Assembly (NCBI GenBank): GCA_017541205.1
Contig: JAFXZO010000060.1
Span: 1 to 34,570 of the forward strand
DNA length: 34,570 nucleotides
DNA from: Clostridia bacterium
GTDB lineage: Bacteria; Bacillota; Clostridia; Christensenellales; Aristaeellaceae
Reading direction: 5' to 3'
The notes beneath the pieces are model-generated. The model saw only the letters and a list, made by a program, of their open reading frames with translations, was not told where the DNA came from and did no database searches. Made by a program: the position numbers and the translations under genes. Shown here one piece after another: positions 1 through 34,570 of the stretch. Every line of letters begins with the position of its first letter. The first letter of the stretch is position 1.

Positions 1-1
1 C

Positions 2-1099
2 AAGGGCTATATCCCGGCCTACCCGGTCGGCACGGCGGACGATATCGCGAAGATGATCGCGGACTTTAGCCCCGGGGCCCGCGCCGTCATCGGCGTAAAG
101 AACCTCAAGATCATCACCTTCGGCCCCCGTCCCCAGGACTTCTTTGCCTGCAACGCCCCCATCAAGGGCCTGTACGAGCTGGGCATCGAGATCGAGGAGA
201 ACAGCGAACTGGACCTGCTGGTTTCCTACAAGGCCCACGCGGGCGACAAGCGCATCCCCGACGTGATGGACGACATGGCCAAGGAAATGGGCGAAGGCAA
301 GTACTACGCCGAAATGCTGGAGCGCATGGCGCAGTTTGAACTGACCCTGCTCGACTGGGCCGAACAGCACAAGGGCGCGCGGAAGTACGTCGCGTTTGCC
401 GACAAGTGCTGGCCCGCCTTCCCCGAGCAGTTTGGCTTTGAGCCCTGCTATGTGAACAGCCGCCTGGCCTCCCGCGGCATCCCCGTGGCCTGCGAAGTGG
501 ATATCTACGGCGCGCTCTCCGAATACATCGGCGCCTGCGTTTCCGGCGACGCGATCACCCTGCTGGACATCAACAACTCCGTGCCCGCCTCCATGTGGGA
601 AAGCCAGATCAAAGGCAAGTTCGACTATTGCCTGACCGATACCTTCATGGGCTTCCACTGCGGCAACACCCCCTCCTGCAAGATGTGCGACAGCCGTGCC
701 ATCAAGTATCAGCTGATCCAGCACCGCCTGCTGGAGCCCGCCGGCTCTGAACCGGACTTCACCCGCGGCACCCTCGAAGGCGACATCGCGCCCGGCGAAA
801 TCACCTTCTACCGCCTGCAGTGCGACAGCAACGGCGATTTGCGCTCCTACATCGCCGAGGGCGAAGTGCTGCCCGTCGCGACGACCTCCTTCGGCGGCAT
901 CGGCGTGTTCGCCATCAAGGAAATGGGCCGCTTCTACCGCCACGTGCTGATCCAGAAGCGCTATCCGCACCATGGCGCGGTGGCCTTCGGCCATCACGGC
1001 AAGGCCCTGTTCGAGGTGTTCAAGTTCCTGGGCGTCAAGGACATCGCCTACAACCAGCCCAAGTCCCTGCCCTATCCCACCGAGAATCCCTGGGGCTGA
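2..1099 (+). CDS. L-fucose/L-arabinose isomerase-family protein, 5' end missing
   Basis: The reading frame is open from base 2, so the window cuts into the gene and the ATG at 53 is internal. The 3' part resembles the C-terminal half of the FucI/AraA ketol-isomerase fold, whose members interconvert aldoses and ketoses with a divalent metal. The likely metal ligands are present in the expected order: Glu in ACEVDIYG, Asp in LLDINN, and a His in the HHGAVAFGHHG stretch near the end. A Cys cluster (HCGNTPSCKMC) lies between them. The substrate cannot be assigned; many family members in anaerobes are only annotated as isomerase-like. A hairpin terminator follows the stop at once, so this is the last gene of its transcript. 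Confidence 0.8.
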   Translation, partial: KGYIPAYPVGTADDIAKMIADFSPGARAVIGVKNLKIITFGPRPQDFFACNAPIKGLYELGIEIEENSELDLLVSYKAHAGDKRIPDVMDDMAKEMGEGKYYAEMLERMAQFELTLLDWAEQHKGARKYVAFADKCWPAFPEQFGFEPCYVNSRLASRGIPVACEVDIYGALSEYIGACVSGDAITLLDINNSVPASMWESQIKGKFDYCLTDTFMGFHCGNTPSCKMCDSRAIKYQLIQHRLLEPAGSEPDFTRGTLEGDIAPGEITFYRLQCDSNGDLRSYIAEGEVLPVATTSFGGIGVFAIKEMGRFYRHVLIQKRYPHHGAVAFGHHGKALFEVFKFLGVKDIAYNQPKSLPYPTENPWG

Positions 1100-1123
1100 T
1101 TCTTTCCCTGAATAAACCTGACG

Positions 1124-1171
1124 GGGCTGTTCCCGGCTGTTTCACCGCGGCGAAAGGGAACAGCCCTTTTT
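1124..1171 (+). terminator. Rho-independent terminator
   Basis: A perfect 11-bp stem, GGGCTGTTCCC (1124-1134) with GGGAACAGCCC (1156-1166), is followed by five T residues (1167-1171). The loop is 21 nt. It ends the isomerase-like transcript. Confidence 0.85.
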
Positions 1172-1202
1172 CTTCGCCTCCGCGCCGCCATCCATTTTTT
1201 TC

Positions 1203-1231
1203 TTGCCAAACGCCGCGGGGTCTTATATAAT
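1203..1231 (+). promoter_or_regulatory. Sigma-A type promoter of the Sel1-repeat gene
   Basis: TTGCCA (1203-1208), a 17-bp spacer and TATAAT (1226-1231) lie about 70 bases upstream of the next start codon. Confidence 0.7.
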
Positions 1232-1303
1232 AGATGAGCGTAAATGAAGCGATAGGAATACGCCTCCGCGGCGAAAAACCTGCATATTGCAAGGAGGATG
1301 GAA

Positions 1304-2674
1304 ATGAAAAAGTATCTGTCTGTGTTCATGGCCGCGTGCCTGTGCCTGGGCCTGATCGGAAGCGCCTGCGCGCAAAGCGGGATCACCATTGAGCAATTGG
1401 TCCAGGCAAACAGCTTTGATACGGTCTTTTCCCGGCACAACAGCGTAGCCGTTTACTACGTTGATACGAACAGCGAAGAATCGTATCAGTACCACACCAG
1501 GGATATGGTCTATTATTCCCAGTATTCGTATCTGAACATACAGGACAGGGAATGGTATGTGTTTGACACGCCCGAGGGAACGGCTGTTTACTTTATGTGG
1601 TACATCATGAGCGATGAGGAAAAGGCGCAGGAGGCGAACGCCCGCACGGATCTGTCCCCGATCCTGAGCGAAGAGCTGACGCTGGAGATGGAAGTGGTCA
1701 AGGAGGTCGTGGATAACGGGGACGGCACGCTGACCATCACAACGGAAGCGAGCGAGGAGGACACGCTGAAGATGCTGGAACTGACCGGCGATATCCTGCC
1801 CGCCGGGCTGAATGACGCTGTTTTCCAGTGCGTCTATACCGTGGACGCCGAAACGCTGGAGATCCGTATGCAGCGGGAACACTACGCGGCCAATGGCAAA
1901 ACGTATTTGACGAGCATGCAAACGTACGAATACGACGCGTGGATCCCGGATGATGTGGCCGCGTATGTCAAGAAGATCGATGCCTTCTGCAACGAGCGCT
2001 CGGAAAACCAAAGCGTCGTCACCGTGGTGTATGACGCCGGGACCAAGGCCGAAGAAAGCTTTTCGTGCAGGATAGGCGACGGCATCGGCTGCTATTTCCA
2101 CCTCCGCGACGGCTACGATGAGCTTTACAATGACAGGACCCTCAATTCTCCTTATACCGGCGACCCGAACGGGGATGTGACGATCTACGCTTTCTCCCTG
2201 GAAAAAAGCCTGAAGGCGGGCGGCGAAGCTTTCGACGCCGGGGATTACCAGGATGCGCTGGTCTGGTTCATGATCGCGGCCAAATTGGGCGACGCGGCGT
2301 CGTTCAGCAGGATCGGGTATCTGTATGAAAACGGCCTTGGCCCGGCGCGGAATTATGAGACGGCGCTGAACGCGTATCAGATGGGCATGGAACATGGCGA
2401 CGCGGCGTCCGTTTTCGCCATGGGCCGGCTGTATGAAGAGGGCCTGGGCGTGCGGAAGAACGTTTCGACAGCGTTAAAATGCTATCAGGTGGCGGCGGAA
2501 TTGAACAACGCCGACGCGCTGTTCCGCCTGGGCGAAATGTACCGCGACGGGATCGGCGTGGAGCAGTCCGGCGAAAAAGCGGCGGAGTATTTCGGCCGCG
2601 CCGCGGAGCAGGGCCATCCAGACGCCATGGAAGCGCTGGAGCAGCTGAATAACGCAGGCACCGCCGCGCCATAA
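1304..2674 (+). CDS. Secreted Sel1-repeat protein
   Basis: A 456-residue protein with an N-terminal signal peptide (KKYL, then a hydrophobic run ending GSACA near residue 24). A Cys sits at the likely processing site, but the lipobox is poor because position -3 is Gly, so lipoprotein status is doubtful. Residues of about 25-300 match nothing I recognise. About 305-448 are Sel1/TPR-like helical repeats with the usual A-x-x-x-L-G-x-x-Y-x-x-G-x-G pattern; these normally mediate protein contacts. The ATG at 1304 is chosen over 1298 because AAGGAGG ends at 1297: it leaves 6 nt to 1304 but none to 1298. It has its own promoter and appears monocistronic. Its partner is unknown. Confidence 0.8.
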   Translation: MKKYLSVFMAACLCLGLIGSACAQSGITIEQLVQANSFDTVFSRHNSVAVYYVDTNSEESYQYHTRDMVYYSQYSYLNIQDREWYVFDTPEGTAVYFMWYIMSDEEKAQEANARTDLSPILSEELTLEMEVVKEVVDNGDGTLTITTEASEEDTLKMLELTGDILPAGLNDAVFQCVYTVDAETLEIRMQREHYAANGKTYLTSMQTYEYDAWIPDDVAAYVKKIDAFCNERSENQSVVTVVYDAGTKAEESFSCRIGDGIGCYFHLRDGYDELYNDRTLNSPYTGDPNGDVTIYAFSLEKSLKAGGEAFDAGDYQDALVWFMIAAKLGDAASFSRIGYLYENGLGPARNYETALNAYQMGMEHGDAASVFAMGRLYEEGLGVRKNVSTALKCYQVAAELNNADALFRLGEMYRDGIGVEQSGEKAAEYFGRAAEQGHPDAMEALEQLNNAGTAAP

Positions 2675-2710
2675 TCGTAATTACTGAAACCTAATTGAAA
2701 GATGACATTG

Positions 2711-2755
2711 CTGGGGGAAACCGCTCTTTAAAGCTCAAAGAGCGGTTTCCCCCAG
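2711..2755. terminator. Perfect 19-bp hairpin after the Sel1 gene
   Basis: CTGGGGGAAACCGCTCTTT (2711-2729) is repeated exactly inverted at 2737-2755 around a 7-nt loop. It starts 36 bases after the stop codon. No T run follows on either strand; the plus strand continues with C residues. It may act as a transcript-end or stability structure rather than a classical intrinsic terminator. Confidence 0.55.
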
Positions 2756-2862
2756 CCCCCCTTCCGAGAAAAGCGAATAAGGTATATAATTACTTGTATT
2801 TTGTCAACTTCAAATTCAATAGTGGCATAAGGAAAGAAACTTAGGGAAAAAGAGCCCTTAAT

Positions 2863-3067
2863 TGTCATCCCGAGCGAAGCGGAGGCGAGAGGCGAAGCGC
2901 AGCCGAGGGATCTATGAGAGAATCGCTAAGCCAACCAACAGATCTTACCCGCCTGCGGCGGGCGCAGGCGAACGATCCGTTCAGGACGGGGCCTACGCTG
3001 ACAACCAGCCCAAGGGCAGGTTGTCCGGGCGCATCGGCCTTCTCGCTCCACTCCGCTCAAGATGACA
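2863..3067. repeat. Intergenic repeat-like element with terminal inverted repeats
   Basis: The left end begins TGTCATCCCGAGCGAAG (2863-2879). The right end, CTCCGCTCAAGATGACA (3051-3067), is its inverted copy with 3 mismatches in 17. The interior contains GAGGGATCT, a GC-rich stem near 2950 and a near-palindrome ACAACC...GGTTGT around 3000. Intergenic repeats with TGTCATCC/GGATGACA-type ends are common in bacterial genomes. It carries no credible gene and lies between two convergent genes. No target-site duplication is visible. The remainder of the 2756-3128 gap is A+T-rich and holds nothing I can name. Confidence 0.6.
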
Positions 3068-3128
3068 TGGAAGGGTGTTTTTCTATCCCGAACTTTCCGT
3101 GAAGAACCGATTTTTTGCAGGCTTTGGA

Positions 3129-6100
3129 TCAATCCTTGGGCAGGGGCGAAAAGCGGAAGCCGTAGAAATCGAAATTGCTGCCGGGCAGGAACACGAAATC
3201 GACCGTGCACAGGCCCTGGAGCACGGGCACCCGGAAGGCCTGCTCGCCCCGCCCGCCCTGGACAAAGCCGCAGGCGGAGGTGGCCGTTTCGCCGTTTTCG
3301 CCGGTCACGCGCAGGGAAATCTGGTTGACGGGAAGGGGCGTTTCGCCGTCCAGGATCAAGAGCATTTCGCCCGATCCGTCAAACGCCATGTTTTCAAAGC
3401 GCAGCGTCACGTTGTTGCCGATCTTTTTGACCGCGTCCGCTTCCTTCACAAAGCTGTCGCCGTACAGCTGATCGGCGTCCATGGCGCGGTTATCGCGCAG
3501 GGCGCGGGACTGGCGGGCGAAGGAGAAGCCCTTCAAATGGATTTTTTCATGCATCGAGAAGGCGATCGTGTGCACGCCGCGGAGCGCGTAGGGCAGGCGG
3601 TAGGTTTCCGGCTGATAGACGTTCCAGACGCTCTTTTTCTGGTAGGGCAGCGCGGCGATCAGAACGCCGCCCTCGCCCGGCATGCCGTCCCAGAGCCTGA
3701 TATGATACAAATCATCGTTCAGCGCGAACACCGGCAGGGTGATTTCATCCGAGCCGACGGGGCCAAAATCCACGAACGAGAAGCCGACGGCGCTTTCGCC
3801 GTCCCGGGCGAAGGCGACGCCCTTTTCGTTGCCCGCGCCGATTTCGCCCTCCGATCGGTCATAGAGCGCAGCCGCGATGAAGCGGTAGGGGTCCAGCCCC
3901 ATGGGGCCAAAGCCCGCGGCGGTGATTTCGACGACGGAGAGCACGCGCGGATGCGGGTATCCGTTGCAGACGGCGGCGCGCAGATACATGCTGCCGTCCC
4001 CGCGGGCGGTGACGGTCACCAGATCGCCGCTTTGCTCAATGCTCGCGCAGGGCATATCCACGCCCTGGGCGTTGGTGATCCGAAAGCGGAGCTCCTGCGG
4101 CGCGGCGTTTTCGGGCAGGCAGGAAACCCGGAAGGAGACGGCGGGGCGTTCCGGGGTCAGGACGGTGGAAGACAGGGCTTTGAGATCGATCCGGCGGGTA
4201 AATATATCGTTCTCCGCCTTGCGTTCTTTGCACAGCGCCGGGAAAGCGCGGCACGCGCAAGGAGCTTTGCCCGCAAGGACGCGGAGCGAGACCTCCGCCG
4301 CGCGCAGGCCCTCGCCCGTCACGCGGACGCGGATCTCGCCTTCTTCCTGCGCCCCGACCATGAGCAGAAGCTTTCCGGAGAACAGGCGGCGGCTGAATAC
4401 CTGATAGCCGTCCCGGTCGGTGCTGTCGCCGTTGTCCATGCCGAGCAGCACGCCCGGGCCGTCGATAAACGCATGCACGCGGTCCACCGCGTTTTCGACG
4501 GGACGGCCCGCGTGATCCAGCGCGCTCACGATCAGGAACGCGATTTCGCCTTTTTCGATGGTCGGGCCGTTTTCAGCCCGGAGGGCAAGCGCTTGCGCGT
4601 CGCCAAAGGAGCGCCGCGCCGTTTCGCACAGGATGTTTCCGTGGCCATCGTACGCGCGGGCCAGGAGCTCGCCCGGGGCATAGGGCACCTGCCATACGGG
4701 CAGGGCGGCCTTCGCGTCCAGGCGGTCAACGGCTTTTTTGCCCAGGGAAACGCCGTTCAGGAACAGCTCCGCCGATGCGCCGTTGGTCATCACCGGCACG
4801 TCGATCAATTGTCCTTCGTTCCAATCCCAGTAAACGCCGATATGGATCATGGGCGTATCCGTCCACATGGCCTGATAGAAATAATAGGCGTCCTTGGGCA
4901 AGCAGGCGGTGTCCGTCTGGCCGAAATAGCAGCTGCGCGTATGGTAGGGCGTGGGCTCGCCGATATAATCGATGCCGCTCCAGATGAACTGCCCCAGGGA
5001 ATAGGGCGTGTTCAGGTCGTCGGAGAGCATTTTCGGCAGGTCCTTCGCGCCCCAGCTGGTGTTGGAATTGAGGAGCGCCGAGCATTGCAGGTCTTCTTCG
5101 GAGAGGATATCCTCCTTCATGGGGAAATGATAAATGCCGCGGCTGGCCAGGAGCGAAGCGGTCTCGCTGCCGTAGATCACCCAGCCGGGATGCTGTTCAT
5201 GATGCTGCGCGTAAAGCTTTTCCGCGTAATTGTAGCCCGGGAGCTTCACGATCTCGGCGCACTTCTGCGCGCCTTCCCAAGGCATGTAATTGCTGCCAAA
5301 GGTGACGTGCGCGTGGCGCGTATCGTGCCGGTGCACCTCGTCCATGAGCGTCCTGGTCCACATCTGCCCGCGGTCGGACGCCTGCATATCGTAAATTTCG
5401 TTGCCGATGCTCCACAGGATCACGGAAGGATGGCACCGATCCCGCCTGACCCAGGACGCAACGTCCTCGGGATAGGTCTTTGGGAAAAAGCGCGCGTTAT
5501 CGAAGGGGGTTTTGGCAAGCTCCCACATATCATACATTTCGTCGATCACCAGGAAGCCCATTTCGTCGCACAGGTCCAGGAAACGCCGGGCCGGGGGATT
5601 ATGGCTGGTGCGGATGGCGTTGACGCCCATTTTGCGCATAACGGCAAGCTGCCGCCTTGCGGCGCTTTGCTGATATGCCGCGCCGAGGGCGCCCAGGTCA
5701 TGATGCAGGCAGACGCCGTGCAGCTTGACGGGAGCGCCGTTCAGGAAAAAGCCCTTGTCCGGGGTGAACGCTGTTTCGCGGAAGCCGACGCGCATCGTTT
5801 CCTTCTGCGCGCCGAGGGTGCACGTCAGGGAATACAGGCAGGGGCGTTCCACGCTCCAGGGCGTGACGCCCTCCACCGTCAGGCAGATTTCCGCGCCGCC
5901 GGGGCAGGCGGCCATCGTGCCCTCCGCAAGGACGCCGCCAACGCTATTTTGGAGGCGCACCCTGGGCATTTCGTCTCCGGGCCCTCTGATCTCGGCCTGG
6001 ATGGCCAGCTGCCACGCGCCGCCCGCGCGGCGGGTGTTCACCTGGAAACCGTCGGGGACCATATATCGGGCGGGCAGGGCGATCAAATGCACGTCGCGGA

Positions 6101-6497
6101 AAATGCCCGCGCCTGAATACCAGCGGGAATTGGGGCTCCGGTGGCGGATATGCACGGCGATTTCGTTCCGGCCGGGCCTGATTTTTCCGGTCAGATCAGC
6201 GAAAAAGGACGTATAGCCGTACGTGTGGGAGCGGATCAATTCGCCGTTCAAAAGCACGTCGGCGTCCATATACACCCCGTCGAAATCGAGCAGGGCAATT
6301 TCTTCCTGCGGCAGTTCTTCGGCCAGAAAGGTTTTCAGATACCAGCCGTCGCCCGAGGCGTACAGATCCTCCGTGTTTTCGATCAGCCAATCGTGCGGAA
6401 GCAGGACGGGACGCAGGGCAGCGCCGTCCAGGTCCCTTCGCGTGCTGTTCAGGGGAAGCAGGGCAAATTTCCAGCCGTCATTCCATAATATCCGCAT
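3129..6497 (-). CDS. Glycoside hydrolase family 2 (beta-galactosidase-like)
   Basis: A 1122-residue multidomain glycosidase without signal peptide, so probably cytoplasmic. The order is an N-terminal jelly-roll sugar-binding domain (about 1-140), an Ig-like domain, a TIM barrel (about 245-530), a DUF4982-like domain (TNGASAELFLNG), a further Ig-like domain, and a long C-terminal beta-rich region (about 720-1122) that may bind carbohydrate. Catalytic residues are visible: the acid/base Glu367 in SIGNEIYD and the nucleophile Glu445 in YGSETAS. NPP and TSHN barrel motifs are also present. Family 2 retains configuration and includes beta-galactosidases, glucuronidases and mannosidases; exact specificity cannot be read. 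AGAAAGGA lies 8 nt before the ATG. The terminator of the upstream PHP gene ends directly against this ribosome site. Confidence 0.9.
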   Translation of the reverse strand: MRILWNDGWKFALLPLNSTRRDLDGAALRPVLLPHDWLIENTEDLYASGDGWYLKTFLAEELPQEEIALLDFDGVYMDADVLLNGELIRSHTYGYTSFFADLTGKIRPGRNEIAVHIRHRSPNSRWYSGAGIFRDVHLIALPARYMVPDGFQVNTRRAGGAWQLAIQAEIRGPGDEMPRVRLQNSVGGVLAEGTMAACPGGAEICLTVEGVTPWSVERPCLYSLTCTLGAQKETMRVGFRETAFTPDKGFFLNGAPVKLHGVCLHHDLGALGAAYQQSAARRQLAVMRKMGVNAIRTSHNPPARRFLDLCDEMGFLVIDEMYDMWELAKTPFDNARFFPKTYPEDVASWVRRDRCHPSVILWSIGNEIYDMQASDRGQMWTRTLMDEVHRHDTRHAHVTFGSNYMPWEGAQKCAEIVKLPGYNYAEKLYAQHHEQHPGWVIYGSETASLLASRGIYHFPMKEDILSEEDLQCSALLNSNTSWGAKDLPKMLSDDLNTPYSLGQFIWSGIDYIGEPTPYHTRSCYFGQTDTACLPKDAYYFYQAMWTDTPMIHIGVYWDWNEGQLIDVPVMTNGASAELFLNGVSLGKKAVDRLDAKAALPVWQVPYAPGELLARAYDGHGNILCETARRSFGDAQALALRAENGPTIEKGEIAFLIVSALDHAGRPVENAVDRVHAFIDGPGVLLGMDNGDSTDRDGYQVFSRRLFSGKLLLMVGAQEEGEIRVRVTGEGLRAAEVSLRVLAGKAPCACRAFPALCKERKAENDIFTRRIDLKALSSTVLTPERPAVSFRVSCLPENAAPQELRFRITNAQGVDMPCASIEQSGDLVTVTARGDGSMYLRAAVCNGYPHPRVLSVVEITAAGFGPMGLDPYRFIAAALYDRSEGEIGAGNEKGVAFARDGESAVGFSFVDFGPVGSDEITLPVFALNDDLYHIRLWDGMPGEGGVLIAALPYQKKSVWNVYQPETYRLPYALRGVHTIAFSMHEKIHLKGFSFARQSRALRDNRAMDADQLYGDSFVKEADAVKKIGNNVTLRFENMAFDGSGEMLLILDGETPLPVNQISLRVTGENGETATSACGFVQGGRGEQAFRVPVLQGLCTVDFVFLPGSNFDFYGFRFSPLPKD

Positions 6498-6513
6498 GGT
6501 TTCTATCCTTTCT

Positions 6514-6551
6514 AAAAAACCAAAAGTCGTTCCAAACCGGAAGCCTTTTGG
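6514..6551 (-). terminator. Terminator between PHP phosphatase and GH2 genes
   Basis: On the minus strand CCAAAAG (6551-6545) pairs with CTTTTGG (6526-6520), with an inner TTCC/GGAA pair, followed by six T residues (6519-6514). It begins directly after the PHP stop codon, and its U run abuts the GH2 Shine-Dalgarno sequence. GH2 may therefore depend on read-through or on a promoter inside the PHP gene. Confidence 0.7.
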
Positions 6552-7283
6552 TCACGATCCGCGGGGGACAGGCGCTTCGTCCAGGATGCGCTGCGCGTTG
6601 CCGCTGGTCAGGGCGGTGGCGAGCTCGATGCCGAAGCGCTCGGTGAGGACGTCAAAGGCCTCGGCCATGCGGCTGTCGCGGCCGGGCAGATCATGGCAGT
6701 CGGTGGAAATGAAATCCACCAATTCATCCGCCAGAATACGGTTGAGGAACCGCTGCTTGAAAAAGCTGTGCTTGCGGATCACCGTATGGGCGTTCAGTTG
6801 GATCAGCGCCTTGCATTCCCGGCGGAGCTTTTCGATCTGGTCTGCCTTCTTCAGGCATTCATACCGTTCCACGTGCGCGAAAACGGGCACGAAGCCAAGG
6901 CCCGCCACGCTTTGGCCCGCGTCCATCAAATATTTGAAGGTATCGTCTGGCGAAAACTCCAGGAGCACGTAACGCGTGCCGGCCAGGGTGGGCACCTTGC
7001 CCTCGCTGAGCTGATAGGGCGTATTGTGGGTATAGAGCACCTCCGACCCCGTATACAGGGTGATGGCAATGCCCTCCCGCGCCATCCATTGGCGGGCTTC
7101 CTCCAAATGCGCCAGATAGGTTTCGTAGGGGAAAGGCTCAATGCCCGGCGTGATATGCGGGGTGGTAATCACGGTATCAACTTGGTTTTCCACGGCCTGC
7201 AGCGCCAGCTTCTTGGTGCTTTCAAAGGTTTTCCCGCCGTCGTCAACGCCGTATATCAGGTGATTGTGCATATCGATGAACAT
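6552..7283 (-). CDS. PHP-family protein tyrosine phosphatase, CpsB/CapC/YwqE type
   Basis: A 243-residue metal-dependent phosphoesterase. PHP metal motifs occur in order: DMHNHL (His6, His8), TTPH (His43), GSEV (Glu81), LLEF (Glu109), FAHVER (His137) and STDCHD (Asp195, His197). Members of this family dephosphorylate the tyrosine-rich tail of the capsule/exopolysaccharide kinase CpsD/YwqD. No capsule kinase or glycosyltransferase lies in the window, so this copy is detached from its usual operon and its partner is unknown. AAGGAGA lies 7 nt before the ATG, and a clear promoter precedes it. A terminator follows the stop immediately. Confidence 0.85.
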   Translation of the reverse strand: MFIDMHNHLIYGVDDGGKTFESTKKLALQAVENQVDTVITTPHITPGIEPFPYETYLAHLEEARQWMAREGIAITLYTGSEVLYTHNTPYQLSEGKVPTLAGTRYVLLEFSPDDTFKYLMDAGQSVAGLGFVPVFAHVERYECLKKADQIEKLRRECKALIQLNAHTVIRKHSFFKQRFLNRILADELVDFISTDCHDLPGRDSRMAEAFDVLTERFGIELATALTSGNAQRILDEAPVPRGS

Positions 7284-7328
7284 GCTGCCGTCTCCTTATC
7301 CGTGGGCCTGAAAGGGGCCCTATCCGAC

Positions 7329-7357
7329 ATTATAAACAAGGAAGCGCGATTTGTCCA
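7329..7357 (-). promoter_or_regulatory. Promoter of the PHP phosphatase gene
   Basis: On the minus strand TGGACA (7357-7352), a 17-bp spacer and TATAAT (7334-7329) precede the phosphatase. It lies back to back with the transporter promoter on the other strand. Confidence 0.7.
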
Positions 7358-7374
7358 TGCTTATTTCGGACGAA

Positions 7375-7402
7375 TTGACAAGCGCTGGCAATATGGTATA
7401 AT
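7375..7402 (+). promoter_or_regulatory. Promoter of the AEC transporter gene
   Basis: TTGACA (7375-7380), a 16-bp spacer and TATAAT (7397-7402) lie 29 bases before the start codon. Confidence 0.75.
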
Positions 7403-7431
7403 TTTTTCAAACGCGAAAGGAAGGGAAACGG

Positions 7432-8358
7432 ATGAGCTTTCAAGTGGCGCTGGCGCAGGTGCTGGTCACATTGCTGTACATCGTTCCGGGGTATCTATGC
7501 AGCAAAATGAAAAAAGCGTCCCCCCGGCATCTTCCGACCCTGGGCGGCATCTTGGTGTACGTGTGCGGGCCCGCGCTGCATACGAACGCGTTCCTGAGCA
7601 TCGATTATTCGCCGGAAACGCTGAAAAACATGGCCGTGTTTTTCCTGCTCACGCTGATCCTGCAAAGCGCGTTCATGGCGATCCTGTACGCCGTATTCCG
7701 CAAAAAGCAGGGCGACAGCCGCTTCCGCATCCTGAATATCGGCTCCGTTCTGGGCAACGTGGGCTTTTTCGGGCTGCCGGTCATCCGCGCGCTGCTGCCG
7801 GCGTACCCGGAGGTGGCCTGCTATTCCGCCATTTACAGCATCACCATGAATATCCTGGTGTTCACGATGGGCGTTTTTTGCCTGACGGGCGAAAAGAAAT
7901 ACATGAGCGTGCGGTCCGCGCTGCTGAACCCGACGATGATCAGCTTCTTTGTGGCGGTCCCCCTGTTTTTGATGAACGCCCGGCGCTTTCTCCCCTCCCA
8001 GGTGCTCAGCGCTTTGCAGCTGCTTGGCGGCATGTCCACGCCGCTTTGCATGTTCGTGCTCGGCGTGCGCCTGTCCCAGAACAGCATGAAGAAACTGTTT
8101 TCCCAGCCCTTTGTATATGCCGTCAGCTTTTTGAAGCTGCTTTTGTTCCCGCTGTTCTGCTTCGCGGCGGTCTGCCTGCTGCCGCTTTCCATGCCGATCA
8201 AGGCGAGCGTGCTGATCCTGTCCGCCACCCCCTGCGCCTCCGTGATCCTGAGCCTGGCGGAGCTCCATCAAAAGCAGATGGATCTGGCGGCCAGCTGCGT
8301 GCTGGTTTCGACGCTGCTTTGCTTTATGACCATCCCGGTGATGACGCTGCTCGTTTAA
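7432..8358 (+). CDS. AEC (auxin efflux carrier) family transporter
   Basis: A 308-residue integral membrane protein with about ten hydrophobic segments in two halves, the arrangement of the AEC/BART superfamily. Family features include N-x-x-F/Y-x-G-L-P (NVGFFGLPVI) in the first half and a small-residue segment SATPCASVILSLAE near the end of the second. Bacterial members carry malate, malonate and other organic anions; the substrate here is not predictable. A purine-rich GGAAGGG ribosome site precedes the ATG. It stands alone, divergent from the PHP phosphatase gene. Confidence 0.8.
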   Translation: MSFQVALAQVLVTLLYIVPGYLCSKMKKASPRHLPTLGGILVYVCGPALHTNAFLSIDYSPETLKNMAVFFLLTLILQSAFMAILYAVFRKKQGDSRFRILNIGSVLGNVGFFGLPVIRALLPAYPEVACYSAIYSITMNILVFTMGVFCLTGEKKYMSVRSALLNPTMISFFVAVPLFLMNARRFLPSQVLSALQLLGGMSTPLCMFVLGVRLSQNSMKKLFSQPFVYAVSFLKLLLFPLFCFAAVCLLPLSMPIKASVLILSATPCASVILSLAELHQKQMDLAASCVLVSTLLCFMTIPVMTLLV

Positions 8359-8432
8359 CGTTATCATTCTAAGGGTTCATGGTAACGCGCGGACGGCGAT
8401 TCTATCCCCCGCGTATCCGCAGCCTCAACCGC

Positions 8433-8545
8433 CGCAAGGTCCGCTTCAAGCGGACATTGCGATCCCGGAGGAGGGCATGCGGCCGGCCATGGGCCGCGCT
8501 GGCGCGCATGAAGGTTCGGGCCCTGCTGATATCAGCGGGGCCCCA
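8433..8545. repeat. Palindrome-rich intergenic segment
   Basis: The 229 bases between the transporter and the terminator at 8588 hold no convincing gene. They hold an imperfect palindrome at 8433-8461 (two 14-base arms around one base, one mismatch, centred on GTCCGCTT/AAGCGGAC). GC-rich inverted segments follow around 8477-8512, and then a near-perfect 26-bp palindrome GGGCCCTGCTGAT/ATCAGCGGGGCCC at 8518-8543. This could be a structured RNA, a protein-binding site or a palindromic repeat. Confidence 0.4.
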
Positions 8546-8587
8546 TGGTTTTGTTTGCGTTTCAGAATGGGAATTTTTCCTGCGCTT

Positions 8588-8617
8588 GCCCTCCGGGCGC
8601 GGGGACGGGCTTTTTTT
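8588..8617 (+). terminator. Rho-independent terminator upstream of sigG
   Basis: GCCCTCC (8588-8594) pairs with GGACGGGC (8603-8610) with one bulged C, followed by seven T residues (8611-8617). It isolates sigG from upstream transcription. Confidence 0.75.
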
Positions 8618-8629
8618 GACGGACGCCGC

Positions 8630-8660
8630 TGCATAACCTGCGTTTCGCGGTGCCATACTG
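8630..8660 (+). promoter_or_regulatory. Candidate sigma-G (or sigma-F) promoter of sigG
   Basis: TGCATA (8630-8635), 18 bases, then CATACTG (8654-8660). This resembles the sigma-G consensus (GYATR and CATnnTA at 17-18 bp), apart from the last base. The predicted start near 8667 leaves just enough leader for the GGAGG at 8669-8673. No sigma-A promoter is seen between the terminator and the gene. Confidence 0.5.
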
Positions 8661-8680
8661 CTTTTGACGGAGGTGGCAGT

Positions 8681-9460
8681 ATGGCGACAAGCAAAGTGGA
8701 AATCTGCGGCGTGGATACCGCGACGCTGCCCGTGCTCACCAATGAACGCATGCGCGAACTGTTCCCGCTGGTGCACGGCGGCGACCGCGAAGCGAGAGAA
8801 GAATTCATCCGGGGAAATCTGCGCCTGGTGCTCAGCGTGGTGCAGCGCTTCGCGCATCGGTGCGACAGCGCGGACGACCTGTTTCAGGTGGGCTGCATCG
8901 GGCTCATCAAGGCGCTGGATCACTTTGACGTGACGCAGAACGTCCGGTTTTCCACCTATGCGGTGCCCATGATTATCGGGGAGATCAGGCGCTATCTGAG
9001 GGACAATAACCCCATCCGGGTCAGCCGGTCCCTGCGCGATACGGCGTACAAGGCCCTCCAGGCGCGGGACCGTCTGGCCCTGAGCATGAACAGGGAGCCC
9101 ACGGTGGAGGAAATGGCCAAGGAGCTGGGCGTGCCGCGCGAGGACGTGGTTTTCGCCCTCGAAGCCATCCAGGATCCCATCTCGCTCTTTGAGCCCGTGT
9201 ACAACGACGGCGGCGACGCCATCTATATTATGGATCAGGTGCGCGACGATAAACACGCCGACGAGAATTGGCTGGAGCATATCGCGATCAAGGAGGCCAT
9301 GCGCAGGCTCAACGACCGGGAAAAGAAGATCCTGCGCCTTCGCTTTTTCGAGGGCCGCACGCAGATGGAGGTGGCTGGCGAAATTGGCATCTCGCAGGCG
9401 CAGGTATCCCGATTGGAGAAAAACGCGCTGCTGCATATGCGGAAATATGTGGCCGGCTGA
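8681..9460 (+). CDS. sigG: Sporulation sigma factor SigG
   Basis: A 259-residue sigma-70 family factor of the sporulation subgroup, acting in the forespore after engulfment. The N-terminus carries the SigG-specific VEICGVDT...LPVL motif. It is followed by region 2 (DDLFQVGCIGLIKA, FSTYAVPMIIGEIRRYLRDN), region 3 and the region 4 helix-turn-helix (EIGISQAQVSRLEK). I chose the ATG at 8681 because GGAGG lies 7 nt upstream and the protein then begins like known SigG; longer in-frame extensions lack a ribosome site and cross the terminator. In many spore formers sigG follows spoIIGA-sigE, but here neither is adjacent. It indicates an endospore-forming ancestry. A terminator follows. Confidence 0.95.
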   Translation: MATSKVEICGVDTATLPVLTNERMRELFPLVHGGDREAREEFIRGNLRLVLSVVQRFAHRCDSADDLFQVGCIGLIKALDHFDVTQNVRFSTYAVPMIIGEIRRYLRDNNPIRVSRSLRDTAYKALQARDRLALSMNREPTVEEMAKELGVPREDVVFALEAIQDPISLFEPVYNDGGDAIYIMDQVRDDKHADENWLEHIAIKEAMRRLNDREKKILRLRFFEGRTQMEVAGEIGISQAQVSRLEKNALLHMRKYVAG

Positions 9461-9467
9461 AAAAACC

Positions 9468-9502
9468 AAACCGTTCTTCTGAAACAGGAGGAACGGTTTT
9501 TC
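9468..9502 (+). terminator. Terminator after sigG
   Basis: AAACCGTTC (9468-9476) pairs with GAACGGTTT (9491-9499), extended inward with one mismatch, and runs into TTTTT (9497-9501). Confidence 0.8.
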
Positions 9503-9530
9503 TTGACGGGAAAGGGGATTATGCTATAAT
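9503..9530 (+). promoter_or_regulatory. Promoter of the araM-trmO group
   Basis: TTGACG (9503-9508), a 16-bp spacer and TATAAT (9525-9530) with an extended -10 TG at 9522-9523. It touches the end of the sigG terminator. Confidence 0.75.
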
Positions 9531-9563
9531 CAAGGTAAGAAATCGCTACAGGAGGACGAAAGC

Positions 9564-10931
9564 ATGCCGGACTTTGCCGCCATGAGGATGGAAGAATTGA
9601 TAAGGCCGGAGGGCTTTGACTGCCCTTGCGGAAAACACCACGCCTGCGCCATGGACTATCTGAAGATCGGCCCCGGCGCGGTCAAAACGGTGGGGGCCAT
9701 GGTTGGGAAAATGGGCTGCCAAAAGCCCTTTGTGCTCTGCGACCGGAATACCTATGAGGCTGCCGGCGAATTGGTGGACAGGCTCTTATCGGAAGCGGGG
9801 ATCGCACACCGGCTCTATATCATTCCCTGCGCGGGGCAGAAGATCGCCCCGGCGGAATGGGAGATCGGCAGCGCAATCATGCATTTTGATCCAAGCTGCG
9901 ACCTCATCCTGGGCGTTGGCAGCGGCGTCATCAACGATATCTGCAAGGTGATCGGCAACGCGCTGGGCAAAAAGAGCGCCATCGTGGGCACCGCGCCATC
10001 CATGGACGGATACGCGTCCAATTCCTCGGCCATGGAAATCAACCATGTGAAAATGACGCTTTTCAACCGCGCGCCCAAGGGCATGATCCTGGATACGGAC
10101 ATCCTCGCCCGCGCGCCGATGCGCATGCTGTGGGCGGGCCTTGGCGATATGGCGGCCAAGTATATCGCCCTGTGCGAATGGCGCATGAGCAGCCTGGTCA
10201 CCGGCGAGTATTACTGCGAAGACGTTGCAAGGCTGATGCGGTCTGCGCTGAAAAAAGTGATGGACGCGGCGGAGGGCATCCCGGAGAGAAAGCCCGAGGC
10301 CATTCAATCCATTGCCGAAGGGCTGGTGATTTCCGGCATCGCCATGGCGTACGCGGAGATTTCCAGGCCGGCATCCGGGCTGGAGCACTATTTCAGCCAC
10401 TTATGGGAAATGATGGCGCTGGAACGCGGCCAGCCGTACGACCTGCACGGCATCCAGGTGGGCATCGGCACGATCCTGACGATGAAGCTGTACCGGAAAT
10501 TCCGCCAAATCACCCCGGACCGGAACAGGGCCAACGCCTATTGGCAGGCGATGACGAACGAAAAATGGGAAGCGCGCATCCGGGAAATCTTTGGCAAGAC
10601 GGCGCCGGAAATCATCGAAATGGAGCGCAAAGGGCGGAAGAACGATCCTGCCGCGCATCAGGAACGCCTGGACAGGATCATCGAGAACTGGGACGGCATT
10701 ATGCGGGCCGTGGACGAGGAGCTGCCGGACGAAAAGGCGCTGCGCGGCCTGATGGAAAAAGTCGGCATGCCCACCCGGCCTTCCGAAATCGGCGTTTCGG
10801 TGCGGGACACGGTGAACGCGTTTATCGGCGCGCGGGACGCCCGGATGAAATACATGAGCTGCTCGCTGCTGTGGGATCTGGGGCTGACGGACGAATTTGC
10901 GGAATATTTGCGCGGTGTTGCGGAGGAATAA
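9564..10931 (+). CDS. araM: sn-glycerol-1-phosphate dehydrogenase, AraM/EgsA type
   Basis: A 455-residue iron-containing alcohol dehydrogenase-fold protein. It has the nucleotide-binding GVGSGVINDICK (about 117-128), the GTAPSMDGYASNSSA segment, and metal ligands at Asp195 (GLGD), His275 (GLEHYFSH) and His295 (HGIQVG). The family reduces dihydroxyacetone phosphate to sn-glycerol-1-phosphate. In Bacillus this feeds heptaprenylglyceryl-phosphate lipids, and the gene often sits with arabinose genes. Here no arabinose operon adjoins, though a sugar isomerase fragment lies 8.5 kb away. The Cys-rich N-terminus (CPCGKHHAC, about 20-28) is typical of the clostridial form. AGGAGGACG precedes the ATG. 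The stop is 3 nt before trmO, so the two are probably co-translated. Confidence 0.85.
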   Translation: MPDFAAMRMEELIRPEGFDCPCGKHHACAMDYLKIGPGAVKTVGAMVGKMGCQKPFVLCDRNTYEAAGELVDRLLSEAGIAHRLYIIPCAGQKIAPAEWEIGSAIMHFDPSCDLILGVGSGVINDICKVIGNALGKKSAIVGTAPSMDGYASNSSAMEINHVKMTLFNRAPKGMILDTDILARAPMRMLWAGLGDMAAKYIALCEWRMSSLVTGEYYCEDVARLMRSALKKVMDAAEGIPERKPEAIQSIAEGLVISGIAMAYAEISRPASGLEHYFSHLWEMMALERGQPYDLHGIQVGIGTILTMKLYRKFRQITPDRNRANAYWQAMTNEKWEARIREIFGKTAPEIIEMERKGRKNDPAAHQERLDRIIENWDGIMRAVDEELPDEKALRGLMEKVGMPTRPSEIGVSVRDTVNAFIGARDARMKYMSCSLLWDLGLTDEFAEYLRGVAEE

Positions 10932-10934
10932 CCA

Positions 10935-11624
10935 TTGAAGGTCATTGCCAGGATACGGAACGGGTTTGCCTCAAAATTCGGCATCCCGCGGCAGAGCGGC
11001 CTGATCCCCACGGCGAAAAGCGTGATCGTCTTTGAGCCGGAATACCGAAACGCGCAGGCGCTGCGCGGGCTGGAGGATTTTTCCCATTTGTGGCTGATCT
11101 GGGAGTTTTCCCTGGCCAGGCGGGATACCTGGTCGCCCACGGTGCGTCCGCCGCGCTTGGGCGGCAACCGGCGCATGGGCGTGTTCGCCACGCGCTCGCC
11201 CTTCCGGCCGAATCCGATCGGGCTGTCATGCGTAAAAATCGAGGAGATCCGCTGGCAGACGGCGAACGGGCCGGAAATCGTGGTGTCCGGCGCGGACCTG
11301 ATGGACGGCACCCCGATCTATGATATCAAGCCCTACCTGCCCTACGCGGATTGCTTCCCGGACGCGAAAGGCGGCTTTGCCGCGGGGGAATGGGAGCGGC
11401 GCGTCAAGGTGGCGTGTGCGGAGGAATGGATGCGGGTCATTCCAAAGGAGCACCGGCAGGCCGTAGTGGACATTCTCGCCCAGGATCCCCGGCCCTCCTA
11501 CCAGCATGACCCCGAGCGCGTGTACGGCATGGAATACGCGGGCATGGACATCCGCTTTCAGGTGGAGGGGGATACCTTGACGGTAAAGGAGATCGTCAAA
11601 AAGCCGGAAGGAGGGGCGGGATAA
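10935..11624 (+). CDS. trmO: tRNA (m6t6A37) methyltransferase TrmO
   Basis: A 229-residue member of the TrmO/YaeB/TsaA family, which uses SAM to N6-methylate threonylcarbamoyl-adenosine 37 of threonine tRNAs. The diagnostic motifs are RSPFRPNPIGLS, DLMDGTPIYDIKPYLPY and the C-terminal QDPRPSYQ. It lies in the normal size range. The start is TTG at 10935: GGAGG of the preceding stop region lies 8 nt upstream, and no in-frame ATG occurs near. It follows araM by 3 nt and precedes a small membrane protein by 4 nt, suggesting one transcript. Confidence 0.88.
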   Translation: MKVIARIRNGFASKFGIPRQSGLIPTAKSVIVFEPEYRNAQALRGLEDFSHLWLIWEFSLARRDTWSPTVRPPRLGGNRRMGVFATRSPFRPNPIGLSCVKIEEIRWQTANGPEIVVSGADLMDGTPIYDIKPYLPYADCFPDAKGGFAAGEWERRVKVACAEEWMRVIPKEHRQAVVDILAQDPRPSYQHDPERVYGMEYAGMDIRFQVEGDTLTVKEIVKKPEGGAG

Positions 11625-11628
11625 CTCC

Positions 11629-12192
11629 ATGGCGTCCAATCGAATGAACGCCAGGCGGCAGAGCGTGATGATCGCTTTCTGCGGCATGGCGGCGGGATTA
11701 TCGGTGGCGATCATGCTGCTGGGCGGGGTGATCCCCGCGGCGGCGTACGCGGTGCCGATGCTTTGCGGGCTTGTGCTGCTGCCGGTCTTATTGGAATTCG
11801 GCAGGCGCGCGGCGTGGGCCACGTTTTTTGCCGTGGCGGCGCTGGCGCTGCTGATGGATTTTGATAAGGAGGCGGCGTTCTTCTATCTGTTCATCGGCTA
11901 TTATCCGATCGTGAAATGGCGGCTGGACAAGATCAGCCCCAAGTGGAAGCGGATCGCGGCGAAGCTTATGCTTTTTACCCTGGCGATCGCGCTCATGTAC
12001 GCGCTGCTCGCGCTCGTTTTCCCCGTGGCCGCCGCGCTGGAGGAATTCCGGGAAATGGGCGTTATCCTCAGCATCGCTTTCGTGATCGTCTACGACGGGT
12101 GCATGCTGCTCTATGACCGGCTGCTCATTGCCGCCCTCCTGCTCTACGCGAACCGCATCCAGCCGAAGCTGAAGCTCCTGCGCCGATCCTGA
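11629..12192 (+). CDS. Small integral membrane protein of unknown function
   Basis: A 187-residue protein with about five hydrophobic segments (near 14-34, 38-55, 62-80, 108-130 and 140-172) and basic ends. The layout recalls substrate-binding S components of ECF transporters, but I see no defining motif, so this is only a resemblance. It begins 4 nt after trmO and is the last gene of that transcript, ending at a bidirectional terminator. The phrase GYYPIVKWRLD in the middle may be useful for family searches. Confidence 0.65.
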   Translation: MASNRMNARRQSVMIAFCGMAAGLSVAIMLLGGVIPAAAYAVPMLCGLVLLPVLLEFGRRAAWATFFAVAALALLMDFDKEAAFFYLFIGYYPIVKWRLDKISPKWKRIAAKLMLFTLAIALMYALLALVFPVAAALEEFREMGVILSIAFVIVYDGCMLLYDRLLIAALLLYANRIQPKLKLLRRS

Positions 12193-12202
12193 CAGGGCAC
12201 GA

Positions 12203-12248
12203 AAAAAGAAACGCGGCCTTCCCTATGCGGAAAACTGCGTTTCTTTTT
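12203..12248. terminator. Bidirectional terminator between convergent operons
   Basis: AAAGAAACGC (about 12205-12214) pairs with GCGTTTCTTT (12237-12246), flanked by an A run on the left and a T run on the right. It can stop both the trmO transcript and the minus-strand ABC operon. Confidence 0.8.
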
Positions 12249-12278
12249 ACTATTACCAGCATGGACTACATAACAGGA

Positions 12279-13271
12279 TTATTTGATGACCTTGAGCGCC
12301 TTGCGGTCGATGGTCAGGGCGACGAAGAGCAGGAAGACGAGACCCTTGATGAGCTGCTGGGTGGCGGATTCAAAGCCCAGCATGACCAGGCCGTTGTTGA
12401 GCACGGTATACATGAGCGTGCCCACGATGATGTTGGAAAAGCGCACCTTCGCGCCGCCCGTGATGGGCAGGCCGCCCAGCACGAGGGAAATCAAAATCTG
12501 GGTCTCCAGCTGATTGCCGGCGGTCGAGGTGATGGAGCCGACCTTGATGACGTTGACGAACGCGGCGAGCCCGGTGAGCGCGCCGGCGGCGACGAAGGCC
12601 AGGAATTTGACCCGATTGGTGCGCACGCCGGAAAAGCGCGCGGCGGTTTCGCCGGAGCCGACGGCCTTCACGTCCGTGCCGATCCGCGTGAACTGGAACA
12701 GGAAGAAGGCGATCGCGAGCACCGCCAGCGTCACGGTGATCTTGATCCAGTCCTCATCCAGCGCTTTGATGGCGGAGCTGGCGGGCACGGCGGTCTCGGT
12801 GGTGAGATACGCGCACACGCCGCGGAAAAGGTACATCGTGCAGATGGTGACGATGAAGCTGGGCAGCTTGAATTTCACATGCACGAACCCGTTGAACGCG
12901 CCGATGGCGGCGCCGGTCAGGATACCGCCGAGGATCGCCAGCGGGATGGCGAGCGCCCCCAGACTGTCCAGCCGGGTGCTGATCACGCTGATGACGATGG
13001 AGGCGACGCCGAGGGTGGAGCCCTCGGTGAAATCGATGGAGCCGAGCGTCATGATGAAGAATACGCCCGTCGCCACGATGGCGGGATAGTAAACCTGGCT
13101 GAGCAGCAGGCGGATGCGCTTGGGCGTGAGGAGCTTGCCGCCGGTGAGGATATTCATGCCCACCACGATCAGCACCAGGCCGAGGAAGGGAAGCAGCGCC
13201 TTGAACGTGCTGCCGGTGAAGAATGCGAGAAACCTGGATTGCCTGCGCTCGTTGGATTTCGTGTTTTCCAT
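12279..13271 (-). CDS. Sugar-type ABC transporter permease (second)
   Basis: A 330-residue membrane protein of the RbsC/BPD_transp_2 family with about eight to ten membrane segments. Family features are IDFTEGST...VASIV in the first half and the loop GSGETAARFSGVRTNRVKFLAF, then LGGLPITGGAKVRFSN. It is the last gene of the importer operon. AAGGAGG lies 8 nt before the ATG, and the ATPase stop is only 13 bases upstream. It presumably forms a heterodimeric channel with the other permease; ribose-type systems usually encode one permease, while autoinducer-2 and some other sugar systems encode two. Confidence 0.85.
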   Translation of the reverse strand: MENTKSNERRQSRFLAFFTGSTFKALLPFLGLVLIVVGMNILTGGKLLTPKRIRLLLSQVYYPAIVATGVFFIMTLGSIDFTEGSTLGVASIVISVISTRLDSLGALAIPLAILGGILTGAAIGAFNGFVHVKFKLPSFIVTICTMYLFRGVCAYLTTETAVPASSAIKALDEDWIKITVTLAVLAIAFFLFQFTRIGTDVKAVGSGETAARFSGVRTNRVKFLAFVAAGALTGLAAFVNVIKVGSITSTAGNQLETQILISLVLGGLPITGGAKVRFSNIIVGTLMYTVLNNGLVMLGFESATQQLIKGLVFLLFVALTIDRKALKVIK

Positions 13272-13284
13272 GTCCTTCGCCTCC

Positions 13285-14820
13285 TTACACCATCTTCGCG
13301 ATCAGGTCTTCTTCATTCAATTCCGGGCTGCGCAGGAACTCGCCGTTGATGCGCCCGTCCTTGAGGATGAAGATCCGGTCCGACATGCCCAGCAGCTCGG
13401 GGATTTCTTCCGAAATCATGATGATGGATTTGCCCTTTTCCTTGAGCTCCTCCATCAGCGCGTAGATGGCCTGCTTCACCTTGACGTCGATGCCGCGGGT
13501 GGGGGAGTCCAGCACCAGGATATCGCTGTTCTTGCCAAGCCAGCGGGCCAATACCACCTTTTGCTTGTTGCCGCCGGACAGGTCGGAAACGAACTGTTTT
13601 ACGTTCTGCATCTTGGTCTGCATCTGCTTGGCGTGCTGATCGGCAAAGCGCGTCAGCTTCCGGCCATTGAGCAGCCCGTGGCTGGCCAGCTCCTCCAGGG
13701 AGGGCAGGGCCACGTTGTTGCGGATGGATTCGTTCAGGATGATGGATTCGTTGTCGCGGTCCTTGGAGGCATAGGCGATGGAATGGCTGATGGCGGTGGG
13801 GATATCGTTGATCCGCGTGCCGTCGGCCAGGGCAACCTGGCCTGTCCGATCCCAGGACGCGCCGAAAATGGCTTTGCCGACCTCGTGCATCCCGCATTCG
13901 GACAGGCCGCCGAAGCCCAGGATCTCGCCCCTGTGCAGATCAAAGCTGATGCCGTGGATTTCGCCCGGAACAGCCACGTCCCGCACGGACAGGACCACTT
14001 CATCCGAAATGGGCGCGCCGTAATCGGTGCGGTAGTAGGCGGAGCCGATTTCGCGGCCGACCATGAGGCGCTTGAGATCGTCCTCGGTGACATCGCCGGA
14101 GCGGACCGTATCGATGTACTCGCCGTCGCGCAGCACCGAAACGGTATCGGCGTGCGAAAGCACCTCGCCCAGGTCGTGGCTGATAAAGATGACCGAGCGC
14201 CCGTCCGCGCGGACGGCGTCCATGATCTTGTACAATTCCAGGCGGCCGTTCTGGCTCAGGGCCGTGGTGGTCTCGTCGATCACCAGGATCTTGGGCTTCA
14301 TGTAGGTGCCCTTGACGATCTCGATGAGCTTGCGGTCTTCAAAGTTATATTGATCGATCATTGACGCCGCCTTGATGCGGCCGAAGCCGTACTGATCCAG
14401 CAGGCGCTGCGCCTCGCGGTTCATGGCGCGGGAATTTTTGACGCCGTGGCTCACGAAGGGATCTTCGTGGCCCAGAAAAATGTTTTCCGCCACCGTCAGG
14501 CCCGACAGCGTGCCCATCTCCTGCACGATGATGGAAATGCCGGCGTTGTTCGCTTCCACCTGGTTGCGGATGCGAAGCTTCTGCCCTTCGAGCGTGAATT
14601 CGCCGGCGCCGATGGTGTATATGCCGCACAGCATCTGGCAGAAGGTGCTTTTGCCGGAGCCGTTCTCGCCGATCAGGGCGCGGATCTCGCCCGCGTCGAC
14701 GGTGAGCGATACGTCGTTGACGGCGTGGGTCATGCCGAAGCGTTTGTCGATATGGCTGGCGACGAGCAGCGTTTTCTTTTCCTTGGCGCCGCCTTTGGCG
14801 AGCTGCACTTGGTTTTTCAT
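13285..14820 (-). CDS. Sugar-type ABC transporter ATP-binding protein (double NBD)
   Basis: A 511-residue fusion of two nucleotide-binding domains, as in RbsA/MglA. NBD1 has a good Walker A (GENGSGKST, about 51-59) and Walker B with catalytic Glu (ILVIDE), but its signature is degraded (YNFEDRK instead of LSGGQ). NBD2 shows the reverse. Its Walker A is replaced by GGLSECGMHE and its Walker B Glu is Ser (LVLDSPTRGIDV), but it has an intact LSGGNKQK signature. One composite ATP site is therefore complete and the other degenerate. The ATG at 14820 is preferred over a GTG at 14829 because GTGAGG sits 8 nt upstream of it. Confidence 0.9.
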   Translation of the reverse strand: MKNQVQLAKGGAKEKKTLLVASHIDKRFGMTHAVNDVSLTVDAGEIRALIGENGSGKSTFCQMLCGIYTIGAGEFTLEGQKLRIRNQVEANNAGISIIVQEMGTLSGLTVAENIFLGHEDPFVSHGVKNSRAMNREAQRLLDQYGFGRIKAASMIDQYNFEDRKLIEIVKGTYMKPKILVIDETTTALSQNGRLELYKIMDAVRADGRSVIFISHDLGEVLSHADTVSVLRDGEYIDTVRSGDVTEDDLKRLMVGREIGSAYYRTDYGAPISDEVVLSVRDVAVPGEIHGISFDLHRGEILGFGGLSECGMHEVGKAIFGASWDRTGQVALADGTRINDIPTAISHSIAYASKDRDNESIILNESIRNNVALPSLEELASHGLLNGRKLTRFADQHAKQMQTKMQNVKQFVSDLSGGNKQKVVLARWLGKNSDILVLDSPTRGIDVKVKQAIYALMEELKEKGKSIIMISEEIPELLGMSDRIFILKDGRINGEFLRSPELNEEDLIAKMV

Positions 14821-14830
14821 GGTCCGCACC

Positions 14831-15781
14831 TCACTTTACCACGCTGCCCTTGCCGCCGCGGGCGGTCATGGCAACGATCACGAGCAGCGCGGCGCCGGTG
14901 ACCACGTTTTGGATGGTGGTGGGCGCGCCCAGGGCGACAAAGCCGTTGAAAATCAGGGCGATGATGAATTCACCCACCACGATGGCGGTGATGGGCATGC
15001 CGTATTTGCGGAAGGCCACGCCAAAGAACGTGCCCATGAGCGGCGTAAAGTTGCGGCTCATGGTGCTCATGCCGGTCAGGGCCGTCATGGTGGTGCCGTA
15101 GGAAACCGTCAGGATCGCCATGATGCCCACGAAGAAATGCAGCAGCACAAAGCCGATCAGCTTATACTTTTTCACGTTCACGCCCATGTTCTTTGCCGTG
15201 AATTCGTTGCTGCCGATGGCGTTGCAGTAGGTGCCGATCTTGGTATAGTTGAGGATAAAATACATGAGCGAGAAAGCCAGCAGCGCCAGGATGATATTGC
15301 CCGGCGCGCCGCTGAAAAAGCGCAGGCTCTCGTCCAGCGTCTGCTTGACGCCCCCCGCCGCGAACACGGCCACGCTTTCAAAAATCAGCATCAGGCCGAC
15401 CGTTACGATCATGGAGGGGACGTTCAGGCGGTTGTAAAGAAAACCGATCAGCAGGCCGATCAGCGTCCCGCAGCCGAGGCAGCCGAGCACGAAGCCCGCG
15501 TAGCCGAACTGCTTGGACAGGATCACGCCCACGATCGAGGAAAGCACGATGTTAGCGCCGACGGCAAAATCGAACAGGCCCATGACCACGATGAAGTACA
15601 GGCCGCAGCCGCCCACGGAATAGATGATGGAGCTTTGCAGGTAGGAATACAGGTTGGCAAGGGAACCGAAGTTGCCGGGGGTCAGGATCTTGAATACCGC
15701 GTAAAAAAACAGCAGCATGGCCGCAAGCAGGATAAAGCCATAATACCTGCTGCCCTTTACCTTTTCCAGTTTCTGGGTCAT
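14831..15781 (-). CDS. Sugar-type ABC transporter permease (first)
   Basis: A 316-residue RbsC-family permease with about eight to ten membrane segments. Recognisable parts are GLFDFAVGANIVLSSIVG, the NRLNVPSMIVTVGLM segment and the loop AIGSNEFTAKNMGVNVKKYKLIGF. The start MTQKLEK at 15781 is chosen because GAGGAAG lies 7 nt upstream and a hydrophobic segment follows soon after. The longer frame runs back through a hairpin region with non-membrane, Arg-rich sequence. It is separated from the binding-protein gene by 133 bases containing a large hairpin, and its stop is 10 bases before the ATPase start. Confidence 0.87.
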   Translation of the reverse strand: MTQKLEKVKGSRYYGFILLAAMLLFFYAVFKILTPGNFGSLANLYSYLQSSIIYSVGGCGLYFIVVMGLFDFAVGANIVLSSIVGVILSKQFGYAGFVLGCLGCGTLIGLLIGFLYNRLNVPSMIVTVGLMLIFESVAVFAAGGVKQTLDESLRFFSGAPGNIILALLAFSLMYFILNYTKIGTYCNAIGSNEFTAKNMGVNVKKYKLIGFVLLHFFVGIMAILTVSYGTTMTALTGMSTMSRNFTPLMGTFFGVAFRKYGMPITAIVVGEFIIALIFNGFVALGAPTTIQNVVTGAALLVIVAMTARGGKGSVVK

Positions 15782-15854
15782 AAATTCGCTTCCTCTTCTT
15801 TCGGCTTCCTGCTTGGTGCAGCGCGCCTTGGTCGATGTGAAGGAGCATCCAAAG

Positions 15855-15902
15855 CCCGGGAAAGGGGCTCCGCCGCGCCTGGCGGCTGCCCGCTTTCCCG
15901 GG
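15855..15902 (-). other. Intra-operon hairpin after the binding-protein gene
   Basis: CCCGGGAAAG and CTTTCCCGGG form the 10-bp outer stem. Inner GGGC/GCCC and GCCGCC/GGCGG pairs leave a 6-nt loop. No U run follows. Such structures behind binding-protein genes usually protect the upstream mRNA and limit downstream expression. Confidence 0.7.
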
Positions 15903-15914
15903 AAGCGCGGGGGA

Positions 15915-17033
15915 TTATTTGGCGTGACGGGCAACCACGTCTTCAACGGACAGGGCGCCGCAGGCGGCGGCCAGTTCGTCGTAGGGCAGGGCGGCCAGGT
16001 TCACGATTTCATCGGTGTAGTAGGGCAGTTCAGTGCCGGTGAAGTAGAGGGCATAGTTGGCATAGTCTTCGGGGGAAGCGACGAACATGTAGGGGAACAC
16101 CATGTCATAGAAGCCTTCGGTGGAGGTTTCATAGTTGCCCTTGATGGCGTTGTAAACCATGAGGAAGGCGAAGAACGGGTCGGCATAGTGGCCGCCGGAT
16201 TCGGCCGCCATCGCGCCGGTTTCGAGCTTCACATCCAGGTCGGGCAGGAAGTCCGTGGACACGACGGCGATCTTGCCGGTCAGGCCCTTGGCTTCGATGC
16301 CGGCGATCGCGCCCAGCAGCGTGTCGCCGCCGCCGCCCGCAACGATCAAAGCGTCGATGTCGGGATTCGCATCGATGATGGCTTCAGCGGCCTGGCGGCC
16401 GGTGTCGGTGGTGGTGCGGCCGTACTGGGGCTCCAGCATGACGATCTGATCATCGGGATGCGCGGCGTTCCATTCTTCAACGCCGGCCTTATAGCCGTTC
16501 CAGCGGCCCAGGAACGTGGCGTCGCCGGGTTCCCAGCCTTCTAGGCCGATCTTGCGGCAGCCCTTTTCGCCCAGGATGGTGACCAGGGTCTTGCCGTTGT
16601 CGAATTCGGATTCATGCACGGCGCCCACATAATACTTGGAAGCGCAGGCCTGAGCGTATTCGTCGGGGTTGGCTTCGGGGTCGATCACGCGGAAGAACTG
16701 CGCAACGTACACTTCGTTTTCATCGCAGGTCTTGATGACGGAACCCATTTCAGCGGAAGCGGAGTTGCAAATGATGATACCGTCGCAGTCGGCCAGGGCC
16801 AGGGTCTCGGCGGAAGCGGTCACCTGCTCGGAGATGTGGGCCTGGTCCACCCACTGGGTTTCAACGCCCAGGGCGGCGGCGGCGGCGTCAATGATACGCT
16901 TGCATTCGCTGCCCAGGGTGTCGGTGGAGCTCCAGATGGAGATGCCGATCTTGATCTTGTCTTCGGCATGCACGGTCACGACCAGGCTCAGTACCATAAC
17001 CAGGGCCAGAAACAGCGCGACAAATCTCTTCAT
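15915..17033 (-). CDS. ABC transporter sugar-binding protein (periplasmic-binding type 1)
   Basis: A 372-residue secreted protein. The signal peptide is MKRFVALFLALVMVLSLVV with AHA-like cleavage at VHA/ED near residue 23; no lipobox Cys is seen. The mature part is a type 1 periplasmic-binding fold (peripla_BP_4, as in RbsB), starting KIKIGISIWSS and containing GIIICNSAS, the hinge region GRTTTDTGRQAAEAIIDANPD and IVAGGGGD. The ligand is unknown; ribose, other pentoses, galactose or autoinducer-2 are possible. AAGGAGG precedes the ATG at 17033. It is first in the operon with its own promoter, and a DeoR gene lies just upstream. Membrane anchoring is unclear because a Gram-positive binding protein would normally be lipidated. 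Confidence 0.88.
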   Translation of the reverse strand: MKRFVALFLALVMVLSLVVTVHAEDKIKIGISIWSSTDTLGSECKRIIDAAAAALGVETQWVDQAHISEQVTASAETLALADCDGIIICNSASAEMGSVIKTCDENEVYVAQFFRVIDPEANPDEYAQACASKYYVGAVHESEFDNGKTLVTILGEKGCRKIGLEGWEPGDATFLGRWNGYKAGVEEWNAAHPDDQIVMLEPQYGRTTTDTGRQAAEAIIDANPDIDALIVAGGGGDTLLGAIAGIEAKGLTGKIAVVSTDFLPDLDVKLETGAMAAESGGHYADPFFAFLMVYNAIKGNYETSTEGFYDMVFPYMFVASPEDYANYALYFTGTELPYYTDEIVNLAALPYDELAAACGALSVEDVVARHAK

Positions 17034-17123
17034 GGTATGATCCTCCTTGTTTTTTGACGCTGGGGATGCTTGATCCGGCGGCAGGCGCACCGCCCGAGCA
17101 TCGGGCCATATGTCTTTTGCATA

Positions 17124-17153
17124 AGTATATCAGTTTTTGGCATCATCCGTCAA
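17124..17153 (-). promoter_or_regulatory. Promoter of the ABC importer operon
   Basis: On the minus strand TTGACG (17153-17148), an 18-bp spacer and TATACT (17129-17124). The plus-strand bases 17137-17153 (TTGGCA...CAA) partly match the palindrome upstream of the DeoR gene, and could be a weaker operator. Confidence 0.6.
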
Positions 17154-17160
17154 CGGTTCT

Positions 17161-17200
17161 GAAAAGAAAAACGCGGACTGTGCGCATGGACACAGCCCGC
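17161..17200 (-). terminator. Terminator after the DeoR gene
   Basis: On the minus strand GCGGGCTGTG (17200-17191) pairs with CACAGTCCGC (17182-17173) through one G-T pair, followed by GTTTTTCTTTTC. It separates the regulator from the importer transcript. Confidence 0.8.
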
Positions 17201-17217
17201 CGGGATCGGTCGGCCGA

Positions 17218-17997
17218 TCAGACGGTTTCAACGTGTACGCCAAGCTTTTTCAGGCGGGAAAGGAATTCGGCGTCGGTGCCGGTATCGGTCAGGATCAGGC
17301 CGGCTTCTTTGAGGTCGCAGATCCGGGCGAGGGCAACGCGGCCGAATTTGCTGTAATCGGCCGCGATGACGCTGTGGGTGGCGGCTTTGAGCATCAGGCG
17401 CTTGACGCCCACCTCCGTGAAATTGGCGTTGGTCGCGCCGCCGGTCAGGTCGATTCCGTCCACGCCGATGAAGGCAAGATCCACATGCGTATCCCGGATA
17501 AAGTTTTCGGTGACGGTGCCTACCAGCTCCTGCCTGCCCTGGCGGCGGGTGCCGCCGGTGACGATCAGGGTGCTGGATGGATGGATGGGCGTTTGGTAGG
17601 CGATGTAGAGGTCGTTGGTGATGATGGTCAGGTTTTTATGGTTGCTGAGCGCCTGGGCGATAAAGAAGGTGGTGGTCCCGGAATCGATCAGGACGGTGTT
17701 GCCCTCCTGCACCATCTGGGCGGCCCTGTCCGCGATTCTGTGCTTTTCCTCCAGCATCAGGCCGATCTTTTCGGAATACATGGATTCGTAGGCCGTGCTT
17801 CTGTCCACCTTGATCGCGCCGCCGTGGGTCCTTTTCAGGGCGCCCTGCTGGTCCAGATCGTCCAGGTCCCGGCGAACGGTCGCTTCCGATACATGAAACC
17901 TTTCCGCCAGCTCATGGATCTGCGCGCTGGTGTTGGCTTCGATGTATTCCATCATTTTTTTCTGTCTTTCAGCCGGGATATATGTATTTTTCTCCAT
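17218..17997 (-). CDS. DeoR/GlpR-family transcriptional regulator
   Basis: A 259-residue regulator. The N-terminal winged helix-turn-helix (about 6-60) contains the family signature ELAERFHVSEATVRRDLDDLDQQG, then the RTHGGA linker. The C-terminal sugar-phosphate sensor domain has DSGTTT (phosphate loop) and GVDGIDLTGGATNAN. Such regulators are usually repressors released by a phosphorylated sugar. I take the ATG at 17997, which has GGAGG 9 nt upstream; a GTG at 18015 overlaps that ribosome site. Its position between the importer and the nucleoside catabolic gene suggests it controls one or both. The ligand is unknown. Confidence 0.87.
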   Translation of the reverse strand: MEKNTYIPAERQKKMMEYIEANTSAQIHELAERFHVSEATVRRDLDDLDQQGALKRTHGGAIKVDRSTAYESMYSEKIGLMLEEKHRIADRAAQMVQEGNTVLIDSGTTTFFIAQALSNHKNLTIITNDLYIAYQTPIHPSSTLIVTGGTRRQGRQELVGTVTENFIRDTHVDLAFIGVDGIDLTGGATNANFTEVGVKRLMLKAATHSVIAADYSKFGRVALARICDLKEAGLILTDTGTDAEFLSRLKKLGVHVETV

Positions 17998-18057
17998 CGG
18001 GTCGCACCTCCGCACGATGTATAAAAGGTGTTCCGGTCAGTCCATCCGTCCGCCTCC

Positions 18058-18086
18058 ATCATACAATATTTTCTTCTTTTTGTAAA
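18058..18086 (-). promoter_or_regulatory. Promoter of the DeoR gene
   Basis: On the minus strand TTTACA (18086-18081), a 17-bp spacer and TATGAT (18063-18058). Confidence 0.65.
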
Positions 18087-18094
18087 GTGCCGCG

Positions 18095-18111
18095 TTGGCA
18101 ATGATTGCCAA
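18095..18111. promoter_or_regulatory. Candidate operator palindrome
   Basis: TTGGCAATGATTGCCAA is a perfect 17-base palindrome around a central G, 8 bases upstream of the DeoR -35 box. Its position suits a transcription-factor site. A second, looser inverted pair TCTGTC...GACAGA lies at 18133-18151. The rest of the 17998-18247 gap holds no gene I can support. Confidence 0.5.
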
Positions 18112-18247
18112 ATCTGGGTGCAGGCAGATAATTCTGTCAGAAATGGACAGATAGATTGCGCGATCCTGCCTTGTTTTGCGGCAAAATGATGGATTTTGGC
18201 CATATGGAAAAGCGGCGATCCAAGGAAGAGCAGGGAACGGGAGAAAC

Positions 18248-18279
18248 GAAAAACGCGGGCTTCCGTTGCGAAGCCCGCG
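18248..18279 (-). terminator. Terminator after the phosphopentomutase-PNP gene
   Basis: On the minus strand CGCGGGCTTC (18279-18270) pairs with GAAGCCCGCG (18263-18254) around a 6-nt loop, followed by TTTTTCG. The fusion gene is therefore a separate transcript from the DeoR gene. Confidence 0.85.
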
Positions 18280-18292
18280 CGCTGCGGCGGTT

Positions 18293-20275
18293 TTACAGTT
18301 TGGCGATCAGCCGGGTGATCAGCGCGGCGAATTCGCCCCGCATCTGCCGGCCCATTTCCATGACCTCCTGATGATTGATGGGCTCCCGAAGGATGCCGGC
18401 GGCCATATTGGTGATGCAGCTGAGGGCTGCCACCTTGATGCCGGCGTGAACGGCGGCGATGGTTTCCGGCACGGTGGACATGCCCACGGCGTCCGCGCCC
18501 AGAATGCGCGCCATGCGCACCTCGGAGGGGGTTTCGTAGGTCGGCCCGTTCATCCAGCAGTACACGCCCCGGCGCAGGTCGATGTCCAATTCGCGGGCGG
18601 CCTGCATGGCCAGTTCGCGCAGGCCCCTGTCAAACGCTTCGGTCATGTCCGGGAAGCGGGGGCCGAAGGCGTCCAGGTTGGGGCCGATCAGGGGATTCTT
18701 GCCGGACAGATTGATGAAATCGGAGATCAGCATCAGGATGCCGGCCCGGTAGTCATAATTCACGCCGCCGGCGGCGTTGGTCAGGATCAGGTTCTTGACC
18801 CCCAGGCGCTTCATCACCCGGACGGGCATCACCACGTCCTCCATGGGATGGCCCTCGTAGCTGTGGAAACGCCCGCTCATGAGCAGCACCCGCTTGCCCG
18901 CCAGATTGCCCAGGATGAATTTGCCCGCGTGGCCGGGCACGGTGGCGTGGGGGAAGCCGGGGATGTCCGCATAGGAGAGCTCTTTTTTATCGGTCAGGTC
19001 GTTGCCGAAATCCCCCAGGCCGCTGCCCAGCACGATCGCGGTATCCGCCCGGCCCAGCGCTTCCTCCACCGCGTCCGCGGCGCGCTGGATCCGGCGCATC
19101 TCCTCCTCGCATCCCGCTTCGATCTCGCGCAGGTACGAGACCGCGCCGAAGCGCTCGGGCAGGCCGAAATAATCGGCGATGGTGGCGGCGGTGTCCGCGA
19201 AGGTTTCGCGGGTGCCGATGGGATGCTGGCCCACCATGCCCTTTTTCCACAGCAGCAGCGGCACGTATTCCCGCGTATGGTCGGTGCCCGTATAGGCGGG
19301 ATCGCACCCGTGATCGGCGGTGATGATGAGCAGATCGTCCTTCCCCATCAGATCCTGGATCTCGGGCAGGCGCGCGTCGAAGTATTCCAGCGCTTTGCCG
19401 TAGCCCGCCACGTCCCTGCGGTGGCCGTAAACCGAGTCAAAATCCACTAAGTTGACAAAGAGCAGGCCGTTAAAATCCTTTTTCATGTATTCGATCGCGG
19501 CGTCGATGCAGGCGGGGTTCCCGGCGGCGTGGTTGCTGCCGGTCAGGCCCTGGTGGGCGAAGATGTCCTCGATCTTGCCTACGCCCAGGGTTTCAAAGCC
19601 CGCTTCCTTCATCACGTCCAGGATGGTCGGGGAAATGGGCGTCAGGGAGAAGTCCCGCCGCCGTCCGGTGCGCTGGAAATGCCCCTTGCCCGTGCCGACG
19701 AACGGGCGCGCGATCACGCGGCCGACGCCGTGCTTTCCCTGCAATTGCGCCCGGGCGGTTTCGCACATTTCATACAGCTTTTCCACGGGATACACGTCCT
19801 CGTGGCAGGCGATCTGGAACACGCTGTCCCCGGAGGTGTACACGATGGGATAGCCCGTTTTCATGTGCTCCTCGCCCAATTCGTCCAGGATGGCGGTGCC
19901 GGACGCGGGCTTATTGCCCAGGGTCTTGGTGCCGATGGCCGCCTCAAACGCGTCCATCACTTCCTTGGGGAAGCCGTCCGGATAGAGCGGGAAGGGCTGC
20001 TTCACGGTGACGCCCGCCATTTCCCAGTGGCCGGTGGTGGTATCCTTGCCCGCGGATCTTTCCATGGCCCGGCCATACGCGCCCGCGCCGTAAACGGGCG
20101 TCAGATGGACGTTCGGCAGGCTGCCCAGGCCCATGGACAGCAGGTTGGGGATGTTCAGGTTCATTCTCTCTGCGATGTGGCCGACGGTGTTGGCCCCTTC
20201 GTCGCCAAAGTCCGCCGCGTCGGGCAGGTATCCCACGCCCACGCTGTCCAGTACGATCCAGATGACGCGCTTCAT
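18293..20275 (-). CDS. deoB-punA: Fused phosphopentomutase and purine nucleoside phosphorylase
   Basis: One 660-residue frame with two full enzymes. Residues of about 1-385 are phosphopentomutase (DeoB): Asp10, the phospho-acceptor Thr region KDTTTGHWE (77-85), VDFDSVYGH (278-285), ADHG (320-323) and TDHTREY, the last giving metal ligands. Residues of about 393-660 are a trimeric-type purine nucleoside phosphorylase: [37 protein letters not shown] and CITNMAAG with Asn623. Together they would cleave purine nucleosides to ribose-1-phosphate and isomerise it to ribose-5-phosphate (or the deoxy forms). The join is a short charged helix near 380-412. Met393 has GAGGAGGAG just upstream and matches a normal PNP start, so a separate PNP might also be made. 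Start: AGGAGG before the ATG at 20275. Confidence 0.92.
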
Positions 20276-20340
20276 GATGGTTTCCTCCTGTTCTCACTCG
20301 TTTATAGGAAATGTGCTGTTTTTTCCTTGTTCTCTTGATT

Positions 20341-20411
20341 GAATACGTGCAATTCCGCATGAATGACGGAATGCTTTTCATCCGTTTTGTCTTTAGAAAA
20401 CGTGCAAGTCC
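20341..20411. repeat. Direct repeat pair upstream of the fusion gene
   Basis: GAATACGTGCAATTCC (20341-20356) and GAAAACGTGCAAGTCC (20396-20411) agree at 14 of 16 positions and are 55 bases apart. They lie 66-136 bases upstream of the phosphopentomutase-PNP start, in an A+T-rich gap. A second pair, TACGAAACC, occurs at 20447-20455 and 20479-20487. They may be regulator sites. No clean sigma-A promoter was found in 20276-20503. Confidence 0.45.
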
Positions 20412-20503
20412 ATTCCAATTTTTCTATTGCTTTGAACGCGTATTTTTACGAAACCTCATAGATCAAAACCATCGCTGATACGAAACCGTTCATTTGTTTA
20501 CAG

Positions 20504-21283
20504 TCACCGCGCGATAAACAGGCCGTATTCCTTGGGGATATGGAGCGCGCCGTTCACCGCGCTGCGCCGGAGCACATGAAGGATCGTTTCCCGGGGCAGG
20601 CTGGAAAAATCCGCCATGCCGGTCAGGGAAAGGATATAGTCCGCCATGTCATCAAGGTTCGTCACGATCAGGGAATCCGGGTACATGAGTTTTTCCGCCG
20701 TGTCAAAATGCCGAAGCAGGATGCTTTCGCCGTTTTGCAGGGTGAAGCAGGTATTCATCCGGTTTTCGACGCCGTACGCCCGGAACAGATCGCAAAGGTA
20801 TTTCGTGACGCCGTTTTCGCCGTAGGTGGCGCAGTAAAACGCGCCGCCGGGCCGAAGCACGCGCCGGACCTGACGAAGGCCCTTTTCGATATCGGGCACG
20901 TGATAGAGCATCATGTTGGCGATCACCGCGTCAAAGGAATCGTCCGGATACGGGATATCCTGGATATCGATTTCCTCAAAAGCGACGCCGCCGACGCCGC
21001 TTAGGGTTTCCCGGGCTTTGGAAAGCATGCCCGATGAAAAATCGGAAAGCACAAACTGGGCGCATTTTCGGATCGTTTCTTCCCTGCCGCGCCACATTTC
21101 GCCCGTGCCGCAGCCCAGCTCCAATACCCGCGCGCCTTCCGCAAGCCTGTAATGCGAGAAGATCCAATTGCCGAACCCCGTTTTGTTGGTGGAATACAGG
21201 CTGTGAATGGAAATACGGGTCGACAGCTTGTCCGCGTTCTGATACTGCGCCTTCACGGCGGTTTGGCCGTTCCATTCGCCCAT
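20504..21283 (-). CDS. Class I SAM-dependent methyltransferase
   Basis: A 259-residue Methyltransf_11-type enzyme. Motif I is VLELGCGTG (about 53-61), followed by the acidic motif LSDFS, IPYPDDSFDAVIANMMLYHV (motif IV) and LRPGGAFYCATYGENG. The C-terminal part (about 165-259) is probably the substrate cap. The substrate cannot be inferred; ubiE-like and small-molecule enzymes look alike. The start at 21283 has AAGGAG 6 nt upstream; the longer open frame would run into the Nudix gene. It is the last gene of the M50-scpAB-Nudix operon, 11 bases after the Nudix stop. Confidence 0.82.
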   Translation of the reverse strand: MGEWNGQTAVKAQYQNADKLSTRISIHSLYSTNKTGFGNWIFSHYRLAEGARVLELGCGTGEMWRGREETIRKCAQFVLSDFSSGMLSKARETLSGVGGVAFEEIDIQDIPYPDDSFDAVIANMMLYHVPDIEKGLRQVRRVLRPGGAFYCATYGENGVTKYLCDLFRAYGVENRMNTCFTLQNGESILLRHFDTAEKLMYPDSLIVTNLDDMADYILSLTGMADFSSLPRETILHVLRRSAVNGALHIPKEYGLFIAR

Positions 21284-21294
21284 GGCATTCTCCT

Positions 21295-21747
21295 TCACAG
21301 CACCCTGTTCTTTACGCCCTGAAAATAATCGCGCAGCGCTTCCCGATAGTCCTCGGAAGGCAGAATGGGCAATTCTTCCCTTTTGAAAAAACGCAGCTCG
21401 AGCGATTCCTCGTCGATCCTCGGCTCCCCGGAAAGGATGCTGGCCTTGTATACGGCGCAGACCACGTGGGCTTTGTCCCCGTTGGGCCACTGGGCATGGC
21501 GGTTATGGTACACGCCCACCAGATAATCCAGCTTCACGTCCAGGCCGGTTTCTTCCCGCGCTTCGCGAATCGCCGTTTCTTCAAAGGTTTCGTCCAATTC
21601 CATCAGACCGCCCACCAGGCTCCAATTGCCGTTGTCGCTGCGGCGCTGCAAAAGGATCTGATCGCCCCTGGTGATAATCGCGCCGGCGGCGGTCAAAATG
21701 ATTTTCCTGTGTCCCAGCAAAGGCCGGATCTCCTTGATATAGTCCAT
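21295..21747 (-). CDS. Nudix hydrolase
   Basis: A 150-residue enzyme with a complete Nudix box starting at the GG of GGLMELDETFEE and ending REAREETGL, fitting G-x5-E-x7-REUxEExGU. The family hydrolyses nucleoside diphosphates linked to another group and similar metabolites, using Mg bound by the box glutamates. The N-terminal ITRGDQILLQRRSDNGNWSLVGG and later PNGDKAHVVCAVY are typical of small housecleaning members; the true substrate is unknown. AAGGAGG lies 5 nt before the ATG. It begins 10 bases after scpB ends. Confidence 0.87.
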   Translation of the reverse strand: MDYIKEIRPLLGHRKIILTAAGAIITRGDQILLQRRSDNGNWSLVGGLMELDETFEETAIREAREETGLDVKLDYLVGVYHNRHAQWPNGDKAHVVCAVYKASILSGEPRIDEESLELRFFKREELPILPSEDYREALRDYFQGVKNRVL

Positions 21748-21757
21748 TTGCGCCTCC

Positions 21758-22306
21758 TTACGGAACCAGGGGATCGCCGTCCGCGTCCGTGTTTTCTTCC
21801 TCCGGGGGCTTAGGCAGTTCCTCCAGGGAGGACAGGCCGAAATGGGAAAGGAATTGGTCCGTGGTGCCGTAGAGGATCGGGCGGCCCAGGGCTTCCTTGC
21901 GGCCGACCTCCCGAATGAGGCCCTTGTTGACCAGGCTCTGCACCGAATAATCGCACTTGACGCCGCGCACGGCCTCGATTTCCAGGCGGGTGACCGGCTG
22001 GCGGTAGGCAACCACGGCCAGCGTTTCCAGCGCGGACTGGGACAGGCTTTGCTTCTGGATCGGCTGCAAAAGCCTTTCCACATACGGCGCGTATTCGGCG
22101 CGGGTGGACAATTGGATGTGCTCGCCGAAGCGCTTTAAGCAGATGCCCCGGCGGTGAAAGCGGTAATCGCTGTCCAGGGCGTCGATGGCAAGGCGGGTTT
22201 CATCCTCCGTCGCTTCCAGCGCCTTTTGCAGCTCCTTCACTTCCACCGGCTCGCCCGCCACAAACAGGATGGCCTCGATCACGCAGGCCATTTCAGACGT
22301 ATCCAT
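21758..22306 (-). CDS. scpB: Segregation and condensation protein ScpB
   Basis: A 182-residue subunit of the SMC-ScpAB condensin that compacts and segregates the chromosome. Two winged-helix domains are visible. The family signatures are IEAILFVAGEPV at the N-terminus, SQSALETLAVVAYRQPVTRLEIE, and GRKEALGRPILYGTT...FLSHFGLSSLEELP near the C-terminus. It overlaps the end of scpA by 14 bases, the usual scpA-scpB coupling. The acidic tail after residue 168 is short and low in complexity. Confidence 0.93.
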   Translation of the reverse strand: MDTSEMACVIEAILFVAGEPVEVKELQKALEATEDETRLAIDALDSDYRFHRRGICLKRFGEHIQLSTRAEYAPYVERLLQPIQKQSLSQSALETLAVVAYRQPVTRLEIEAVRGVKCDYSVQSLVNKGLIREVGRKEALGRPILYGTTDQFLSHFGLSSLEELPKPPEEENTDADGDPLVP

Positions 22307-23048
22307 CGATTTCCAAATCCCCTTCCGCGTTTTCCCCGCTCCTGGGCTCCAGGATCATTTCGCCAAAGACGCCGTCCTGACGGACCGCCGCCCTGCCAAG
22401 GCGCAATAGCTCCAGCAGCGCCAGGAACAGGGTGACCACCTCATCCCGGCTGGGCGAGGGGGAAAACAGCGCTTCAAATTTGACCGGGCCGTTTTTGAGG
22501 CGCTTCAAAATGTGCGCGGAACAGCGCTGCACGGTGTATTCGTCCCGCACGATGCGGCGCGCGGCGCGCGCGGTTTCCTCGTCCTCCTCGGGCACCCGCG
22601 CCATCACCCGCGCGAAGGCGGCGATCAGGCCGTCCATGGTGAGGCCCGTCAATTCCAGCGTGGGCGGCGGAAGCGGGTATTCCTCCGGCAGCTTTTCGTA
22701 CATCCGCGCGGCGGCTTTTTCAAAGCCCTGCATGTCCTGGGCGATCTGCTTGAAGCGCCGGTATTCCTCCAATTGGCGGATCAGGGCCTCTTCCGGGTCT
22801 TCCTCCTCCTGGGTTTTCGGCTTGGGAAGCAGGGAGCGGCTCTTGATTTCCAGGAGCGTCGCGGCCATGGAAATAAAGGCGCTGGCGTCGTCCATATCCA
22901 GGTCCGGGGCGCTTTGGACGGATTGGATGTACTGGTCCGTCACCTCGGAAACGAAGATGTCCCGGATGTTGATTTTCGCCTTGCCGATCAAAAAGAGCAG
23001 CATGTCCAGCGGCCCGTCAAAATCTTTCAGATGCAGCGTCAGCGCCAT
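22293..23048 (-). CDS. scpA: Segregation and condensation protein ScpA
   Basis: A 251-residue kleisin subunit of SMC-ScpAB that bridges the SMC heads. The N-terminus has the family signature LKDFDGPLDMLLFLI, followed by KINIRDI and ISMAATLLEIKSRSLLP. The C-terminal winged helix (about 170-235) includes VVTLFLALLELLRLGR. The middle is acidic and helical, as expected. The start lies 3 bases after the M50 protease stop, and its ribosome site is inside the end of that gene. Confidence 0.93.
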   Translation of the reverse strand: MALTLHLKDFDGPLDMLLFLIGKAKINIRDIFVSEVTDQYIQSVQSAPDLDMDDASAFISMAATLLEIKSRSLLPKPKTQEEEDPEEALIRQLEEYRRFKQIAQDMQGFEKAAARMYEKLPEEYPLPPPTLELTGLTMDGLIAAFARVMARVPEEDEETARAARRIVRDEYTVQRCSAHILKRLKNGPVKFEALFSPSPSRDEVVTLFLALLELLRLGRAAVRQDGVFGEMILEPRSGENAEGDLEIDGYV

Positions 23049-23051
23049 ACG

Positions 23052-23861
23052 TCACCCCAATCCCGCCACGGCGAGGATCGCTTTTTGCACGTTCTCGTAA
23101 ATGAATTCGATCGCTGTGCCGATGCCGAGCGAAAAGTAATCCGGCAGGCCCGTAAAGCGCGGGATGAAGATAAAAGCCATCAGGCCGAGGGAAATGTACT
23201 GCACCACTCTGGCGGATAAGTGCAGCTTGCCCCGCAGGAAAATGTCGTTCACCACATGATAGCCGTCCAGCGGCGGGATGGGAAGCAGATTGAACAGCGC
23301 AAGGCCCAGGTTCAAAAGCGTGAAGGTTTTGAGGAACGTAAGCACATACGCGAGCCAAGGGACGCGCAGATAGCTCGAAAAATATTCAACGACCGGAACG
23401 CTGTCGTGCGTCGCGTCGGAATACATGTATTCATAGAGGCTGATGAAGTATTTCCGCGAGCGAAGGAGCGTCCAGAGCTCGGGCTTCCACATGAGCTCGT
23501 TGACGGCGACGATCAGGATCATGGAAAGCAGGAACAGGCAGAAATTCATCACCACGCCCGCGATGCTCACCAGCAGATCGTCCCGTCGGAATTTGCGGAA
23601 ATTCCGGGGATTGACCGGCACCGGCTTGGCCCAGCCGAAGCCGAAGAGCAGCATGAAGACCGTCCCGATGGGGTCCAGGTGGCGCAGCGGATTAAAGCTG
23701 AGCCGCCCCATCATCTGCGCCGTCGGGTCGCCGCAGCGCAGGGCCACATACCCGTGCGCGAGCTCATGCAGCGTCAGGGCGATCAAAATCGCGGGGATGC
23801 GATATAAAAGATAAATGATCGTGCCCTGGGGATCGGACTGCAATCCGGAAAGAATGCCCAA
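23052..23861 (-). CDS. Site-2-type membrane protease (M50, rseP/YwhC-like)
   Basis: A 269-residue membrane metalloprotease of the YwhC/FtsH-independent M50 branch. Zinc ligands are the HELAH motif (His32, Glu33, His36) in the first membrane segment and Asp199 in NLLPIPPLDGYHV. About five or six hydrophobic segments are present. The start is TTG at 23861, with AAAGGAG 9 nt upstream; the nearby ATG at 23871 is out of frame. It heads the scpA-scpB operon, an arrangement common in Firmicutes. Its substrate is not known. Confidence 0.85.
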   Translation of the reverse strand: MGILSGLQSDPQGTIIYLLYRIPAILIALTLHELAHGYVALRCGDPTAQMMGRLSFNPLRHLDPIGTVFMLLFGFGWAKPVPVNPRNFRKFRRDDLLVSIAGVVMNFCLFLLSMILIVAVNELMWKPELWTLLRSRKYFISLYEYMYSDATHDSVPVVEYFSSYLRVPWLAYVLTFLKTFTLLNLGLALFNLLPIPPLDGYHVVNDIFLRGKLHLSARVVQYISLGLMAFIFIPRFTGLPDYFSLGIGTAIEFIYENVQKAILAVAGLG

Positions 23862-23897
23862 AATTCATTTCTCCTTTCCCGGTTCAAAACCGCTTTC

Positions 23898-23926
23898 ATT
23901 ATAACCGAAAGCGCCCAAAAACACAA
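23898..23926 (-). promoter_or_regulatory. Promoter of the M50-scpAB operon
   Basis: On the minus strand TTGTGT (23926-23921), a 17-bp spacer and TATAAT (23903-23898), placed right behind the tatC terminator hairpin. Confidence 0.6.
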
Positions 23927-23927
23927 G

Positions 23928-23951
23928 CAGGGCCGCATGGATCCGGCCCTG
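23928..23951 (-). terminator. Hairpin ending the tat operon
   Basis: On the minus strand CAGGGCCG (23951-23944) pairs with CGGCCCTG (23935-23928). The following CTTGTGTTTTT is only moderately U-rich. Confidence 0.6.
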
Positions 23952-23960
23952 AAGAAATTT

Positions 23961-24701
23961 TTATGCGGAGGCGCCGCGCCGGGTGAGGCGGGATGCCAGG
24001 ACGCCCGCCTCGTACAGCAGGCACAGCGGCACGCCGAGCGCCACCTGGCTTACGATGTCGGGCGGCGTCAGGACGGCGGCCAGCACGAAGACGCCCAGGA
24101 TCACGTACTTTCGCTTGGAGGCGAGCATTTTGGCGTCGGTCAGCCCGGCCTTGGCGGTCAGATACAGCGCAAGGGGCAGTTGAAACGCGGCGCCAAAGGG
24201 CACGATGAAGCCGAAGAGAAACGCGACGTACTGATCCAGCGAGAGCATCGGCGTCGCCAGCCCTTCCCCCTGCACGAGGAAAAAATCCAGCGCCAGGCTG
24301 TACACCGCGAAATAGCAGAAGGATACGCCCAGCAAAAACAGGGCGACCATGATGAAAAAAACCGCCCGAAACGCCTTTTTTTCCCGGGGATACAAGGCCG
24401 GCCGAACAAAGCCCCAGACCTGCCAGATCACAATCGGGCTCGCCGCGATCACGGCTGCGATCAGGGCCACCTTCACTTTGGTGGTCACGGCCTCGGACAG
24501 GGCGGTGTAGATCACCTCGATCCCGCGCGCCGAAATCGGGCCGGTAATGAAGTCCATCAGGGGATTGATCGCCAGGAAAAAAATCAGCATGAAGGCGGCG
24601 GCGACCGCGATCAGGGAAATCAAGAGCACCCTGCGCAGCGCGAGCAGATGGGAAAGGAGCGGCGCGCGCTGCCCGCCTCCCGCTTGTCCGTTTTCGCTCA
24701 T
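23961..24701 (-). CDS. tatC: Twin-arginine translocase subunit TatC
   Basis: A 246-residue six-helix membrane protein, the receptor for twin-arginine signal peptides. Recognisable family parts are LLSHLLALRRVLL at the N-terminus, SPIVIWQVWGFVRPALYPREKKAF in the first periplasmic/second helix region, and AFLFGFIVPFGAAFQLPLALYL. AVLTPPDIVSQVALGVPLCLLYE follows. The start overlaps the tatA stop by 4 bases. It is last in a tatB-like, tatA, tatC operon that is divergent from a gene for an evident Tat substrate at 25347. Confidence 0.93.
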   Translation of the reverse strand: MSENGQAGGGQRAPLLSHLLALRRVLLISLIAVAAAFMLIFFLAINPLMDFITGPISARGIEVIYTALSEAVTTKVKVALIAAVIAASPIVIWQVWGFVRPALYPREKKAFRAVFFIMVALFLLGVSFCYFAVYSLALDFFLVQGEGLATPMLSLDQYVAFLFGFIVPFGAAFQLPLALYLTAKAGLTDAKMLASKRKYVILGVFVLAAVLTPPDIVSQVALGVPLCLLYEAGVLASRLTRRGASA

Positions 24702-24877
24702 GCTTTCTCCTGATCGTCAGGCGGATCTTTTTTTTCGGCCGTATCGTCCTTTACTTCGTTTTTGAAATCCTTGATGCTCTTGCCCAGGGCTTTGCCGACG
24801 CCCGCCAGCTTGCCGCCGCCGAACAGCACCAGCGCCAGCACGAGGATCAGCAGGATCTCCCACGTTCCAAGATGCAT
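24698..24877 (-). CDS. tatA: Twin-arginine translocase pore subunit TatA
   Basis: A 59-residue protein with one N-terminal membrane helix (TWEILLILVLALVLF), the FGGGKLAGVGKALGKSIKDFK hinge and amphipathic helix, and an acidic tail. The start at 24877 is preferred to 24883 because GGGAGG then has a 7-nt spacing instead of none. It overlaps tatC by ATGA and begins 2 bases after the tatB-like stop. Confidence 0.9.
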   Translation of the reverse strand: MHLGTWEILLILVLALVLFGGGKLAGVGKALGKSIKDFKNEVKDDTAEKKDPPDDQEKA

Positions 24878-24879
24878 GT

Positions 24880-25158
24880 TCATTCCTCCCGCTTGATGTT
24901 GTCAAAGGTTTGCTTTGCTTTTTTCAGTTCGCCGGAAACATCCGCCTGCCGGACGGCGCCTTCAAAATCCCCGCGCACCTGCGCGGCCTGGGACGCCAGC
25001 TCATTCCAGCCGGATTCTTCCTTCAATTGGCGGATCAGCCTTTTTAAGCGTTTCGCCGCGCGGCCGAGAAAGCGGGCCACCTTGGGCAGATCCTTCGGGC
25101 CGACGATCACATAGGCGATGAGCAGCACCACCATGAATTCCCCAAACCCGATGTTCAT
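24880..25158 (-). CDS. tatB: TatB-like twin-arginine translocase subunit
   Basis: A 92-residue TatA/TatB-family protein. It has one N-terminal helix (GFGEFMVVLLIAYVIV), the hinge GPKDLPKVARFLGRAAKRLK and a long charged amphipathic helix of about 60 residues. The Glu near position 7-8, GPxDLP and long helical tail favour TatB over TatA. Many Firmicutes have only TatA and TatC, so a three-part set is of interest. The start at 25158 is taken because the hydrophobic helix begins there; a G-run ribosome site lies about 11 nt upstream. It is first in the tat operon. Confidence 0.82.
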   Translation of the reverse strand: MNIGFGEFMVVLLIAYVIVGPKDLPKVARFLGRAAKRLKRLIRQLKEESGWNELASQAAQVRGDFEGAVRQADVSGELKKAKQTFDNIKREE

Positions 25159-25186
25159 AACGCCCAGGCCCCCTTTTTGCAGATTT

Positions 25187-25215
25187 ATTATAATGCATCT
25201 TTCCATCCATTTCAA
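25187..25215 (-). promoter_or_regulatory. Promoter of the tatBAC operon
   Basis: On the minus strand TTGAAA (25215-25210), a 17-bp spacer and TATAAT (25192-25187). It is 29 bases from the start of the tatB-like gene. Confidence 0.7.
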
Positions 25216-25251
25216 GCGCCTGCGCGCCTTGAACAAAGGGAAGATTTGGGA

Positions 25252-25280
25252 TTGCTTTTTCCGTTCATCTGTAATATAAT
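25252..25280 (+). promoter_or_regulatory. Promoter of the C-x-C peptide cluster
   Basis: TTGCTT (25252-25257), a 17-bp spacer and TATAAT (25275-25280). It is divergent from the tat promoter, with 36 bases between the two -35 boxes, so a shared regulator site could fit there. Confidence 0.6.
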
Positions 25281-25346
25281 GGAATTCAGAAATAGATATC
25301 TTGAAAACCCGCTTCCCTCCCCATCCCCATCGAAAGGAGATACACC

Positions 25347-25793
25347 ATGAAACGGCTGAAAAAGGAGCAAAACGCGCCTCTCCCTCCATCCGATAACGAA
25401 CAGGGGGTCCTGATATCGCGGCGGGATTTCCTCAAAGGCACCGCGGGCTTTGTGCTGCTGTGCGGCGTCGGCTTTGGCGCGCGCGGCCTGATCGGCGCGT
25501 TATCAAGTGAAAAAGACCCGATAGGCCCGCAGCTTGTGGACGAGCTGAGCATTATCCGGGAAGCGTCCGGCGGCGCGCGGGTAACGGCGGCGGGCTTGAC
25601 CTGCTTTACGGTAAACGAAACGGGGGAAAGGCTGCTGCAGCTGGCGGACGGCCGCCATACGCTGGAGGACATCATCGCAAAGAGCGGCCTGTCCTCCCAA
25701 GCCGAGTCCGTTGCGGATTTCTTCCTCACCCTTGGCCGGGCGGGCTATCTGACAGCCAGGCTGGAGGTGAACAAAGTTGCCGTCCAAGTGTGA
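25347..25793 (+). CDS. Tat-signal PqqD-like peptide-recognition protein
   Basis: A 148-residue protein. Residues 24-30 are SRRDFLK, an exact twin-arginine motif, followed by a hydrophobic stretch (about 31-51). No strong cleavage site is seen, so the segment might remain as an anchor. From about 78 to 140 the sequence follows the PqqD / RiPP recognition element pattern: FTVNETGERLLQLADGRHTLEDII, a short helix, then DFFLTLGRAGYL. PqqD domains bind the leader of a precursor peptide and present it to a radical SAM enzyme, normally in the cytoplasm. A Tat signal on such a domain is unexpected. GAAAGGAG precedes the ATG. It overlaps the next gene by 17 bases. Confidence 0.8.
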   Translation: MKRLKKEQNAPLPPSDNEQGVLISRRDFLKGTAGFVLLCGVGFGARGLIGALSSEKDPIGPQLVDELSIIREASGGARVTAAGLTCFTVNETGERLLQLADGRHTLEDIIAKSGLSSQAESVADFFLTLGRAGYLTARLEVNKVAVQV

Positions 25794-27105
25794 ACTGTTT
25801 GTGGTGCGGGATGAAAAAGGCCCCATCTTATACGCGCCGCTCAAGCATCTGTCCGCCCGGCTGAACGAATCGGCCATTGCCGCCGTCAGCCGCAGGCTGT
25901 ACGGGAAGCCCCTGAGCGAAGAAGACAGGGACTGCCTTCGCCTCCTGGAGGAATGCGGCTTCTTTGAAGAGACGGAGCTGCCCGTCAACCAGGTCCAAGC
26001 CCCCGTGCAGGTGACCCTGTTCCCGACAGACGGGTGCAACCTGCGCTGCCGCTACTGCTACGCGGGCGCGGAAAAACGGCGCCACGTGATGCCCCTGGAG
26101 GTCGGCAAGGCCGCGATCGACCTGGTGGCGGACAACGCGAAAAAATTGAATTACTCCGATTTTGTGGTGAGCTTTCACGGCAACGGCGAGCCGTTTTTCG
26201 CCTTTTCCCTGGTGCAGGACCTGTGCCGGTACGCCCATGAGGCGGGGGAGAGGGTGGGGATCAAGCCAAAGCTTTCCGCCGCGACCAACGGCGTCATGAA
26301 CGACGAGCAATTGGATTGGCTGATCGCCTGGTTTGAAAGCGCGAACATTTCCTTCGACGGCACGGAGGAACTGCAAAATCGGCAGCGGCCCATGGCGGAC
26401 GGAAGCGGCAGCTTCCCCTATGTGCACAAAACGCTCAAGCGCCTGAACGACGCCGGGAAAAGCTTCGGCATCCGCTCCACCCTGACCGCGTCGAGCGTGG
26501 AGGAATTGCCGAAGATCGCCGCCTTCGTGCTGGAAAACTACCCGCGCTGCAGCACCCTGCACGTGGAGCCCGCGTGGGAGGCGGGCAGATCGCTCGTCAC
26601 CGGGGAACGTACGCCCGAGGCGGAATCGTTCATCCAAAAGTTCATCGAGGCGGAAGAGCTGCTTCAGGGAAAAATACGCCTGGTTTTTTCAGCGGCAAGG
26701 GCCGAAAACATCAGCCTGGCTTTCTGCGCCGTCTGCCGCGATTCGTTCGTGGTCACGTCGGAAGGGCTTGTCACCTCTTGCTACGAGATCTGCGAAATGA
26801 GCGATCCCCGCGCCTGCCGCTATGTGTACGGCGCGTACAGCCCCGAGGAAAAGCGCTTCGTGCTGGACGATGAAAAGCGGGCCGACCTCCACCGCCTGAC
26901 GGTGGACAACATGCCCGGCTGCAGGGACTGCTTCTGTAAATACCATTGCAGCGGCGACTGCGCCGCAAAGCTCCTGGGCCTGAACCCACCGGAAAAGCAC
27001 GCGGGCAGCGTCCGCTGCCAGATCACCCGCGCGCTGACGCTGCGACAGATCCAAGCGTCACTCAGCAAAGAACCACTCAATGAGGAGGAAAACAACCATG
27101 CCTGA
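25777..27105 (+). CDS. Radical SAM/SPASM peptide maturase
   Basis: A 442-residue enzyme. The radical SAM cluster is C87-x3-C91-x2-C94 (CNLRCRYC), and the GNGEP motif that helps bind SAM is at about 135. The C-terminal SPASM domain is complete: C320-x9-G-x4-C335, then C382-x2-C385-x5-C391-x3-C395 and C414, enough for two auxiliary Fe-S clusters. This combination makes thioether or C-C crosslinks in peptides such as sactipeptides and ranthipeptides. Residues 1-75 may help bind the substrate. The start is TTG at 25777, with GGAGG 9 nt upstream inside the previous gene. The stop lies 8 bases inside the following peptide gene, which is the obvious substrate. Confidence 0.88.
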   Translation: MPSKCELFVVRDEKGPILYAPLKHLSARLNESAIAAVSRRLYGKPLSEEDRDCLRLLEECGFFEETELPVNQVQAPVQVTLFPTDGCNLRCRYCYAGAEKRRHVMPLEVGKAAIDLVADNAKKLNYSDFVVSFHGNGEPFFAFSLVQDLCRYAHEAGERVGIKPKLSAATNGVMNDEQLDWLIAWFESANISFDGTEELQNRQRPMADGSGSFPYVHKTLKRLNDAGKSFGIRSTLTASSVEELPKIAAFVLENYPRCSTLHVEPAWEAGRSLVTGERTPEAESFIQKFIEAEELLQGKIRLVFSAARAENISLAFCAVCRDSFVVTSEGLVTSCYEICEMSDPRACRYVYGAYSPEEKRFVLDDEKRADLHRLTVDNMPGCRDCFCKYHCSGDCAAKLLGLNPPEKHAGSVRCQITRALTLRQIQASLSKEPLNEEENNHA

Positions 27106-27442
27106 CGATCGCCTTACATCCGCCGACGCCGAAAAGAAGCTGCCCAAGCCGGAAGTGTACATCGTGCGAAATGGCGAGGCTGTATTCAAGCCCGGTATGA
27201 AGACCTGGTTCGTGGAAAGCAAAGAGAGCAACGGCGCGGACAGCTCCGGCGTCGTGCATGGCCAGACGGGGGTCGTGGTGGGCGGCACGGTCTGCACCTG
27301 CGACAAGGTCAGGATCTGTACCTGCGAGGTCACCTGCTCCTGCCAGAAAACCTGCTCCTGCCAGTCCACCTGTTCCTGCCAATCCGTGGGCCGCACCTAT
27401 TGCTCCTGCGACCCGTATTGCTCCTGCTACCCGGTGCATTGA
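27098..27442 (+). CDS. Cys-rich precursor-like peptide with seven C-x-C motifs
   Basis: A 114-residue protein without signal peptide. Residues 1-65 look like a leader: charged, then Gly-rich, ending TGVVVGGTV. Residues 66-114 hold all 14 Cys as seven C-x-C pairs (66/68, 74/76, 80/82, 86/88, 92/94, 102/104, 108/110). Four starts are exactly 6 residues apart (74 to 92), giving a hexad C-x-C-x-x-[T/I/Y]; three units are CSC preceded by T and followed by Q. No family name comes to mind. It is probably modified by the radical SAM enzyme just upstream. A metal-binding, metallothionein-like role is the alternative. GAGGAGG lies 9 nt before the ATG at 27098. Confidence 0.82.
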   Translation: MPDDRLTSADAEKKLPKPEVYIVRNGEAVFKPGMKTWFVESKESNGADSSGVVHGQTGVVVGGTVCTCDKVRICTCEVTCSCQKTCSCQSTCSCQSVGRTYCSCDPYCSCYPVH

Positions 27443-27452
27443 GGAGGCCAAC

Positions 27453-28319
27453 ATGAAAAGAAAACTGTGCCGCGCGCTTTCCGCGCTTTTGATCGCCTGC
27501 CTGTGCCTGGGCCTTTTGCCGCCTGCGCTGGCGGACGGCAAACCCCTCCCCGTGGATACGAGCAGCTATCCGACCACCATCGATGTCCGCATAACGGGCA
27601 CCACCGCGTTTGAGCGCGCGAACGAATGCTATCTGGCGGGCGATTACCTGAATGCGGAGAGCTATTACATGTTCGCCCTCAAGCGGATCAGCAGCTCCAA
27701 ACGCTATACCAAGGGCGACGTATGCAACAACCTGGTGCTTACCTACCTGCAGCTGGGGCAGAACGACGAGGCCTATGCCCTCTGCCGCTACATGCTGGAG
27801 GAGGGCCTGGCGAAAACGGACAGGGACGCTTACGGCTACATGCTGAATATGCTGGTCTGCGCCCACGCGAAGGGCATCACGGCGGCGGAGGAATTAAAAT
27901 ACGCCGTGGAAAACGATCTCTTTTCCTTTTCCAAGCTGAACAGCCTTTCCGAAGAAAAGCCCGGCATGTACAGGAAGCTGCTGGTCGCCATGATCTACAA
28001 TGCGGTCTATATCGACATGGAAGGCGGCGCGGCGGACGGCGCCGCGTCCTACGCCTTTTATCCGATCGAGCTGGTTGACGGTTTGGTGAACGCGGATATC
28101 ATGGAAGACATCGGCGCGATCCTGGACGAAGACGGCGGGGAGATCAGCGATGCGGAGCGGAACATGGCCGACGAAATGATGAGCAGGAGAGATTATTTGG
28201 AATTCCTTTACGACCTGCTGAATACGATCGACGAAGCCAACAGCGAAATCTACGATACCTATGACCCGGATATTTCGGCATTGAAAAAATACCTGAGCGC
28301 CCTGATGGAGAAAAACTGA
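27453..28319 (+). CDS. Secreted helical-repeat (TPR-like) protein
   Basis: A 288-residue protein with a clear signal peptide (MKRKLCRALSALLIACLCLGLLPPALA, cut about residue 27). The region of about 50-140 reads as TPR-like helix pairs: ERANECYLAGDYLNAESYYMFAL, VCNNLVLTYLQLGQNDEAYALCRYMLEEG, then AYGYMLNMLVCAHAKG. The remainder is helical and acidic with no named domain. GAGGAGG precedes the ATG at 27453, 10 bases after the peptide stop, and the stop overlaps the next ATG by one base, so it belongs to the cluster. It could be an extracellular partner or receiver of the exported peptide. This role is inference only. Confidence 0.72.
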   Translation: MKRKLCRALSALLIACLCLGLLPPALADGKPLPVDTSSYPTTIDVRITGTTAFERANECYLAGDYLNAESYYMFALKRISSSKRYTKGDVCNNLVLTYLQLGQNDEAYALCRYMLEEGLAKTDRDAYGYMLNMLVCAHAKGITAAEELKYAVENDLFSFSKLNSLSEEKPGMYRKLLVAMIYNAVYIDMEGGAADGAASYAFYPIELVDGLVNADIMEDIGAILDEDGGEISDAERNMADEMMSRRDYLEFLYDLLNTIDEANSEIYDTYDPDISALKKYLSALMEKN

Positions 28320-29695
28320 TGGCAGGGCTGCGCGTTGCGCTCGTCCGCCCGCGGTGCGATTGCCCGGACCCGGAGTTTCAGGAGCCGCTTGGGGCGGAGG
28401 CGATCTGCGGATATCTGCGCGAAAAAAACATACGCTGCGAAGTATTTGACCGGCTGCTGGGCGTCACGGCAAGCGACATCGACGCCTTCCAGCCGGACTT
28501 TATCGGTTTTTCCCTGATGACGAACGCGGACGTGCCGGACGCGCTGCGGCTGAGGCAGATCCTTGGGCGGGGCGGCCGCCGCTTTTTTGCGGGCGGGCTG
28601 TTCGTGACCACGTGCCCCGAACAGGCGCGGGCGCTCTTTCCCGCGGACACCGCGCTGATTTCCGGGGAAGGAGAAGGCCCGGTCTTGGAGCTTGTGACGG
28701 CGGGCCGGCCGCTGGGCCGTTTGTTTCCCTCGCCCGACGAATGGGCCTTTGCCAGCCGGGACCGTCTGGACGAATACCTTGCCCGCGGCGGCGTCATCAA
28801 CATCCGCGCTTCCCGGGGCTGCCGGGGCGCGTGCGCTTTTTGCACCACCCCCCGCGCGGGCCGTCCGATGCGCCATCAAACGCGCAGCGTTGAAAAGATC
28901 GCCGATGAAATGCAGCGTCTGATCCAGGCGGGGCATCCGGCGGTCTTTAACTTTACGGACGATATGTTCGGCGATCATACGCGGATCGAAGCGCTGGAAA
29001 GAACCCTTTCGGAAAGAAACCTCCGGGCGGCGTTCACCCTGGAAATGCGCGCGCAGGAAGTGGCGAAAACGCCTGTGGATCTGTGGCCGGCGCTTCACGC
29101 GGGCGGGCTGTGCCGCGTGTTCACGGGCCTTGAAAGCCTGAATCCAGATACGCTGGCCGCCTGGAACAAAACGGTGCCCATCCCGGAATTAAAGGACGCG
29201 CTGAAAGTCCTTCGCGCGTGCGGCATCGCCTGCGAGGTGGGCTACATCCTTTGGCATCAGGAAACGACGCCCCAGAGCGCGTGGGAGGAAGCCGAGGCGC
29301 TGCATGAGCTCTCCTTGCTTTCCCCCAAATCGGCGCTGTCCCGGCTGGTATTGTATCCGGGCAGCCTGCTGCATGCCCGCATGCAGGCGGATGGGGTGGC
29401 GCTTTGCCCGCTGGGGCCCGGCGCGCAAAGACAGTTTCGCCGCTGGGAAGCGCTGCTCATGGAGCTGAGGCAGCTGTGGTACAGCGCGTCGTGCGTGCAT
29501 CCCAAAATGGTGTGCGACGCGTTTTTATCCGCCGCGTGCGTCGGGCCGCTGCGCGCGCTGGAGGCCTGCCTGGAAAGGATCCGGGATCTTACGTACCAAA
29601 CCCTCCGCGAGGATCGGGAACCGGATGAGACAGAATTACAAACGATACGGGGTGAGCTGCTTGCGCTTCACAGTGCCGCTGCAGGACGCCGGTGA
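28319..29695 (+). CDS. B12-binding-type radical SAM enzyme
   Basis: A 458-residue enzyme. The N-terminal 140 residues follow the Rossmann-like cobalamin-binding domain of class B radical SAM enzymes (RVALVRPR, LGAEAICGYL, FQPDFIGFSLMT, RFFAGGLFVTTCPE); the classical DxHxxG is absent. The radical SAM cluster is C168-x3-C172-x2-C175 (CRGACAFC). Further barrel motifs are FTDDMFGDH, FTGLESLNPDTL and EVGYILW. Relatives methylate unreactive carbons or build rings. The ATG overlaps the previous stop (TGATG). In this context it may be a second peptide-modifying enzyme, but a small-molecule role is equally open. Confidence 0.8.
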   Translation: MAGLRVALVRPRCDCPDPEFQEPLGAEAICGYLREKNIRCEVFDRLLGVTASDIDAFQPDFIGFSLMTNADVPDALRLRQILGRGGRRFFAGGLFVTTCPEQARALFPADTALISGEGEGPVLELVTAGRPLGRLFPSPDEWAFASRDRLDEYLARGGVINIRASRGCRGACAFCTTPRAGRPMRHQTRSVEKIADEMQRLIQAGHPAVFNFTDDMFGDHTRIEALERTLSERNLRAAFTLEMRAQEVAKTPVDLWPALHAGGLCRVFTGLESLNPDTLAAWNKTVPIPELKDALKVLRACGIACEVGYILWHQETTPQSAWEEAEALHELSLLSPKSALSRLVLYPGSLLHARMQADGVALCPLGPGAQRQFRRWEALLMELRQLWYSASCVHPKMVCDAFLSAACVGPLRALEACLERIRDLTYQTLREDREPDETELQTIRGELLALHSAAAGRR

Positions 29696-30554
29696 GGTCG
29701 CGGTCCTGAAAAATCACGGGGCGGACGAGCTTTACTGCGGTTATCTGGACGATACGCTGCGCGCTTTGTACGGCGGCGACGCCACCTTGAGCCGGCGGCA
29801 GGGCCAGGCCAACGTATCCAGCCCCGAAGCGCTCAAAGCGCTGGCTCTGGAGGCCCGGCGCGCCGGCATCCCGGTGCATCTGGCCCTGAACGCCCGCGTG
29901 ACGGCGGAGCAAATGCCGCATTTGATCCGGATCGCGAACATGTGGGCGGACTTTGGCGGCGACGGCGTCATCCTCCAGGACCCGGAGCTGCTGCGCCGCC
30001 TGCGCGCGATCCCGACGCTGCAGTTTACAGTCTCCCTCCTGGCCGTTACGGTGAATCAAAGCGGGGCGGCCTTTTGGCGCTCCCTCGGCGCGGACCGCAT
30101 CGTGCTGCCGCGCTTCCTTTCGCCCGGCGACATCCGCGCCATCACGGCCGCCGTGCCGCAGCTTACCTACGAAGCCATGGTGATGGGCGACCAATGCCTG
30201 TTCGTGGACGGCTTCTGCCGCTCCGTGCACGCGGAGAACTTTGCGCCTGCCGCGCCGGGGGAGACGCCTTCGCGCGTTGTTTGCACCTACCATACCTCGG
30301 GAAACGCGTATCACCTCTGCCGCGATTATGCCGAGCCCCGGCCGGACCCCTGCGCCGCCTGCCTGCTTTCCGAGCTGGCCGATAGCGGCGTTTCGATCGG
30401 CAAGCTCGGCGGGCGGGGCATGCCGCTGGAAATGCGGCTGCGCTGGCTTGATTTTTTACGGGAAGCGCTGCGCTCCCCGTCTCCCGCGCGGTATCGGGAA
30501 TCGTTCGGGCATGATTGTAACTGCTATTATCCGGGAAGGGAGGACGCGCAATGA
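29625..30554 (+). CDS. U32-family protein (UbiU/TrhP-like)
   Basis: A 309-residue member of the U32 group, named peptidases but including oxygen-independent hydroxylases such as UbiU, TrhP and RlhA. Family features are RFTVPLQDAGEVAVLKNHGADELYCGY at the start of the barrel and GADRIVLPRFLSPGDI. Likely Fe-S ligands are among Cys191, 198, 220, 232, 243 and 246 (QCLFVDGFC, VVCTYH, CAAC). The ATG at 29625 lies 71 bases inside the preceding gene; a GTG at 29652 is an alternative start but has no ribosome site. It overlaps the next gene by ATGA. Confidence 0.75.
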   Translation: MRQNYKRYGVSCLRFTVPLQDAGEVAVLKNHGADELYCGYLDDTLRALYGGDATLSRRQGQANVSSPEALKALALEARRAGIPVHLALNARVTAEQMPHLIRIANMWADFGGDGVILQDPELLRRLRAIPTLQFTVSLLAVTVNQSGAAFWRSLGADRIVLPRFLSPGDIRAITAAVPQLTYEAMVMGDQCLFVDGFCRSVHAENFAPAAPGETPSRVVCTYHTSGNAYHLCRDYAEPRPDPCAACLLSELADSGVSIGKLGGRGMPLEMRLRWLDFLREALRSPSPARYRESFGHDCNCYYPGREDAQ

Positions 30555-31222
30555 AGGCGGAACCAATGCGGATCGCCCTGGGCCATCCTTCCTGCCCCGG
30601 CGTCCTGCGCGGGCTTGCCGCCCAAATGCGCGCCCTAAAAGCGGATCAGCCGCTTCGCCTGACGCTGCCGCCGGTCACGCCGACGCTGGATAAGGATGTG
30701 GATGAGATCCTGCGTATCGCGCAGGCGTTTTCGGACGTGGAAATTGCCGCCAACGACTGGGGAACGCTCGCGCGGCTGTCCGAATGGAAAAAGACGCGCG
30801 CTCCGAAGCTTACGCTGATCCTGGGCGTATTGCTCAGCGCCCAGGATACGGACCCGGTGCTCGATACGTTCTTGTCGCCGCAGCCGGAAAACGCCGTCCG
30901 CGCCGGGCAGGAGGCCGTGACGCTGCGTTGGGCGCCGCCGCCGGAAGCGCTCCGGCAGCATTGGGCGACGCCGTCCGCGTTTCATTGGACGCCGCTGCTC
31001 AGGGAAATGGGCGTGGACGCCGTCGAGCTGGGACTCCAGCCGCTTCCGCTTACGGACGCAGATGGTCGAATGCCCATCCGGGCTTATCCCTTCGGCGTGC
31101 TCAGCGTGATGCCCTGCCGGGGCAATTGCGCGCTTTGCGGCGGGCCGGACGCCGTACGCGCCGGACGCAGGCTGTTTTTCGACCGGAATCTGCTGCTTTG
31201 GGAAGAGGCTGACCAACGCTGA
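30551..31222 (+). CDS. Diverged U32/UbiV-like protein
   Basis: A 223-residue protein that follows the smaller UbiV-like U32 pattern. It has a barrel start, [10 protein letters not shown] (compare NDWG/NDLG in the family), a GVDAVELG strand and a Cys-rich end [10 protein letters not shown] (Cys189, 193, 196), with Cys15 a possible fourth ligand. The resemblance is weaker than for the preceding gene. In UbiU-UbiV the two proteins form a heterodimer, so this adjacent pair may do likewise. It starts by a 4-base overlap with the U32 gene and stops 13 bases before the macrodomain gene. Confidence 0.6.
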
Positions 31223-31235
31223 AAGGAAGGCTCAC

Positions 31236-32276
31236 ATGCCGTTTGAAATCATCCGAAACGATATTACCGCCATGCGGGTGGACGCCATCGTGAACGCCGC
31301 GAACAAATCGCTGCTGGGCGGCGGCGGGGTGGACGGGGCGATCCATCGGGCGGCGGGGCCAGCGCTTCTGGCGGAGTGCCGCACCCTTTGCAGCTGCGAA
31401 ACCGGTCAGGCCAAGATCACGAAGGGCTATCGCCTGCCCGCGAAATACGTGATCCATACGGTGGGCCCGATCTGGCATGGGGGAGAATACGGGGAAAAAG
31501 CGCTGCTGGACGCCTGCTATCGAAACGCGCTTGCCCTCGCGCTGGAATACGGCTGCGAAACGGTCGCCTTTCCCTTGATTTCCGCGGGCGCGTACGGCTA
31601 TCCCAAGGATCAGGCCATGGCCGTTGCCGTGGAAGCGATCACCGATTTTCTATTGAAGCACGAGATGACGGTTTACCTGGTGGTGTTCGGGCACACGGAA
31701 TTTTTGACCGGGAAAAAGCTGTTCCGCGACGTGCAGGAATATATTGACGACGTGTACGCCGCAAGCCATGTGCGCAAGGACACCGAGCATACCCGAAGGG
31801 CCCTCTGGCAGCAGGACGAGGAAGCGGCGCTTCAGATGGATATGGAGCTGTCCGCCGCGCTGGACTATGCCCGGCCGATGCCCGCGGCGGCGCCTAACGT
31901 GGACTGGGATCAGCTGCTCAAACAGACGGACGAAGGGTTTTCTCAGGCCTTGCTGCGCCTGATCGATGAACGGGGGCTGACCGACGCGCAGTGCTATAAA
32001 CGGGCCAACGTGGACAGGAAGCTTTTCAGCAAGATCCGCTCCAACCCCGCCTACAGGCCCAGCAAACCCACGGTATTCGCCTTTGCCGTCGCCCTGGAGC
32101 TGAGCCTGGATGAAACCAGGGAGCTGCTCCGCAAGGCGGGTTTTGCCCTCTCGCACAGCAGCAAATTCGATATCATCCTGGAATACTTCCTCAAAAACCG
32201 CCGCTTCAACGTTTTTGAAATCAACGAGGTGCTTTTTGAATTCGATTTGCCGCTGCTTGGCTCCGGCATGGCGTGA
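31236..32276 (+). CDS. Macrodomain protein with C-terminal HTH-like domain
   Basis: A 346-residue protein. Residues of about 1-165 are a MacroD-type macrodomain: [27 protein letters not shown] and [11 protein letters not shown] are the two ADP-ribose-binding loops. Such domains remove ADP-ribose or deacetylate O-acetyl-ADP-ribose. Residues of about 225-345 are a separate helical domain with [26 protein letters not shown], a repressor-like helix-turn-helix pattern, ending in the [16 protein letters not shown] segment. AAAGGAAGG precedes the ATG. It lies 13 bases after the U32-like gene, so it may share its transcript, but it may equally pair with the VWA gene that follows. Confidence 0.8.
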
Positions 32277-32305
32277 AAAAGTGTCGCCTGCCGGGCGACC
32301 CGTCT

Positions 32306-32377
32306 TCCCTCCTTTCGGCGTATGATTTGCCTGCAGGGTTGAAAAACCCTGCGATCATACCCAAAGGAGGGATTTTT
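32306..32377 (+). promoter_or_regulatory. Terminator-like hairpin that buries the VWA ribosome site
   Basis: TCCCTCCTTT (32306-32315) is exactly complementary to AAAGGAGGGA (32363-32372), which is the Shine-Dalgarno of the next gene. Inside are GTATGAT/ATCATAC (32320-32326 with 32354-32360) and GCAGGGTT/AACCCTGC (32333-32340 with 32345-32352) around a GAAA loop. TTTTT (32373-32377) follows at once. The structure can act as intrinsic terminator, as ribosome-site lock, or both. A smaller hairpin GTCGCC/GGCGAC lies at 32283-32299. Confidence 0.75.
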
Positions 32378-32378
32378 G

Positions 32379-33029
32379 ATGAAGAAGAACTGGACGGAAC
32401 TTGTTTTTATCCTGGACAAGAGCGGCTCCATGGCCGGGCTGGAAAAGGATACGATCGGCGGCTTCAACGGCATGATCGGGCGGCAGAAGAAAATGGAAGG
32501 GAACGCCCTGGTATCCACCGTGCTTTTTTCCAACCGGAGCACTGTGATCCATGACCGCGTGGATCTTAGGAAAATTGAGCCCATGACCGCGCGGGACCAT
32601 TTCGTGGGCGGCTCCACCGCCCTGATCGACGCCATCGGCGGGGCGATCCACCACATGGGGAACGTGCATAAGTACATTCGTCAGGAGGACGTGCCGGAGC
32701 ATACCGTATTCGTCATCACGACCGACGGCATGGAGAACGCCAGCCGTCTCTACACCAGCGATCAGGTCAAGGAGATGGTGCGGCGGCAAAAGGAGCGCTA
32801 CGGCTGGGAATTCCTGTTCCTGGGGGCGAATATCGACGCGGTGGAGACCGCGGCGCGTTTCGGCATCGCCGAGGACCGCGCCGTGACCTTCCATAACGAC
32901 CCGGTGGGGCAAGCGCTGAACTATGCCGAGGTCAGCGCCGCGGTATCCAGCGTGCGCGCGAACGCCCCGCTGAGCCGCGAATGGAAAGAGCAGATCGAGG
33001 CAGATTACATGCGCCGGAAAGCGCGCTGA
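32379..33029 (+). CDS. VWA-domain protein
   Basis: A 216-residue soluble protein that is essentially one von Willebrand factor A domain. The metal-ion-dependent adhesion site is intact: DKSGS (13-17) near the start, GGSTALIDA for the Thr and ITTDGMEN for the Asp. It resembles stand-alone TerY-like VWA proteins that act as assembly modules. A second half motif YGWEFLFLGANIDA follows. The ATG at 32379 is preferred to the TTG at 32376 because GGAGG is 8 nt upstream. Its expression is probably governed by the hairpin directly before it. The partner is unknown; the macrodomain protein is the nearest candidate. Confidence 0.85.
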   Translation: MKKNWTELVFILDKSGSMAGLEKDTIGGFNGMIGRQKKMEGNALVSTVLFSNRSTVIHDRVDLRKIEPMTARDHFVGGSTALIDAIGGAIHHMGNVHKYIRQEDVPEHTVFVITTDGMENASRLYTSDQVKEMVRRQKERYGWEFLFLGANIDAVETAARFGIAEDRAVTFHNDPVGQALNYAEVSAAVSSVRANAPLSREWKEQIEADYMRRKAR

Positions 33030-33102
33030 CGAAGCTTTGCGCACACGGCGGGAAAAAACGGGAAAATCGCCGTATTTCGGCCGAAGATGGCGGAAATACT
33101 AC

Positions 33103-33132
33103 TTTACAGCGTCCCCTCTTTTGTGATAAAAT
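33103..33132 (+). promoter_or_regulatory. Promoter of the HU gene
   Basis: TTTACA (33103-33108), an 18-bp spacer and TAAAAT (33127-33132), 26 bases from the start codon. The A-rich segment behind it is typical of a highly expressed gene. Confidence 0.6.
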
Positions 33133-33158
33133 AAAAACAAAAAAAGGAGATGACCTGT

Positions 33159-33437
33159 ATGAATAAACGTGAATTGATCGACGCGGTTGCTTCCAAAGCG
33201 GAAATCACCAAAAAAGACGCGGATGCGCTCGTAAACGCTACGCTGGACGCCATCATTGAAGGCCTGGTCAAGGAAGGCAAAGTGATCCTGCCCGGCTTCG
33301 GCTCCTTTGAAGTAAGGAACAAGACCGCCCGCGAAGGCCGCAACCCCCGCACCGGCGAAAAGGTGAAGATCGCCGCCAAGCGCGCCCCCGCTTTCAAGCC
33401 CGGCAAAGCCATGAAGGACGCGGTGGAAAAGAAATAA
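33159..33437 (+). CDS. hup: HU-family DNA-binding protein
   Basis: A 92-residue histone-like protein that bends and compacts DNA. It matches HU along its whole length: MNKRELIDAVASKAEITKKDA, the LPGFGSFEVRNKTAREGRNPRTGEKV signature with the DNA-binding beta arm, and AKRAPAFKPGKAMKDAV. The ATG at 33159 has AAGGAG 9 nt upstream; the earlier in-frame ATG at 33150 overlaps that ribosome site. It is monocistronic, with its own promoter and terminator. Confidence 0.95.
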   Translation: MNKRELIDAVASKAEITKKDADALVNATLDAIIEGLVKEGKVILPGFGSFEVRNKTAREGRNPRTGEKVKIAAKRAPAFKPGKAMKDAVEKK

Positions 33438-33464
33438 CATCTTCGTTCTTCGCGCTGCTGTACG

Positions 33465-33508
33465 TCCCCGCAGGCGGCATCAAAGCATCGAAAAGCCGCC
33501 TGCGGGGA
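33465..33508 (+). terminator. Terminator after the HU gene
   Basis: TCCCCGCAGGCGGC (33465-33478) is exactly inverted at 33495-33508 around a 16-nt loop. The downstream TTGCTTT is a modest U-rich tract. Confidence 0.75.
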
Positions 33509-33548
33509 TTGCTTTGGGAAAATCGAGAAAAAATGGGAAAAATAATGC

Positions 33549-33577
33549 TTGACAGGCCGCCGCGCTTCGGGTATAAT
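33549..33577 (+). promoter_or_regulatory. Full-consensus promoter of the infC operon
   Basis: TTGACA (33549-33554), 17 bases, TATAAT (33572-33577): both boxes and the spacing match the sigma-A consensus exactly. Confidence 0.9.
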
Positions 33578-33583
33578 ATTTCC

Positions 33584-33702
33584 GTTTCAAGCAGAAGCCG
33601 CCCGCTTCTCTCCGACGCGAAGTAAGTTTTGCGCGGGTCTATGGCATTTTCCTGATGGATTCGTATGCTGTTGGCGGGTGGTTTCACCCGCCAATTTTAT
33701 TT
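33584..33702 (+). ncRNA. Leader with attenuator, probable ribosomal protein L20 leader
   Basis: About 120 nt lie between the promoter and a terminator hairpin, TTGGCGGGTG (33671-33680) with CACCCGCCAA (33685-33694), loop GTTT, followed by TTTTATTT. An upstream hairpin AGAAGC/GCTTCT is at 33593-33609. In Firmicutes the infC-rpmI-rplT operon is controlled by L20 binding such a leader and causing premature termination. The gene order and position fit. I did not verify the L20-binding motif itself. Confidence 0.7.
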
Positions 33703-33731
33703 GGCTGACGTTATGGGGAGGTGTATCGACC

Positions 33732-34307
33732 ATAGCCGCAGAATTGCTCATCAATGAAGAAATCCGGGACCGTGAGGTGCGCGTCATCGGCGCGGACGGG
33801 GCGCAGCTGGGCATCATGCCCACCAAAAAGGCGCTGGAATTGGCCGAGGAAGCCGAATTGGACCTGGTCAAGATCGTGCCTACCGCTGTGCCGCCTGTGT
33901 GCAAGCTGATCGATTATGATAAGCATCGCTTTGAGCAGGCCAAGCGCGAGCGCGAAATGCGCAAGAACCAGAAGGAGCGGATCGTCTCCGTCAAAGAAGT
34001 GCAGCTGTCCGTCACGATCGAAGAAAATGATGTGGCCGTGAAAGCCAAAAACGCCGTCAAGTTCCTGGAAGGCGGCGATAAAGTCAAGGTCAGCATCCGT
34101 TTCCGCGGCCGCCAGATTGCTCATTCTGATATCGGAATGAAAGTGATGCAGGAATTCGCGGAGCGCGTCAAAGACGTGTGCATGATCGAACGCCGGCCCA
34201 TGATTGAAGGGCGCAACATGATCATGATCCTTGCGCCCAAAGCGGAAAAAGCCAGCAAGGCGGACCGCACCGCAAAAGCGGCCAAGCAGGACGCCCCGCA
34301 GGCATAA
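33732..34307 (+). CDS. infC: Translation initiation factor IF-3
   Basis: A 191-residue IF-3, which binds the 30S subunit and proofreads the start codon. The N-domain has [26 protein letters not shown] and the C-domain has [43 protein letters not shown]. The C-terminus has a Lys/Ala-rich tail after MIMILAPK. No in-frame ATG, GTG or TTG lies behind the GGGGAGG at 33715-33721; the frame reads GTA TCG ACC ATA. The ATA at 33732, 10 nt from the ribosome site, gives the normal N-terminus. Rare AUU/AUC/AUA starts are known for infC and allow IF-3 to repress its own synthesis. It is first in the operon, followed by rpmI after 29 bases. Confidence 0.93.
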
Positions 34308-34336
34308 TCAAACTTTCCGGAAGGAGGAACTTATCC

Positions 34337-34537
34337 ATGCCCAAGCAAAAAACCCATCGCGGCGCCGCGAAGCGCTTTAGCCTGACCAAGACCGGCAAGG
34401 TTAAGCACAAGAAAATGAACGCCAACCATATCCTGAACAAGAAAACCACCAAGCGCATCCGTCATCTTCGCAAGGGCGGCACCCTGCAGAACAATGCCGA
34501 AGCCGCTACCATCAAGAAGCTGATTCCCTACAAATAA
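34337..34537 (+). CDS. rpmI: 50S ribosomal protein L35
   Basis: A 66-residue basic protein matching L35 from end to end: [23 protein letters not shown], then the [20 protein letters not shown] segment, ending KKLIPYK. GGAAGGAGG lies before the ATG. It occupies its standard place between infC and rplT. Confidence 0.96.
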
Positions 34538-34567
34538 GCCATCGCCAATCAGGAGGACGAACCGCCG

Positions 34568-34570
34568 ATG
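34568..34570 (+). CDS. rplT: Start codon of the next gene, expected rplT (L20)
   Basis: AGGAGG at 34551-34556 is followed by an ATG as the last three bases of the window. In bacteria infC-rpmI is almost always followed by rplT, so this is the likely start of L20. Identity rests on gene order alone. Confidence 0.5.

Follow-up and report, generated by a model that had tools for sequence, protein, structure and literature searches.

A candidate radical SAM peptide-maturation operon with a Tat-tagged recognition protein in Clostridia

Introduction

What do seven crowded genes make when a radical SAM maturase and a Cys-rich peptide lie beside a recognition protein that bears a Tat signal, and how would the product leave the cell? 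The question is raised by a window (the whole stretch of DNA that was analysed, 34,570 nucleotides) of a Clostridia bacterium, in which an original prediction had seen a candidate RiPP-type system. A literature search found no such system.

Results

The seven-gene operon at 25347–31222 is real. Inspection of the open reading frames in the window placed all seven genes (A to G) on the plus strand, with junctions of −17 (A/B), −8 (B/C), +10 (C/D), −1 (D/E), −71 (E/F) and −4 (F/G) bases; five of the six are negative, in agreement with the earlier description of tightly packed same-strand genes, some of them overlapping. The dN/dS was below 0.6 for all seven genes in every pair computed. The complete seven-part set recurred on three Clostridia contigs, one of which (L008) has a stop within G, and also in locus L011, where F and G form one fusion. 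A maturase, a free C-x-C peptide and a Tat-tagged RRE protein occurred together in five Clostridia operons (the window, L007, L008, L009 and L011) and in L010, on an Acidobacteriota contig, and a secreted protein followed the peptide in all six (that of L010 was TPR-like by eye). These profile and neighbourhood checks support the RiPP-type interpretation. With the related systems on Acidobacteriota and Chloroflexota contigs, the group covers contigs of three phyla, the third being Bacillota, and includes further relatives of the first two. The operon is also carried by rumen bacteria.

Gene C (27098–27442, plus strand) was identified by its reading frame and its C-x-C count as the precursor peptide of 114 aa, and consists of the leader PEVYIVRNGEAVFKPGMKTWFVE, a core of seven C-x-C units and the tail YPVH. 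The start had been placed at 27080; 27098, with AGGAGG upstream, is the probable one. All 14 cysteines, the number originally given, lie within the seven units, and shuffling the 50-residue core produced seven C-x-C without C-C in 18 of 20000 trials. The free peptides share a conserved leader of the pattern PE[IV]Y-x-[IVL]-x6-[WF] and carry 7 to 11 C-x-C units, and N, Q, D or E stands next in 47 of 49 units. D or E directly follows 17 of the 49 units and lies within seven residues of 42 of the 98 cysteines, PapB-type acceptors being Cys-Xn-Asp/Glu. Between the window and L007, dN was 0.097 in the leader versus 0.445 in the core at similar dS; the leader is thus better conserved than the core, which is the RiPP pattern. 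In three close pairs among L007–L009, the leader was no lower in dN/dS (0.17–0.32) than the rest (0.16–0.27), and the operon thus has a precursor gene with a conserved leader and a variable core beside a SPASM maturase, the leader conservation being seen over the distance between the window and L007.

Peptide homologues spread widely without the maturase had been named as evidence that would count against a RiPP. A peptide profile matched in 5 of 291 genomes of the class, the window genome among them, and the other four matches covered core columns only (68–132, 61–131, 37–111 and 66–116 of 136). Two of these lie within low-complexity repeat tracts and two within long frames (about 900 and 1040 residues); the stretches retrieved around them gave no maturase, Tat-RRE or U32 profile match.

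Gene B (25777–27105, plus strand; 442 aa, TTG start) encodes a radical SAM/SPASM maturase, and the first assignment as such holds. It matched Radical_SAM (PF04055) with 43.3 bits against a cut-off of 29.5, and its CxxxCxxC motif and SPASM cysteines were invariant in an alignment of nine chosen rows. The best NCBIfam match was PapB (NF047865) with 115.6 bits, below the equivalog cut-off of 340; the SCIFF maturase (TIGR03974, 101.6 bits, cut-off 425) and QhpD (TIGR03906, 75.1 bits, cut-off 453) also scored below their cut-offs.

Gene A (25347–25793, plus strand; 148 aa) carries a twin-arginine signal, SRRDFLK followed by a hydrophobic stretch in the computed hydrophobicity, and a PqqD/RRE-like domain. 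Profile searches gave 20.4 bits with PF05402 (cut-off 23.4) and 19.4 bits with PF10518 (cut-off 22.7), both under the cut-off, and 16.9 bits with TIGR01409, above its cut-off of 16.7 (19.9 in the genome search). The protein thus has the RR motif, hydrophobic region and TIGR01409 match expected of a Tat substrate. Residues 67–131 form three strands and three helices in an AlphaFold2 model whose best structural matches are RRE domains, and the recognition domain accordingly models as an RRE. The gene A homologue of L010 exceeds the Pfam cut-off for the RRE/PqqD domain. The prediction of a Tat-signal PqqD-like protein is borne out by the RR motif and the PqqD-like tail, both weak by profile, and by the modelled fold.

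The tat genes adjoin the operon on the minus strand: a divergent tatC (23961–24701; PF00902, 204.5 bits), tatA (24698–24883; PF02416, 65.5 bits) and a second TatA/B-type gene (24880–25389; PF02416, 32.5 bits at residues 80–125 of the ORF), which as listed is over-extended, with a true start probably near 25158. The L011 operon is headed by tat genes. In the free-peptide operons, the substrate is without a Tat signal and the RRE protein is Tat-tagged in 6 of 7; the PqqD protein of L076 is without Tat. In 13 other loci (L014 and relatives), it is the substrate that bears the Tat signal, which follows the leader pattern after 15–16 residues, and WD40 repeats exceed the Pfam cut-off in 11 of 14 substrates of this cis form. 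On a Chloroflexota contig (Flexilinea) and in relatives, the leader stands directly ahead of the substrate's Tat signal, so that a single system would occur with export in cis or in trans. The original prediction had missed both the neighbouring tat genes and the relatives with Tat in cis, which turn an odd Tat signal into an export mechanism open to test. None of the proteins encoded by the operon was recognised as a transporter in Pfam and NCBIfam profile searches.

Of the remaining genes, D (27453–28319, plus strand; 288 aa) had been described as a secreted helical-repeat protein. Its signal peptide is apparent by eye, as is a lipoprotein-type signal in the L011 homologue; its TPR matches all fell below the cut-off (best, 16.6 versus 25.7), leaving the protein weakly TPR-like, and its probable start is 27453. 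Gene E (28319–29695, plus strand; 458 aa) encodes the B12-type radical SAM enzyme that was foreseen, with the B12-binding and Radical_SAM profiles both above cut-off. Gene F (29625–30554, plus strand; 309 aa) is a UbiU-like U32 protein (Peptidase_U32, PF01136, 80.2 bits versus a cut-off of 22.4). Its E183, C191 and C198, invariant in five rows, have the E-x7-C-x6-C spacing of TrhP residues that are essential for hydroxylation according to two reports (PMC6599085, PMC6747719).

Gene G (30551–31222, plus strand; 223 aa) had been taken for a second U32-type protein, and the searches did not bear out this half of the claim: G matched none of the Pfam and NCBIfam profiles at E 1, and profile comparison detected no similarity to F (1.4% probability) or, with hhalign, to UbiV (0.2% probability). 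Its cysteines (C15...C189x3C193x2C196) were aligned by MAFFT with C39, C180, C193 and C196 of Escherichia coli UbiV, in a spacing unlike the published CXnCX12CX3C. Given these four aligned cysteines, the F-G fusion of L011 and a weak predicted beta-alpha fold, G is perhaps a UbiV-like partner of F. F and G directly follow E in all five Clostridia operons, and their profiles had no match in the other loci examined, a distribution that fits an operon-specific substrate.

Discussion

The data lean somewhat towards a radical SAM RiPP-type maturation operon with export built into its recognition protein. The chemistry, binding, export and function of the products are what we infer from these genes. 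The RRE-like domain of A, to judge from its fold model and the conserved leader, would bind the leader of C and present it to cytoplasmic B, which may form thioether links between cysteines of the C-[S/T]-C-[N/Q/D/E] units and residues near them. E would make a modification that depends on B12, and F and G as a pair may hydroxylate the peptide by O2-independent oxygen addition, like the related prephenate-dependent U32 proteins. The finished, folded peptide, still bound to A, would leave as a passenger on A's signal through a Tat translocase made from the neighbouring tat genes; we propose A as both recognition protein and export carrier, and D as the partner outside the cell, where it could receive or display the peptide, whose eventual task may lie in metal binding, redox chemistry, surface structure or signalling.

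The role of F and G may also be read otherwise. Their substrate may be RNA or a small molecule, as for known U32 proteins, or F may cleave the leader, with the peptide hydroxylated by neither; we consider this doubtful, though a serious possibility. The Pfam name Peptidase_U32 hints at leader removal by F, and no further protease was recognised in the operon. In a 2024 review (PMC11574389), the characterised U32 oxidases have ubiquinone precursors or RNA as substrates and putative peptidases are counted in the family. Against this reading, F keeps the residues essential to TrhP, and the pair is confined to its place after E among the loci examined.

In an unlikely alternative, the operon makes no secreted natural product but a subunit with a protein-derived redox or metal cofactor, comparable to the cross-linked gamma subunit of quinohemoprotein amine dehydrogenase; its structural partner would then be D or, in the cis form, the WD40 propeller. 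The frequent WD40 domains and the QhpD score of gene B favour it, as does the cross-linking of QhpC in the cytoplasm ahead of export (PMC7876137). However, profile searches of the seven proteins found no heme, amine-oxidase or quinone-forming match, nor one to the heme or protease partners of QHNDH maturation, and the number of core units varies, unlike in a fixed subunit.

We give rather little weight to the reading in which the operon makes a RiPP and A's Tat segment only anchors it in the membrane or targets an outside chaperone, the peptide leaving otherwise or staying. The RRE fold and the maturase stand apart from the question of export, and L076 manages with an untagged PqqD protein, but in 13 loci this leader pattern is followed at once by a Tat signal within the substrate, two operons have tat genes alongside or at their head, and the operon proteins include no recognised transporter. 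That C is an unmodified metallothionein-like metal-binding protein, with the radical SAM and U32 genes acting elsewhere, is very improbable: C-x-C is a common metal-binding spacing, all cysteines lie in such units and the close pairs show no extra constraint on the leader, but the leader outlasts the core between the window and L007, accompanies the maturase on contigs of three phyla and belongs to a gene that abuts gene B.

If the preferred reading of maturation and carrier-borne export is right, the RRE would be a secretion carrier besides a recognition domain, finished ribosomal peptides would have a natural exit in Tat, and a peptide would join the substrates of U32 oxidases. On slightly less than even terms, we suggest a cross-phylum class of radical-SAM-modified secreted Cys-repeat products whose finished form is exported by Tat, with the tag on the substrate or on the RRE carrier, and whose Clostridia branch adds an O2-independent U32 peptide hydroxylase. 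With both a cis and a trans form at hand, the export idea can be tested directly, and systems of this group can be sought by either of two marks: a PE[IV]Y leader that precedes a Tat signal by 15 residues, or a Tat-RRE gene next to one for a SPASM enzyme.

Ranthipeptide and sactipeptide systems (PapA/PapB, SCIFF, nif11-like) likewise combine a SPASM maturase, an RRE-like partner and a Cys-rich core, and their PapB, SCIFF and nif11 maturases are the best NCBIfam matches of gene B. The present system differs in that B reaches no equivalog cut-off, the C-x-C repeat has mostly amide neighbours, the RRE is Tat-tagged, a U32 gene is present and the leader pattern is shared with Tat-WD40 proteins. 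Gene A has the fold of PqqD, TbiB1 and other stand-alone RRE proteins, which to our knowledge are cytoplasmic and without signal peptides, whereas A carries a Tat signal. Compared with UbiU/UbiV, TrhP and RlhA, gene F has the spacing of the TrhP-essential residues and the F-G fusion parallels the UbiU-UbiV heterodimer, whereas the kinship of G and UbiV is without statistical support and our literature search found no U32 protein with a peptide substrate. The cytoplasmic thioether cross-linking of an exported subunit by the radical SAM enzyme QhpD resembles the proposed route, but QhpC loses its leader to QhpE and exits via the ABC transporter QhpF (PMC7876137), and counterparts of neither were recognised here. 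A further parallel to C and A would be the Tat hitchhiker pairs HybO/HybC and PaoABC, in which a tagged partner carries out a folded, signal-less one (PMC4273604); here, in contrast, a modified peptide would travel on a tagged peptide-recognition domain.

Operon structure and conservation

The seven tightly packed, same-strand genes (A to G) of the original prediction were recovered, with all seven frames on the + strand of window positions 25347-31222. The start of gene C, the free C-x-C peptide, was corrected to probably 27098, and that of gene D, the secreted protein, to 27453. Divergent tatC, tatA and a second TatA/B-type gene, absent from that prediction, lie upstream of the operon. A macro-domain gene (31236-32276, + strand) starts 13 bases past gene G on the same strand.

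Relatives of the radical SAM/SPASM maturase B were found at nine loci in named genomes. The complete operon was present in the Clostridia loci L007, L008 and L009, with maturases 74, 73 and 72% identical, respectively; gene G of L008 (L008:12860-13609) was broken by an in-frame stop, reflecting either decay or an assembly error. Another Clostridia operon, L011, carried a maturase 59% identical, F and G fused into a single 516-residue frame and, at its head, tatA, two tatC genes and a second maturase. Record titles give sheep omasum (L008) and sheep rumen (L009) as sources, and the RUG label in the titles of L007 and L011 likewise denotes rumen genomes. The Acidobacteriota contig L010 encoded a Tat-tagged RRE, three radical SAM enzymes, a free C-x-C peptide and a secreted protein of 1176 residues with PKD and PPC domains over cut-off and a start that appeared TPR-like by eye; no U32 profile match was found in the stretch read. 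The remaining four loci were L014 (Chloroflexota, Flexilinea) and three with a different short peptide beside the maturase (L012:2829-2999, Spirochaetota; L013:9271-9498, Bacteroidota; L015:9055-9276, Verrucomicrobiota). These short peptides share C-x-RIS[HR]-C-S-C-[ND]-C, the two scanned had no NCBIfam match, and they appear to form a radical SAM peptide family of their own.

Of 80 genomes related to that of L007, three matched the maturase at E 1e-60, namely L007-L009 themselves; of 198 related to that of L011, one did so at 1e-55, L011 itself. A single genome of the 391 searched in the class, that of the window, matched the Tat-RRE at 1e-4, and at 1e-20 there were no matches among the 28 other genomes of the genus. 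dN was below dS in all pairs computed. For C, comparison of the window with L007 gave a dN of 0.097 and a dS of 1.17 over the leader, taken as the first 42 codons, and 0.445 and 1.08 over the remainder; in the three close pairs, the dN/dS of the leader (0.17-0.32) did not fall below that of the remainder (0.16-0.27).

Substrate peptide and enzymes

The five Clostridia peptides contained 49 C-x-C units and no cysteines outside them. The middle residue was S or T in 45 units, the following residue was N, Q, D or E in 47, and the spacing between units was six residues in 38 of 44. A 212-residue frame with 12 C-x-C units (L096:2261-2899) adjoins a maturase; the scan found no Tat motif in it, and NCBIfam gave no match.

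The CxxxCxxC and SPASM cysteines of B were invariant in nine aligned rows, and B resembled PapB, SCIFF and nif11 maturases, below the cut-off in every case. The acceptor that PapB joins to Cys is an Asp or Glu no more than six residues distant (PMC9413430). Asp or Glu was adjacent to 17 of the 49 C-x-C units and within seven residues of 42 of 98 cysteines; the remaining ones would therefore need amide acceptors or a different chemistry.

Enzyme E combines a B12 domain with a radical SAM domain. Two U32-type proteins had been predicted, and F alone was confirmed, by profile and with a 97.8% probability for UbiU. MAFFT aligned four cysteines of G, the partner fused to F in L011, with those of UbiV, and profile comparisons gave no statistical support for homology of G to UbiV or U32. 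Residues E183, C191 and C198 of F are spaced like residues reported as essential in TrhP (PMC6599085). Characterised U32 oxidases hydroxylate RNA and ubiquinone precursors independently of O2 and require prephenate (PMC6747719, PMC6599085, PMC11574389). Among the loci examined, U32 profile matches were confined to the Clostridia form.

Position of the Tat signal

The maturase alignment was used to search 295 genomes related to the Acidobacteriota one and 251 related to that of Flexilinea, up to 5 or 6 candidates being scored in each, and yielded matches at E 1e-50 in 9 and 11 genomes, respectively, both query genomes counted. Twenty-seven loci (25 fetched, L010 and L014) were scanned with leader and Tat patterns defined post hoc from sequences already inspected. 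A leader of the same pattern preceded a Tat RR motif, on the substrate itself (cis), in 14 proteins from 13 loci: L014; L077-L081 and L084 on the Acidobacteriota side; and L088-L091, L093 and L100 on the Chloroflexota side. The starts of the two motifs were 15 residues apart in 13 proteins and 16 in L100, and leader position 13 was aromatic in 13 of 14. The Clostridia leader is likewise aromatic at position 13, with KPGMKTWFVE in place of the RR segment; the aromatic residue of L010 lies one position earlier.

WD40 exceeded the cut-off in 11 of the 14 cis substrates (L014, L077-L081, L084, L088, L091 and both of L093) and had no match at 1e-8 in those of L089, L090 and L100; ten ended in HYW[HY]P-x. 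The L100 precursor (L100:7854-9122), on a contig that carries a maturase, has the leader and Tat signal of the others, C-x3-C repeats in its tail, no C-x-C and no WD40 match. The other 14 loci comprised two with free peptides (L010, L076), three ambiguous and nine with none. In four loci, a gene that appeared HemN/HemW-like radical SAM by eye comes after the Tat precursor (L014:10653-12068, L088:15569-17002, L089:4274-5617, L093:3531-5006).

In six of seven free-peptide (trans) operons (window, L007, L008, L009, L011 and L010), the Tat signal was on the RRE; the exception, L076, had an RRE without a Tat signal and a peptide without the leader pattern. Six RR-bearing proteins of cis loci, picked by eye and weak as RRE candidates (Pfam PqqD on two gave E 0.27 for one and no match for the other), had a charged segment replacing the Tat hydrophobic region (L014:6027-6557, L080:5034-5480, L081:11958-12578, L088:10825-11355, L089:9983-10507, L090:9766-10422). 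Their hydrophobicity ran from -1.19 to 0.93; trans RREs gave 1.58-2.01 and cis precursors 1.22-1.95. They are possibly relics of a Tat tag lost or gained.

Tat in the host genomes

TatC was present in all seven genomes with the system versus 17 of 35 relatives without it, counts that ignore kinship. In the L011 genome, TatC and Tat-profile matches occurred only within the operon. The window genome, at 85% completeness, had A as its sole Tat-profile match over cut-off, and FdhD was not found there. Some genus mates have FdhD close to tatC; the adjacency of tatC to an FdhD-like gene in operon-free ones (L024:2878-3519, L026:2224-2871) suggests that Tat serves formate dehydrogenase there. Against the pattern of the window and L011 genomes, those of L007-L009 encode FdhD and further Tat-type proteins, and their tatC is on contigs other than the operon's; the Tat profile missed A in all three.

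Proposed mechanism and known systems

Alongside the observed operon conservation, leader, cis/trans pattern and modelled fold, the best account is one of cytoplasmic maturation followed by Tat export. B, E and F-G would mature peptide C in the cytoplasm with its leader held by A; the matured peptide would exit through Tat with A as tagged carrier, and D would display it.

Among the papers listed by literature searches that covered few subscription journals, none described an RRE with a Tat tag, Tat export of a natural radical-SAM peptide or a RiPP operon containing a U32 enzyme. Export of signal-less partners by hitchhiking is established for HybOC and PaoABC (PMC4273604). The nearest biological parallel is QhpC, which is cross-linked in the cytoplasm and leaves via an ABC transporter (PMC7876137).
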